NCBI GenBank assembly: GCA_947306365.1
Contig: CAMZGD010000018.1
Coordinates: 1-51,968, forward strand
From: an uncultured Bacteroidales bacterium
GTDB lineage: Bacteria > Bacteroidota > Bacteroidia > Bacteroidales > UBA932
Length of the DNA stretch: 51,968 nt
Direction: 5' to 3'
Shown: piece by piece, positions 1 through 51,968 of the stretch
Position numbering within the stretch: the stretch's first letter is position 1
How the letters are laid out: each line of letters starts with the position of its first letter
The notes under the pieces: generated by a model
Databases searched by the model: none
What the model saw: only the letters and a program-made list of their open reading frames with translations
Told to the model about the DNA's origin: nothing
Made by a program: the position numbers and the translations under genes

Positions 1-542
1 GGATCCAGATCGGCAACGAGACCACCGGCGGCATGCTCTGGCCCGACGGCCAGAATTACACCGATGCGGGCTTCGCCGATTATGTGCAGCTCCACAACGC
101 CGGCTACGACGCCGCCAAGGCCGTCTTCCCGGATGCGAAAGTGATGGTGCATGTGGACAACGGCTGGAAGTGGCCGACGCTCGACTGGTTCTTTTCCTCG
201 TTCGGGATCAAGGGCGGGAAATACGACCTTATCGGCCTGTCGCTCTATCCCGAAAAATCCAACTGGCAGACATTCAACCAGCTGACGCTCGACAATATCC
301 GTACGCTCTATAACCAGTATCAGAAAGAAACGATTATCTGCGAAGTCGGGATGGAGTGGACCGATGCAGCTGCGTGCAAAAGTTTCCTCAGCGACCTGAT
401 CGCGCGTGCGAAAGCTGCCGACAGCCACTGCACCGGCGTCCTTTACTGGGAGCCCGAAGGCTATCAGGCGTGGAGCCATTATTCCAAGGCGGCTTTCGAC
501 AATACGGGAAAACCGACGGCAGCTTTGGATGCTTTTAAATAA
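1..542 (+). CDS. Arabinogalactan endo-beta-1,4-galactanase, GH53 (5' truncated)
   Basis: The reading frame is open from base 3 and begins inside the protein with IQIGNETTGG, so the start lies outside the window. GH53 enzymes hydrolyse internal beta-1,4-galactosyl bonds of pectic galactan. The motif QIGNE carries the family's acid/base glutamate, followed by MLWPDG; ICEVGMEWTD near the C-terminus carries the nucleophile glutamate, and LYWEPEGYQAW is a typical late barrel strand. About 180 residues remain, so roughly the C-terminal half of the catalytic barrel is present. The signal peptide cannot be seen. The downstream beta-galactosidase, galK and galM fit a galactan-to-galactose-1-phosphate route. 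Family assignment is confident; secretion and substrate length preference are inferred. Confidence 0.9.
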   Translation, partial: IQIGNETTGGMLWPDGQNYTDAGFADYVQLHNAGYDAAKAVFPDAKVMVHVDNGWKWPTLDWFFSSFGIKGGKYDLIGLSLYPEKSNWQTFNQLTLDNIRTLYNQYQKETIICEVGMEWTDAAACKSFLSDLIARAKAADSHCTGVLYWEPEGYQAWSHYSKAAFDNTGKPTAALDAFK

Positions 543-552
543 AGACGAAGAT

Positions 553-706
553 GTCCATCTAAAAGAGGCTTAAATCTGGATGAGAGCATAGAATACCGGG
601 GGCTGTCCACGAAATTGCCCAGAAATGTGGATGGGAGCAGAAAAAAACGATCGCCGTCCACGATAATGGCTCCAAATGTGGACGGGAAGTTAGAATAAGC
701 GGAGCG
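553..706. repeat. Three degenerate ~51-bp tandem repeats, each able to form a hairpin
   Basis: The gap between the GH53 and GH2 genes is almost filled by three imperfect copies starting at 553, 605 and 656 (spacing 52 and 51). Each begins GTCCAY, has an A/T-rich or mixed 16-17 base spacer ending in AAAT, then STGGAY followed by GRGA/GGAA and an A-rich tail. GTCCAC and GTGGAC in copy 3 are a perfect 6-bp inverted repeat; copies 1 and 2 have one or two mismatches. No promoter of the TAnnTTTG type is visible here. Role unknown: operator array, mRNA stability element or decayed repeat family are all possible. Confidence 0.7.
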
Positions 707-721
707 AAACGTATCAATAGT

Positions 722-3127
722 ATGAGAAGAATTAGTATATTAATATTCATAGCTTTTACGCTATTGATGTCTTGCCGGGAACAGGAGTCTCCGCGGCGGG
801 AGTGGCTGCTGACGGAGTGGGAATTCAGCCGCGACAGCCTTTCGTGGACGGCCGTCACCGTGCCGCACGACTGGGCCGTCTACGGTCCGTTCGACCGGGC
901 CAACGACCTGCAGGCCGTGCAGGTGTTCCAGAACAACGAGGCCGGCGTTACCGAACATACCGGCCGGACCGGCGGCCTTCCGTATATGGGGAAGGGGTGG
1001 TACCGTACGACCTTCGACGTAGCCGGCTTCGATCCGGCGGAGACGGCGGTCGCCCTGCTGTTCGACGGCGCGATGAGTCAGGCGAAGGTGCGCATCAACG
1101 GCCGTCCCGTGATGGAATGGCCCTACGGCTACAATGCCTTCCATTCCGACATTACGGCGTACCTGCATCCCGACGGGAAGGATAATCTGCTGGAAGTCAG
1201 CCTGGAAAACCTGCCGCAGAGTTCGCGCTGGTATCCCGGTGCGGGCCTCTACCGCAACGTCCACGTGATCCGTACGCACAAGACGCATATCCCCGTCTGG
1301 GGAACCCGCATCCGGACGCCCGAGGTGTCTTCGCGTGAGGCGACTGTCGAGGTGGGCGTCCAGGTGGAGAACGGCCGCGAAGGAATGCGGCTCCGCACGA
1401 AAGTCTACGGCCCGGACGGCCGAGTGAAAGCCTCCGCAGAAGTTCCGCTTGCCGACGGTGCGGTACAGACGCTTCGCGTTCCGGCTCCGAAACTGTGGTC
1501 TCCCGAGACGCCGAACCTGTACCGGGCGGTGACGCAAGTGCTGGACGGCAGGCAGGTGCTCGATGCGTATGAGACGTCCTTCGGCATCCGCACCATCGGG
1601 CTGGTTCCGGACAAAGGATTCTATCTCAACGGCGCGCTGCGCAAGATCCAGGGGGTGTGCAACCATCACGACCTGGGCCCGCTCGGGGCCGCGGTCAGCA
1701 AGGCCGCCCTGCGGCACCAGCTCGCGCTGTTGAAGGAGATGGGCTGCGACGCGATCCGCACCTCGCACAATATGCCGGCCCCCGAACTTGTGGAACTCTG
1801 CGACGAGATGGGCCTGATGATGATGGTGGAGGCGTTCGACGAATGGGACATCGCCAAGTGCGAGAACGGCTATCACCTGTATTTCGACCAGTGGGCGGAA
1901 AAGGATATGGTCAACATGATCCGGCACTTCCGAAACAACCCGTCGGTGGTCATGTGGGGCATCGGCAACGAGGTGCCCACCCAGTGCGCCGACGAAGGGT
2001 ACAAGGTGGCGGCGTTCCTGCAGGACATCTGTCACCGCGAGGATCCGACGCGGCTGGTGACGGCGGGGATGGACCGGGCGGACTGCGTGGTCCGCAACGG
2101 CTTCGCCCAGCTGCTCGACGTGGTCGGATTCAATTACCGGACGCACAGATACGAAGAAGCCTACGAACTGCTGCCCCAAAAACTGCTGCTGGGCTCCGAA
2201 ACCGCTTCGACCGTGAGTTCGCGCGGGGTGTACAAGCTGCCGGCAGAACTTCGTTCCGGCGTGCAGTACGCCGACAACCAGTGCTCCGCCTACGACCTGG
2301 AATACTGCTGGTGGTCGAACGTTCCCGACGTCGATTTCGCGTTGCAGGACGATCTTCCCTGGACCATCGGCCAGTTTGTCTGGACAGGGTTCGACTATCT
2401 GGGCGAGCCGACGCCCTACGATGTGGATGCGTGGCCGAGCCACAGCTCGTATTTCGGCATCTTCGACCTGGCCTCGCTGCCCAAGGACCGATACTGGCTC
2501 TACCGCTCGCAGTGGAACCGGACTTCCCCGACGCTGCACCTGCTGCCGCACTGGAACTGGGAGGGCCGGGAAGGGGAGCCCGTCCCCGTCTTCTGCTATA
2601 CCAGCTATCCGTGTGCGGAACTGTTCCTGAACGGGGTGTCGCAAGGCATCCAGCGGTTCGACACCGGCGACCTGCTGCGCCGCTACCGGCTTGTCTGGCC
2701 CGACGTGGTGTATGAACCCGGCGTGCTGGAGGTCGTGGCCTACGATGCTTCCGGCCGGGAAAGGCAGCGTGAAACGGTCCGCACCGCAGGTGCACCGGCG
2801 GCCATCGAACTGACGGCCGACCGGCAGACGATCGCTGCCGACGGCCTCGACCTGGCCTACGTGACGGTGCGTGTCGTCGATGCCGACGGCAACCTGTGCC
2901 CGCGGGCCGACAACGTCATTTCCTTTACGGTCGAGGGCGCGGGCTCGTTCCGGGCCGCCGCCAACGGGGACGCCACCTGCCTGGTACCCTTCCAGTCGCG
3001 GCAGATGCCTGCCTTCAGCGGCCAGCTCACCGCCATCGTCCAGTCGTCCGACGCGCCCGGGACCCTCGTCCTGAAGGCCGCAGCGGACGGCCTCTCATCC
3101 GCTTCCCTGAAAATCAAGACAAAATAA
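722..3127 (+). CDS. Beta-galactosidase, GH2, predicted lipoprotein
   Basis: An 801-residue GH2 glycosidase that should release galactose from galacto-oligosaccharides. The N-terminus (MRRISILIFIAFTLLMSC) has a lipobox ending at Cys18, so it is probably anchored to a periplasmic or outer-membrane face. Order: sugar-binding jelly roll (about 25-185), Ig-like domain (190-290), TIM barrel (295-600), then DUF4982-like and Ig/invasin-like C-terminal modules. The acid/base is predicted to be Glu417 in WGIGNEVPT and the nucleophile Glu493 in GSETAST. It follows the GH53 gene by 179 bp and is followed by galK after 11 bp, which supports a galactan-use role. GH2 also holds beta-glucuronidases and mannosidases, so the substrate rests partly on context. 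Confidence 0.88.
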   Translation: MRRISILIFIAFTLLMSCREQESPRREWLLTEWEFSRDSLSWTAVTVPHDWAVYGPFDRANDLQAVQVFQNNEAGVTEHTGRTGGLPYMGKGWYRTTFDVAGFDPAETAVALLFDGAMSQAKVRINGRPVMEWPYGYNAFHSDITAYLHPDGKDNLLEVSLENLPQSSRWYPGAGLYRNVHVIRTHKTHIPVWGTRIRTPEVSSREATVEVGVQVENGREGMRLRTKVYGPDGRVKASAEVPLADGAVQTLRVPAPKLWSPETPNLYRAVTQVLDGRQVLDAYETSFGIRTIGLVPDKGFYLNGALRKIQGVCNHHDLGPLGAAVSKAALRHQLALLKEMGCDAIRTSHNMPAPELVELCDEMGLMMMVEAFDEWDIAKCENGYHLYFDQWAEKDMVNMIRHFRNNPSVVMWGIGNEVPTQCADEGYKVAAFLQDICHREDPTRLVTAGMDRADCVVRNGFAQLLDVVGFNYRTHRYEEAYELLPQKLLLGSETASTVSSRGVYKLPAELRSGVQYADNQCSAYDLEYCWWSNVPDVDFALQDDLPWTIGQFVWTGFDYLGEPTPYDVDAWPSHSSYFGIFDLASLPKDRYWLYRSQWNRTSPTLHLLPHWNWEGREGEPVPVFCYTSYPCAELFLNGVSQGIQRFDTGDLLRRYRLVWPDVVYEPGVLEVVAYDASGRERQRETVRTAGAPAAIELTADRQTIAADGLDLAYVTVRVVDADGNLCPRADNVISFTVEGAGSFRAAANGDATCLVPFQSRQMPAFSGQLTAIVQSSDAPGTLVLKAAADGLSSASLKIKTK

Positions 3128-3138
3128 ACCATACTGAC

Positions 3139-4293
3139 ATGATTGACAAACAGATTCTCAAAGACTGCTTCGAAAAGCATTTCGGCGCTGCCGAACCGCG
3201 CTTCTTCACCGCTCCCGGGCGCATCAACATCATCGGCGAGCATACCGACTACAACGGCGGTTTCGTCCTGCCCGGCGCCGTGGACAAGGCCATCTCGATG
3301 GCGATCCTGCCCAACGGGACCCGATACGTCAACCTGGTCTCGCTCGATTACGAGGGTGCGGCCCTCTTCTTCGAAATCGGCGGTCCGCAGCCGAAGGAGC
3401 AGTGGGCTTCGTATTTCTATGGCGTCATCGAGGAGATGCGCCAGCGCGGCGCCGAGGTCGGCGGCTTCAACGCCGTTTTCGGCGGCGATGTGCCGCTTGG
3501 CGCCGGCATGTCCTCTTCGGCGGCGCTGGAGTCGTGTGTGGGAACGGCGCTCAACGCGCTGTTCAACCTGAACTTCACCCGGGAGGAACTCGCGAAGATC
3601 GGCCAGATGACCGAACACCACTACATCGGCGTGCGCTGCGGCATCATGGACCAGTTCGCCTCCATCTTCGGCCGGAAGGGCCACGTCGTCCGCCTGGACT
3701 GCCGCAGCCTGGAATACACGCTGGTGCCGTTCAATCCCAAGGGCATCGACATCGTGCTGATCGATACGATGGTCAAGCACACGCTGGCTTCGTCGGAATA
3801 CAACGTCCGTCGCGCCCAGTGCGAGGAAGGTGTCGCCGTCATCAGGAAATACCGCCCGGAAGTGGAACTCCTGCGCGACGTCACGATCGAGGAACTGGAG
3901 GCGCACCGCGCCGAGATCGATCCTGTTTCGTTCAAGCGCTGCGCGTTCGTGATCAACGAGAACAAACGCCTGATGGCCGCTTGCGCCGCGATGGAAAAGG
4001 ATGATTTCGACGAAGTGGGCCGGCAGGTCTATGCGGCGCATGAGGGCCTGAGCAAGGAATACGGCGTGAGCTGCGAGGAACTCGACTTCATCGTAGGCAT
4101 CGCACATCAGCATCCCGCGGTACTCGGCGCCCGCATGATGGGCGGCGGTTTCGGCGGCTGTGTCATCGCGCTGGTGAAGCACGAAGGTGTCGCGGACTAT
4201 GTGGCCGACGTCAAGAAGCAGTATGCTGCGAAGTTCAACAAGGATCCGCGCGTCATCGAAGTCACCATCTCCGACGGCGCCCGGGAATGCTGA
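3139..4293 (+). CDS. galK: Galactokinase
   Basis: Phosphorylates alpha-D-galactose with ATP to galactose-1-phosphate, the entry step of the Leloir pathway, in the cytoplasm. At 384 residues it has the normal length. GHMP-kinase signatures are present in order: the galactokinase signature PGRINIIGEHTDYNGG at 26-41, the phosphate loop PLGAGMSSSAAL at 119-130 and the C-terminal GARMMGGGFGGC at about 330-341. The ATG at 3139 lies 11 bp after the GH2 stop; the frame is open further upstream over the GH2 gene, but that part has no family similarity. It precedes galM by 4 bp, so the two are almost certainly co-translated. No galT or galE is seen in the window. Confidence 0.96.
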   Translation: MIDKQILKDCFEKHFGAAEPRFFTAPGRINIIGEHTDYNGGFVLPGAVDKAISMAILPNGTRYVNLVSLDYEGAALFFEIGGPQPKEQWASYFYGVIEEMRQRGAEVGGFNAVFGGDVPLGAGMSSSAALESCVGTALNALFNLNFTREELAKIGQMTEHHYIGVRCGIMDQFASIFGRKGHVVRLDCRSLEYTLVPFNPKGIDIVLIDTMVKHTLASSEYNVRRAQCEEGVAVIRKYRPEVELLRDVTIEELEAHRAEIDPVSFKRCAFVINENKRLMAACAAMEKDDFDEVGRQVYAAHEGLSKEYGVSCEELDFIVGIAHQHPAVLGARMMGGGFGGCVIALVKHEGVADYVADVKKQYAAKFNKDPRVIEVTISDGAREC

Positions 4294-4297
4294 CGCC

Positions 4298-5317
4298 ATG
4301 GTGAACGCAGATGACATCAAGCTGTTCAGCATCGTCAATGCGGACGGCTCGGAGGTGATCCTCTCGAACCTTGGCGCCGGCATCGTGTCGGTCGTCGTCC
4401 CCGACAGGGACGGGCGGCCGGCCGATGTCCTACTGGGCTATCGCGATCCCGCCGATTACGACACGGACGGACCGTGCATGGGCAAGGTGCCCGGCCGCTA
4501 TGCGAACCGCATCGCGGCCGGCCGCTTCTCCCTTGGCGGCAAGTCCTATGAACTGGCCGTGAACAACGGCCCGAACCATCTGCACGGCGGGCCCGGCGCA
4601 CAGTGCTTCGCCAACCGGATCTGGGAGGCGGAGGCCCTGCCGAGCGGCGTGCGGTTCACGCTCGACAGTCCCGACGGCGACGCGGGCTATCCCGGCGCCC
4701 TGCACGTGGAGGCCCGCTACACCTGGAGCGACGACCGCCGGCTGACGCTCCTGCTGCGGGCTACGTCCGAAGCGGAGACCATCGTCAACCTGACCAACCA
4801 CGCGTATTTCAACCTGAAAGGGGAGGAGGCGGGCGATGTGACCGGTCACCGGCTGAAACTCTACGCCTCCCGGTATCTGCCGACCGACGAAACGCTGATT
4901 CCGACCGGTGAACTGGCACCTGTGGCGGGTACGCCGATGGACTTCACGCAGCCCAAGGCGATCGGTGCGGAACTCAAGGCGGTTTTTCCGGCCCTGAATT
5001 ATGGCAAAGGGTACGACAACTGCTTCGTGGTGGACGACTGGCAGGAAGGCATGGTGCGTCCCGTTGCCGAGCTGTCCGAAGAGACGTCGGGCCGCCGGCT
5101 CGTGGTGCTGACCGATGCGCCCGGCATCCAAGTCTATACGGGCAACTGGCTCTCCGGCTGTCCGGTCTCCAAGAGCGGACGGGAATACCGGGATTACGAC
5201 GGCGTGGCGCTCGAGTGCCAGGCTTTCCCCGATTCGCCCAACCGGCCGCAATTCCCGTTCAAGACGCTGAAGCCCGGCGAAATCTACGAGAATACCATTA
5301 TCTTTGCGTTCGACTGA
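4298..5317 (+). CDS. galM: Aldose 1-epimerase (mutarotase)
   Basis: Interconverts the beta and alpha anomers of galactose or glucose, supplying alpha-galactose to GalK. The 339-residue protein carries the family's substrate-binding NNGPNHLHGG, the catalytic histidine in TNHAYFNL (His168) and the catalytic base in LECQAFPDSPN (Glu306). The ATG at 4298, 4 bp after the galK stop, gives the expected N-terminus; a longer in-frame extension overlaps galK and is unlikely. It has no signal peptide and should be cytoplasmic, whereas many Bacteroidales mutarotases are exported. Operon position directly supports a galactose role. Confidence 0.95.
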   Translation: MVNADDIKLFSIVNADGSEVILSNLGAGIVSVVVPDRDGRPADVLLGYRDPADYDTDGPCMGKVPGRYANRIAAGRFSLGGKSYELAVNNGPNHLHGGPGAQCFANRIWEAEALPSGVRFTLDSPDGDAGYPGALHVEARYTWSDDRRLTLLLRATSEAETIVNLTNHAYFNLKGEEAGDVTGHRLKLYASRYLPTDETLIPTGELAPVAGTPMDFTQPKAIGAELKAVFPALNYGKGYDNCFVVDDWQEGMVRPVAELSEETSGRRLVVLTDAPGIQVYTGNWLSGCPVSKSGREYRDYDGVALECQAFPDSPNRPQFPFKTLKPGEIYENTIIFAFD

Positions 5318-5328
5318 ATGCAGCCTGA

Positions 5329-6561
5329 ATGAGTGCCAGCCGCTTCATAGCGTCGAAACTTTCGGACGGCGACGGCCGCCTGAGCCGGACGAGCAACACG
5401 ATCGCGTGGGTGTCCGTCTGCCTGAGCGTGGCCGTAATGATCATCGCCATTGCCGTGGTTGCGGGTTTCAAGGCGGAAATCCGCAACCGCGCAACGGGCG
5501 CGATGGGTTCCGTGATGCTCGTGCAGCCGGGGCAGGCTCCCGTCAACGAGTTGTATCCGTTCTCGGAGAACCTGTCCTACCGTGGGAAACTTGCGGCTGA
5601 GCCTTCCGTCCGCAGCGTCTCCGGCGTGGCCTGGCGTTCCGGCCTGCTGAAGACCGACGAGCACATCGACGGGCTCTACTTCAAGGGCGTGGATTCCCTG
5701 TACGATTTTTCTTTCTTTGCGTCCTGTCTGGTCGACGGTTCGCTGCCAGACTATCACGGCCGCACCTCCAACGACGTGCTGCTTTCCCGTACCACGGCTT
5801 CGAAACTCGGTTTCTCGGTGGGCGACGACGTGGTGGTGTATTTCATCGGCGATGAGGTGAAGGTGCGCAAGTTCCGGCTCTGCGGCATCTACGATGCAGG
5901 CCTGGAGGAGATCGACACGAAGATGGGCGTGGCCGACCGGCGGCAGGTGCAGCGGCTCAATGGCTGGGCGTCCGACGAAGTCTCGTCCATCGAGATCCGG
6001 ATCGCCCCCGACGCGTCGGTAACGGGGATGAACGACCGTGTGCAGGAGATCGTCTACACGTCGATGCAGGAGACTGACCAGGCGCTGTTCGTCACCAATG
6101 TCAAGAAACTGTACGGCCATCTGTTCGACTGGCTTTCGCTGCTCGACCTGAATGTGCTGATGATCCTGGTGCTGATGGTCGTGGTGGCCGGCTTCAACAT
6201 GATTTCCGCCATCCTGATCATCCTGTTCGAGAAGATTTCCACCATCGGCCTGCTCAAGGCGCTGGGAATGACGTCGCGCGAGGTGACCCGCGTGTTCCTG
6301 CTCCGGGCGGGGGCATTGGTGGGGAAGGGGATGCTGTGGGGCAATGTCGTCGGTATCGGCCTGTGCCTCATCCAGCGGTACACGCATGTCATCAAGCTCG
6401 ATCCGGCCAATTACTTCGTCAATGCCGTACCGATCCGCCTTTCCGTCGGGCAGATTCTCCTGCTCGACATCGTCGCAGCCATCGTGATGATGGCCATCAT
6501 CTCGCTGTCCGCCCTTTTCGTATCCCGCGTCAGTCCCGACCGCACGATGCGCGTCGAATAA
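5329..6561 (+). CDS. ABC transporter permease, FtsX/LolC-LolE type
   Basis: A 410-residue inner-membrane permease subunit. One transmembrane helix near residues 25-47 is followed by a large periplasmic domain of about 220 residues and three C-terminal helices (about 268-300, 315-345, 370-402), the topology of LolC/LolE and MacB permeases. The start MSASRFIASKLS with NTIAWVSVCLSVAVM is typical of Bacteroidota LolE-like proteins. Related proteins extract lipoproteins from the inner membrane or transport other hydrophobic cargo with a separate ATPase. No LolD-type ATPase gene is adjacent. It begins 11 bp after galM, probably on the same transcript without a functional link to galactose. Confidence 0.85.
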   Translation: MSASRFIASKLSDGDGRLSRTSNTIAWVSVCLSVAVMIIAIAVVAGFKAEIRNRATGAMGSVMLVQPGQAPVNELYPFSENLSYRGKLAAEPSVRSVSGVAWRSGLLKTDEHIDGLYFKGVDSLYDFSFFASCLVDGSLPDYHGRTSNDVLLSRTTASKLGFSVGDDVVVYFIGDEVKVRKFRLCGIYDAGLEEIDTKMGVADRRQVQRLNGWASDEVSSIEIRIAPDASVTGMNDRVQEIVYTSMQETDQALFVTNVKKLYGHLFDWLSLLDLNVLMILVLMVVVAGFNMISAILIILFEKISTIGLLKALGMTSREVTRVFLLRAGALVGKGMLWGNVVGIGLCLIQRYTHVIKLDPANYFVNAVPIRLSVGQILLLDIVAAIVMMAIISLSALFVSRVSPDRTMRVE

Positions 6562-6597
6562 AGCCTGGCGGGCCTTGCCCGGGCGCGTCCAGAACCT

Positions 6598-6628
6598 TTT
6601 CGGGACAGCGGGGGCGCTTGTCCCGAAA
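6598..6628. terminator. Bidirectional terminator between convergent genes
   Basis: A perfect 10-bp inverted repeat (TTTCGGGACA, 11-base loop, TGTCCCGAAA) lies between the convergent permease and transglycosylase genes. The arms start with T and end with A runs, so transcripts from either side end in short U tracts. A wider imperfect palindrome (GCCTGGCGGGCC near 6563 with GGCCCGCCCGACAGGC near 6661) encloses it. Confidence 0.6.
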
Positions 6629-6683
6629 GAACCGTGGCCGCTCCACCAGGCCTGCGCACGGCCCGCCCGACAGGCAATCGATA

Positions 6684-7697
6684 CTAATCGATGATTTGCT
6701 GATACAGCTGATACGTCTCGAGGATGGCCTCGATGTAGGCCGGCGTCGTGTTGCTGTATTGACGGTAGGCCACGGCCACGTCGTCCCAGCGGTTCGGGTC
6801 AAGTCCCATCTCCGCCGTTTCCGCGCGCCGTTTCGCCAGCGCCCCGCCGCCCGAATTGTAGGAGGCCAGTGCAAATTTTACCACTTCGGCTGAATCCAGT
6901 CCTTCCCGCCGGAAATCCCGCAGCAGGTCGTCGAACAGCATCGTGCCCACCTTGATGTTCGTGTCGGGGTCGAACAGGTCGTCGGTCGGCACACCGTAGT
7001 GGTCGGCCGTCACGTCGCGCACCTGCATCAGCCCTTTGGCCGACATGCTCGAGAGCGCATCCATGTTGTACTGTGATTCGTGGAAGATGATGGCCGAGAG
7101 CAGCCGCCAGTCGATGCCGACCCGGGCGGCGTGCCGCCGGACCATGTCATCGTAGGGGGAAAGTCCCTGGACCGGCCCCTTCCCAAGCATCGTCCGAAGA
7201 TAATCGGTGTTGTAGCTCCGGAAATACCGTCGCGTCATCTCCCGGTAGAACGCGTCGTCCTGGAAGCGTGCATACCAGAAATTCACGGCATTGAGCAACC
7301 GTGTGTTGCTGCGGTTGACGGTCCAGACGATGTCGCCCTTCACCGGGACGGAGAAGAGCACGGAATCGCCCCACGTGCCGGGCAGCGAGTCCGTGGCGTT
7401 GAAGACCACGATCGAGAGGCTGTCGCCTGCGAGCTGGCGCCAGCAGTCCGGACTTGGCTGGGGTTGGAGGATCCGCATGAAACTCCCGTTCTCCTCGCCG
7501 AAGGCGCCCAGCAGCTCGTAGTTGAACCCGACGCTGCGGCGTGTCGCCTCTTTCCGGTCGATCACGATGGCGCAACGGATGGTGTCGGCGTCGAAGCCCT
7601 GTCCTTCCGTTCCGACGGAACGCTGCAGCGAAAGGGCGCCGGCATGGACGGCGACGAGCACGAGCAGGCAGAAGACGATCCGGAAAAAGCGGGACAT
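6684..7697 (-). CDS. Membrane-bound lytic murein transglycosylase, MltF-like
   Basis: Predicted to cleave the MurNAc-GlcNAc bond of peptidoglycan with 1,6-anhydro product formation. After a signal peptide (about 1-22, SRFFRIVFCLLVLVAV) comes a reduced periplasmic-binding-protein-like domain (about 40-165) and a C-terminal SLT lysozyme-like domain. The catalytic glutamate is Glu207 in IIFHESQYN; SAKGLMQV and ALASYNSGGG are further SLT signatures. At 337 residues it is shorter than E. coli MltF (about 518), mainly in the first domain. The signal peptide has no lipobox cysteine. It follows the porin gene by 18 bp and is the last gene of this minus-strand run. Confidence 0.86.
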   Translation of the reverse strand: MSRFFRIVFCLLVLVAVHAGALSLQRSVGTEGQGFDADTIRCAIVIDRKEATRRSVGFNYELLGAFGEENGSFMRILQPQPSPDCWRQLAGDSLSIVVFNATDSLPGTWGDSVLFSVPVKGDIVWTVNRSNTRLLNAVNFWYARFQDDAFYREMTRRYFRSYNTDYLRTMLGKGPVQGLSPYDDMVRRHAARVGIDWRLLSAIIFHESQYNMDALSSMSAKGLMQVRDVTADHYGVPTDDLFDPDTNIKVGTMLFDDLLRDFRREGLDSAEVVKFALASYNSGGGALAKRRAETAEMGLDPNRWDDVAVAYRQYSNTTPAYIEAILETYQLYQQIID

Positions 7698-7715
7698 ATC
7701 GGAGGGGACGTCCGG

Positions 7716-9974
7716 TTACCAGACGTAGAACGGCCAGTGGATGCCGAACTTGAAGCCCGATACGGGCTTGATGTAATGGTACGCCGAGAAGTAGTCGGAA
7801 ACCGGCCACTCCTGGAAGGCGTTGGTGTATTTCACATAGATGCTGGCGCGTTTCCACTGGATGTTGGCGAACAGGTCGAAATAGGGCGCGTTGCCGATTT
7901 CCTCGCGTGTCTGGAGATGGAACTGCCCGATGTCCGGACTGTAGGCGGGCGCCCACCAGCGCGTGTTCGCGATGGCGTTGACGCCCAGCTGCATGTTCAT
8001 CACGTCCTTGACCACGTCGATGTCGAAATACCAGCGCAGGTTGAGCGCCAGCCGGGGCAGCGGCAGCACGTCGGGTGCAGAGCTCAGCTGGAAAAGCGCC
8101 CGGTTGTCAAAGTGGAGATGCCAGACCGTGAAGTCCTTGTGGAGGTATGCGCTCATCACGCTGACCGGCTTGTCATACTGCCGGATCACTGCGAGGGTGT
8201 CGTAATAGAGCATGTTCGCCACCAGCGCGTAGCCGAAGGACGCGTCGAGCCGCCATTTCGGAATCGAAAGCTCCGCCTCCAGCGTGCTCTTCGACACCTT
8301 GCTGAAATCGTTGTCCCACCGGTGGTGGTTCATCGTGATCCGTTGCTCGAAAGGATGCGGTGTCTTCAGGCCCGTATGGAACTTCCCGGTAAGATGGATG
8401 CCGCCCTGCAGGGGGTAGACCGAAAGCCGCAGCTTGCCGTTGATGTCGAAGTCGAACATCCGGTAGCCGGCATAGTAATAGTCTGCGTCGGCATCCCAGG
8501 CCAGGTATTTCTTGAGCTGTCCGGATGCGCCGCCGTACACGTAGAGATTGTGCTGCGTCTCATACTGGCGGCCGGTCAGATAGTCCGAGGGGCTGAAGGT
8601 ATAGGTCGAGAGGATCTGGTAGCCGATGCCGGCGTTGATCTTCGCCAGCAGCGCGTCAGGCGCGTAGGGCTGCAGCTTGATGAAGAAGCGGTTTTCGAAA
8701 TTGCGGACGGCCAGCTCGTCGGAACTGTTGGTCGCGTTGAGGTAGAACGCGTCGTGGTACAGCGCACGGCCGTAGGTGTCGTTTTCCGCGATCTCGTCGA
8801 CGTACAGCTTGTTGTACGTGGTGAATTCCCCGCTGTGGCCGAGATGGGCCATCGTGCCTTCGCCCAGCGCCAGGGAGTCACGGTCCTTGCGGAAAAAGTT
8901 CATCGGCACGGCGAGCGTCTGGTGGATGAACCAGCTGCGCCGCTTGTAGTCGTTCGAGGCGCTGTTGAGGTTGACGGCGATCGACTTCGACTCGACGGAG
9001 GTGTCGCGGATCCAGAACGAGTCCTGGACGCCGCCGTTTTCCGAACGGGTGATCCGCTGCCGGATCGTGCCGAAGTTGGCGAAATACCGTTTCCCCATAT
9101 AGTTGCCGATGATGAAGGTGGTGCGATGGTCCGTATCCTCGTTGGCGAGCATGCCCCGCGATCCGAGCCGCTTGTAGCCCAGGGTAAAGTTGAACGACGG
9201 CGTGATGTTCTGGGTGGAGAGCAGCTTCAGGTTCGATTCCTCCTTCTTCCGGTTCACGAAGGGGGTGCCCCAGTAGGCCAGTTCGGTGTAGGGCGTCTTG
9301 GTGTTGTACTGCGGAATGCTCTCGTCCGTGTAAGAGTCGCCGATGTACGGCGAGAACATCGGTGCGTCGTCCACCTCCTCGCGTTTGAACCAGTTGTGGT
9401 AGAGTGTGGCGGAGCCCACCGGGCCGAGGTAGGTGGCTCCGACGTCCTTCCGGTACATCGGATATTCCGAGAAGTTGCTGTTGGCCGTGGTGTCCAGGCC
9501 GCCGAGGGTCATCTCGTTGAACTTCTTGTCGGAGGTCCATACCAGGATGCGTTCGCAGTATAGCGAGTCGGGTACGACATACGTGGCCAGTACGCGGGGC
9601 GCGGCGGCCTTGAGGCTGTCGCGCTCCTCCTTGCGGAGCCGGCGCACCAGCCGCTTGATATCGGTGGTGTCGGGCAGGCGCTGCGCGATCGAGTCGATGT
9701 AGGCCCGGTAGAGCGAGTCGAAGCAGGGAAGCGTGGCCGTGTCGATCTGGGTCCAGAAGACCCGGTCGAGGGAGTCATAGAGATTCTGTCGCCGGATCGA
9801 GTCGGCCTGTGCGGCCAATGCGGCCGAATCCAGCGGCGGAAGCGTGTCGCGCAAGAGCGAATCCTGCAGCCGGGGCAGATAACGGCTCCGTCCCGCGCCG
9901 GAAGAAATCCCGGGCAGAAGCAGCAGCGCCAGCAGCGCGGCCGTTCCCAGTGCAAGAATCCGCTGTTTGGTCAT
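7716..9974 (-). CDS. Putative outer-membrane beta-barrel porin (Porin_10-like)
   Basis: A 752-residue exported protein. The N-terminus (MTKQRILALGTAALLALLLLP) is a signal peptide, followed by an Asp/Ser/Leu-rich linker (about 30-120) and a long C-terminal region of alternating hydrophobic and polar strands ending FGIHWPFYVW, an aromatic C-terminus usual for outer-membrane barrels. Text such as LGYKRLGSRGML and HLHFDNRALFQLS matches the Bacteroidota putative porin family (Porin_10) as I know it. The ATG at 9974 sits 11 bp after the NAD-salvage gene; a longer open frame runs upstream over that gene but is antisense-like filler. Transported solute unknown. Confidence 0.82.
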   Translation of the reverse strand: MTKQRILALGTAALLALLLLPGISSGAGRSRYLPRLQDSLLRDTLPPLDSAALAAQADSIRRQNLYDSLDRVFWTQIDTATLPCFDSLYRAYIDSIAQRLPDTTDIKRLVRRLRKEERDSLKAAAPRVLATYVVPDSLYCERILVWTSDKKFNEMTLGGLDTTANSNFSEYPMYRKDVGATYLGPVGSATLYHNWFKREEVDDAPMFSPYIGDSYTDESIPQYNTKTPYTELAYWGTPFVNRKKEESNLKLLSTQNITPSFNFTLGYKRLGSRGMLANEDTDHRTTFIIGNYMGKRYFANFGTIRQRITRSENGGVQDSFWIRDTSVESKSIAVNLNSASNDYKRRSWFIHQTLAVPMNFFRKDRDSLALGEGTMAHLGHSGEFTTYNKLYVDEIAENDTYGRALYHDAFYLNATNSSDELAVRNFENRFFIKLQPYAPDALLAKINAGIGYQILSTYTFSPSDYLTGRQYETQHNLYVYGGASGQLKKYLAWDADADYYYAGYRMFDFDINGKLRLSVYPLQGGIHLTGKFHTGLKTPHPFEQRITMNHHRWDNDFSKVSKSTLEAELSIPKWRLDASFGYALVANMLYYDTLAVIRQYDKPVSVMSAYLHKDFTVWHLHFDNRALFQLSSAPDVLPLPRLALNLRWYFDIDVVKDVMNMQLGVNAIANTRWWAPAYSPDIGQFHLQTREEIGNAPYFDLFANIQWKRASIYVKYTNAFQEWPVSDYFSAYHYIKPVSGFKFGIHWPFYVW

Positions 9975-9985
9975 CGTCCCGACGT

Positions 9986-12031
9986 TTATACAATCTTCAC
10001 GCCAATCCGCGCCAGTTCGTTGAGCGTCCGGTTGTGTCCCTCCTTGTCGATGTAGGCGAGCCCGCGCTCGAGCAGGAACACGTTGTGGCCGGCCTTGACC
10101 AGGTCGAAGCAGGTCTCCCGGATGCAGTATTCGGTGGCGATGCCGCTCACCAGTACGTTCTTCGTCAGGAAGTTGTTGAGTTCGATGCCTTCGGCGTTGT
10201 GGCTCTCGAAGCCGGAGTACTGCTCCCGCTTCGGGTTGACGCCCTTGAAGAACATGTTGTCCTTCGACGGCCGGTGCCCGGCCAGTTCCACCTTCGTGTA
10301 GAAGTCCGCGTGAATCTCGCCGCCGCGGGTCTGCATCACGCAGTGGGGCGGCCACGGGCCTCCCTGCTCCTGGAATGAGCAGTGGTTCACCGGATGGTGG
10401 TCCATCACGTAGAGCACCTGGTCGTTGGGATAGCGGTTGATGATCCGGATGCTCTCCGCCACGGCTTTCTCCGCGTTCGCGCAGGCCAGCGTCCCGTCGA
10501 TGAAGTCATAGAGCATGTCCACCACCACGTGGGTGTAGCGGTTGGTGGCCGTTCCGTCCTCCTGTTCCTGCATCATGTTGATCTGGTGGATGAGGCGGTT
10601 GATGAGCCTCATCTTCAGGTCGTACAGGTCGTCGGAGATGTCCACCTTGTAGTAGTGCGGGTTGATGATACGGGTCTGCGTCTCGTTGAACGAGGCCAGG
10701 TTCGCCTTGTAATAGTCACGCTTCTCGAAGATCGTGCGCGTGTCCTCGACGATGCGGCCGTCGTCGTAAACGAGCTCCTGCAGCGGCTTGAAGGTATAGG
10801 AACCGGCGGGGAAGGTGGTGTACTTGGTCTCGTCGGCCTCGTCCGTGATGTGGAGCTCTTCGCCGGCCTCGATGATGCGGGCGAAGGAATCGTCGCGCAG
10901 GCAGGTGACGTCTGCCTTGAACTTGCCGTCCTGGATGATGCGGTAGGTGATCTGGAACCCAGGGTTGATGAGCTTCGCCTTGTCTTCGCTCCGCTTGAGG
11001 ATCGGTTCGTCGTCCACCTGCACGAGCTTGTACACGTTGCCGAAGCACGGATTGTGCTTGCTGGTGGCGATGGCGTCGCCCACGCCGTAGCTGTCGATGC
11101 GGGCGCCCTGTTTCTCCAGGTCGGAGATGATGTATTCGTCGAGCGAGTTGGTGGCGAAGATCTTGCAGTTTAACAGGCCGGCCGCGTCGAGCATCTCGCG
11201 GCACTTGACCGAGAGGTAGGCGAGGTCGCCGCTGTCGAGGCGGATGCCGTAACCCTGCGGATAGCTGTCGTCGATGCCGTTGGCCTTGAACGCCTTGATG
11301 GCGTTCTTCACGCCGCACTTGAGGGTGTCGAACGTGTCGACGAGCAGGATGAGCCCTTCGCCGCGGTGTGTCTTGATATAGGTGTCGAACGCCTTGTATT
11401 CGCCGTCGATGGTGCAGCCGAAGGAAGTGGTGTAGCTGTGGGCCATCGTGCCGCTGGCGTCGAAGCCGAATTCCACGCCCGTGAGGATGTTCGACGTGCT
11501 CGCGCAGCCGCCGATGAAGGCGGCCTTGGCGCCGTACTGCGCCGCCCAGGGGCCGTGGGCGCGGCGGGAGCCGAACTCGCTTACAGGGTGCGAGGCGGCC
11601 CGCGTGACGCGCGAGGCCTTCGTGGCGATGGCCATCTGGTGGTTCATGATGCAGAGCAGCGGCGTCTCGAGAACCTGCGCCTCGATGATCGGTCCGACGA
11701 TCGTCAGGACGGGCTGTTTCGGGAAGGCGATCTCACCCTCCTTCATCGCATAGACCTTGCCCGTGAACCGCATGTGGGCGAGGTACTCCCGGAATTCACG
11801 GTAATCGTCGCCGGGGAGGAACTGCTCGAAGAAGGAGATGTCCTCGCTGCCCAGGCCGGCGATCATCTGCACCGCTTCGCGGATGCCGCTGACCACCGCC
11901 CAGTTGTTGTTGTCGGGCGCCTTGCGGAAGAAAAGGTTGAACACGGCGATGCGGTCTTTCATTCCGTTCTCGAAGAAAGACTTGCCCATCGTGTACTGGT
12001 ACTTGTCGGAGCAATAGGAGATATTGAGCAT
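9986..12031 (-). CDS. pncB-pncA: Nicotinate phosphoribosyltransferase fused to nicotinamidase
   Basis: A 681-residue bifunctional NAD-salvage protein. Residues 1 to about 480 are a nicotinate phosphoribosyltransferase (LNISYCSDKYQYTMG, GTMAHSY with the phosphorylatable histidine, GYGIRLDSGDL). Residues about 500-681 are an isochorismatase-fold nicotinamidase with every catalytic element: Asp in HVVVDMLYDF, metal site MDHHPVNHCSF, Lys in FFKGVNP, and Cys in GIATEYC. It would turn nicotinamide into nicotinate and then NaMN in one chain. I prefer the ATG at 12031, 4 bp from the cpsB stop and matching the family N-terminus; an ATG at 12055 would overlap cpsB by 20 bp. Placement inside a capsule-export operon suggests co-transcription, not shared function. 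Confidence 0.92.
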   Translation of the reverse strand: MLNISYCSDKYQYTMGKSFFENGMKDRIAVFNLFFRKAPDNNNWAVVSGIREAVQMIAGLGSEDISFFEQFLPGDDYREFREYLAHMRFTGKVYAMKEGEIAFPKQPVLTIVGPIIEAQVLETPLLCIMNHQMAIATKASRVTRAASHPVSEFGSRRAHGPWAAQYGAKAAFIGGCASTSNILTGVEFGFDASGTMAHSYTTSFGCTIDGEYKAFDTYIKTHRGEGLILLVDTFDTLKCGVKNAIKAFKANGIDDSYPQGYGIRLDSGDLAYLSVKCREMLDAAGLLNCKIFATNSLDEYIISDLEKQGARIDSYGVGDAIATSKHNPCFGNVYKLVQVDDEPILKRSEDKAKLINPGFQITYRIIQDGKFKADVTCLRDDSFARIIEAGEELHITDEADETKYTTFPAGSYTFKPLQELVYDDGRIVEDTRTIFEKRDYYKANLASFNETQTRIINPHYYKVDISDDLYDLKMRLINRLIHQINMMQEQEDGTATNRYTHVVVDMLYDFIDGTLACANAEKAVAESIRIINRYPNDQVLYVMDHHPVNHCSFQEQGGPWPPHCVMQTRGGEIHADFYTKVELAGHRPSKDNMFFKGVNPKREQYSGFESHNAEGIELNNFLTKNVLVSGIATEYCIRETCFDLVKAGHNVFLLERGLAYIDKEGHNRTLNELARIGVKIV

Positions 12032-12035
12032 GGTG

Positions 12036-12788
12036 TTAACCGAAAATAGTTTCATTGTTGCGGGCCAGCTGCCGGACCTTTTCCAGCTGCGCGTCCGTGA
12101 TCCGGAAGCCGGTGAAATGGCCGATCTGCCGGCAGGCGTGCACGTCGGTGCCCAGGTAACTGTACATGTCGTGGTCGAGGAGCCAGCGGACGATGTCCAG
12201 CGACGGCTCGCCGTACGCGCCGGTAAGCGACATCATGTTGAGCTGCAGCCGGCAGCCGGCGTCGAAGAATTCACGGAGTTCGGCGACGCCTTCCTTCCGG
12301 TCGAATGCCGTCTGGTAGAAGACATAGCGCTCCGGATGCGCGAGAACAGGCTTGAACCCGTCCAGCTGGAGGTTGAAGATCGTGTCGCGGATCTCGCGGC
12401 TGCGCTCGAAGTACGACATCTCGATGAGGATATGCCCGTCGGGCCAGCACAGCCGGTCGCCGGACGTGGCGAAAAACTCGTCCACCATATACTCGGAGGC
12501 AAGGTGGAACGTCAGGTCGGAACGGAGGTCTTCAGGAATCCGGGGCAGGAAGGCCTCGAAGCGCTCCTGCAGGTCCGCGGCCGTGTTGGGGAACATCGTG
12601 CGGGAGACGTGCGGCGTGAGGATGACCTTCCGGACGCCGAGCCGGTGGAGTTCCGTCAGGATCGCCACCGATTCTTCCACGTCGGGCGAGCCGTCGTCCA
12701 CGCCGGGCAGGATATGCGAATGAGCGTCGGTCGTGAGGCCGATGTCCGCAAACGATCCGGTTGCCGGCTTTTTCCTGAAGAAGCGCAT
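12036..12788 (-). CDS. CpsB/CapC-type tyrosine-protein phosphatase (PHP fold)
   Basis: A 250-residue metal-dependent phosphatase that removes phosphate from the tyrosine-rich tail of the BY-kinase encoded just upstream. The PHP metal site is visible as DAHSHILPGVDDG at 21-33, with further ligands in ILTPHVS, LASEYMVD, VLAHPERY and GTDVHA. Length matches the family. The start is 3 bp after the kinase stop, so the kinase and phosphatase are translationally linked. This pair controls chain-length and export in Wzy-dependent capsule systems. Confidence 0.92.
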   Translation of the reverse strand: MRFFRKKPATGSFADIGLTTDAHSHILPGVDDGSPDVEESVAILTELHRLGVRKVILTPHVSRTMFPNTAADLQERFEAFLPRIPEDLRSDLTFHLASEYMVDEFFATSGDRLCWPDGHILIEMSYFERSREIRDTIFNLQLDGFKPVLAHPERYVFYQTAFDRKEGVAELREFFDAGCRLQLNMMSLTGAYGEPSLDIVRWLLDHDMYSYLGTDVHACRQIGHFTGFRITDAQLEKVRQLARNNETIFG

Positions 12789-12791
12789 GGA

Positions 12792-15221
12792 TCAGCTGGT
12801 TTCCGTCCCGGCATTCTCGGCCTGGCCGACTTTCTTCTTGTCGCCGTAGCCATAACCGTAGCCGTAGCCGTATTTGTTCTTGCCGTAGCCGTAGTGGCCG
12901 TAGCCGTAACCGTAGTGGTAGCCGTACGAACGCGCCTTGATGTCCACGCCGTTGAGAACGATATACACGTTCTTCAGCTTTTTCTCGCGGGCGATCTCGT
13001 CGAGGTCTTCCACGAAGCGCAGTTCGCACACGCCGGCGCGCAGCAGGAAGATGTTGGCGTCCACGTAGCGGTTGAACGTCGTGGCGTCGGCGACGGGCAG
13101 GTACGGTGAACTGTCGAAGAGGATGTAGTCGTAACCCAGCGACTTGAGGTATTCCACGGCCTTTTCCATCCGTTCCGATTCGATGAGCTCCGAAGGGTTC
13201 GGCGGAATGGCGCCGGCGGGCAGCACGTCGAGCGTCGGCACCCCGTTGCATCCGTGCTCGATGGAGGCAGACAGGTCGTCGTTCTTGCCGACGAGGTAGG
13301 GGACCAGGCCCTGGTCGTGATGCTGGTGGATGCCGAAGATCTTGGAAAGCTGCGGCTTGCGGAGGTCGACGCCGACCAGCAGCACCTTGAAGCCTGTATG
13401 GGCGATGGTAAGTGCTAGATTCGACGAGATGTAGGATTTTCCTTCGCCCGGCACGCCCGAGGTGATCTGGAAGGTCTTGTGGCCCAGGTAGCGGACATTC
13501 GAGCGCAGGATGCGGAGCGTCTCTTCGAACGGGTCGCGCCCCGTGACTTTCATCAGCTGGCCCGGATTGTCGGAGATCGGGATGGAAGCCAGGACCGGAA
13601 TGTCAGTGCGGCTGGTGATGTCAAGCTTGCCTTCGACCTTGCTCTTGAGCGCCTGGCGCAGGAAGAAGATGCCCGGCGGGAGGCAGAAGCCGAGCAGGAA
13701 GGCCAGCAGGTAGATCATCCGGCGGTTGGGCGCCGTTGGGACGGCGGTGTTGCGGGCCGAGTCGATCACCTTGCAGCGGTCCACGATGGCGTAGAGGGAG
13801 ATCAGGGCTTCCTCCTTCTTCTGCTGGAGCAGGATGTAGAGCGGTTCCTTGACCTGCTTCTGGCGGCCGAAGCGCGAAAGCTCCAGCTGCTGGGTAGGCA
13901 TCTCGGAGAGCCTTCCCTTGGACTGCCGCAGCTTGGCGGTGATGTTGTTGCGCTGCAGGCCGAAGGATTTCTCCTGGTTGCGCACCGAAGTGACGATGTT
14001 GCCCAGGATTTCCTGCAGCTGGTTGTCGGCCTGGATCACCAGCGGGTTCGATTCGCTGGAGCTGGCCAGCAGGCGGTTCCGCTCCATCAGCAGGGTGTTG
14101 AACTGGTGGATGGTACTGTTGAGGCCCACGTCGGTGATGCCGATGTTGGCCGGTATGAGCACAAGGCCCTCGTCCATCTGCTTGATGTATTCCTTGATGA
14201 TGTTGAGGAGCTCGATCTGTACGTCGATGGCGTTGAGCTGCTCCTCGTAGCGGGCGTCGGAGGAAAGGGTGATCTGCGACTGGGAGGACATGTCCACCAC
14301 CGTGTTGGCGCGGCGATAGTCCTCAAACTGGTTTTCGATCGTGCCGAGTTCATCCTCGATGAGTTCCAGCCGTTCGGTCAGGAAACTGATGGTGTTGTTC
14401 ACGGCGCGGCTGCTGAACTCCTTGGCGTCCTCGTTGTATTTTTCGACCAGGCAGTTGATGATATCCTCCGCCCGTTTGGGCACTACGTCGGTGTAGGTAA
14501 TGTTGACCACGTCGGACCGGTAGCTCGACTTCAGCTGGCCGGTGACCGTGAGATTGCCGCGCATGCCCTTGGCGGTGTTGCGGGAGGGCTCCATCGCGAT
14601 GATGTAGGCGTCACCCGGATCGAACTTGCCCAGATGCGTCTTGTCGATGATCAGCGTGTGGTTGTTCACGGCGAAAGGTTCGCCGAAATGATAGGCCTTG
14701 TTCTCCATCGGATACTTGTTTCCGTTCACGACCAGCTTGTTGATCCTGAACGAATTCGAGTCGGACGGCGTGAACGTGAGCTCGGTCTGCGGAGGGTTGC
14801 TGAAATATTCGGTCGAATCGATCAGCACGGAGAAGGGATTGTTTCCGTAGAAGAGGATGTCCTTGATGGGCCTTTTCTTGGAATAGGTGTAGTTGAGGCC
14901 GTATTCTTCCACCACGCGCTTCATCAGCGTATGGGAGTTGAGGATTTCGATCTCGTTGGCCATATAGCCGTTCTCAAGGCCGGAGATCACGTCGGTCAGG
15001 TTGACCAGGTCGGAACGTCCCTTGTTCACGAGCATGATCTTGCTGTTGGCCGTATAGCGCGTCTTGGTGACCTTGTTGTAGCACCAGGCGGCGAGGAGGC
15101 ACAGAAGCAGGGACGCCAGGATGATCCAGCGCATGCCCCATACGACGTTGAGGATTTTCTTCAGGTCGATCGAGGACTCTTCCTCGCGGGTGTTGTAATT
15201 GAAGTTGGGATATTCCTGCAT
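12792..15221 (-). CDS. wzc: Polysaccharide co-polymerase / BY-type tyrosine kinase (Wzc-like)
   Basis: An 809-residue inner-membrane protein with a Wzz chain-length domain fused to a cytoplasmic autokinase. Transmembrane helices lie at about 30-50 (WGMRWIILASLLLCLLAAW) and 505-527, bracketing a coiled-coil periplasmic region. The kinase has Walker A GVPGEGKS (Lys595), Walker A' LLVGVDLRKPQ and Walker B YDYILFDSS. The C-terminus is a tyrosine cluster: 12 tyrosines between about 766 and 792, mostly as GY repeats. The start MQEYPNFNYN is 5 bp after the wza-like stop; upstream extension overlaps that gene and is unlikely. It partners the Wza-like channel and CpsB phosphatase on the same transcript. 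Confidence 0.94.
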   Translation of the reverse strand: MQEYPNFNYNTREEESSIDLKKILNVVWGMRWIILASLLLCLLAAWCYNKVTKTRYTANSKIMLVNKGRSDLVNLTDVISGLENGYMANEIEILNSHTLMKRVVEEYGLNYTYSKKRPIKDILFYGNNPFSVLIDSTEYFSNPPQTELTFTPSDSNSFRINKLVVNGNKYPMENKAYHFGEPFAVNNHTLIIDKTHLGKFDPGDAYIIAMEPSRNTAKGMRGNLTVTGQLKSSYRSDVVNITYTDVVPKRAEDIINCLVEKYNEDAKEFSSRAVNNTISFLTERLELIEDELGTIENQFEDYRRANTVVDMSSQSQITLSSDARYEEQLNAIDVQIELLNIIKEYIKQMDEGLVLIPANIGITDVGLNSTIHQFNTLLMERNRLLASSSESNPLVIQADNQLQEILGNIVTSVRNQEKSFGLQRNNITAKLRQSKGRLSEMPTQQLELSRFGRQKQVKEPLYILLQQKKEEALISLYAIVDRCKVIDSARNTAVPTAPNRRMIYLLAFLLGFCLPPGIFFLRQALKSKVEGKLDITSRTDIPVLASIPISDNPGQLMKVTGRDPFEETLRILRSNVRYLGHKTFQITSGVPGEGKSYISSNLALTIAHTGFKVLLVGVDLRKPQLSKIFGIHQHHDQGLVPYLVGKNDDLSASIEHGCNGVPTLDVLPAGAIPPNPSELIESERMEKAVEYLKSLGYDYILFDSSPYLPVADATTFNRYVDANIFLLRAGVCELRFVEDLDEIAREKKLKNVYIVLNGVDIKARSYGYHYGYGYGHYGYGKNKYGYGYGYGYGDKKKVGQAENAGTETS
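12842..12928 (-). repeat. GY-coding hexamer repeat in the kinase tail
   Basis: The plus strand repeats the hexamer GCCGTA with small variations (GTAGCC/GTAACC), encoding the alternating Gly-Tyr tail of the BY-kinase on the minus strand. Such arrays are prone to slippage, which would change the number of phosphorylatable tyrosines without shifting the frame when whole hexamers are gained or lost. Confidence 0.75.
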
Positions 15222-15226
15222 AGCGG

Positions 15227-16039
15227 TTACTTGGTGGCCACGCGAACGATGAAAAAGGTGGCGACGGTCACCAGGGTGGACAGCGTGCTCAGGGCGATGG
15301 ACCACAGGCCGGTCGGCGTGGTTCCCGAGGCGATGCGCTTGGCGCTCTGGGGCACGTAGAGCACGTCGTTCTGGTGCATGAAGAAGATTTCCGAGTTCAG
15401 GATGGTGCTCTCGGTCAGGTCGATCTTGTAGTGGATCTGCTTGCCGTGGTCGTCACGGATCAGGATGATGTCGTGGCGGTCGGCGTTCAGGCTGAGGTCT
15501 CCCGCCATGCCGAGGGCCTGCAGGATCGTGACGCGTTCGCTCGGCATCGTATAGGTGCCGGGACGGTGGACTTCACCCAGCACGGTGACACGGTAGTTCA
15601 TGAAGGAGACCGAGACGACCGGTTCCTTCACCAGGCCGCGTTCCGTCAGCAGGGTGGTGATGTGGTTCACCAGTTCGGTGCGGCGCATGCCTTCCACGTG
15701 GATGCGGCCCAGGCCGGGCATGTCGATGCAGCCGTCCGCGTCGACGAGGTAGGGGATGGTGGAGTTCGCGTTGGCGTTGGCGATGTTGCCGGAAGAACTG
15801 TAGAACAGGGTGAAGTTATAGGGCGCCACCACGCTCTTGTCGGGACCGGAAATGACGATCTGGAGTTTGTCGTCCTTGGTGATGACGGGCTGGTATTCCG
15901 CGTCGATCTTCTGCGGGTCCACCTGGTCGATGTCCTGGAAATAGAGGATGTCCTTGGGCGAGGTGCAGCCTGCAAGCGAAAGCAGCGCCACCCCGGCGAG
16001 GAGCGTCGTACGAAGGACCGTTCTCAGCGATTTGGTCAT
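15227..16039 (-). CDS. wza: Polysaccharide export outer-membrane lipoprotein (Wza-like)
   Basis: A 270-residue polysaccharide export protein. The signal peptide ends in the lipobox LLSLAGC with Cys25 as the predicted lipidated residue. A Poly_export domain (about 45-140, including DKLQIVISGPD) and SLBB-like repeats (YRVTVLGEVHRPGTYTMP) follow, and a hydrophobic segment near 245-265 ends the protein, where E. coli Wza has its membrane-spanning helix. It is the first gene of the minus-strand operon, 18 or so bases after the predicted transcription start. Works with the BY-kinase encoded next to it; it most likely serves the polysaccharide made by the plus-strand locus from 24287. Confidence 0.92.
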   Translation of the reverse strand: MTKSLRTVLRTTLLAGVALLSLAGCTSPKDILYFQDIDQVDPQKIDAEYQPVITKDDKLQIVISGPDKSVVAPYNFTLFYSSSGNIANANANSTIPYLVDADGCIDMPGLGRIHVEGMRRTELVNHITTLLTERGLVKEPVVSVSFMNYRVTVLGEVHRPGTYTMPSERVTILQALGMAGDLSLNADRHDIILIRDDHGKQIHYKIDLTESTILNSEIFFMHQNDVLYVPQSAKRIASGTTPTGLWSIALSTLSTLVTVATFFIVRVATK

Positions 16040-16042
16040 AAT

Positions 16043-16060
16043 ATTCTGCTAATTCTGCTA
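16043..16060. repeat. 9-bp perfect tandem duplication in the wza leader
   Basis: ATTCTGCTA occurs twice head to tail, filling the short 5' leader between the predicted start of transcription and the wza-like ATG. It could be a simple duplication or a regulator or translation element. Confidence 0.6.
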
Positions 16061-16065
16061 ACTTA

Positions 16066-16096
16066 CAAAGGTAATGATTATTCCGGAACTATGCAA
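16066..16096 (-). promoter_or_regulatory. Promoter of the wza-wzc-cpsB operon
   Basis: On the minus strand TTG (16094-16096) and TACCTTTG (16066-16073) are separated by 20 bp, matching the Bacteroidales TTG/TAnnTTTG promoter. Most of it lies inside the last codons of the MurU-like gene, so the export operon has its own start even though the genes upstream point the same way. Expected transcription start is near 16060. Confidence 0.7.
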
Positions 16097-16797
16097 TCCA
16101 ACTGCGACAATTTGCCCACGTCGTGCAGCTCGAGCCCCGGCATCACGGCGGCGCGCACGACGTGCGTGCGGCAGACGGACAGGTAGAAATCCACGATGGA
16201 AAAACGTTCGGGCCAGTCGCGCATCAGCGGGAAGACCTGCGGGCTGATGCAGTGGATGCCCGAGAAGGCCAGCCGCACGCATTGGTCGGGGTCGATGCCC
16301 GGCCACGGGCTGCGCACCTGGCCGGTGGCGAGGTTGGTCCATCCCACGAGCCGGCCCTCGCCGTCGAACAGGAAATAGCGCTGCGTCTCGCGGTCGCTCA
16401 CCAGGATCGTAGCCAGGTCGTCCGTCCGGTGCCGGGCACGGAACCAGGCCAGGTCGAGGTTGGAGAGGATGTCCACGTTGTGCACGAGGAAGGGCTCCTT
16501 GCCGGCGAGCAGGGGCTCCGCGTGGCGGATGCCGCCGCCGGTCTCGCGCAGCAGGTCGGTTTCGTCGGAAAAGGCGACGTGGACGCCCCAGTCGCCGCGT
16601 GCGGCGGCGTAGGCGCGGATCTGGTCCGCGAAATGGTGGACATTGATCACAAGGTCGTTGTATCCGGCCGCCACAAGCTTTCCGGCCACGTGTTCCAGCA
16701 GGGGCTTTCCTCCCACGGGCACGAGCGCCTTGGGCATCTTGTCGGTCAGCGGACGGAGCCGGGTGCCGAGCCCGGCGGCGAAGATGAGCGCCTTCAT
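16078..16797 (-). CDS. Sugar-1-phosphate nucleotidyltransferase, MurU-like
   Basis: A 239-residue nucleotidyltransferase of the RfbA/GMP family. The N-terminal signature GLGTRLRPLTDKMPKAL (9-25), the GG ring PVGGKPLLEH and the metal-binding Asp in LVHNVDILSN are present. Bacterial MurU converts MurNAc-1-phosphate plus UTP to UDP-MurNAc in peptidoglycan recycling, working after the anomeric kinase AmgK. The gene directly upstream (5 bp) encodes an AmgK-like kinase, which is the main reason for preferring MurU over a mannose-1-phosphate guanylyltransferase. Fold certain, substrate inferred. Confidence 0.8.
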   Translation of the reverse strand: MKALIFAAGLGTRLRPLTDKMPKALVPVGGKPLLEHVAGKLVAAGYNDLVINVHHFADQIRAYAAARGDWGVHVAFSDETDLLRETGGGIRHAEPLLAGKEPFLVHNVDILSNLDLAWFRARHRTDDLATILVSDRETQRYFLFDGEGRLVGWTNLATGQVRSPWPGIDPDQCVRLAFSGIHCISPQVFPLMRDWPERFSIVDFYLSVCRTHVVRAAVMPGLELHDVGKLSQLDCIVPE

Positions 16798-16802
16798 CGC
16801 CC

Positions 16803-18218
16803 CTAGAGTTCCTTTTCGATTTCCAGCTCGCGGTGGGTGATGCGCACCCGGATGCTGAACTTTTTCGCGAGGTGGTCGGCCAGGTGTTCCGCGCAGTACA
16901 CGGAGCGGTGCTGGCCGCCCGTGCAGCCGAAGCTCACCATCAGGTGGGTGAACTTCCGTTCGATGAAGCGCTGCACGTGCGCATCCACCAGGTCGTAGGC
17001 GTGGTCGAGGAACTTCAGCACGCCGCCGTCGTCTTCCATGAACTTGACGACTTCGGGGTCCACGCCCGTGAAGTGCTTGAAGTGCTCGTATTTTCCGGGA
17101 TTCTCAAGGCCGCGGCAGTCGAACACGTAACCGCCGCCGTTGCCGCTGGCGTCGTTGGGGATGCCTTTCTTGTAGGCGAAACTGAAGACGTCCACTTCGA
17201 GTCCGCGCTCCTGGTTCAGGTCGGAGAACTGCTTCATGCCGGTCAGTTCGCCCAGCAGTTTCGTCAGGTAGGGATACTCCTCGAACGGCTCCTTGAGCAG
17301 CCGGCGCAGGTTGTCCATCGCGTAGGGAACGCTCTGCAGGAAGTGCGGCTTCTTCTCGAAATAGCCGCGGAAACCGTAGGCGCCCAGCACCTGCAGGGTC
17401 CGGAAGAGGACGAAGTGGCGCAGTGTCTTCAGGAATTCCGTCCGCGAGATGGGCATATAGGGCTTCAGCGCGTCGAGATAGGCGTCGATGAGTTCCATCT
17501 TGAACGCCTCGGAATAGGCGGCCTTGGCCTGCCAGATGAACGAGGCCACGTCGTAGTAGACCGGTCCCTTTCGGCCGCCCTGGAAATCGATGAACCAGGG
17601 TTCGCCGTACTTGATCATCACGTTGCGGGCCTGGAAGTCCCGGTAGAGGAAAGTGTCCGACATGCTGCGCATCAGGACGTCCGACATCGCCCGGAAGTCC
17701 TTGTCGAGTTCAATTTCGCTGAATTCCAGGCCGGTTGCCTTGAGGAAGCAGTACTTGAAATAGTTCTGGTCGAACGAGATCATCCGCTCGTCGAATTCCG
17801 GCTGCGGGAAGCACACCGAAAAGTCGAGGCCCGCAGCACCCTCGAACTGGATCTTGGGCAGGGCGCGGATGGCTTTGGTGATGAGGGCTTTCTCGGCGGG
17901 GGAGTAGGCGCCCTTCTCACGGCCTTCGGCCACGAGGCTGAACAGCGTGTCGTTGCCCAGGTCTTCCTGGAGATAGCAGGAGAAGTCGTTGCTGTGGGCC
18001 AGTACTTCCGGTACGTTGATGCCTTTTTCCCGGAAATGGCGCGCCATGTTCCAGAACGCGATGTTCTCGGGAACCGAAGTGCCCCGGGCGCCGATCAGCG
18101 TGACGTCGTCGCCCGTGATGCGGAAATAGCGGCGGTTGCTGCCCGACGAAGGCAGTTCCTCGAAGTTCCGGACCTTCTGCCCGGTATATTGCTCGAATAG
18201 ATGTTTGACTGGATCCAT
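16803..18218 (-). CDS. AmgK-like anomeric sugar kinase fused to a RapZ C-terminal domain
   Basis: A 471-residue two-domain protein. Residues 1 to about 330 are an aminoglycoside-phosphotransferase-fold kinase: ATP-binding RRYFRI, Brenner-type catalytic loop YRDFQARNVM and metal-binding FIDFQGG. AmgK kinases phosphorylate MurNAc/GlcNAc at C1. Residues about 340-471 match the C-terminal domain of RapZ, with the conserved GCTGGQHRSVY (Cys at about 432), which in E. coli RapZ binds glucosamine-6-phosphate; the RapZ P-loop half is absent. The ATG at 18218 is preferred to a TTG at 18227. It lies 18 bp after the nitroreductase gene and 5 bp before the MurU-like gene. A kinase regulated by an amino-sugar phosphate is a reasonable inference. 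Confidence 0.85.
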   Translation of the reverse strand: MDPVKHLFEQYTGQKVRNFEELPSSGSNRRYFRITGDDVTLIGARGTSVPENIAFWNMARHFREKGINVPEVLAHSNDFSCYLQEDLGNDTLFSLVAEGREKGAYSPAEKALITKAIRALPKIQFEGAAGLDFSVCFPQPEFDERMISFDQNYFKYCFLKATGLEFSEIELDKDFRAMSDVLMRSMSDTFLYRDFQARNVMIKYGEPWFIDFQGGRKGPVYYDVASFIWQAKAAYSEAFKMELIDAYLDALKPYMPISRTEFLKTLRHFVLFRTLQVLGAYGFRGYFEKKPHFLQSVPYAMDNLRRLLKEPFEEYPYLTKLLGELTGMKQFSDLNQERGLEVDVFSFAYKKGIPNDASGNGGGYVFDCRGLENPGKYEHFKHFTGVDPEVVKFMEDDGGVLKFLDHAYDLVDAHVQRFIERKFTHLMVSFGCTGGQHRSVYCAEHLADHLAKKFSIRVRITHRELEIEKEL

Positions 18219-18236
18219 AATCCCCAAAGATAAGCA

Positions 18237-18827
18237 TTATTCTCCGGATTTCCATCCGACCGTCTGCACCAGCGTGATTTCCTGCTCCGGCGCAAGCCCC
18301 AGCCGTGCGGCGAGGGCTTCCTTGGGCACCATCGCGCGGACCACCGTGGCGAGCCCTTCCGACGCGCAGAACAGGTAGATGTTCTGCGAGATGAATCCCG
18401 TATCCACGTAAATGGTCTCGACCACGCCCCGCGGCGTCTTGCCGGTGACCTTGTCGGTCCGGGCCACGAAGGCGAGCTCCGCGGCGGCCGTACCCACGTA
18501 GTCCTGTGCGCCGGAGGCGGCGCGCAGGTCCTCGCCGGTTACGGGCACGAGCCGGTTTTCGGCCGGTTCATAACGCCAGGCGCCTTCCGGCAGCAGCACG
18601 TACAGGTCGGTCTCCTGCCGGTTGTGCGAAGAGGGGGCGCTGCGGCGCTTCGGGGTGATGTAGCCCCACGCAGCCCAGAGCAGGTCGGAGAGCAGCTGCA
18701 GGTCGGCTTCGTCGTCGAGGCGGAACCGCCGGCTGCCGTACTGCCGCTCCGAACGGCGCAGCCGGATAGCATCGCGCAGCGGCATGCCGCCGCTGCGCCG
18801 TGCATCAGGAAGTGTGATTTCTTTCAA
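18237..18827 (-). CDS. Nitroreductase-family / SagB-like flavin oxidoreductase
   Basis: A 196-residue FMN-dependent nitroreductase-fold protein. The N-terminal LPDARRSGGMPLRDAIRLRR and SERQYG, SAPSSHNRQETDLYV and the C-terminal glycine-containing GLATVVRAMV match the short SagB-like reductases of Bacteroidales. The frame uses a TTG start at 18827; the first ATG (18785) would delete the conserved LP...GG..L segment, so TTG is favoured. It sits 13 bp after pckA and 18 bp before the kinase-RapZ gene, so it is probably co-transcribed with them. Natural substrate unknown. Confidence 0.82.
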   Translation of the reverse strand: MKEITLPDARRSGGMPLRDAIRLRRSERQYGSRRFRLDDEADLQLLSDLLWAAWGYITPKRRSAPSSHNRQETDLYVLLPEGAWRYEPAENRLVPVTGEDLRAASGAQDYVGTAAAELAFVARTDKVTGKTPRGVVETIYVDTGFISQNIYLFCASEGLATVVRAMVPKEALAARLGLAPEQEITLVQTVGWKSGE

Positions 18828-18840
18828 GCGTCTTTCGTGC

Positions 18841-20460
18841 TTAGTCTGCTTTCGGACCAGCGGCGACGAGTTTCCTGCCGGCCGCGTTGTACTCGTATTT
18901 CTTGAAGTTCTTGATGAACCGTCCCGCGAGGTCCCGGGCCTTTTCTTCCCACTGCCGGGGATCGGCGTAGGTGTCGCGCGGGTCGAGGATGTTCGGGTCC
19001 ACGCCCTTGAGCGCAGTGGGCACCTCGAAGTCGAAGAACGGGATCTTCTTGGTCGGGGCGCTGTCGATGCTGTGGTCGAGGATGGCGTCGATGATGCCGC
19101 GGGTATCCTTGATCGAGATGCGCTTGCCGGTGCCGTTCCAGCCGGTGTTCACCAGATAGGCCTTGGCACCCGATTTCTTCATCTTCCGGACGAGCTCTTC
19201 CGCGTATTTGGTCGGATGGAGTTCGAGGAACGCCTGGCCGAAGCAGGCGGAGAAGGTCGGGGTCGGTTCGGTGATGCCGCGCTCGGTGCCGGCCAGCTTG
19301 GCGGTGAAGCCGCTCAGGAAATAGTACTTCGTCTGCTCGGGGGTAAGGATGCTCACGGGCGGCAGCACGCCGAAGGCGTCGGCGCTCAGGAAGATCACCT
19401 GTTCGGCGGCGGGGCCGTGGCTTTCGGGGCGCACGATCTTCTCGATGTGGTAGATCGGGTACGAAACGCGGGTGTTCTCGGTGACGGACTTGTCGTTGAA
19501 ATCGATCTTGCCGTTTTCGTCGACGGTGACGTTCTCCAGGAGCGCGTCGCGGCGGATGGCGTTGTAGATGTCGGGTTCGGATTCCTTGTCGAGCTTGATG
19601 ACCTTGGCATAGCAGCCGCCTTCGAAGTTGAACACGCCCTTGCGGTCCCATCCGTGCTCGTCGTCACCGATCAGGAGACGTTTCGGGTCGGTGGAAAGGG
19701 TGGTCTTGCCGGTGCCGGAGAGGCCGAAGAAGATGGCGGTGTTCTCACCGTTCATGTCCGTGTTGGCGGAGCAGTGCATGGCGGCGATGCCCTTGAGCGG
19801 GAGGTAGTAGTTCATCATGGAGAACATGCCCTTCTTCATCTCGCCGCCGTACCAGGTGTTGAGGATCACCTGTTCGCGGGAGGTGACGTTGAAGGCCACG
19901 CAGGTATCGCTGCGCAGGCCGAGTTCCTCGTAGTTCCCGACCTTTGCCTTGGAGGCGCAGTACACCACGAAGTCAGGCTCCTGGTCGAATTCCTTCTGGT
20001 TCTTCGGACGGATGAACATATTGGTCACGAAGTGGGCCTGCCAGGCCACTTCCATGATGAAACGCACCTTCATGCGGGTGTCGGCGTGGGTGCCGCAGAA
20101 GCCGTCGACCACGAAGAGCCGCTTGCCGCTGAGCTGCTTGAGGGCCAGTTTCTTGACTTCTTTCCATACCTTCTCCGACATCTTGTGGTTGTCGTTCGGA
20201 TATTCGGGGGTGGTCCACCATACTTCGCCTTTCGCGCCTTCCTTCGTGGTCTTGTCATACACGATGTACTTGTCTTTGGGGCTGCGTCCGGTAAACTCGC
20301 CGGTCATCACGTTGATGGCGCCCAGCTCGGTGACGACGCCTTTGTCGAAGCCTTCCAGGCCGGGTTTGGTCTCCTCGTTGTAGAGGACTTCATAAGTGGG
20401 GTTGTAGAGCACCTCGCGGGTGTTCCGGATACCGTACTTGCGTAAATTGATGGAGTGCAT
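18841..20460 (-). CDS. pckA: Phosphoenolpyruvate carboxykinase (ATP)
   Basis: Interconverts oxaloacetate plus ATP and phosphoenolpyruvate plus CO2 plus ADP. In fermenting Bacteroidales it commonly runs toward oxaloacetate and feeds succinate/propionate formation. The 539-residue length is normal. Visible signatures: [12 protein letters not shown], the kinase P-loop GLSGTGKTT (246-254, Lys252), the metal/phosphate site IGDDEHGWD and the substrate arginine in GRSPKD. It starts the minus-strand run pckA, nitroreductase, kinase-RapZ, nucleotidyltransferase and shares a divergent promoter region with the acyl-CoA ligase. Confidence 0.97.
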
Positions 20461-20492
20461 GCTATTGTGTTTTTTATGAATTCTCTATTCTG

Positions 20493-20500
20493 CAAAGATA
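20493..20500 (-). promoter_or_regulatory. pckA promoter -7 element
   Basis: The minus strand reads TATCTTTG 33 bp before the pckA ATG, matching TAnnTTTG. No clear TTG is found 19-21 bp further upstream, so the -33 element is weak or recognised with help from a regulator. Confidence 0.6.
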
Positions 20501-20543
20501 CGTATTTTTTATGGGACTTTTCCGGCTTTTCGGCAAAAATCAT

Positions 20544-20551
20544 TATATTTG
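20544..20551 (+). promoter_or_regulatory. Acyl-CoA ligase promoter -7 element
   Basis: TATATTTG fits the TAnnTTTG element 31 bp before the ligase ATG. As on the other strand, no good TTG lies at the right spacing. The two divergent -7 boxes are 43 bp apart and share the region that would hold both -33 elements. Confidence 0.55.
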
Positions 20552-20581
20552 AGGATTGAAGGAAAACAAAAACCACGCTTT

Positions 20582-22504
20582 ATGGACGACAAAAGACCAA
20601 CCATCATCGATTTCGTTGAAAAGTACACCCGGCAGTTTGCCGGAAGCGTCTATCTCCGCGAGAAGGTGGACGGCGTCTGGAAGGAAATTACCCAGGAGCA
20701 GACGCGCGGGGAAGCTTACCGCATCGGCGCGGGCCTGATGGCGCTCGGCCTGCAGAAAGGCGAAAAGGTCGCGCTGCTCTCGGAGAGCCGCGCGATGTGG
20801 ATCCTGGCGGAACTGGGCGCCCTCTACGCCGGCGCCGTCGACGTTCCGCTCTCGGTCAACCTCGGCGAGGGCCGTGACCTGCTTTTCCGCATCCACCATT
20901 CCGACACGCAGTGGATCCTCGTTTCGGCCAACCAGCTGCCGAAGATCCGGGCCATCATCGGCGAGTGCCCCGCCGTGAAGAAGGTCATCGTCTTCGATGA
21001 TACGGCCTATCATGTCGATGCCCTGAACGAGGGGGAGATCCGGATGTCCGAGGTCCAGCGCCTGGGCGACGCGTTCCTGGCCAAGGACCGGCAGGCGTTC
21101 ATGGACCGTTATTCCTCGGTCGGTCCCGACGACTATGCCAACATCAGCTATACGTCGGGTACGACGGCCGACCCGAAGGGCATCCTGCTCACGCACCGCA
21201 ACTACACGGCCAACGTAGAGCAGGGGCATTCGGTCATTTCCGTCGGAGAGGGCCATACGATGCTGATCATCCTGCCGCTCGACCACTGCTTCGCGCACGT
21301 GGCCGGCATGTACACGATGATGTACTACGGCGGCTCGATCGCTTTCGTCCCGATCGGGCGCAACGCCCTGGCGACGCTCAAGAACGTGCCGACCGCCATC
21401 CGGGAGACGCGCCCGCACATCATGCTCTCCGTTCCTGCGCTGGCCCGCAACTTCAAGAAGAACATCGAGAACAGCGTGAAGACCAAGGGCCCGACGGTCG
21501 AGAAGCTCTTCAATTTCGCCGTGAAGAACGCCATTGCCTACAACAAGGAGTACTACAACCGCGGCGGGTGGAAGGTGTGCTGGCGCAAGCCGCTGATGTG
21601 GCTTTTCGACAAGCTGATTTTCAAGAGCGTACGCGAGGGATTCGGTGGCCGCATGATGTTTTTCGTGGGCGGCGGGGCGCTGCTCGACATCGAGTTGCAG
21701 CGTTTCTTCTGCGCCGTGGGTATGCCGATGTTCCAGGGCTACGGCCTGACGGAGGCCACGCCGATCATCTGCGCCAACTCCGCCGGCCATGCGATCTTCG
21801 GTTCGTCGGGCCGCATCGTCAAGCCGATGGACTGCAAGATCTGCGACGAGCAGGGGAACGAGGTTCCGGTCGGGACCAAGGGCGAGATCGTCATCCGCGG
21901 CGAGAACGTGATGGCGGGTTACTGGAAGAACCCGAAGGCGACGGCCGACACGGTGGTGGACGGCTGGCTCCACACAGGCGACATGGGCTACATCTGCCCT
22001 TGGGACACGGACTTCCTCTATGTGGTCGGCCGTTTCAAGAGCCTGCTCATCTCGTCCGATGGGGAGAAGTATTCTCCGGAGGGTTTTGAAGACAGCCTGC
22101 CAGAGGTTTCCAAGTATGTATCTCAAGTTGTGCTTCATAATAATCAGGACCCGTATACGATGGTGCTGATCGTGCCGGAAAAGGAGGCGCTGGCCGACTT
22201 CGTGAAGAAGCAGGGGCTGGATCCGGAGAGCCGCGACGGAAAGGTCGCGATGTTGCAGAAGATCCAGGCGGAGATCGATGCATACCGCAAGGGCGGCGCG
22301 CATTACGGGCTCTTCCCGGAGCGCTGGCTGCCGGCGGCGGTGGTCATCTGCGACGAGCCGTTCACGATTGCCAACCGGATGATGAATTCGACGATGAAGA
22401 TCGTCCGCGGCAAGGTCGAGGAACACTATGCGGACCGCATCGCCTACGCCTACACCCCCGAAGGGAAACAACTGCTCAACGAGAAGAATATTGCATCGAT
22501 TTAG
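20582..22504 (+). CDS. Long-chain fatty acid-CoA ligase (AMP-binding)
   Basis: Activates fatty acids as acyl-adenylates and then acyl-CoA. The 640-residue protein has the adenylate-forming signature YTSGTTADPKG (190-200), the FFVGGGALLD and GYGLTEATP (386-394) core motifs, HTGDMG and the hinge-region VGRFKSLLISSDGEKYSPE. These match bacterial FadD-like long-chain ligases. ATG 20582 gives MDDKRPTIIDF; an in-frame TTG at 20549 lies within the promoter and is rejected. A short run of A/T-ending codons around 22108-22145 interrupts its GC-rich codon use at the start of the C-terminal subdomain. The TAG stop is directly followed, in the same frame, by recQ. Confidence 0.9.
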   Translation: MDDKRPTIIDFVEKYTRQFAGSVYLREKVDGVWKEITQEQTRGEAYRIGAGLMALGLQKGEKVALLSESRAMWILAELGALYAGAVDVPLSVNLGEGRDLLFRIHHSDTQWILVSANQLPKIRAIIGECPAVKKVIVFDDTAYHVDALNEGEIRMSEVQRLGDAFLAKDRQAFMDRYSSVGPDDYANISYTSGTTADPKGILLTHRNYTANVEQGHSVISVGEGHTMLIILPLDHCFAHVAGMYTMMYYGGSIAFVPIGRNALATLKNVPTAIRETRPHIMLSVPALARNFKKNIENSVKTKGPTVEKLFNFAVKNAIAYNKEYYNRGGWKVCWRKPLMWLFDKLIFKSVREGFGGRMMFFVGGGALLDIELQRFFCAVGMPMFQGYGLTEATPIICANSAGHAIFGSSGRIVKPMDCKICDEQGNEVPVGTKGEIVIRGENVMAGYWKNPKATADTVVDGWLHTGDMGYICPWDTDFLYVVGRFKSLLISSDGEKYSPEGFEDSLPEVSKYVSQVVLHNNQDPYTMVLIVPEKEALADFVKKQGLDPESRDGKVAMLQKIQAEIDAYRKGGAHYGLFPERWLPAAVVICDEPFTIANRMMNSTMKIVRGKVEEHYADRIAYAYTPEGKQLLNEKNIASI

Positions 22505-24208
22505 TTGCTAGCGACATTAAAGAAATACTGGGGCTATGATTCGTTTCGGCCGATGCAGGCGGAGATCATCTCCGAAGTGCTGGCCGGACGGGACGTCCTT
22601 GCGGTCCTGCCCACCGGCGGCGGAAAGTCGGTGTGCTTCCAGGTCCCCGCGATGATGCGTCCGGGCATCTGTCTGGTGGTGTCGCCGCTCATCGCCCTGA
22701 TGAACGACCAGGTGCGGAACCTCCGCGACCGCGGCATCCCGGCCCTGGCCGTGTATTCCGGCATGACGTACCGGGAGATCGACATCGCCCTCGATAACGC
22801 CATCTACGGTGACTACAAGTTCCTGTATGTCTCGCCCGAGCGGCTGCGTTCCGATCTTTTCATGGCCCGGCTGGCCCGGATGAACGTCTGCCAGCTGGTG
22901 GTGGACGAGGCGCATTGCATCTCGCAGTGGGGTTACGATTTCCGTCCCGACTATCTTCAGATCGCCGCCATCCGGACCGTCGTCGGCCTGGCTGTCCCCG
23001 TGGTCGCCCTGACTGCGACGGCCACTCCGCAGGTGGCCGCCGACATCATGGAGAAGCTTTCCTTCCGGCAGCCGAACCTGCTGACCGGCGATTTCGCCCG
23101 TCCGAATCTCTCGTATGTCTTCCGCGAGACCGAAGACAAGGTCGGCCGCCTGCTGCGCGTATGCCGGGGTGTGCCGGGCAGCGGCATCGTGTATGTGTCG
23201 CGGCGCAAGAACGCCGAAGACCTGGCCGCCATCCTGCAGCAGCACGGCGTCAGTGCCGACGGCTACCACGCAGGGTTGGGCCGTGAGGAGCGCGCCCGCA
23301 TCCAGGAGGCCTGGAAGCGCGGTGAAACCCGCGTCATCGTGTCGACCAACGCCTTCGGAATGGGGATCGACAAGCCTGACGTGCGCTTTGTCTGCCACTA
23401 CGACCTGCCCGACACCATCGAGGGCTATTTCCAGGAAGCCGGCCGGGCCGGCCGCGACGGACAGCCCGCCTATGCCGTGCTGTTGTGGAACCGTTCGGAC
23501 GTGCTGCGCCTCCGTCAGACCGTCCGCGCCAGTTTCCCGCCGCTCGACTATATCCGCGACATCTACCAGAAAGTGTACACCTACCTGGGTTATGCCTATG
23601 AGGAGGGGAAAGGGGCGAGCGTGAAATTCGAGCTCGAGGCGTTTGCGAAGCATTTCCGTCTGCACGCCCGGACCGCCTGGTATGCCGTCAAGTATCTCGA
23701 GACGGCGGGTTACTGGACCCTCACCGAAATGCTCCAGATCCCCGCCCGGATCCAGTTCGCCGTTTCGCGAGACGAACTGTACCGCATCCAGCTCGGCAAT
23801 GAAGACACCGACCGGTTCGTGAAGCTCCTGCTGCGGATGTACACGGGCCTTTTCACGGAATACGTGCCGGTCGACGTGGAGAAGATCGCCCGGGCGGGCC
23901 GCTATGCGCCCGACGTGGTGGGCGAAAAGCTGCGGCAGCTCTCCCGGCGGCAGTTGCTCAAGTACATTCCAGCCATCAACGCCCCGATGCTCTGCCTTAA
24001 TTACGAACGGCTCGACGACCGGAACCTCCGGCTGCCGAAAGGGGAGTATGCGGAGCGGCTGAAGCGGCGCACCGACCGGCTGGAAGCGCTTGTCTCGCTG
24101 GTCGAGGACGACGGGACGTGCCGGTGCCTGCAGATGTACCGGTATTTCGGGCAGGAGGGCGGCCGGCCGTGCGGCCGCTGCGACGTTTGCCTAAAAAACG
24201 CGCAGTAA
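22505..24208 (+). CDS. recQ: ATP-dependent DNA helicase RecQ
   Basis: A 3'-5' DNA helicase of recombination and repair. Motif 0 (YDSFRPMQ), Walker A LPTGGGKS (P36-S42), DEAHCISQWG (134-143), TATATP, and motif VI QEAGRAGRDG are all present. Four zinc-binding cysteines close the RecQ-Ct domain (Cys539 or Cys541, then CGRCDVC at 556-562). At 567 residues it lacks an HRDC domain, like other short RecQ proteins. The only start that keeps motif 0 is a TTG at 22505, immediately after the ligase TAG and in frame with it; initiation probably depends on ribosomes ending the upstream gene. Confidence 0.94.
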   Translation: MLATLKKYWGYDSFRPMQAEIISEVLAGRDVLAVLPTGGGKSVCFQVPAMMRPGICLVVSPLIALMNDQVRNLRDRGIPALAVYSGMTYREIDIALDNAIYGDYKFLYVSPERLRSDLFMARLARMNVCQLVVDEAHCISQWGYDFRPDYLQIAAIRTVVGLAVPVVALTATATPQVAADIMEKLSFRQPNLLTGDFARPNLSYVFRETEDKVGRLLRVCRGVPGSGIVYVSRRKNAEDLAAILQQHGVSADGYHAGLGREERARIQEAWKRGETRVIVSTNAFGMGIDKPDVRFVCHYDLPDTIEGYFQEAGRAGRDGQPAYAVLLWNRSDVLRLRQTVRASFPPLDYIRDIYQKVYTYLGYAYEEGKGASVKFELEAFAKHFRLHARTAWYAVKYLETAGYWTLTEMLQIPARIQFAVSRDELYRIQLGNEDTDRFVKLLLRMYTGLFTEYVPVDVEKIARAGRYAPDVVGEKLRQLSRRQLLKYIPAINAPMLCLNYERLDDRNLRLPKGEYAERLKRRTDRLEALVSLVEDDGTCRCLQMYRYFGQEGGRPCGRCDVCLKNAQ

Positions 24209-24209
24209 C

Positions 24210-24239
24210 TTGTAAAAGCCAGGATTTTTCGTAAATTTG
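24210..24239 (+). promoter_or_regulatory. Promoter of the polysaccharide locus
   Basis: TTG (24210-24212), a 19-bp spacer and TAAATTTG (24232-24239) form a textbook Bacteroidales promoter starting two bases after the recQ stop. The transcription start should be near 24246, giving a leader of about 40 bases before the UpxY-type gene. Confidence 0.78.
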
Positions 24240-24247
24240 TTTCGATT

Positions 24248-24267
24248 TTCCCGTATTGTGTGCGGAA
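24248..24267 (+). promoter_or_regulatory. Possible 5'-terminal RNA hairpin in the capsule leader
   Basis: TTCCCG and CGGAA can pair with one bulged C around a 9-base loop, directly at the predicted 5' end of the transcript. It is short and only moderately stable by eye. NusG paralogues such as RfaH and LoaP act through leader hairpins, so a role with the encoded UpxY-type protein is possible but unproven. Confidence 0.35.
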
Positions 24268-24286
24268 GGATCGGAATTATGTCCTT

Positions 24287-24814
24287 ATGACAACTGAAGA
24301 AGTTCGCTGGTACGCCCTCAAGGTTTTTTACAGCCGCCTGTTTTCCATCAAGGCGGAACTCGATGCGGCGGGCATCACGACCTACGTGGCGATGACCACC
24401 GTCGAGAAGTTCGAGGAAGGACAGCTGGTCTACGTCAACAAGCCGCTTGTGGCCTCGCTGCTCTTCCTGCGCTGCTCCGAGAGCTTTCTCCGGGCTTTCA
24501 AGGAGAAGCACAACGGCGATCTGATGTACTACCAGGACTTCGCCACGAAGAAGCCTGCGCCTATCGACGAGACGGAGATGCGCAGTTTTATCATCCTCAC
24601 GGCCGCCGACCGCGGCACGCGGGTCCAGTACCTGGGCGAACGCGTACCCGACTTCAGGCGCGGGGAGCATGTACGTGTGATCGACGGCATCTACAAGGGC
24701 GCCGAAGGCTATATCCGGAAAGTCCGTTCCGACCGCAAGCTCGTCGTGGAGGTGCGCGGCATCGCCGTCGTGGCCGTGTCGTACATCCACCCCGCATTTC
24801 TTGAGAAGCTATGA
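24287..24814 (+). CDS. UpxY-type NusG-paralogue transcription antiterminator
   Basis: A 175-residue specialised NusG paralogue. The N-terminal NGN domain (about 6-110, starting EEVRWYALKVFYSR) is followed by a KOW domain (RRGEHVRVIDGIYKGAEGYI, about 120-175). In Bacteroides, UpxY proteins open capsule loci and let RNA polymerase read through the long operon. Its position as first gene of a 25-kb polysaccharide locus supports the same job here. No UpxZ-like inhibitor gene follows, unlike the B. fragilis capsule loci. ATG 24287 is used; an in-frame GTG at 24260 would leave almost no leader. Its TGA overlaps the next ATG. Confidence 0.87.
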   Translation: MTTEEVRWYALKVFYSRLFSIKAELDAAGITTYVAMTTVEKFEEGQLVYVNKPLVASLLFLRCSESFLRAFKEKHNGDLMYYQDFATKKPAPIDETEMRSFIILTAADRGTRVQYLGERVPDFRRGEHVRVIDGIYKGAEGYIRKVRSDRKLVVEVRGIAVVAVSYIHPAFLEKL

Positions 24815-25782
24815 AAGTACTTGTCACCGGCGCCGCCGGATTCATCGGCTCGAAACTCGCGTTTGAACTTGCCCGCCGCGGCGAGGAAGTCGTCGGTATC
24901 GACAATTTCAGCGCCTGCTGCGATGTGCGGTTGCCGGAGGCGCGGTTGAAGTTGTTCGGCGGTTTCCGCATCCTGCGGCTCGACATTGCCGACAAGCCCG
25001 CGCTCGACGCCCTTTTCGCGGCCGAACGGTTCGACAAGGTCGTGAACCTGGCCGCCCGGACGGGCGTCCGACAAAGCATGGACGAGCCCTACGCCTTTCT
25101 GGAGAGCAATCTCGTCGGGTTTCTCAATGTGCTTGAAGCCTGCCGGAACTACGGCGTGAAGCATCTGGTCTTCGCTTCTTCCAGTTCGGTCTATGGCATG
25201 AATGAGAAGGTACCCTACGCCGAGGAGGACCGGACCGACAGGCCGGTGAGCCTGTACGCCGCCACCAAGCAGTGCGACGAACGGATGGCCTACAGCTACT
25301 GCAAGCTCCACGGCATTGCGATGACCGGGCTTCGCTACTTCACGGTCTATGGCCCCTGGGGGCGGCCGGACATGGCGCCGATGCTCTTCGCCGATGCCAT
25401 CCGCCGCGGTGAGCCGGTCCGGGTGTTCAACGGGGGCGACCTGTACCGCGACTTCACCTACATCGACGATATCGTGGCGGGCACCCTCGGCTGCATCGGC
25501 CGTACGCCTGCACCCGACGCGGACGGCCTGCCGTACCGCATCTACAATATCGGTTGCGGGCAGCCCGTAAGGCTGACGGAGTTCATCGCCGCGCTCGAGC
25601 ATGCGATGGGCCGCGAAGCACAGAAGGTCTTCCTCCCGATGCAGCCCGGCGACGTGTATCAGACCTTTGCCGACACGTCCCGGCTCGAGGCGGAGACCGG
25701 CTTCAGGCCCCGGGTCTCGCTCCGCGAAGGCATCGCACTTTTCGCGGCCTGGCACAACAGCGATGAGAATCCGTTAAAATGA
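24811..25782 (+). CDS. UDP-glucuronate 4-epimerase-like SDR
   Basis: A 323-residue extended short-chain dehydrogenase. The NAD site GAAGFIG is at 7-13, the serine of ASSSSVYG and the YxxxK pair Tyr149/Lys153 (SLYAATK) form the catalytic set, and LRYFTVYGPWGRPDMA is typical of UDP-GlcA/UDP-GalA epimerases (CapI/Gla type). Together with Ugd two genes downstream it would make UDP-GalA from UDP-Glc. The start overlaps the UpxY-type stop as ATGA. UDP-GlcNAc-type 4-epimerase activity is the main alternative. Confidence 0.82.
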   Translation: MKVLVTGAAGFIGSKLAFELARRGEEVVGIDNFSACCDVRLPEARLKLFGGFRILRLDIADKPALDALFAAERFDKVVNLAARTGVRQSMDEPYAFLESNLVGFLNVLEACRNYGVKHLVFASSSSVYGMNEKVPYAEEDRTDRPVSLYAATKQCDERMAYSYCKLHGIAMTGLRYFTVYGPWGRPDMAPMLFADAIRRGEPVRVFNGGDLYRDFTYIDDIVAGTLGCIGRTPAPDADGLPYRIYNIGCGQPVRLTEFIAALEHAMGREAQKVFLPMQPGDVYQTFADTSRLEAETGFRPRVSLREGIALFAAWHNSDENPLK

Positions 25783-25797
25783 TGAAATAAAGCAGCT

Positions 25798-26835
25798 ATG
25801 AGTATATTCAAAGACAGAATCCTGATGATTACCGGTGGAACCGGGAGTTTCGGAAATGCGGTATTGAAGCGCTTCCTGCACACCGACATCGGCGAGATCC
25901 GCATCTTCTCGCGGGACGAGAAGAAGCAGGACGACATGCGGCATGAATACCAGGCGAAGTATCCGGACGTGGCGCACAAGATCAAGTTCTATATCGGCGA
26001 TGTAAGGAGCCTGGAGAGTTGCCGGAGCGCGATGCCGGGAGTGGATTTCATTTTCCACGCGGCGGCGCTCAAGCAGGTCCCCTCCTGTGAGTTCTTTCCG
26101 ATGGAGGCCGTGCGGACCAACGTCATCGGAACGGACAATGTGCTGACAGCGGCCATTGAGGCGAAGGTCAAGTGCGTCATCTGCCTCAGTACCGACAAGG
26201 CGGCATATCCCATCAATGCGATGGGGATCACCAAGGCCATCGAGGAGAAGGTGGCGGTTGCCAAGTCGCGGCAGACGAATACGACGAAGATCTGCTGCAC
26301 GCGCTATGGCAACGTGATGTGCAGCCGGGGCAGCGTGATCCCGCTCTGGATCGACCAGATCCGGAACCGGCAGCCCATCACACTCACGGAGCCGTCGATG
26401 ACGCGCTTCATCATGAGCCTCGACGAAGCCGTGGATCTCGTGCTCTTCGCCTTCGAGCATGGGCGGAATGGCGACATCCTGGTGCAGAAAGCGCCCGCCT
26501 GCACCATCCAGACGCAGGCCGAGGCCGTATGCGGACTCTTCGGCGGACGGGTCGAAGACATCAAGGTCATCGGCATCCGTCATGGTGAAAAGCTGTACGA
26601 GACGCTCCTTACCAAGGAAGAGTGCGCGAAGGCCGAGGATTTGGGCGACTTCTTCCGCGTTCCGGCCGACAACCGCGACCTCAACTACGACAAGTACTTT
26701 ATCGAGGGCGACACGAAGCGCGTGTCCATCGAAGAGTTCAACTCCAACAATACCAGGCGGCTCGGCCTGGAAGAGACCAAGGCCAAGATTGCCTCCCTGG
26801 CGTACATTCAGGACGAATTGAAGAAACAGCATTGA
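25798..26835 (+). CDS. capE: UDP-GlcNAc 4,6-dehydratase / 5-epimerase (CapE/FnlA-like)
   Basis: A 345-residue SDR resembling CapE, which starts UDP-L-FucNAc synthesis by 4,6-dehydration with C5 inversion of UDP-GlcNAc. Signatures: nucleotide site TGGTGSFG (12-19), [16 protein letters not shown], and the inverting-dehydratase motif [16 protein letters not shown], in which Met replaces the usual catalytic Tyr. The presence of CapF- and CapG-like genes further along the operon makes CapE more likely than PseB- or WbpM-type enzymes. The gene is separated from its partners by ugd, sod and rubrerythrin genes. Confidence 0.85.
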
Positions 26836-26836
26836 T

Positions 26837-28129
26837 ATGAAAATCGCAGTAGCAGGAACCGGCTATGTGGGGTTGAGCATCGCCACGCTGCTGGCGCAGC
26901 ATCACCACGTGACGGCCGTCGACGTGGTTCCGGAAAAAGTCGAGCTGATCAACCGGCGGAAATCGCCCGTCCAGGACGCATACATTGAACAGTATCTGAC
27001 GGAAAAGGCATTGGACCTTACGGCCACGCTCGACGGCGAGGCGGCCTACCGCGATGCCGAATTCGTGGTGATTGCCACGCCGACGAACTACGATCCCCAG
27101 AAGAACTTCTTCGATACGCGGCACGTGGAGGAAGTCATCGACCTGGTGCTGAAAGTGAATCCGGATGCGACGATGGTCATCAAATCGACGGTTCCGGTCG
27201 GGTATTCCCGCGGCCTGTATGTGAAATATGCCGCACGGGGCGTGAAGCAGTTCAACCTGCTTTTCTCGCCGGAGTTCCTGCGTGAAAGCAAGGCGCTGTA
27301 CGACAACCTGTATCCCAGCCGTATCATCGTGGGTTATCCGAAGGATATCAAAGGATCCGATGCGGAAAACGCCGCCATCCGGAAGGTCGTGACAAACGAC
27401 CTGGAAGAACGGGCCCGGACATTCGCGAAGCTGTTGCAGGAAGGCGCGGTCAAGCAGGACATTCCGACCCTGTTCATGGGAATCAAGGAGGCCGAGGCGG
27501 TGAAACTCTTCGCCAATACGTATCTGGCCCTTCGGGTAAGCTATTTCAACGAGCTCGACACGTATGCCGAAATCAAGGGGCTCGACACGCAGGCCATCAT
27601 CGACGGGGTATGCCTCGATCCGCGGATCGGCGCCCATTACAACAACCCGAGTTTCGGCTATGGCGGCTACTGTCTGCCGAAAGACACGAAGCAGCTGCTC
27701 GCCAATTATGCCGACGTGCCGGAGAACCTGATCCAGGCCATCGTCGAGAGCAACCGTACGCGCAAGGATTACATCGCAGACCGCGTACTGGAGAAATCGG
27801 GCTATTATACGGGTTCGAGCGATTTCGACTCGGCGCGCGAACGGGAAGTCGTCGTGGGGGTCTACCGCCTGACGATGAAGTCGAATTCCGACAATTTCCG
27901 CCAGAGCGCGATCCAGGGCATCATGAAACGCATCAAGGCCAAGGGCGCGACCGTCATCATCTACGAACCCGCGCTGCCCGACGGGACCCGCTTTTTCGGC
28001 AGCCTCGTGGTCAACGACCTGGCCGAGTTCAAGCGCCGCAGCCAGGCCATCATCGCCAACCGCTATGACGCCGTCCTCGACGACGTCTACGACAAAGTCT
28101 ATACCCGCGACATTTTTAAACGAGATTAA
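26837..28129 (+). CDS. ugd: UDP-glucose 6-dehydrogenase
   Basis: Oxidises UDP-glucose twice to UDP-glucuronate with NAD+. The 430-residue enzyme has the NAD-binding GTGYVGLS (7-14), SPEFLRE substrate loop and the catalytic cysteine Cys279 in [14 protein letters not shown]. The LPKD context is that of UDP-glucose rather than UDP-ManNAc dehydrogenases, though the latter are related. It starts 1 bp after capE and ends 3 bp before sod. Feeds the UDP-GlcA 4-epimerase at the head of the operon. Confidence 0.9.
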
Positions 28130-28132
28130 GCC

Positions 28133-28720
28133 ATGTTTCATCTTATCGCCCTCCCATACGCACCGGACGCGCTCGCGCCGGTCATCAGCGCCCGCACGCT
28201 GGAATTCCATCACGGAAAGCATCTGCAGGGCTATGTGGACAACCTGAACAAACTCATCGCCGGCACGCCGTTCGCGCAGATGCCGCTTGAGGAGATCGTA
28301 CGCCTGTCGGAAGGCGCCGTCTTCAACAACGCCGGCCAGATCCTGAACCACAACCTGTATTTCACGCAGTTCACCGACAAGCCTTCCGTTCCGCCGGCCG
28401 GGCGTCTGGCCGCACGGATCGAAAGGCAGTGGGGAACGCTCGAGGCCTTCAAGGCCGAATTCGAGGCCAAGGGAACGAGCCTTTTCGGCAGCGGCTGGGT
28501 ATGGCTCTCCGCCGACGCCGACGGCACGCTGGCCATTTCCCAGGAGCCCGGCGCCGGAAACCCCGTGGTCCGCGGCCTGCGGCCGCTCCTGACCTTCGAC
28601 GTGTGGGAGCACGCCTACTACCTCGACTGGCAGAACCGCCGCGCCGCCCACCTTTCCGCCCTCTGGCAGTTCGTCGACTGGACGGAGATTGCGCGCCGCT
28701 ATGATGAAGCGCTCGTTTGA
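28133..28720 (+). CDS. Superoxide dismutase, Fe/Mn type
   Basis: Dismutates superoxide to oxygen and hydrogen peroxide. The 195-residue protein has the four metal ligands in family context: EFHHGKHLQGYV, ILNHNLYF, and the C-terminal DVWEHAYYLDW. The metal (Fe, Mn or cambialistic, as in other Bacteroidales) cannot be settled by reading. It begins 3 bp after the ugd stop and is followed 26 bp later by rubrerythrin, so it is embedded in the sugar-nucleotide operon without any promoter of its own that I can see. Confidence 0.95.
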   Translation: MFHLIALPYAPDALAPVISARTLEFHHGKHLQGYVDNLNKLIAGTPFAQMPLEEIVRLSEGAVFNNAGQILNHNLYFTQFTDKPSVPPAGRLAARIERQWGTLEAFKAEFEAKGTSLFGSGWVWLSADADGTLAISQEPGAGNPVVRGLRPLLTFDVWEHAYYLDWQNRRAAHLSALWQFVDWTEIARRYDEALV

Positions 28721-28746
28721 ATTATTTATCAATCAATCAATTGAAT

Positions 28747-29286
28747 ATGGAACTCAAAGGAAGTAAAACTGAAAAGAATCTCCTCGAAGCGTTTGCCGGG
28801 GAGTCGATGGCAAGGAACAAGTATACCTATTTCGCTTCCAAGGCGAAGAAGGACGGCTATGTGCAGATCTCCAAGATCTTCGAGGAGACGGCCGACAACG
28901 AGAAGGAGCACGCGAAGATCTGGTACAAGTACCTGCATGGCGGTAAGGTGGCCGATACCAATGCCAACCTTGCGGACGCGGCTGCCGGCGAGCACTTCGA
29001 GTGGACGGATATGTATGCCCGCATGGCCGCCGAGGCCCGCGCGGAAGGCTTCGATGAAATCGCCGAGAAGTTCGAGATGGTCGGCGCCATCGAGCGCGAG
29101 CACGAGGCCCGCTATCGCAGGCTCCTGGCCAACATCGAGGAAGGTATCGTCTTTTCCCGCGACGGAGACTGCATCTGGCAATGCTCGAACTGCGGCCACA
29201 TCGTCATCGGTCCCAAGGCTCCCGAGGTTTGCCCGGTCTGCGACCATCCGCAGAGCTATTTCGAGCTGAAGGCTGAGAATTATTAG
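28747..29286 (+). CDS. rbr: Rubrerythrin
   Basis: A non-haem di-iron NADH-linked peroxidase that reduces hydrogen peroxide in anaerobes. The ferritin-like four-helix part (1-135) has the paired ExxH elements (EKEHAKIWYK, EREHEARYRR) and the C-terminal rubredoxin-like site has Cys146, Cys149, Cys162 and Cys165 (CSNCG...CPVC). Length (179) is normal. ATG 28747 gives MELKGSKTEKNLLEAFAGES; the region before it contains CAATCAATCAATT repeats and no SD. It would remove the peroxide made by the superoxide dismutase just upstream. Confidence 0.96.
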   Translation: MELKGSKTEKNLLEAFAGESMARNKYTYFASKAKKDGYVQISKIFEETADNEKEHAKIWYKYLHGGKVADTNANLADAAAGEHFEWTDMYARMAAEARAEGFDEIAEKFEMVGAIEREHEARYRRLLANIEEGIVFSRDGDCIWQCSNCGHIVIGPKAPEVCPVCDHPQSYFELKAENY

Positions 29287-29303
29287 TGTCTGGCGGCCGC
29301 CTG

Positions 29304-30506
29304 ATGAAGATACTGGTAACGGGCGCCAAGGGTTTCGTGGGTCGGAACCTGTGTGCACAGCTTAAGAACATCCGCGACGGCAAGGCGCGGAACTACGGTG
29401 TTGCGGTGGATGTGGTCTACGAATATGACCTCGACTCCACGGCGGAGGAGCTGGATGCGTGGTGCGCGGACTGCGACTTTGTATTCAACTTGGCGGGCGT
29501 GAACCGCCCGAAGGAGCTGTCGGAGTTTATGCGCGGCAATTACGGCTTCGCCTCGACGTTGCTCGAGCGGCTCCGGGATCACGGGAACATCTGCCCGGTG
29601 ATGCTCGCTTCATCGCAGCAGGCGTCGCTGGCGGGCCGTTTCGGCGACTCCGAATACGGACGGAGCAAGAAGGCGGGGGAGGAACTGTTCCTGAAATACG
29701 GGGACGACACCGGGGCGAAGGTGCTGGTGTACCGCTTCCCGAACCTCTTCGGCAAATGGTGCCGTCCGAACTACAACAGTGCCGTGGCCACGTTCTGCCA
29801 CGCGGTCGCCAACGACCTGCCCTATACCGTGAACGACCGTTCGGTGGAACTGGAACTGCTTTACATCGATGACCTGGTGGAAGAGATGATCGCCTGCCTG
29901 AAGGGTGGGGAGCACCGCTGCGATTTCGACGGGCTGGGCGTATTCCCGATGAAAAACGGCCCTTACTGCTACGTGCCGACGACGCACCGCGCCACGCTGG
30001 GCGACATCGTGGACCTGCTGACGGCGTTCCACGCGCAGCCGCAGACGCTGCTGATGCCCGAGCTTGCGCCGGGAAGCTTCGCCAAGAAGCTTTACAGCAC
30101 GTATCTGAGCTATCTTCCGAAAGAGAAAGTCGCCTTTCCGCTCAAGATGAACGAGGATGCGCGCGGCAGCTTCACGGAACTGCTCCGCACCGCCACGCAC
30201 GGGCAGTTCAGCGTGAATGTATCGAATCCCGGCGTCACGAAGGGACAGCACTGGCACAACTCGAAGTGGGAGTTCTTCATCGTCGTGAGCGGCAGGGCAC
30301 GGATTCAGGAGCGCCGGATCGATACGGACGAAGTGCTTGAATTCGAGGTGTCTGGCGAACGGATCAAGGCGGTGCATATGCTGCCGGGCTATACGCACAA
30401 CATCGTCAATCTGTCGGAAACCGAGCCGCTTGTGACGCTGATGTGGGCGAATGAATGCTTCGATCCGGACCGGCCGGATACGTATTATGAACCCGTTGAA
30501 TCGTAG
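29304..30506 (+). CDS. capF: CapF-like reductase (SDR plus cupin) for UDP-L-FucNAc
   Basis: A 400-residue two-domain enzyme. The N-terminal SDR (GAKGFVG at 7-13; YGRSKKAGEE active site) is followed by a C-terminal cupin (about 285-395) with the metal-binding GQHWHNSKWEFF (His316, His318). CapF reduces C4 of the CapE product after the cupin epimerises C3, giving UDP-2-acetamido-2,6-dideoxy-L-talose. ATG 29304 is used; an in-frame GTG at 29286 overlaps the rubrerythrin stop. It is followed 19 bp later by capG. Confidence 0.9.
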   Translation: MKILVTGAKGFVGRNLCAQLKNIRDGKARNYGVAVDVVYEYDLDSTAEELDAWCADCDFVFNLAGVNRPKELSEFMRGNYGFASTLLERLRDHGNICPVMLASSQQASLAGRFGDSEYGRSKKAGEELFLKYGDDTGAKVLVYRFPNLFGKWCRPNYNSAVATFCHAVANDLPYTVNDRSVELELLYIDDLVEEMIACLKGGEHRCDFDGLGVFPMKNGPYCYVPTTHRATLGDIVDLLTAFHAQPQTLLMPELAPGSFAKKLYSTYLSYLPKEKVAFPLKMNEDARGSFTELLRTATHGQFSVNVSNPGVTKGQHWHNSKWEFFIVVSGRARIQERRIDTDEVLEFEVSGERIKAVHMLPGYTHNIVNLSETEPLVTLMWANECFDPDRPDTYYEPVES

Positions 30507-30525
30507 AATAGACAATCGACAAGAT

Positions 30526-31698
30526 ATGGATTACCGCAATGTTTCTTTTGCCGGCAACGGCAAGCTCAAGCTGCTGATCATCGTGGGGACGCGGCCGGAA
30601 ATCATCCGGCTGGCGGCTGTCATCAACAAGTGCCGGAAGTATTTCGACTGCCTGCTGGCGCACACCGGACAGAACTACGACTATACGCTGAACGGCGTGT
30701 TTTTCAAGGATTTGAAACTGACCGACCCCGACGTGTACCTCGACGCTGTGGGGGAGGACCTGGGCGCTACGATGGGCAACATCATCGATCGCTGCTACAA
30801 ACTGATGGTCGCGACGAAGCCCGATGCCGTGCTGGTGCTGGGCGATACGAACTCCTGCCTGGGCGTGATCGGCGCCAAGCGCCTGCACATCCCGATCTTC
30901 CATATGGAGGCTGGCAACCGGTGCAAGGACGAGTGCCTGCCGGAGGAGACCAACCGGCGCATCGTGGACATCATCTCCGACGTGAACATGGCCTACAGCG
31001 AGCACGCGCGCCGTTATCTGGCGGAGTGCGGCCTGCCGAAGGAGCGGACGTATGTGACGGGAAGTCCGATGGCCGAGGTGCTGCGGCAGAATCTCGCCGA
31101 GATCGAGGCGTCCGACATCCACCGGCGACTCGGGCTCGAGAAAGGCCGGTACATCCTGCTGTCGGCGCATCGCGAGGAGAATATTGACACCGAAAAGAAT
31201 TTCCTGTCGCTGTTCAACGCGGTCAATGCGCTGGCCGAAACCTACGACCTTCCGATCCTCTATAGCTGCCATCCGCGCAGCCGCAAGCGTCTGGAGACGT
31301 CCGGGTTCCGGCTCGACCCGCGTGTCATCCGCCACGAGCCGCTGGGTTTCCATGATTACAACTGCTTGCAGATGAATGCTTTTGCTGTCGTGAGCGACAG
31401 TGGGACGCTACCCGAGGAGTCGAGCTTCTTCACGAGCATCGGCCATCCGTTCCCGGCCGTGTGCATCCGTACTTCCACCGAGCGCCCCGAGGCGCTCGAC
31501 AAGGCCTGCTTCTTCATTGCCGGCATCGACGGAAAGAGCCTCCTGCAGGCCGTGGATACGGCCGTTGCGATGAACCGTGCCGGCGATCACGGAACTCCCG
31601 TGCCCGACTATGTCGAAGAAAACGTCTCGACGAAGGTCGTGAAGATCATCCAGAGCTATACCGGCATCGTCGACAGGATGGTGTGGCGGAAGTTCTGA
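30526..31698 (+). CDS. capG: CapG-like UDP-N-acetyl-L-fucosamine 2-epimerase
   Basis: A 390-residue WecB-fold enzyme. GTRPEIIRL, GDTNSCLG, HMEAGNRC, SAHREENID and SDSGTLPEES are the conserved substrate and UDP-binding segments; FHMEAGNRCKDECLPEE with the DEC variation is usual for CapG/FnlC enzymes rather than classic WecB. It inverts C2 to give UDP-L-FucNAc, closing the CapE-CapF-CapG route. ATG 30526 is preferred; another ATG at 30487 overlaps capF. It is the last gene before the internal promoter at 31805. Confidence 0.9.
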   Translation: MDYRNVSFAGNGKLKLLIIVGTRPEIIRLAAVINKCRKYFDCLLAHTGQNYDYTLNGVFFKDLKLTDPDVYLDAVGEDLGATMGNIIDRCYKLMVATKPDAVLVLGDTNSCLGVIGAKRLHIPIFHMEAGNRCKDECLPEETNRRIVDIISDVNMAYSEHARRYLAECGLPKERTYVTGSPMAEVLRQNLAEIEASDIHRRLGLEKGRYILLSAHREENIDTEKNFLSLFNAVNALAETYDLPILYSCHPRSRKRLETSGFRLDPRVIRHEPLGFHDYNCLQMNAFAVVSDSGTLPEESSFFTSIGHPFPAVCIRTSTERPEALDKACFFIAGIDGKSLLQAVDTAVAMNRAGDHGTPVPDYVEENVSTKVVKIIQSYTGIVDRMVWRKF

Positions 31699-31699
31699 C

Positions 31700-31810
31700 G
31701 CCTTTAAGGTTTTCTCCTTCGAGCACATTACCATCGGCGACAATGACCGGGTAGTGTGGTTAACAATTTTTTATCGCAAATCGCGCCGTTATCCGAGGAC
31801 AGGCTTGTAA
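31700..31810 (+). pseudogene. Possible remnant of a hexapeptide acyltransferase
   Basis: Directly after capG, one frame stays open for about 36 codons and reads AFKVFSFEHITIGDND then RVVW before drifting. FEHITIGDND resembles the left-handed beta-helix repeat of sugar acyltransferases; the intact acyltransferase at 37647 has YERISIGNNVRLTW in the corresponding place. No start codon or remaining domain is present, and the frame ends at TAA 31808-31810 inside the promoter. This may be chance, but the match to an adjacent family is suggestive. Confidence 0.3.
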
Positions 31811-31835
31811 TATCCTTCTTTTTTTCGTATCTTTG
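31805..31835 (+). promoter_or_regulatory. Internal promoter upstream of wzi
   Basis: TTG (31805-31807), a 20-bp spacer and TATCTTTG (31828-31835) match the Bacteroidales promoter. Transcription should start near 31842, leaving a leader of about 160 bases before wzi. It divides the locus into a sugar-nucleotide block and an assembly/transfer block that can be transcribed separately. Confidence 0.75.
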
Positions 31836-31845
31836 TCAAGATTTA

Positions 31846-31866
31846 CCGGCACGTTTCAGGTGCCGG
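31846..31866 (+). promoter_or_regulatory. 5'-terminal hairpin in the wzi leader
   Basis: CCGGCAC and GTGCCGG form a perfect 7-bp stem with a 7-base loop (GTTTCAG), starting about four bases after the predicted transcription start. A second short stem (GCCTA/TAGGC near 31891-31906) follows. There is no U tract after it, so it is not an intrinsic terminator. Could protect the 5' end or serve as a recruitment signal for the UpxY-type protein. The rest of 31867-32001 shows no gene that I can support. Confidence 0.55.
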
Positions 31867-32001
31867 AGAATCGGTCGGTTCGCGGACGCCGCCTATGGAT
31901 GTAGGCAGGACCGTCGAGCGGGAGTTTGAAAAACCTGCCGGACCGTGGCTGCTGTGCTTGCCTCTGCAGGTGCAGGAGTGTAATTATTACCTTTACCGAA
32001 T

Positions 32002-33453
32002 ATGGATTTCATCTTGTCTGTCCTCCTGCTGGGTGCGGTGTCGTCGGGCGGTCCGCTGCCTTTCTGGATGACGTCGGGACAGTATGGCTTGATGCCGGAA
32101 CACAGCGGCGCGCTGGCGCTGGTCCAGGCTGGGACGCAATACGATGCGTCGAAGACGCTGCAATGGAAATGGGTCGCTTCGCTGGCCGCGAACCTTGACG
32201 CCGTGCCGGCTGCCGATTTCAACCTGATGGTTGATGAACTATATGGCAGCCTGAAGTGGAAAGCGTTGTCCTTGGACCTCGGCATGAAACGGACCGCGCT
32301 CGACTTTTTCGGATCGGCGCGGTCGCTGGGTTCGCTCTCGGTGACGGGCGGCAACGTGATCTGGAGCGGAAACGCCCGCACGATGCCGGGCTATACGCTG
32401 ACGCTCCATCCGGTGGCGGTGCCCGGAACGGGCCGTCACGTGTGGTTCTATGGCTCTTGGGGCGACTACCGCACGATGGACGACCGCTATGTGCCGGGCG
32501 CGCTGGTCCATCGGGCTGACCTGGGCCTGCGCTTCGACATCACGCGCCGGCTCGGCCTTCGGCTGGGCTTCGAGCACGATGCGCTGTGGGGCGGCACGAG
32601 CCCGAGCTACGGCAACCTGGCAACGGCCGCCAATTATTTCCGGGTGATCACGTTCCAGCCTGCATCGTCCGAGGGGCCGGTCAACGACCAGAACAACGTG
32701 ATCGGCGACCAGCTGGGGCGGAGACTGGTGCGGCTTGACTGGCAGGGTGACGGCTGGCGCCTGGCGCTCCAGCGCGACGTCCCGTTCGACGACGTGTCGA
32801 GCATGTGCTTCCGCAACTTTCCCGACGGCGTCAACACCCTCTGGTTCGGGTTCGACGACAAGGACCGCTGGGTGAGCGACATCGTGTACGAGTTCCAGTA
32901 CACGCGCTACCAGTCGGGTCCGATCAACGAATCGACGAGGGAATCGGAAAGCCAGGGACGCAGTCCGTTCGAGCAGTTCCGCTACTGGCTCAGCATCCGT
33001 GACGGCGGCGACAATTATTTCAACAACTGGGAGTACAGGTCTGGCTGGACGCATTTCGGCCATACCGTCGGCAACCCGCTGTTCTTCCCGGAAGGGACGC
33101 GCGACGGCTCCTGGACCGCGAAGCGGGTCGTGCTCGGCGTGGAGAACAACCGGGTACGGGCCCATCACCTGGGCGTTTCGGGCAAACTGTTCCGGAAATA
33201 TCCCTATAAACTGATGCTGACCTACAGCGAGAACTACGGCCTGTTCAAGGCGCGCTATGCCGGGAAGAATCCCTGGAACAAGGAATGGGGAACGGTGAAG
33301 GAGACGCCTGTGCCGCAGGTTTCCGGAGGATTCATGGGCGAGATCCCGCTCCGGCACGTCACGCTGACCTACGGCCTGTACGCCGACAAGGGCGTGCTGC
33401 TGCCCGACGCGCTGGGCGCTTCGCTGGGGCTTCGCTATCAATTCGGTCGATGA
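32002..33453 (+). CDS. wzi: Capsule assembly Wzi-family outer-membrane protein
   Basis: A 483-residue outer-membrane barrel of the capsule assembly Wzi family, which in E. coli binds capsule polymer at the cell surface. A short signal peptide (MDFILSVLLLGAVSSGG) precedes the family N-terminal motif PLPFWMTSGQYGLMP. The remainder alternates strand-like segments and ends SLGLRYQFGR, a barrel-type C-terminus. An in-frame TAA lies 18 bases before the ATG, so the start is secure. First gene behind the internal promoter. Confidence 0.85.
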   Translation: MDFILSVLLLGAVSSGGPLPFWMTSGQYGLMPEHSGALALVQAGTQYDASKTLQWKWVASLAANLDAVPAADFNLMVDELYGSLKWKALSLDLGMKRTALDFFGSARSLGSLSVTGGNVIWSGNARTMPGYTLTLHPVAVPGTGRHVWFYGSWGDYRTMDDRYVPGALVHRADLGLRFDITRRLGLRLGFEHDALWGGTSPSYGNLATAANYFRVITFQPASSEGPVNDQNNVIGDQLGRRLVRLDWQGDGWRLALQRDVPFDDVSSMCFRNFPDGVNTLWFGFDDKDRWVSDIVYEFQYTRYQSGPINESTRESESQGRSPFEQFRYWLSIRDGGDNYFNNWEYRSGWTHFGHTVGNPLFFPEGTRDGSWTAKRVVLGVENNRVRAHHLGVSGKLFRKYPYKLMLTYSENYGLFKARYAGKNPWNKEWGTVKETPVPQVSGGFMGEIPLRHVTLTYGLYADKGVLLPDALGASLGLRYQFGR

Positions 33454-33481
33454 ATGAAGAACCAAAACGTATGATTGTACG

Positions 33482-33886
33482 ATGAAGACGGTGCTTACCT
33501 TCGGCGTTTTCGATATGCTCCATATCGGGCATATCCTGTTGTTTCAGCGGGCACGGGCGCTGGGCGACCGCCTGGTGGTCGCCGTGCAGGAAGACGACGT
33601 CATCCTGAAATACAAGCCCGACACGAGAATGGTCTACACGACGGCGGAACGGTGCTATATGGTCGGCGCACTCAAATATGTGGATGAGGTGATGACCTAT
33701 CGCGACGTGGACCGCGACATCGTCGGCATCGATTTCGACATCTTCGCCAAGGGCCCCGACCAGTGCCATGCCGGCTTCCGGCGGGCGGTTGCCTGGTGCG
33801 AAGCCCACGGGAAGGAAGTCGTGGTGATCCCGCGTACCGAGAACATATCCTCCACGATGCTGAAGGAATACACGAAATACCGGTAG
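33482..33886 (+). CDS. Cytidylyltransferase, glycerol-3-phosphate type (TagD-like)
   Basis: A compact 134-residue nucleotidyltransferase. FGVFDMLHIGH (7-17) holds the HxGH nucleotide-binding motif and RTENISST near 118 is the second family motif (RTEGISTT in TagD). TagD makes CDP-glycerol; close relatives make CDP-ethanolamine or CDP-choline. With the LicD-family gene in the same locus it probably supplies a CDP-activated alcohol for phosphodiester decoration of the polymer. It starts 28 bp after wzi and ends 1 bp before the GT2 fusion gene. Confidence 0.85.
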   Translation: MKTVLTFGVFDMLHIGHILLFQRARALGDRLVVAVQEDDVILKYKPDTRMVYTTAERCYMVGALKYVDEVMTYRDVDRDIVGIDFDIFAKGPDQCHAGFRRAVAWCEAHGKEVVVIPRTENISSTMLKEYTKYR

Positions 33887-33887
33887 C

Positions 33888-36200
33888 ATGAAGCTGAGTA
33901 TCATCATTCCCTATCACAACGCCGATCCCTGGATCGGAGGCATGCTTGATTCGCTGCTCGACCAGGATCTGCCGCACGACGACTATGAGATCGTGGTCGT
34001 GGACGACGGATCCACGGAAGAGCCGGTCACCCTGCACCGGTATGCGGCACAGTATCCCAACATCACCTGCCACCGGCAGGAGAATGCGGGGGTGACGACG
34101 GCGCGGAATACGGGGCTCGGCCTGGTGAAAGGGACGTGGATCTGGTTTTGCGACGCCGACGACTATGTGCTCCCGCAGTCGCTGGGCCGGCTCCTGGCCA
34201 TAGCGGAGGAGCGGCGGCTAGACATGCTGTTTTTCGATGCACGGTATGTGTATCCGGGAAAGCCGGTTGGCAGTCTCCGGAACGATTTCGATGCCGTGTC
34301 CGACGTTCGGACGGGCTGGGAATACGCCGTGAATCCGCCCGCGCCGATGGGAATGGCCGTGTGGCGCTTTCTGGTCCGTCGCGAATGCCTGGAAAACCCG
34401 CCGCTGCGCTTCCACGACGTGACGTATGGCGAAGGAAGCTGGTTCCAGTTGGAGCTGCTTCCGCGCATCCGGCGCGTGGCGCACGTCGCAGTGGATATCT
34501 ATTTCTACGTCCAGCGACAAGGGTCGATCCTGCATGCGAAGAAGCGGAAGAACTTCGAGCGGTATGCGTCTGACATGTATCAGTATCTGACCGCGCTGAC
34601 TGAGCGGATCGATGATGCTTCCGTGCCGTCCGATGTGCGGAAGCTGCTGGTCCAGCGGCGGGACTATGAGGCCTACCGGCTGCTGGGAAGCCTGTTGCGG
34701 TACTGTCCGGCGGACTTGTCCCGGTCGTATCTCGACAAGCTCGCGGCGATGGGCGCCTGGCCGCTGGCCCGTTCCGGCGGACGGAGCGAACGGCTGTACC
34801 GCCGGCTGATGAACCGGCGCGGTCTCTGGCTGGCGGCCTGCCGGCTCTACCGAAGGTTACGGCCGGTTGCGGCTGGTATCCTGTCGCTTGCGGTTGCCGT
34901 ATCGCTGGCGGCGGGATGCGGGCCCCGTATCGTGCCCGGTGCGGGCGGGATGCTGGAGGTTCGCTCCGCAGAACCCGTTGACGTGGTGTCGCTGGTGCTG
35001 CGGGACGTGCCGAACGAAGTGTTCTACAAGGATGTGTTTCTGGATGCGGGCATCGGCCTGACGTCGCGGACTTTCCTTTATGCGGCCGATTCAATGGGCC
35101 TTTCCCTGGAAGGCATCAGCCTTTCGCGGTCCAATGCTTCGGAAGCCGAGAAAGCGCTGCAGCAGCGCATCATCGCCGGTGATTCGCTCGACTGGAACGG
35201 CCGGCTCCTGTATCCCGACGGCCAGCCCCGCTACCGGGTGCTGTTCGTCAACGGGGGGAGTTCGACCACGCACGGAAAGTCGCTCGGCGAAACGGCGTTG
35301 CAGCGGATGCGGACATTCGTGGCAAACGGCGGCAGCTACGTGGGTACCTGTGCCGGGGCGTTCTTTGCCAGCCGGGGCACCAACAGCAATCCCGAGAACC
35401 CGTACTACCTGGCCGTCTGGCCCGGAATCGCCCATCGGACGGAAATGAAGAGTGTCTATTCCGGGGTGCGGATCGAAGCCGGTTCTCCGCTGCTCGCGTA
35501 CGATGATTTCGGCGGCGACGGCTATGTCAACAGCGTACGGCACAACCTGGGATGCTATGCCGGGAATCTTCCCGACGGGACGGAGGTCCTGGCGCGTTTC
35601 GACTATCCGGCCAGGAAGGATGTGCATCAGCAGCCCCTCGCGTGGGCGTACAAGCAGGATGAACGGACCGGCCGGGTGGTGATGGAAAGCTCCCATCCCG
35701 AAGAGGTATCGAAGGGAGAGCGGCTTGCCTTCACGGAATCCCTCATCGGCTATGCGCTCGACGGGGTCGGCGTGGTCCCGCTCAAGGGCGTGCTTGCGAA
35801 CGGCGAGCCGTGCGTGATGGACCGTCAGACGTGGGAGGATGATCCGGCGCACACGCGGATCGGCGACCTGCAGTGCCATCATTTCGCCGTCTACGTGCCT
35901 GCGGATGCCGTGCAGGTACGGTTCGCGATTGAAAGCGATGCCGATTGCGACCTGCAGCTGCGGCTGCGTCGCGACGGGTATGCCTTCCCGTCACAGGAAG
36001 ACTATGCGACGGATGGCGCGGGCGCCCGGCAGCAGCTGTCGTTCGACACCCTCGCGTCCGGTGTCTGGTATGTGTCGGTACAGTGCCTGACGACGGTGAC
36101 AGTGATGAATACGGATTATGGACAGGCGTATTCCGGCCGAACGGATGTATTGAACGGAATGCCTTATACGATAACGGTTTCCTGGTTGCGGAATGAATGA
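33888..36200 (+). CDS. Family 2 glycosyltransferase fused to a lipoprotein-like amidotransferase-fold module
   Basis: A 770-residue composite. Residues 1 to about 305 are a GT2 transferase: LSIIIPYHNADPW, VVVDDGS, ARNTGL and the metal-binding CDADDY. Residue 308 is Met and begins MNRRGLWLAACRLYRRLR, then a hydrophobic stretch ending AVSLAAGC (Cys344): a complete lipoprotein signal peptide in mid-protein. After it comes a class I amidotransferase/BPL_N-like domain with a nucleophile elbow VGTCAGAFFAS (Cys488) and SSHPEE (His603, Glu605), then a beta-rich domain resembling a pre-peptidase C-terminal module (about 665-765). No stop or frameshift separates the halves. An internal start at ATG 34809 could yield the lipoprotein alone. 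Function of the second half is not known to me. Confidence 0.85.
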   Translation: MKLSIIIPYHNADPWIGGMLDSLLDQDLPHDDYEIVVVDDGSTEEPVTLHRYAAQYPNITCHRQENAGVTTARNTGLGLVKGTWIWFCDADDYVLPQSLGRLLAIAEERRLDMLFFDARYVYPGKPVGSLRNDFDAVSDVRTGWEYAVNPPAPMGMAVWRFLVRRECLENPPLRFHDVTYGEGSWFQLELLPRIRRVAHVAVDIYFYVQRQGSILHAKKRKNFERYASDMYQYLTALTERIDDASVPSDVRKLLVQRRDYEAYRLLGSLLRYCPADLSRSYLDKLAAMGAWPLARSGGRSERLYRRLMNRRGLWLAACRLYRRLRPVAAGILSLAVAVSLAAGCGPRIVPGAGGMLEVRSAEPVDVVSLVLRDVPNEVFYKDVFLDAGIGLTSRTFLYAADSMGLSLEGISLSRSNASEAEKALQQRIIAGDSLDWNGRLLYPDGQPRYRVLFVNGGSSTTHGKSLGETALQRMRTFVANGGSYVGTCAGAFFASRGTNSNPENPYYLAVWPGIAHRTEMKSVYSGVRIEAGSPLLAYDDFGGDGYVNSVRHNLGCYAGNLPDGTEVLARFDYPARKDVHQQPLAWAYKQDERTGRVVMESSHPEEVSKGERLAFTESLIGYALDGVGVVPLKGVLANGEPCVMDRQTWEDDPAHTRIGDLQCHHFAVYVPADAVQVRFAIESDADCDLQLRLRRDGYAFPSQEDYATDGAGARQQLSFDTLASGVWYVSVQCLTTVTVMNTDYGQAYSGRTDVLNGMPYTITVSWLRNE

Positions 36201-37650
36201 TCGGGACCTGAAGGAAAAGACGGTTTCAGGAATGATCTGGTCGAGTGTCGGCCGGTTCGGGACGATGGCCCTGAGCTTCGTGTCGAACCTGATCCTGGCG
36301 CGCCTGCTGATGCCTTCGGATTTTGGCGTCATCGGTATGCTCCACGTATTTATTGCCGTGTCGGGTGTATTCGTGACGGCTGGGTTCGGCTCGGCGCTCA
36401 TTCAGAAAAAGAATCCCACGCACATCGATTACACGTCGGTCTTCTGGTGGAATCTTGGGGCGGCCATCGTGTTCTACTGGATTCTCTTCGCCTGCGGACC
36501 GGCGATCGCCCGTTTCTATGCGATGCCGGAACTCTGTCCCGTTCTCCGTGTGCAGAGCCTGTCGCTGATTATCCAGGCTTTCTCGGTGGTGCAGACCAAC
36601 CAGCTCAGGAAGCAGCTCCGGTTCCGTGAGCTGTCGATGCGGAGCCTGGGCGCCGCTTTCATCGGGACTATCGTGGGCGTTGTGATGGCATTCCGGGGCT
36701 ACAACTACTGGAGCCTTGTCTGCGCGAGCCTGGTGTCCAGCTTTACGGGCGTGCTGCTGCTCTGGCGACTGAGCAGCTGGCGGCCCACGCGAGAATTCAG
36801 CATCCGGTCACTGAAGGAACTCTTTGCCTTCGGCGGCCTGATGGCCCTTTCCGGACTGGTGGAGACCGTCTATACGAACCTGCAGAGCCTGATCATCGGC
36901 AAATGGTATTCGCCGAAGGACCTGGGCTATTACACCCAGGCCCGCAAACTGGAGGACGTGCCTACGGATTCGTTGTCGTATATCGTCAATCAGGTTTCTT
37001 TCCCGGTGTTCTCTTCGCTGCAGGACGAAAAGGACCGGCTGGTGGCCACGATGCGGAAGAACGCCAAGGCGATCAACTATCTCAATTTCCCGCTGATGTC
37101 CCTGCTGATCGTCATCGCGCGGCCGTTGATCACCCTGCTGTACGGCGCCAAATGGGAAGTATCGATCCCGTATTTCCAGATTCTCTGCATTTCGAGCCTG
37201 GTGTTCTCGATGAACACGCTCAACACGAATGTCATCAAATCGCTGGGGAAGGCGAAGCTCTATTTCTGGGTTCAGCTCATCAAGCGTCTGATCGGCCTGG
37301 TGCTGATCATCCTGGGCGCCCGTGCCGGAATGCTTCCGTTGATGTGGGCTCTCACGGCGATCGGCTATACCAGCATCGTCATCAATATGTATGTGAACGG
37401 CCGGCTCATCGGCTACGGCATCGGGCCGCAGGTCCGCGACCTGGCTAGGTTTTTCACCGCGGCGCTGGTGGTGGCGGGCATCGTGTATCTGCTGGGGCGC
37501 GTCCTGCCCCTGCATCCTTATCTGGTGATGATCGTGCAGATCGTGGTGTATGTGGCGCTCTATATCGCCTGCTCCCGGTTATTCAAGTTCGATAGCTATT
37601 ACGGCTATCTGGGCATCCTGAAACAATATCTTAAACGCTTGAAGAAATGA
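36193..37650 (+). CDS. wzx: Polysaccharide flippase (Wzx, MOP superfamily)
   Basis: A 485-residue integral membrane protein with about 12-14 hydrophobic helices across the full length. The N-terminus (LKEKTVSGMIWSSVGRFG) and ARLLMPSDFGVIGM are typical of WzxC-like oligosaccharide flippases. It would move undecaprenyl-linked repeat units across the inner membrane. The gene overlaps the preceding fusion gene by 8 bases and its TGA overlaps the next ATG, so it is tightly coupled to both. Confidence 0.9.
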   Translation: MNDRDLKEKTVSGMIWSSVGRFGTMALSFVSNLILARLLMPSDFGVIGMLHVFIAVSGVFVTAGFGSALIQKKNPTHIDYTSVFWWNLGAAIVFYWILFACGPAIARFYAMPELCPVLRVQSLSLIIQAFSVVQTNQLRKQLRFRELSMRSLGAAFIGTIVGVVMAFRGYNYWSLVCASLVSSFTGVLLLWRLSSWRPTREFSIRSLKELFAFGGLMALSGLVETVYTNLQSLIIGKWYSPKDLGYYTQARKLEDVPTDSLSYIVNQVSFPVFSSLQDEKDRLVATMRKNAKAINYLNFPLMSLLIVIARPLITLLYGAKWEVSIPYFQILCISSLVFSMNTLNTNVIKSLGKAKLYFWVQLIKRLIGLVLIILGARAGMLPLMWALTAIGYTSIVINMYVNGRLIGYGIGPQVRDLARFFTAALVVAGIVYLLGRVLPLHPYLVMIVQIVVYVALYIACSRLFKFDSYYGYLGILKQYLKRLKK

Positions 37651-38393
37651 AGTCACGCTTTGGGAAACTGATGCATCTGATCTTCCGAACCAATTTTATC
37701 CAGACGTTGCGGTTTAATTGGAAAATGCTTCCAGCTCGGCAGGCATGGAGGCTCCCGATGTATTTTTACGGGAAAGTGACTTTCCGGAGCCTGACTGGAA
37801 AGGTCGTGATTAATGGTCCTGTTCACAGAGGAATGATCAAAGTCGGTCGTACGAACCGTTATGTAAGCACGACAATTCCCTGGACTATTTGGACAATCCG
37901 CGGAACCATTATTTTCAATGGACGTCTTGACTTTTGGATGGGTTCCTATGTACTAGTATCGGACGGGGCCGTATTATCTTTTGGCCGGCATCCCACTTTC
38001 TGCGGTTCGAACATACACATTTTCTGTTATGAGCGTATTTCTATTGGGAATAATGTAAGGCTTACATGGGATATTCAAATTTTTGATACAAGTTTTCACT
38101 ACATCCGCAATCAGGAGGACGGGAGCATACCATGTCTGACAAAGCCTGTATGTATTGGAGATGATATCTGGATAGGGAATCGTACGACCATAGGCAAAGG
38201 CGCCGTTATTCCTTCAAAAACCGTAGTTGCTTCGTATAGTCTGGTTAACAAAGACTTTTCATATGCCGGGCCATATTGTCTACTGGCGGGAATCCCTGCG
38301 ATTGTCAAGTCAACACAAAAGGAACGTTTATTTGGCCGCGAGATTGAAGCGGAATGGGATCCGGTTTACCATTATTCCCGGACACACTTGTAA
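37647..38393 (+). CDS. Hexapeptide-repeat acyltransferase
   Basis: A 248-residue left-handed beta-helix acyltransferase, expected to O- or N-acetylate a sugar of the repeat unit with acetyl-CoA. Hexapeptide-type segments run from about 85 to 215, including ISIGNNVRLTW, VCIGDDIWIGNRTTIGKGA and SLVNKDF. Codons ending in A or T are much commoner than in its neighbours, so this gene looks like a recent import. It overlaps wzx by 4 bases (ATGA) and ends 19 bp before the CapA-family gene. Confidence 0.85.
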   Translation: MKSRFGKLMHLIFRTNFIQTLRFNWKMLPARQAWRLPMYFYGKVTFRSLTGKVVINGPVHRGMIKVGRTNRYVSTTIPWTIWTIRGTIIFNGRLDFWMGSYVLVSDGAVLSFGRHPTFCGSNIHIFCYERISIGNNVRLTWDIQIFDTSFHYIRNQEDGSIPCLTKPVCIGDDIWIGNRTTIGKGAVIPSKTVVASYSLVNKDFSYAGPYCLLAGIPAIVKSTQKERLFGREIEAEWDPVYHYSRTHL

Positions 38394-38412
38394 TTTCGGC
38401 GGAGCTTGAGAG

Positions 38413-39564
38413 ATGGAAGAGTTTATACGAAATCAAGGCAGAATCCTGCTAGCCGGAGACCTGTTCCCGACAGAAGAGAATGTCGCATTATTTGCGGATG
38501 GCGATGTCGAACGTTTGTTCGGCTCGGATCTTTGTCGGCTGTTTGCTGGGGCTGACCTGGCGGTCTGCAACATGGAAGGCTCCTTGACTGATCGTCCGGG
38601 AACCTGTCGGAAGACGGGGCCCGTCAAAGTGGCCCCATGCCGTGCCGTTGAAGCCTACAAACGGCTGGGAATCCAGGTCTGTCTGCTGGCCAACAACCAT
38701 GTGACCGACGGCGGCACCGAAGGCGTCCTGGATACGTTGCTTTCATTGGAAGATGCGGGCATCCGTGCAATCGGCGCCGGTATGGACGCGGATTCAATCG
38801 CGCACTCCTTTGTCCAGACTGTAGCTGGGATGCGGATCGGATTCTACAATGTGGCCGAGACCATGTACAACCGGCCCGGAAAAGAAACGCCCGGTGTTTG
38901 GCTGTATGATGAATGGTTGGTTTGCCGGGAAATCGAAGCGTTGAAACGGCAGTGCGACTTTCTGGTTGTCGCTTATCATGGCGGTATCGAGAAGTATCCG
39001 TACCCATCGCCTGAGACGCGGAAGCGTTTCCATCGGATGGCGGAGAGCGGGGCCGATCTGGTGATCGCGCAACACACGCACTGCATCGGTGCGGAGGAGA
39101 TGTACAAAGGCGCCCGGCTTATGTACGGGCAGGGCGATTTCCTGCTGAAGAATTATCTCCCGGGAAAGACGGATACCGGCTTGGTCTTGGAACTTCGGAT
39201 CGACAAGGGGAACGTATCCCTTGTTCGGCATCTGGTCCGGTCCGTTGAGCATCGATTCGTCCGATATGACGACCATCAGGATTTGCTTCCCTGGGATGCC
39301 TTGTCTGCCAGACTGGATGACGATGCTTTTTTAGCCGGGGAATTCCGCCGGTTCTGCGACCGGGAGCTGGATTTATATCTGACAGCCTTCAAAAGCCCGC
39401 CCGTCTGGGCGCGGCTGTTGCGCAGGATTTCACGGAGAGCCTATCGGAATTGGCTCCGGAAGAACGCTTTTCGTTCCGACGACTTGTTGTTTGCCTTGCA
39501 CACGCTTCGGTCGGAGCAAAACAGGGAGACGGCCGTTACGGGACTTGAACAATTATTGAAATAA
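38413..39564 (+). CDS. CapA-family metallophosphatase-like protein
   Basis: A 383-residue protein of the CapA (poly-gamma-glutamate synthesis) metallophosphatase family. In order: RILLAGDLFPTE, NMEGSLTD, LANNHVTDGG, VVAYHGGIEKYP and IAQHTHCIG, the metal-ligand motifs of the calcineurin-like fold. No signal peptide is visible, so it is probably cytoplasmic or membrane-associated. CapA is needed for polyglutamate capsule in Bacillus but its chemistry is unresolved. Here it lies 1 bp before a GNAT-ATP-grasp gene, which suggests amino-acid or carboxylate chemistry on the polymer. Confidence 0.88.
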   Translation: MEEFIRNQGRILLAGDLFPTEENVALFADGDVERLFGSDLCRLFAGADLAVCNMEGSLTDRPGTCRKTGPVKVAPCRAVEAYKRLGIQVCLLANNHVTDGGTEGVLDTLLSLEDAGIRAIGAGMDADSIAHSFVQTVAGMRIGFYNVAETMYNRPGKETPGVWLYDEWLVCREIEALKRQCDFLVVAYHGGIEKYPYPSPETRKRFHRMAESGADLVIAQHTHCIGAEEMYKGARLMYGQGDFLLKNYLPGKTDTGLVLELRIDKGNVSLVRHLVRSVEHRFVRYDDHQDLLPWDALSARLDDDAFLAGEFRRFCDRELDLYLTAFKSPPVWARLLRRISRRAYRNWLRKNAFRSDDLLFALHTLRSEQNRETAVTGLEQLLK

Positions 39565-39565
39565 G

Positions 39566-41392
39566 ATGGAAACCGCATATACGATCGTCGAAAAGCCTGC
39601 CGCTATTTCCTGGGAAGCGATACGCGACCTTGTCTGGACGGCTCATTCCGATAACCGGAACCAGGGGATTCTTGTTCGCAACACGTTCTTGTCTGCCGAT
39701 GAGATTCGGGACAAGATCGGGTCGCAGGGAAAAATATGGGTAGCCTTGTCTGATGACAAATTAATCGGATCTTATGCTTGGACGCCCCGGTACTTTGACT
39801 TGTGGAGTGGCCGTGGAATGTATGCGTATTGCTGTCTTGGGGCAGTATTGCCGGACTACCGGGAAAAAGGTATTTTTCGGGAGCTATGTCATATCTGTGA
39901 AAAGGAGGCTAGGCTCCAGGGCTATTCCTGGCTGATGTTCGATGTCCATGCCTTGAACCGTCGAATGCAGGAGATCAGCGAACAGGGCGGTTTCCGCAAG
40001 GTCGGATGCCAGTATTGGGGGGAGCATTTCAGTTACCTGATGGTCAAATGGCTGGAAGGAAATCCCCCTTCCCGTCTCCGATGCAACTGGCGCTTTTTCT
40101 TGTCTTCACTGAAGGCGAAGTTGAAGAAGCCTTTTGTGCCTGTACAGACAGCATCCTGCCTGCCCGACAGGGCGGTAATCATCGGACAAGGTTTTACGGG
40201 GCGATTGGGTCTCGTGCGTTCACTGGCTGCGGCCGGTTGTTCGAGCCGGATCATCGTCCTTCATCCCCGCTCAAAGGATGGAAGGCCCTATGAGGCGAAG
40301 AATCAGCCAGATGCGCTGAGTAAGTATGTGACGGAGTGCTTTTACTGCGAAAATTACAATGAGGAGATGCTCCTGGACTACTTGCTCGACAAGTGCGCAG
40401 AATCGGGAAAGAAACCGCTGATCGTGCCGGACAATGACTTTTCCGCCGCTTTTGTGGATGCGCATCGGGAAACGTTGTCTGATCATTTCCTGTTGCCGCA
40501 CGGGAAGGGAGATGCGGATTCGGTTGAGGCATGGATGGATAAATCGCGGCAGAAAGCGCTGGCGCGCGCCGTGGGGTTAAATGTCGCCGAGGCTTCTGTC
40601 GTCGAGTCGGGCGATTATGGCGGACGGTTGCCTTCCGCTGTCCATTATCCGTGTTTCGTTAAGCCTTTGGCTTCACTGGCGGGCGGAAAGATGTGGCTTG
40701 CGCGTTGCAATGAGGAAGCCGAATTGCGGAAATGCATGAAGTATGCCTATGACCGGCGGGGCAATCTCCGGATGCTCGTTGAAGATTTCAAGGAAATTGA
40801 GACGGAATATGCCACGGTCGGTTTCACGGACGGGGAAGATGTGGTGATTCCCGGTATCCTGCAAATTGTCCAGATGGGGAAAGGATGGCACTTCGGCGTG
40901 GCGGTACAGGGAAAAGTGCTCCCTCCGGACGGCTGGGACGAGATACTGGACAAATTCAGGGAACTGGTTCGCCGAACGGGTTTCAAAGGCTTGTTTGACA
41001 TAGATTTCTACAGAAGTGAAGGGAAGATCTTTTTCTGTGAACTGAACCTTCGTTTTGGCGGCTCCGGCTATGCCTTCACACGGCTTGGGGTGAACTTGCC
41101 CCAAATGATGCTGCAGTCCTTCTCCGGAAAACCGTGGGATCGGGATGCGCGGATCGACAGTTCCGCTTATTATTTCAATGAGCGGATGGGACGGGATGAA
41201 TGGTATTTTGGCCGAATCTCCTGGAAAGCGTATTGCCAGATCCGCGATGCCTCCCAGATCCGTTTCCTTCAGGACAAGAATGACCCGGTACCCGAACGGG
41301 CTTATCGCCGGGAGACGGCGATGCTTTGTATTAAGTTGTTTTTCAAGAAATTGACGGGTTCGTTACAATACCACACCCCGTATCAGCAATGA
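39566..41392 (+). CDS. GNAT acetyltransferase fused to an ATP-grasp ligase
   Basis: A 608-residue fusion. Residues 1 to about 165 look like a GNAT N-acyltransferase (acyl-CoA loop LGAVLPDYREKGIFRELC). Residues about 200-565 form an ATP-grasp carboxylate-amine ligase: substrate-binding IVPDNDFSAAFVD, nucleotide-binding PCFVKPLASLAGGK, and the metal-binding end FDIDFY...FFCELNLRFGGSGYA. This second part is clearly paralogous to the next gene. Codon use is less GC-rich than in the next gene. A plausible role is joining an amino acid to a carboxylate and acylating one partner; the substrates cannot be told from sequence. Confidence 0.84.
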   Translation: METAYTIVEKPAAISWEAIRDLVWTAHSDNRNQGILVRNTFLSADEIRDKIGSQGKIWVALSDDKLIGSYAWTPRYFDLWSGRGMYAYCCLGAVLPDYREKGIFRELCHICEKEARLQGYSWLMFDVHALNRRMQEISEQGGFRKVGCQYWGEHFSYLMVKWLEGNPPSRLRCNWRFFLSSLKAKLKKPFVPVQTASCLPDRAVIIGQGFTGRLGLVRSLAAAGCSSRIIVLHPRSKDGRPYEAKNQPDALSKYVTECFYCENYNEEMLLDYLLDKCAESGKKPLIVPDNDFSAAFVDAHRETLSDHFLLPHGKGDADSVEAWMDKSRQKALARAVGLNVAEASVVESGDYGGRLPSAVHYPCFVKPLASLAGGKMWLARCNEEAELRKCMKYAYDRRGNLRMLVEDFKEIETEYATVGFTDGEDVVIPGILQIVQMGKGWHFGVAVQGKVLPPDGWDEILDKFRELVRRTGFKGLFDIDFYRSEGKIFFCELNLRFGGSGYAFTRLGVNLPQMMLQSFSGKPWDRDARIDSSAYYFNERMGRDEWYFGRISWKAYCQIRDASQIRFLQDKNDPVPERAYRRETAMLCIKLFFKKLTGSLQYHTPYQQ

Positions 41393-42597
41393 GCAGTATC
41401 CCTGTCGTCATCATCGGTCACGGTTATACCTCGCGGCTGGCGGTCATCCGGTCGCTGGGAGCGATTGGCTGCAGGATTACGGTCATCGTACAGGCCTTCC
41501 ACGGGCGGCTCGGCCGCTGGATGCGCTTCGACGGCGGAACACCGGTGGACTGCTGCAGCAAGTACGTTGACCGGTTCCTGTGGTGTCCGGCCGAATCGGA
41601 GTCGGAGATGGTGCGGCTGCTGCTGGACAAGTGCACGGACCCGCAGCAGAAGGTGGTGATCATTCCCGACAGTGATTTCGCGGCGGCCGTGATCGACCGG
41701 CATGCGACGGAATTGTCGCCGTATTTCCTGTTCCCGCACGTGGGCGATACCCCCGGCGGGCTGGAACGCTGGATGGACAAGTCCGCCCAGAAGTCACTGG
41801 CCCGCGAAGTCGGGCTGCCGGTGGCCGATTCGGTGGTGGTTCCGGTATCGCCGCAAGGCTTCACCCTGCCGGAAGGGATTGCGTATCCCTGTTTCACCAA
41901 GCCGGTGCAGACCATCCACGGTGGAAAGACACTGCATCGCTGCGACGATGCGGCGGCGCTGCATCGGGCACTGGCCGAAACGGCCGCGCACGGCGCGTCT
42001 GCGGTGCTGGTCGAACGGTTTATGCCCATCGGTACGGAATATGCCGTGCTGGGGTGTGCCTGCGGGACGGAAGTCGTCATTCCCGGCGTCATCGTGTTTA
42101 CGGAAAACGGCCGGCGGCATTTCGGCATCGCCCGTACCGGGAAAGTCGTGCCGCCGGACGGCTTTGAGGACCTGCTTGGACGGTTTCGTGCATTCGTGCG
42201 CCGGACCGGTTTCACCGGTCTCTTCGACATTGATTTCTACGAAAGCGGCGGTACGCTGTATTTCAGTGAGCTGAACCTCCGGTTCGGCGGATCCGGCTAT
42301 GCGGTCACCCGACAGGGCGTCAACCTGCCGGCGCTGTTTGTCCGTTCGGTCTGCGGGGAAGACACCGCCGGGATGCCCCGGAAAGTGACGGCCTCCGCCA
42401 CTTTCGTCAACGAGCGGATGTGCATCGACGACTGGAGTTTTTATTATCTGACGGAAGCGGAATGCCGTGCGCGCATCGCGTCCGCCGACATCCGCTTTGT
42501 CGCGGATGCGGATGATCCGGGTCCGCAACGAAAGCTGGACCGGTATTTCCGGCAGCAGAAGATCAAGCGCGTATTGCGGAAATGGCTGAAAGCGTAA
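41389..42597 (+). CDS. ATP-grasp ligase, paralogue of the upstream fusion
   Basis: A 402-residue stand-alone ATP-grasp enzyme. VVIIGHGYTSRLAVIRSL is a Rossmann-like pre-ATP-grasp segment, followed by IIPDSDFAAAVID, CFTKPVQTIHGGK and FDIDFYESGGTLYFSELN, LRFGGSGYA. The same blocks occur in the same order in the preceding gene, including ERWMDKSAQKSLAREVGL against EAWMDKSRQKALARAVGL. It starts in the preceding stop (ATGA) and overlaps licD by 16 bases. Ligates a carboxylate to an amine by an acyl-phosphate; substrate unknown. Confidence 0.86.
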   Translation: MSSIPVVIIGHGYTSRLAVIRSLGAIGCRITVIVQAFHGRLGRWMRFDGGTPVDCCSKYVDRFLWCPAESESEMVRLLLDKCTDPQQKVVIIPDSDFAAAVIDRHATELSPYFLFPHVGDTPGGLERWMDKSAQKSLAREVGLPVADSVVVPVSPQGFTLPEGIAYPCFTKPVQTIHGGKTLHRCDDAAALHRALAETAAHGASAVLVERFMPIGTEYAVLGCACGTEVVIPGVIVFTENGRRHFGIARTGKVVPPDGFEDLLGRFRAFVRRTGFTGLFDIDFYESGGTLYFSELNLRFGGSGYAVTRQGVNLPALFVRSVCGEDTAGMPRKVTASATFVNERMCIDDWSFYYLTEAECRARIASADIRFVADADDPGPQRKLDRYFRQQKIKRVLRKWLKA

Positions 42598-43394
42598 GGA
42601 ACATCGGGGTGGAGGAATTGAAGGTGCTGCAGTTGGACATCCTGCAGACCGTGGCGGATTTTTGCACGGAACGCGGGATCCCTTACAGCCTGGCGTGCGG
42701 CACGCTACTGGGGGCAGTCCGTCACAAGGGGTATATCCCCTGGGACGACGACATCGACATCTACGTGCTGCGGGAAGACTATGACCGTCTCCTGCGCGAG
42801 TTTCCCCCGGAACGCGGTCCGGTGCGAATCGCTTCGCTGGAGCGTACGCCGCGCTGGGACAAGGCCTATGCGAAGGCTTACGATGCCAGGACTGTAATGG
42901 TCGAGCACACGCGCTGCCGGCAGCGGATCGGTGTGTGCATCGACATTTTCCCGCTCGACCCGGTGCCCGATTCGCCGGAAGCCTGGCATCGTTACGACCG
43001 GCGCCGGCGTTTCTGGCAGACGCTGCTCCAGATGAAACTGATGCGTCCCGACGCGCGCCGTTCCAAAGGTCGGAATCTGGCCCTGCGCGTCGTTCAGGTG
43101 CTGTTGCTGCCGGTCCCTGCGCACCGGCTGGCCCGGTATGTCGACCGGCTTTCCCGGCGGTTCTCGGGGTGGCGGACGGACTACGTGTTCGAATGTGCGA
43201 TGGGCCTGATCATGAAAGACCGGTTTCCCCGGTCCGTCTGCACGCATTTTTCGGACTATCCGTTCGAGGACCGGGTGTTCCGCGGATTCTCCGACTATGA
43301 TACCTATCTGACCAGCGCGTACGGTGACTACCGGACATTGCCGCCGGAGGAGAAACGGGTTTCCCATCACATATTCAAGGCCTGGTGGCTTTAG
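42582..43394 (+). CDS. LicD-family phosphotransferase
   Basis: A 270-residue LicD-family protein, predicted to transfer a phospho-alcohol from a CDP donor to a sugar. The core SLACGTLLGAVRHKGYIPWD, followed by DDDIDIYVL (Asp55-57 and Asp59), and DIFPLDPVPD are diagnostic. LicD adds phosphocholine in Haemophilus and Streptococcus; fukutin relatives add ribitol phosphate. A choline uptake or kinase gene is not seen, whereas a TagD-like cytidylyltransferase is, so a phosphoglycerol or similar group is a reasonable guess. Confidence 0.9.
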   Translation: MAESVRNIGVEELKVLQLDILQTVADFCTERGIPYSLACGTLLGAVRHKGYIPWDDDIDIYVLREDYDRLLREFPPERGPVRIASLERTPRWDKAYAKAYDARTVMVEHTRCRQRIGVCIDIFPLDPVPDSPEAWHRYDRRRRFWQTLLQMKLMRPDARRSKGRNLALRVVQVLLLPVPAHRLARYVDRLSRRFSGWRTDYVFECAMGLIMKDRFPRSVCTHFSDYPFEDRVFRGFSDYDTYLTSAYGDYRTLPPEEKRVSHHIFKAWWL

Positions 43395-43401
43395 GTTTAC
43401 G

Positions 43402-44571
43402 ATGAAATGGGTGATAACGGAACGTGAGGTGATGACACACCTGCTCGGCATCGGGCTGGTGATCTCCTTCGTGCTGCCGCACACTTCGACACTGCTGCTG
43501 CTGGTCAATCCGATGTTGTTCGTGATCTACCAGTGTTTCCGGATGAACCACGGTATCTACCGCTTCAACTGGATCGTCGTGGTGCCGCTCCTGTTCTCGA
43601 TGATCGTCAATTTGCCGCAGGAAGTGAAGATGAAGGCCGTCATGAACTGCTCGATCATCCTGATGTATTTCTTCTGCTTCCCGCTTGTCTGGAAGGTGCG
43701 GATCCCGAACGCCTATCTGAAACTGACGCTCGCCCTGATCGTGTTTTCGCAGATCGTGTACATTTTCCATATTCCGAGGCTGTCGGACCTGCTGGATACG
43801 CTGTACCCGATTGCCGAGATGGATGTTCACGGCGTCAATTCGATGCGGCGCTACATCTCGCTCTCCAATGTGATGAACTACCGGCTCGGCGGGATGTACC
43901 GCGACCCGAACATCTGTGCAAAATCGCTGACGATGCTGCTGGCCGCCTTTATCGCACTGAACTACGGGAAATCGCTGAAGACGCTGCTGCCGTTCTCCGC
44001 CGTCTGTTTCCTGGCCGTGCTCGGAACGGGCAGCCGGACCGGTTTCGTGGTGGCGGCTGCCATCGTGGTGATCTTCCTGTTCCTCGACCGGCGGATCCCC
44101 AGGTTCTGGCGCTGGGCCGCGCTGGTTGCGGCGCTGGGCGGCCTGGTCTTCATCCTGACTTCCCGGATGGAGATGCGCGGATTGAACGTCACGCAGGGAT
44201 TCCAGAACAGCGCGAACGCCAAGTATCTGATGTTCCGCGACTACCTCGACCACGAGGATTCGCTCTTCCGGCTGCTGTTCGGCTATATGGACTACGACCG
44301 CTTCATTCCCACCATCGCCAATGTGATCGAGAAGTTCGATGCCGATTACGGCTATCTCATTTACTGCTTCGGGTTCGTGGGTTTTGGGGCGATACTGGTT
44401 TATTTCTATACGATTTTCAAGCGGATGGACGCGATGCGCTATATCGTGTTCGTGCTGCTGCTGTGGATGTTCACGTCGACGATCGTGATGGCCTACCGGT
44501 CGTTCTTCAGTTTCATGCTGATCCTGTCGAGCGTGTATAACCAACACCGGAAGGGGGCCGGTGTACCGTGA
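43402..44571 (+). CDS. wzy: O-antigen/capsule polymerase (Wzy)
   Basis: A 389-residue membrane protein with about 10 hydrophobic segments and a large extracytoplasmic loop between residues about 120 and 185 (YIFHIPRLSDLL...NYRLGGMYRDPN) and another near 265-310, the layout of Wzy polymerases. GTGSRTGFVV is the short conserved polymerase/ligase-type motif. Sequence conservation in this family is low, so the call rests on topology and on being the only candidate in a Wzx-containing locus. ATG 43402 is preferred to upstream in-frame codons that overlap licD. Confidence 0.82.
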   Translation: MKWVITEREVMTHLLGIGLVISFVLPHTSTLLLLVNPMLFVIYQCFRMNHGIYRFNWIVVVPLLFSMIVNLPQEVKMKAVMNCSIILMYFFCFPLVWKVRIPNAYLKLTLALIVFSQIVYIFHIPRLSDLLDTLYPIAEMDVHGVNSMRRYISLSNVMNYRLGGMYRDPNICAKSLTMLLAAFIALNYGKSLKTLLPFSAVCFLAVLGTGSRTGFVVAAAIVVIFLFLDRRIPRFWRWAALVAALGGLVFILTSRMEMRGLNVTQGFQNSANAKYLMFRDYLDHEDSLFRLLFGYMDYDRFIPTIANVIEKFDADYGYLIYCFGFVGFGAILVYFYTIFKRMDAMRYIVFVLLLWMFTSTIVMAYRSFFSFMLILSSVYNQHRKGAGVP

Positions 44572-45779
44572 GGCTCTACCAGGTCAATTCGGTGTTGAAC
44601 TACGGCTCCACGGGCCGGATTGCCGAGCAGATCGGGCTGGCGGTACGTGCCCGCGGCGGTGAATGCCGTGTCGCGCACGGGCCCAAGTACCCGCGGCCGA
44701 CTGCCCTTGACGAAATGGTGGCCGGAGGACGGCCGGACCTGCTCTGGCACGAGGCGCAGAGCCTGCTGCTCGACCGGAACGGACTGGCGTCCAGGCGTGC
44801 TACCCGTGCGCTGGTCGCCGACATCGCGGCGTTCGGCCCAGATATCATCCACCTGCACAACCTGCACGGGTATTATCTCAACTATCCGCTGCTGTTCGAT
44901 TACCTGGCTTCCGCCGGGACCCCGGTGGTCTGGACGATGCACGACTGCTGGGCGTTCACGGGGCATTGCTGCTACTTCGATGCAGCGGGCTGTACGCGCT
45001 GGCAGACCGGCTGCGGGCATTGCCCGTGTCCGGGTGCGTATCCCAGGTCCCTGGCCGTCGACCGGAGCGCACGGAATTTCGCGGAGAAGCAGCGGGCGTT
45101 CACCCGGCTGGCGGGTCGCATGACACTCGTCCCGGTCTCAGAATGGCTGGCCGGTTTCGTGCGGCAGTCTTTCCTGCGGATGTATCCTGTCCGGACGATC
45201 CACAATGGTATTGACGTGCAGGCGTTCCGTCCCCGGCCGACAGAGGAATTGCGGCGGCGCCTGGGGCTCGGCGACCGGAAAGTCGCCCTCGGCGTGGCCC
45301 TGCCGTGGATTCCTCGCAAAGGCTTGTCCGATCTGGTGGCACTGGCGGACCTGCTGCCGCGCGAGGAGTGGCAGGTGGTGCTGGTCGGCCTCTCGGACAA
45401 GCAGCGGGCTGGCCTGCCTGAAGGCGTCACGGGGGTGGGGCGGACCTCCGATGTCGAAGAACTGGCTTCATATTACTCTCTTGCGACGGCGTTCGTCAAC
45501 GCCTCGTACGAAGACAATTTCCCGACCACGCTCCTGGAAGCGCTGGCGTGCGGGACGCCGGTGATCACCTATGCCACCGGCGGCTGTCCGGAGGCCGTCG
45601 ATGCGGATACGGGCGTCGTCGTCCCGCAGGGCGGCGTCGCCGGCCTTGCCGAAGCGGTCCTCCGGATCGACAAGCCCGCGATGCAGGCGTCCTGCCGGCA
45701 GCGGGCACAACGGCTGTTCGACCGTGACCGCTGCCACGATACCTACCTGCAACTATACAAATCCCTGCTTTCCGGCTGA
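44568..45779 (+). CDS. Glycosyltransferase, GT4 family
   Basis: A 403-residue GT-B transferase. The N-terminal part (MRLYQVNSVLNYGSTGRIAE, IIHLHNLHGYYLNYPLLFD, WTMHDCWAFTGHCCYFD, a cysteine-rich GCGHCPCPGAYP) is characteristic of capsule GT4s of Bacteroidota, and the C-terminal half has the donor-binding ASYEDNFPTTLLEALACGTP. It starts with GTG at 44568, overlapping the wzy stop. Donor and acceptor sugars unknown. Confidence 0.9.
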   Translation: MRLYQVNSVLNYGSTGRIAEQIGLAVRARGGECRVAHGPKYPRPTALDEMVAGGRPDLLWHEAQSLLLDRNGLASRRATRALVADIAAFGPDIIHLHNLHGYYLNYPLLFDYLASAGTPVVWTMHDCWAFTGHCCYFDAAGCTRWQTGCGHCPCPGAYPRSLAVDRSARNFAEKQRAFTRLAGRMTLVPVSEWLAGFVRQSFLRMYPVRTIHNGIDVQAFRPRPTEELRRRLGLGDRKVALGVALPWIPRKGLSDLVALADLLPREEWQVVLVGLSDKQRAGLPEGVTGVGRTSDVEELASYYSLATAFVNASYEDNFPTTLLEALACGTPVITYATGGCPEAVDADTGVVVPQGGVAGLAEAVLRIDKPAMQASCRQRAQRLFDRDRCHDTYLQLYKSLLSG

Positions 45780-45781
45780 CC

Positions 45782-47011
45782 GTGAAAATCCTGATCCATT
45801 CGCTGATATTCAGCCCTGACGGCGTTTCGACCGCCTACCTGTACAACGATATTGCAAGTGCCTTCCGGCAGAAGGGGCACGAGGTCGTCGTGGTGACGAC
45901 GACCCCGCATTTCAATGCCGATCCGGAACAGATGGCCCGGCAGCCGATGCGCTGGAAGATTCCCGGTTTCTGCAAGGAAAGCGATTATCGCGGCATCCGG
46001 GTGTACCATGTTCCGCAGAAGAAGTTCCGGAGCACGGTGCTTCGGCTGCTCGGTTTCCTGTACTGGCACCTGGTTTCCTTTTTCCTGATCCTGGGCATCC
46101 GGCGGATCGACGTGATCCTGTCTCCGTCGCCGCCCCTTACGGTCGGCCGGATGAACCTGCTGCTCGGGCGGCTGAAACGCTGCAAGGTGGTCTATAACGT
46201 ACAGGAGATCTATCCCGATATCCTCGGCCTCAAAGACGGACTTGTCAAAAGGACGCTTGCCCGGATGGAACGCCGCATCTATTCCGGTTCGGATGCCGTC
46301 ACGACCATCGATCCCGTGTTCCGCGACACCATAGCCGGCCGGTTCCGGGATCCTTCACGGCTGCACGTCATCCCGAATTTCGTGGACACGGAACTGTATC
46401 GCCCGGACACGGGACATAGCCGGCTCGATCCGGCCCTGTTTCCGGAGACGGCATCGCTCCGGCTGCTCTATGCCGGCAACATCGGCCTGGCCCAGGACTG
46501 GGAACCGCTGGTGGAACTGGCGCGTGCGACGGCCGGCGAGGCCATCGATTATTTCGTGGTCGGCGACGGCGTCCGGAAGGCATACCTGGAAGAAAGCCGT
46601 CGCACCTACAGCCTTGACAACCTGCATCTGCTGCCATACCAGCCGCGCGGGCTGATGCCGGAAATCCTGGATTATTCCGACCTGCAGTTCATTTTCATGC
46701 ATCCGGACTGCGACGGGCAGGGATTCCCGTCGAAGGTCTATACGGTGATGGCGTGTGCGCGGCCGCTGCTGGTCTGTTCCGGGGCGGGCACCCCGCTGAT
46801 GAACTTCCTGGAAGGCCGCGGCTGTGCGCTGCTCGTCACGGAAAAGGACCTCTCGGAGAAGGTGGCGAAGATGGCCGCCTGGCTGCGTACGGTGACACGC
46901 GGGCAGCTGCGCGAAATGGGGGAGAAGGGCGTTGCGGAAGTCCGCCGGTATTATTCCCGGGAGGTGGTGACGGGACAATATGTAGCATTGATTGAATCGT
47001 TGTTGCAATGA
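45782..47011 (+). CDS. Glycosyltransferase, GT4, WbuB-like (possible L-FucNAc transferase)
   Basis: A 409-residue GT4 enzyme resembling WbuB: MKILIHSLIFSPDGVSTAYL, SPSPPLTVGRM, YNVQEIYPDIL and the donor site DGQGFPSKVYTVMACARPLL. WbuB proteins are commonly assigned as L-FucNAc transferases acting on a primed D-FucNAc/QuiNAc/GlcNAc, and the CapE-CapF-CapG route in this locus would make exactly that donor. It starts with GTG, 2 bp after the previous stop, and its stop overlaps the next ATG. Confidence 0.87.
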   Translation: MKILIHSLIFSPDGVSTAYLYNDIASAFRQKGHEVVVVTTTPHFNADPEQMARQPMRWKIPGFCKESDYRGIRVYHVPQKKFRSTVLRLLGFLYWHLVSFFLILGIRRIDVILSPSPPLTVGRMNLLLGRLKRCKVVYNVQEIYPDILGLKDGLVKRTLARMERRIYSGSDAVTTIDPVFRDTIAGRFRDPSRLHVIPNFVDTELYRPDTGHSRLDPALFPETASLRLLYAGNIGLAQDWEPLVELARATAGEAIDYFVVGDGVRKAYLEESRRTYSLDNLHLLPYQPRGLMPEILDYSDLQFIFMHPDCDGQGFPSKVYTVMACARPLLVCSGAGTPLMNFLEGRGCALLVTEKDLSEKVAKMAAWLRTVTRGQLREMGEKGVAEVRRYYSREVVTGQYVALIESLLQ

Positions 47012-47985
47012 GGATACTGATTACAGGCATCAGCGGGTTTGTGGGAAGCAACCTGGCTCCGTACCTGTCGGAGCAGCATACGGTATATGGCCTTGACATA
47101 GTAGCGCCGGAGATGCCGGGCGTCGAGCGGATCTTTTCGTGGGAGGACTGTTTCAGCGACAGGTTGCCGCAGGTCGATGCCATCGTGCATCTGGCCGGCA
47201 TCGCACATGCGACGGGCCGCCCCCGGGATGCCGCTGCGTATTTCAAGGTGAACCGCGACCTGACTGTGCGCATCTTCGATTACTTCAGGACCCACGATGT
47301 CGCAAAGTTCATCTTTTTCAGTACCGTGAAGGCGGTTGCCGAGGTAGTTCCGGACGTGTTGACCGAAGAGGCGGAACCTGCGCCGGAAGGTCCCTACGGC
47401 GAGAGCAAGCTGGCGGCCGAACGCTACATCCTGGGCTGCCTGCGCGAAGACCCGACGGGGTTTGAAGGGCGCGGCGTGTATATTTTCCGGCCGTGCATGA
47501 TCCACGGGCCGGGCAACAAGGGAAACCTGAACCTGGTCTACCGGGTGGTGAGCCGGGGAATTCCCTGGCCGCTGGGCGCCTTCGACAACCGCCGGACGTT
47601 TACGTCCGTGGAGAACATCTGTTTCGCGGTTTCCGGCGTGCTGACGGGAAACGTCGCTTCGGGCATCTACAATATGGCCGACGACGAAGCCCTTTCGACC
47701 AATGAGGTCATCGCGGTGATCGGCAACGTACTTGGCCGGCGGATCCCTGTCTGGAACGTGCCGCGGCGGCTGGTCAGCGGCGCGGCCCGCGTAGGCGGCT
47801 GGCTGCATCTGCCGCTGAATCCCGAACGGCTTCGGAAACTGACGGAAAACTATATTGCTTCGAATGCCAAGATCAAGGCCGCGCTCGGGGTGGCGAAGAT
47901 GCCGGTACGGGCCCGTGACGGGCTGGTGCATACCCTGGCGTGCTTCAAAAAGGGAAAAGGAGGGACGGAATGCCGGCAATCGTGA
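47008..47985 (+). CDS. NAD-dependent epimerase/4-ketoreductase (WbpV/WreQ-like)
   Basis: A 325-residue extended SDR: NAD site GISGFVG (7-13), FFSTVKAVAE and YGESKLAAE as catalytic Ser and YxxxK pair, and NNRRTFTSVENI. In several O-antigen loci such an SDR stands directly before the WecA/WbpL-type initiating transferase and reduces a 4-keto sugar to UDP-D-QuiNAc or UDP-D-FucNAc for that enzyme. A 4-epimerase role is the alternative. No dedicated 4,6-dehydratase of WbpM type is in the window, so the precursor would come from elsewhere or from CapE. Confidence 0.78.
   Translation: MRILITGISGFVGSNLAPYLSEQHTVYGLDIVAPEMPGVERIFSWEDCFSDRLPQVDAIVHLAGIAHATGRPRDAAAYFKVNRDLTVRIFDYFRTHDVAKFIFFSTVKAVAEVVPDVLTEEAEPAPEGPYGESKLAAERYILGCLREDPTGFEGRGVYIFRPCMIHGPGNKGNLNLVYRVVSRGIPWPLGAFDNRRTFTSVENICFAVSGVLTGNVASGIYNMADDEALSTNEVIAVIGNVLGRRIPVWNVPRRLVSGAARVGGWLHLPLNPERLRKLTENYIASNAKIKAALGVAKMPVRARDGLVHTLACFKKGKGGTECRQS
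47958..47963 (+). promoter_or_regulatory. Strong Shine-Dalgarno site for the wecA-like gene
   Basis: AGGAGG stands 6 bases before ATG 47970. This is unusual in a window where most starts have none, and it fixes the start over an in-frame GTG at 47940. It lies inside the end of the upstream SDR gene. Confidence 0.65.
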
Positions 47986-48950
47986 CGTATGTCCTGGTGA
48001 CGGTATGCCTGCTGGCCGCGGAACTGCTGTATTTTCGGATTGCGTACCGGTTCAATATCCTCGACAGGCCGGATATGCGCTCGTCGCATTCGCGGGACAC
48101 GCTGCGGGGCGGCGGTGTCATCTTTTTCCTGGCCGTCTGGCTGTGGGTGGCCTTTTTCGGTCTGAAGTACCCCTGGTTCCTGGCAGGGCTTACGGTCGTT
48201 TCGGTGGTGAGCTTTACCGACGATGTCCGGTCGGTGCCGAACGGCGTGCGGCTCGCCGCGCAGTTCCTGGCCGTTTTTCTCCTCCTGTTGGAAACCGGCG
48301 CGCTGGCGGGACCGCTGTGGTTGGTTCCGGTGGCTGCTGTCGTCGGTGTCGGTATCCTGAACGCGTACAATTTCATGGACGGCATCAACGGCATTACGGG
48401 CGGCTATTCGCTGTCGGTGCTTCTGCCGCTCATCGCGCTGGACTGCGTGCCGGGCCTCTCCGGCAGCGCCTTTGGTTTCATCGATCCCGACCTGCTGGCC
48501 GTCGTCACCGTCAGTGTCCTGGTTTTTTGCTTCTTCAATTTCCGTGCGCACGCCCGCTGCTTCGCGGGTGACGTGGGTGCCGTGGGCATCGCCTTCATCC
48601 TGCTTTTCGCGCTGATACGGCTCATCCGCCAGACGGGTGACTTCTCCTGGCTGATGCTCCTGGCGGTGTACGGTGTGGACAGCGTGCTGACCATCGTACA
48701 TCGTATCCAGTTGCGCGAGCATCTCGGGCAGGCGCACCGCAAGCACGCCTATCAGATTATGGCTAACGAACTAGCTATCCCTCATATTGTGGTTTCTAGT
48801 ACTTATTCCGGCTTACAACTTTTCATTTCTTCCGGATTGATCTTATTGCGGAATAGCCGCTATCTATATGCTGTTATTGTGCTGTTTTGTTTGGCGATAG
48901 CTTATTGGTTATTCATGAAACGTTTTTTTTACCTCCATAAGATAGTATAA
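47970..48950 (+). CDS. Undecaprenyl-phosphate sugar-1-phosphate transferase (WecA/WbpL-like)
   Basis: A 326-residue polytopic membrane enzyme of the MraY/WecA superfamily that loads the first sugar phosphate onto undecaprenyl phosphate. Signatures: RGGGVIFF, SFTDDVRSVP, NAYNFMDGINGITGG, AGDVGAVG and the HRKHAYQ segment. The WbpL branch uses UDP-D-FucNAc or UDP-QuiNAc, matching the SDR just upstream. From about 48755 to the stop, codon use switches abruptly from GC-rich to AT-rich and stays so in the next gene; the switch falls at the conserved HAYQ motif. The ORF itself is intact. Overlaps the SDR gene by 16 bases. Confidence 0.9.
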   Translation: MPAIVTYVLVTVCLLAAELLYFRIAYRFNILDRPDMRSSHSRDTLRGGGVIFFLAVWLWVAFFGLKYPWFLAGLTVVSVVSFTDDVRSVPNGVRLAAQFLAVFLLLLETGALAGPLWLVPVAAVVGVGILNAYNFMDGINGITGGYSLSVLLPLIALDCVPGLSGSAFGFIDPDLLAVVTVSVLVFCFFNFRAHARCFAGDVGAVGIAFILLFALIRLIRQTGDFSWLMLLAVYGVDSVLTIVHRIQLREHLGQAHRKHAYQIMANELAIPHIVVSSTYSGLQLFISSGLILLRNSRYLYAVIVLFCLAIAYWLFMKRFFYLHKIV

Positions 48951-50026
48951 TGAAGATACTTGAAACGATTACCGAACGTGTTTTTCATTTGTGGAAATCA
49001 TTGAATGCCAGAAACCGGATGTTGACTTATCGTGAGGAAGACAGAAAGCAGATGGAACATGTAGATATTCCGGAATTGACTGAAGATGAATATCAAATGT
49101 TAAAAAAGACTTGGCCATTTTTATTGTTTGACCGAAAAGATTTGTATTGGGCTCGATTATATAAAAAGGAGCAGGGTTTTAATCCATATTATTTGGGTTC
49201 GACAAACCATTGCTATGCGCTGCGAAAGAGAATTAACCCGATAAAGCAGATTCATGCGCTATCAAATAAAGCTCTCTCGGATGTGTATCTCTCTGGAATC
49301 CCTTTCCCTGAAGTTTATTTTCGTTGTCTGAAGGGTTGCCTTTATGATAAGGGAATGACCCCTATTTCAATGGATGAGGCTGTTCGTATTCTTCGTCAAA
49401 AAGAATCGTTTGTGATTAAACCTGCCATGAGTTCATGTGGGGAAGGAGTTCGTCGATTTGCCATACCAGACGAGCGTATGATTACTCCAGCATGGCTTTC
49501 GAGTGTTTTCTTGTCGTCTACTGACAGCTTTATTGTTCAGGAAGTTGTACATCAGCATCCTGACTTAGCCCGATTGAATCCGACTTCCCTGAATTGCTGC
49601 CGGATTACCTCTGTTTATGTCGCTGGTAAATATGTCTATGCTGCAATGTTGAAAGTTGGAAAGATGGGCGCAACGGTGGATAATTGGCACAGCAGTTACT
49701 TAATAGGGGTTTTGCCGGATGGACATTTGAAGGACAGGGGTTGGGACATTTCACTTCATTCGGTATTTGAGACAGATTTCGGAATTCCTTTTTCTGGACT
49801 GAAGATTCCTTTTTTTCAGGAGGTGTTAAGTTCAGTTGAGTATTATCACAAACACTTCATTCCGCAGTGCGGTATTGTTGGATGGGATGTAACGGTTGAC
49901 GGTTTGGGCTCTCCGGTGGTTATTGAGGCCAATTTAGTGGTTCCTGGAATCCCTGCCGAGCAGTTATGCTCTGGCCCTTTTTTAATGGGAGTACATGATG
50001 AGTTGTGTCACGCTTTTGGCTACTAA
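48950..50026 (+). CDS. Sugar-transfer-associated ATP-grasp protein
   Basis: A 358-residue ATP-grasp enzyme of the type associated with sugar-transfer loci (ATPgrasp_ST). Typical segments: DRKDLYWARLYKKEQGF, FVIKPAMSSCGEGVR as nucleotide-binding loop, SLNCCRITSVYVAGK, MGATVDNWHSS and the metal-binding end VGWDVTVDGLGSPVVIEANL. Not closely related to the two ATP-grasp genes at 39566-42597. Strongly AT-rich compared with the rest of the locus, so likely acquired. ATG overlaps the wecA-like TAA by one base. Substrate unknown. Confidence 0.87.
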   Translation: MKILETITERVFHLWKSLNARNRMLTYREEDRKQMEHVDIPELTEDEYQMLKKTWPFLLFDRKDLYWARLYKKEQGFNPYYLGSTNHCYALRKRINPIKQIHALSNKALSDVYLSGIPFPEVYFRCLKGCLYDKGMTPISMDEAVRILRQKESFVIKPAMSSCGEGVRRFAIPDERMITPAWLSSVFLSSTDSFIVQEVVHQHPDLARLNPTSLNCCRITSVYVAGKYVYAAMLKVGKMGATVDNWHSSYLIGVLPDGHLKDRGWDISLHSVFETDFGIPFSGLKIPFFQEVLSSVEYYHKHFIPQCGIVGWDVTVDGLGSPVVIEANLVVPGIPAEQLCSGPFLMGVHDELCHAFGY

Positions 50027-50037
50027 TGAACACATGT

Positions 50038-50078
50038 CTGCCACATTGTCAGTTTCGGCGGGGTGGCACAATCTTCGA
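50038..50078 (+). promoter_or_regulatory. Possible dnaK control region: palindrome plus TGGCAC
   Basis: CTGCCA-CAT-TGTCAG (50038-50052) is a near-perfect palindrome. TGGCAC at 50064-50069 followed by TTCGA resembles a sigma-54 -24 element, but the -12 GC is not at the right spacing. No TAnnTTTG box exists between the capsule locus and dnaK. These are the only candidates I see for dnaK control; the assignment is weak. Confidence 0.3.
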
Positions 50079-50088
50079 TAAGAATAGG

Positions 50089-50121
50089 GGCGTCGGTGCG
50101 GCAATGCACCGGCGCCTTTTT
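50089..50121 (+). terminator. Rho-independent terminator at the end of the polysaccharide locus
   Basis: An 11-bp stem (GGCGTCGGTGC with GCACCGGCGCC, one G-U pair), a 6-base loop GGCAAT, and TTTTT directly after. It stands 63 bp after the last capsule gene and 44 bp before the dnaK ATG. If dnaK is transcribed from the region at 50038-50078, the same hairpin would lie in its leader and act as an attenuator. Confidence 0.85.
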
Positions 50122-50151
50122 GTAAGCGAAAAAAAGTAAAAAGTAAAAAAT

Positions 50152-50157
50152 AGGAGA
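50152..50157 (+). promoter_or_regulatory. dnaK ribosome-binding site
   Basis: AGGAGA ends 7 bases before ATG 50165 in an A-rich context; a clear Shine-Dalgarno site, consistent with high expression of the chaperone. Confidence 0.7.
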
Positions 50158-50164
50158 ATCAATC

Positions 50165-51968
<1,804 letters not shown>

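Follow-up and report, generated by a model that had tools for sequence, protein, structure and literature searches.

Lipoproteins carrying a BPL_N domain (PF09825) occur in the same genus and family as the protein described here, and share with it the amidotransferase-fold module, the catalytic triad and the PPC-like end. Most of them have a lipoprotein signal, and two lie in the same slot beside wzx. These lipoproteins start with their own signal, whereas in the present protein a predicted cytoplasmic glycosyltransferase precedes it. PdxT, the glutaminase subunit of PLP synthase, has the class-I glutamine amidotransferase fold; the module differs from it in being predicted as exported and in having a PPC-like domain behind it. 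fbcH of Bradyrhizobium encodes a cytochrome b/c1 polyprotein that is cut at an internal signal by a type I enzyme, giving two electron-transport proteins. The likeness lies in one chain that is cut at an internal signal into two proteins; the difference is that the signal predicted here is of the lipoprotein kind (type II), with a presumed cleavage, in place of one for a type I enzyme. Glycosyltransferase–deacetylase membrane fusions combine, in one polypeptide, sugar transfer on the cytoplasmic side with a modification step beyond the membrane, but they belong to other catalytic families and have no lipoprotein signal. The original prediction knew of no described system with the present architecture, and in the open-access literature, at the level of abstracts, no description of a glycosyltransferase (GT)–lipoprotein fusion was found. 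As far as this literature shows, the parts are known and the joint is new.

The DNA analysed (the window, 51,968 nucleotides) makes up one entire contig of a draft genome (2.1 Mb in 34 contigs, 87% complete). Reading of its frames shows that positions 33888–36200 of the + strand form one open frame of 770 codons without a stop, in which a GT2 glycosyltransferase is followed by a hydrophobic segment, Cys344, an amidotransferase-fold module and a PPC-like beta domain. The features of the gene and its borders are as follows.

33482..33886, + strand: cytidylyltransferase-like protein (PF01467), left border of the slot
33888..34865, + strand: GT2 (GT-A fold) glycosyltransferase, residues 1-326 (PF00535)
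34809..34811, + strand: internal ATG (Met308) within the conserved GT tail, invariant in unfused GTs and in a poor start context
34866..34916, + strand: hydrophobic hinge, residues 327-343 (17 residues; probable former lipoprotein signal h-region and would-be membrane helix), from the sequence
34917..34919, + strand: Cys344, predicted lipidation site, present in 10/10 fused sequences
35025..35765, + strand: class-I amidotransferase-fold domain (BPL_N), about residues 380-626 (PF09825 and fold)
35349..35351, + strand: Cys488, presumed triad nucleophile (60/60 rows)
35694..35702, + strand: His603-Pro604-Glu605, remainder of the triad (60/60 rows)
35874..36191, + strand: PPC-like beta domain, about residues 663-768 (PF04151 below cut-off; Foldseek)
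36193..37650, + strand: Wzx-type flippase (PF13440, E 8.3e-96), right border of the slot (8-base overlap with the fusion)

Pfam places PF00535 at residues 4-122 (E 1.3e-27; 97.2 bits against a cut-off of 23.3), and the aspartates D89, D91 and D92, which form an Asp-rich metal/nucleotide motif of the DXD type, are invariant in 19/19 aligned GTs; sugar transfer is the predicted activity of this half. PF09825 is found above its cut-off at residues 451-497 (E 8.8e-11), and VAAGILSLAVAVSLAAG directly precedes Cys344, giving a lipobox LAAGC with a small residue at -1. These matches and the open frame bear out the proposal of a GT2 running without a stop into a lipoprotein-type signal. The suspected set of Cys488, His603 and Glu605 was likewise found to be invariant in all 60 aligned module rows. 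The predicted C-terminal domain is named PPC-like only, because PF04151 falls below its cut-off at residues 666-732 (E 3.4e-4; 21.9 bits against 25.9) while the fold resembles the PPC domain 5sv5 (Foldseek E 3.8e-5, target TM 0.72). Taken together, one gene of a polysaccharide locus joins a GT to a lipoprotein-type module. It is about evenly balanced whether the product is inserted with its halves on the two sides of the membrane and receives a lipid at Cys344, where signal peptidase II would then likely cut it.

The same fusion was recovered by the search for its domain architecture that had been proposed with the original prediction. Nine further fused proteins, unbroken and 59-97% identical to the window protein, bring the set to ten sequences in seven distinct versions, which align over their full length without a stop. 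Among the 120 listed of 1243 module homologues found, at least seven also contain the GT. Within the genus (40 genomes), the GT was detected at E 1e-30 or better in seven genomes, fused in three (the window's own, G015 and G023) and unfused in four; among 398 genomes drawn from the family, it was detected at E 1e-40 in nine, the same three fused and six unfused. In these two counts, the matches of G003 (weak, 33%), G154 and G352 were scored as unfused from the lengths of their open frames only. No fusion outside the genus was seen in the genomes searched. A scan of genome contigs for the GT gave at least 586 stretches and at least 445 relatives, of which 79 loci were kept; L048 (63%) and L095 (42% over the whole GT) are the closest full-length rows among the matches listed. 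Of these loci, the analysis of fusion covered that of G023. One candidate, P0124, a 424-aa GT with another membrane segment, was rejected as a likely assembly chimera, since it exits abruptly from GT sequence and its longest contig is 1.8 kb. This likely chimera among the GT homologues and the draft state of the genome lend something to the reading of the joint as a sequencing or assembly error, or as a decaying gene. That reading is nevertheless very improbable, as the nine other fused sequences have no stops, the triad is kept in the fused rows aligned, and fused frames lie in three separate genomes among the same neighbours. A missing stop with separate genes in relatives had been named as the finding that would overturn the fusion; relatives with separate genes do exist, but alongside fused ones, and the recurrence speaks against a sequencing error.

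The neighbourhood of the gene points to its origin. The fusion lies between the cytidylyltransferase gene and wzx in the same three genomes, and the cytidylyltransferase gene borders the slot in G015, G023, G011, G039 and G053. G011 has the GT alone in this slot with wzx directly after it. G039 and G053 (another genus) have the module alone, each with a normal N-terminal lipoprotein signal (MKRTVSILLLGCALLALPAACGRQ and MQTGWIRGRLFAASAMTLLVMVLSGC, respectively); G039 also encodes a GT relative (44%), at a distance of about 2.5 kb. G018 was left out of the slot count, with 1.1 kb between its GT and wzx and its left neighbour off the contig. The closest unfused GT relatives stop at 327-328 aa, where the hydrophobic segment of the window protein starts. 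Because the separate halves occupy the same slot and the unfused GTs end at this point, a GT gene and a lipoprotein gene have most likely merged, the lipoprotein losing its own start. The hinge segment would then be an inherited lipoprotein signal turned into an internal hinge.

Several other features of the locus deserve mention. A 483-aa protein adjoining the slot (32002-33453) is conserved in G015 (73% identity) and present as two copies in G023 (69% and 58%); at the thresholds applied, neither Pfam nor NCBIfam gave a match to it. Genes for superoxide dismutase and rubrerythrin (28133-29286) lie inside the polysaccharide cluster, flanked by sugar-nucleotide genes. The rightmost protein of the window (50165-51967) is 97% identical to its counterpart in G011 (L042 4059-5861), whereas the other genes matched in L042 are 58-85% identical, hinting at recent exchange around the locus.

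The two halves of the fused proteins do not share one history. P0014 and P0018 are 95% identical over GT residues 1-300 and 70% over the module, while P0014 and P0015 show 63% over the GT and 91% over the module. In the GT tree, the window version falls beside the three nearest unfused GTs, on a branch that is not firm (88/91), and P0003 clusters with P0010, P0014 and P0018 (92/97). In the module tree, which was built without one row (the second half of P0005), the window version groups with P0003 (100/98), and the standalone lipoprotein P0016 nests among the fused proteins. A single origin of the fusion is compatible with the GT tree, where a single fusion change suffices in 7% of 200 bootstrap trees; in the module tree, the firm branches require two changes or more, a demand that a single gain plus a single loss would satisfy. 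Because the two trees disagree, swapping near the hinge is probable: the halves have probably been exchanged around it, or been fused or unfused more than once. P0015 is one sequence, P0018 comprises 88 member sequences and the P0014 type is found in a genome (L041); the fused proteins are largely metagenomic. Chimeric assembly seems possible for P0015 and less likely for P0018.

The hinge itself varies freely. In the GT, 125 of 300 positions are the same in all seven versions, and in the module 176 of 395, compared with none of the 17 positions at 327-343 and four of the 32 at 344-375 (Cys344, Arg347, Leu369 and Pro375); the hinge is hydrophobic in all eight rows scored. A fixed cysteine amid a freely varying hinge argues for lipidation at Cys344. 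The basic GT tail precedes the hydrophobic stretch, and under the positive-inside rule a basic flank stays in the cytoplasm; the GT is therefore predicted to lie inside and the module outside. For the processing enzymes, the genome has one match to LspA and two to Lgt. The chain would be inserted via Sec so that the GT stays in the cytoplasm and the module reaches the periplasm; Lgt would then lipidate Cys344 and LspA would cut at this residue. The products would be a GT with a one-helix membrane tail and a lipoprotein bound for the periplasm or the outer membrane. The wider proposal of a bacterial two-compartment polyprotein, in which LspA cuts an internal lipoprotein signal and so provides both products in equal amounts, with the hinge as the swap point, is put forward tentatively, at somewhat less than even probability. 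In classic lipoproteins the signal stands at the N-terminus of the chain, whereas 343 residues stand ahead of Cys344, and no case of LspA cleavage behind a cytoplasmic domain of this length was found in the open-access literature at abstract level.

The main rival, close behind cleavage, is that the chain stays whole as a single-pass inner-membrane protein, GT inside and module outside, in which sugar transfer is coupled to a periplasmic step, whether or not Cys344 is lipidated. This is possible, though on the less probable side. The structure model of the full-length protein (pLDDT 87.2, pTM 0.56), a check named with the original prediction, shows a single helix at 311-340 that connects the GT tail with the hydrophobic segment, confidence being low for residues 332-362; the hydrophobic segment and the unbroken helix agree with a permanent anchor. 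The persistence of the fusion in several versions also suggests that it may be useful as one chain. On the other hand, a plain anchor gives no reason for Cys344 to be kept in seven of seven versions within a hinge that otherwise changes freely, and each half is also found without the other, with apparent swapping of halves. Judged by its overall score, the modest pTM, the model gives no indication of a fixed packing of the two domains against each other, which also counts against this reading. The residue before Cys344 bears on both readings. It is Gly in three of the seven versions and Cys in the other four, where Thr or Val would stand at -1 if the first Cys were the one used, so that four lipoboxes depart from A, S or G at this position. 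By simple rules, with no signal predictor and with some rows miscalled (P0027, for example), A, S or G is found at -1 in 87 of the 96 unfused family proteins for which a Cys was called (113 rows less 17 without a Cys by rule) and in 26 of 29 sampled lipoprotein-like N-termini of this genome, in which T, C or V occurs in none. The C-C versions weigh against cleavage as a general rule; the AAGC of the window protein is regular. In the alignment of the fusions with six standalone relatives, two of the latter carry Ser in the Cys344 column, so the family can apparently do without the lipid, and lipidation would not be universal. An anchor linking the GT to a periplasmic module had been predicted at this segment for the case that the frame is translated whole. 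The hydrophobic segment and lipobox are there, but because the segment looks like an inherited lipoprotein signal, a permanent link is no more likely than processing at Cys344.

Initiation at the internal ATG (34809) had also been proposed as a route to two proteins from one frame. It would give the full-length product together with a lipoprotein bearing a 36-residue signal, and is unlikely. Met308 stands upstream of a basic stretch and the hydrophobic segment in every fused version, which speaks for an internal start; it is, however, invariant in all 19 aligned GTs, 16 of which are unfused, and there is no other in-frame ATG, GTG or TTG between Met308 and Cys344. Its upstream context scores -5.03, close to the mean of 1637 internal ATGs (-4.32), while the ATG at 33888 scores 4.25, like a real start (mean of 104 confident starts, 4.82). 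Scores as low as that of ATG 34809 occur in 2% of the confident starts and 48% of the internal ATGs, both reference sets coming from this genome with the window's own genes included. Conservation in unfused GTs and a context typical of an ordinary internal ATG thus disfavour this route.

The function of the module is suggested by the residues it keeps. Searched against the PDB by sequence at E 0.01, a profile built from 60 module sequences gave no chain, and a single module sequence matched PdxT weakly (E 0.018). The glutamate of the PdxT GGES motif, which we take to be its glutamine-site residue, corresponds to Ser458 in the window protein, unlike a PdxT-type glutaminase; over 60 rows this column holds S 24, D 11, N 10, K 9, R 3, T 2 and E 1 times, the PdxT residue being kept in one row. 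His462 is invariant in the 60 rows. The module is read as a predicted amide-handling enzyme with a substrate other than glutamine. Domains of the ATP-grasp-like, acetyltransferase, PGA_cap and LicD kinds are also encoded in the locus, along with Wzx and a protein resembling Wzy (the latter below cut-off). Two adjacent, related ATP-grasp-like proteins (39566-41392 and 41389-42597), the first with an N-terminal acetyltransferase domain, adjoin the PGA_cap and LicD genes, which suggests decoration of a glycan with an amino acid or similar group. Because these ATP-grasp-like and acetyltransferase domains are present and the module keeps its triad and not the PdxT glutamate, it may be guessed, as the weakest step of the scheme, that the module would hydrolyse or transfer an amide carried by the exported glycan or by its decoration.

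The module family is widespread in the genus. BPL_N matches occur in 33 of 40 genomes, with up to 35 in one, and the fused copy is the only match in the window's genome. In some species BPL_N lipoproteins are strongly amplified (35 matches in G022, 18 in G032 and 17 in G013); in these genomes and in G016, G010 and G030 (loci L147-L156), they sometimes lie side by side and differ in the length between signal and module. Nine other module-matching proteins (P0004-P0009 and P0011-P0013) are 865-879 aa long, none with a lipobox-like Cys by rule, and P0004, read through, has the module twice in tandem.

If the chain is cut, a lipoprotein signal would be functional deep within a protein, hundreds of residues from its start and after a folded cytoplasmic enzyme, and predictors limited to N-termini would miss such signals. 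If it stays whole, a two-sided enzyme would join sugar transfer to a periplasmic step of polysaccharide assembly. Under either reading, the relatives with separate genes provide the natural comparison.
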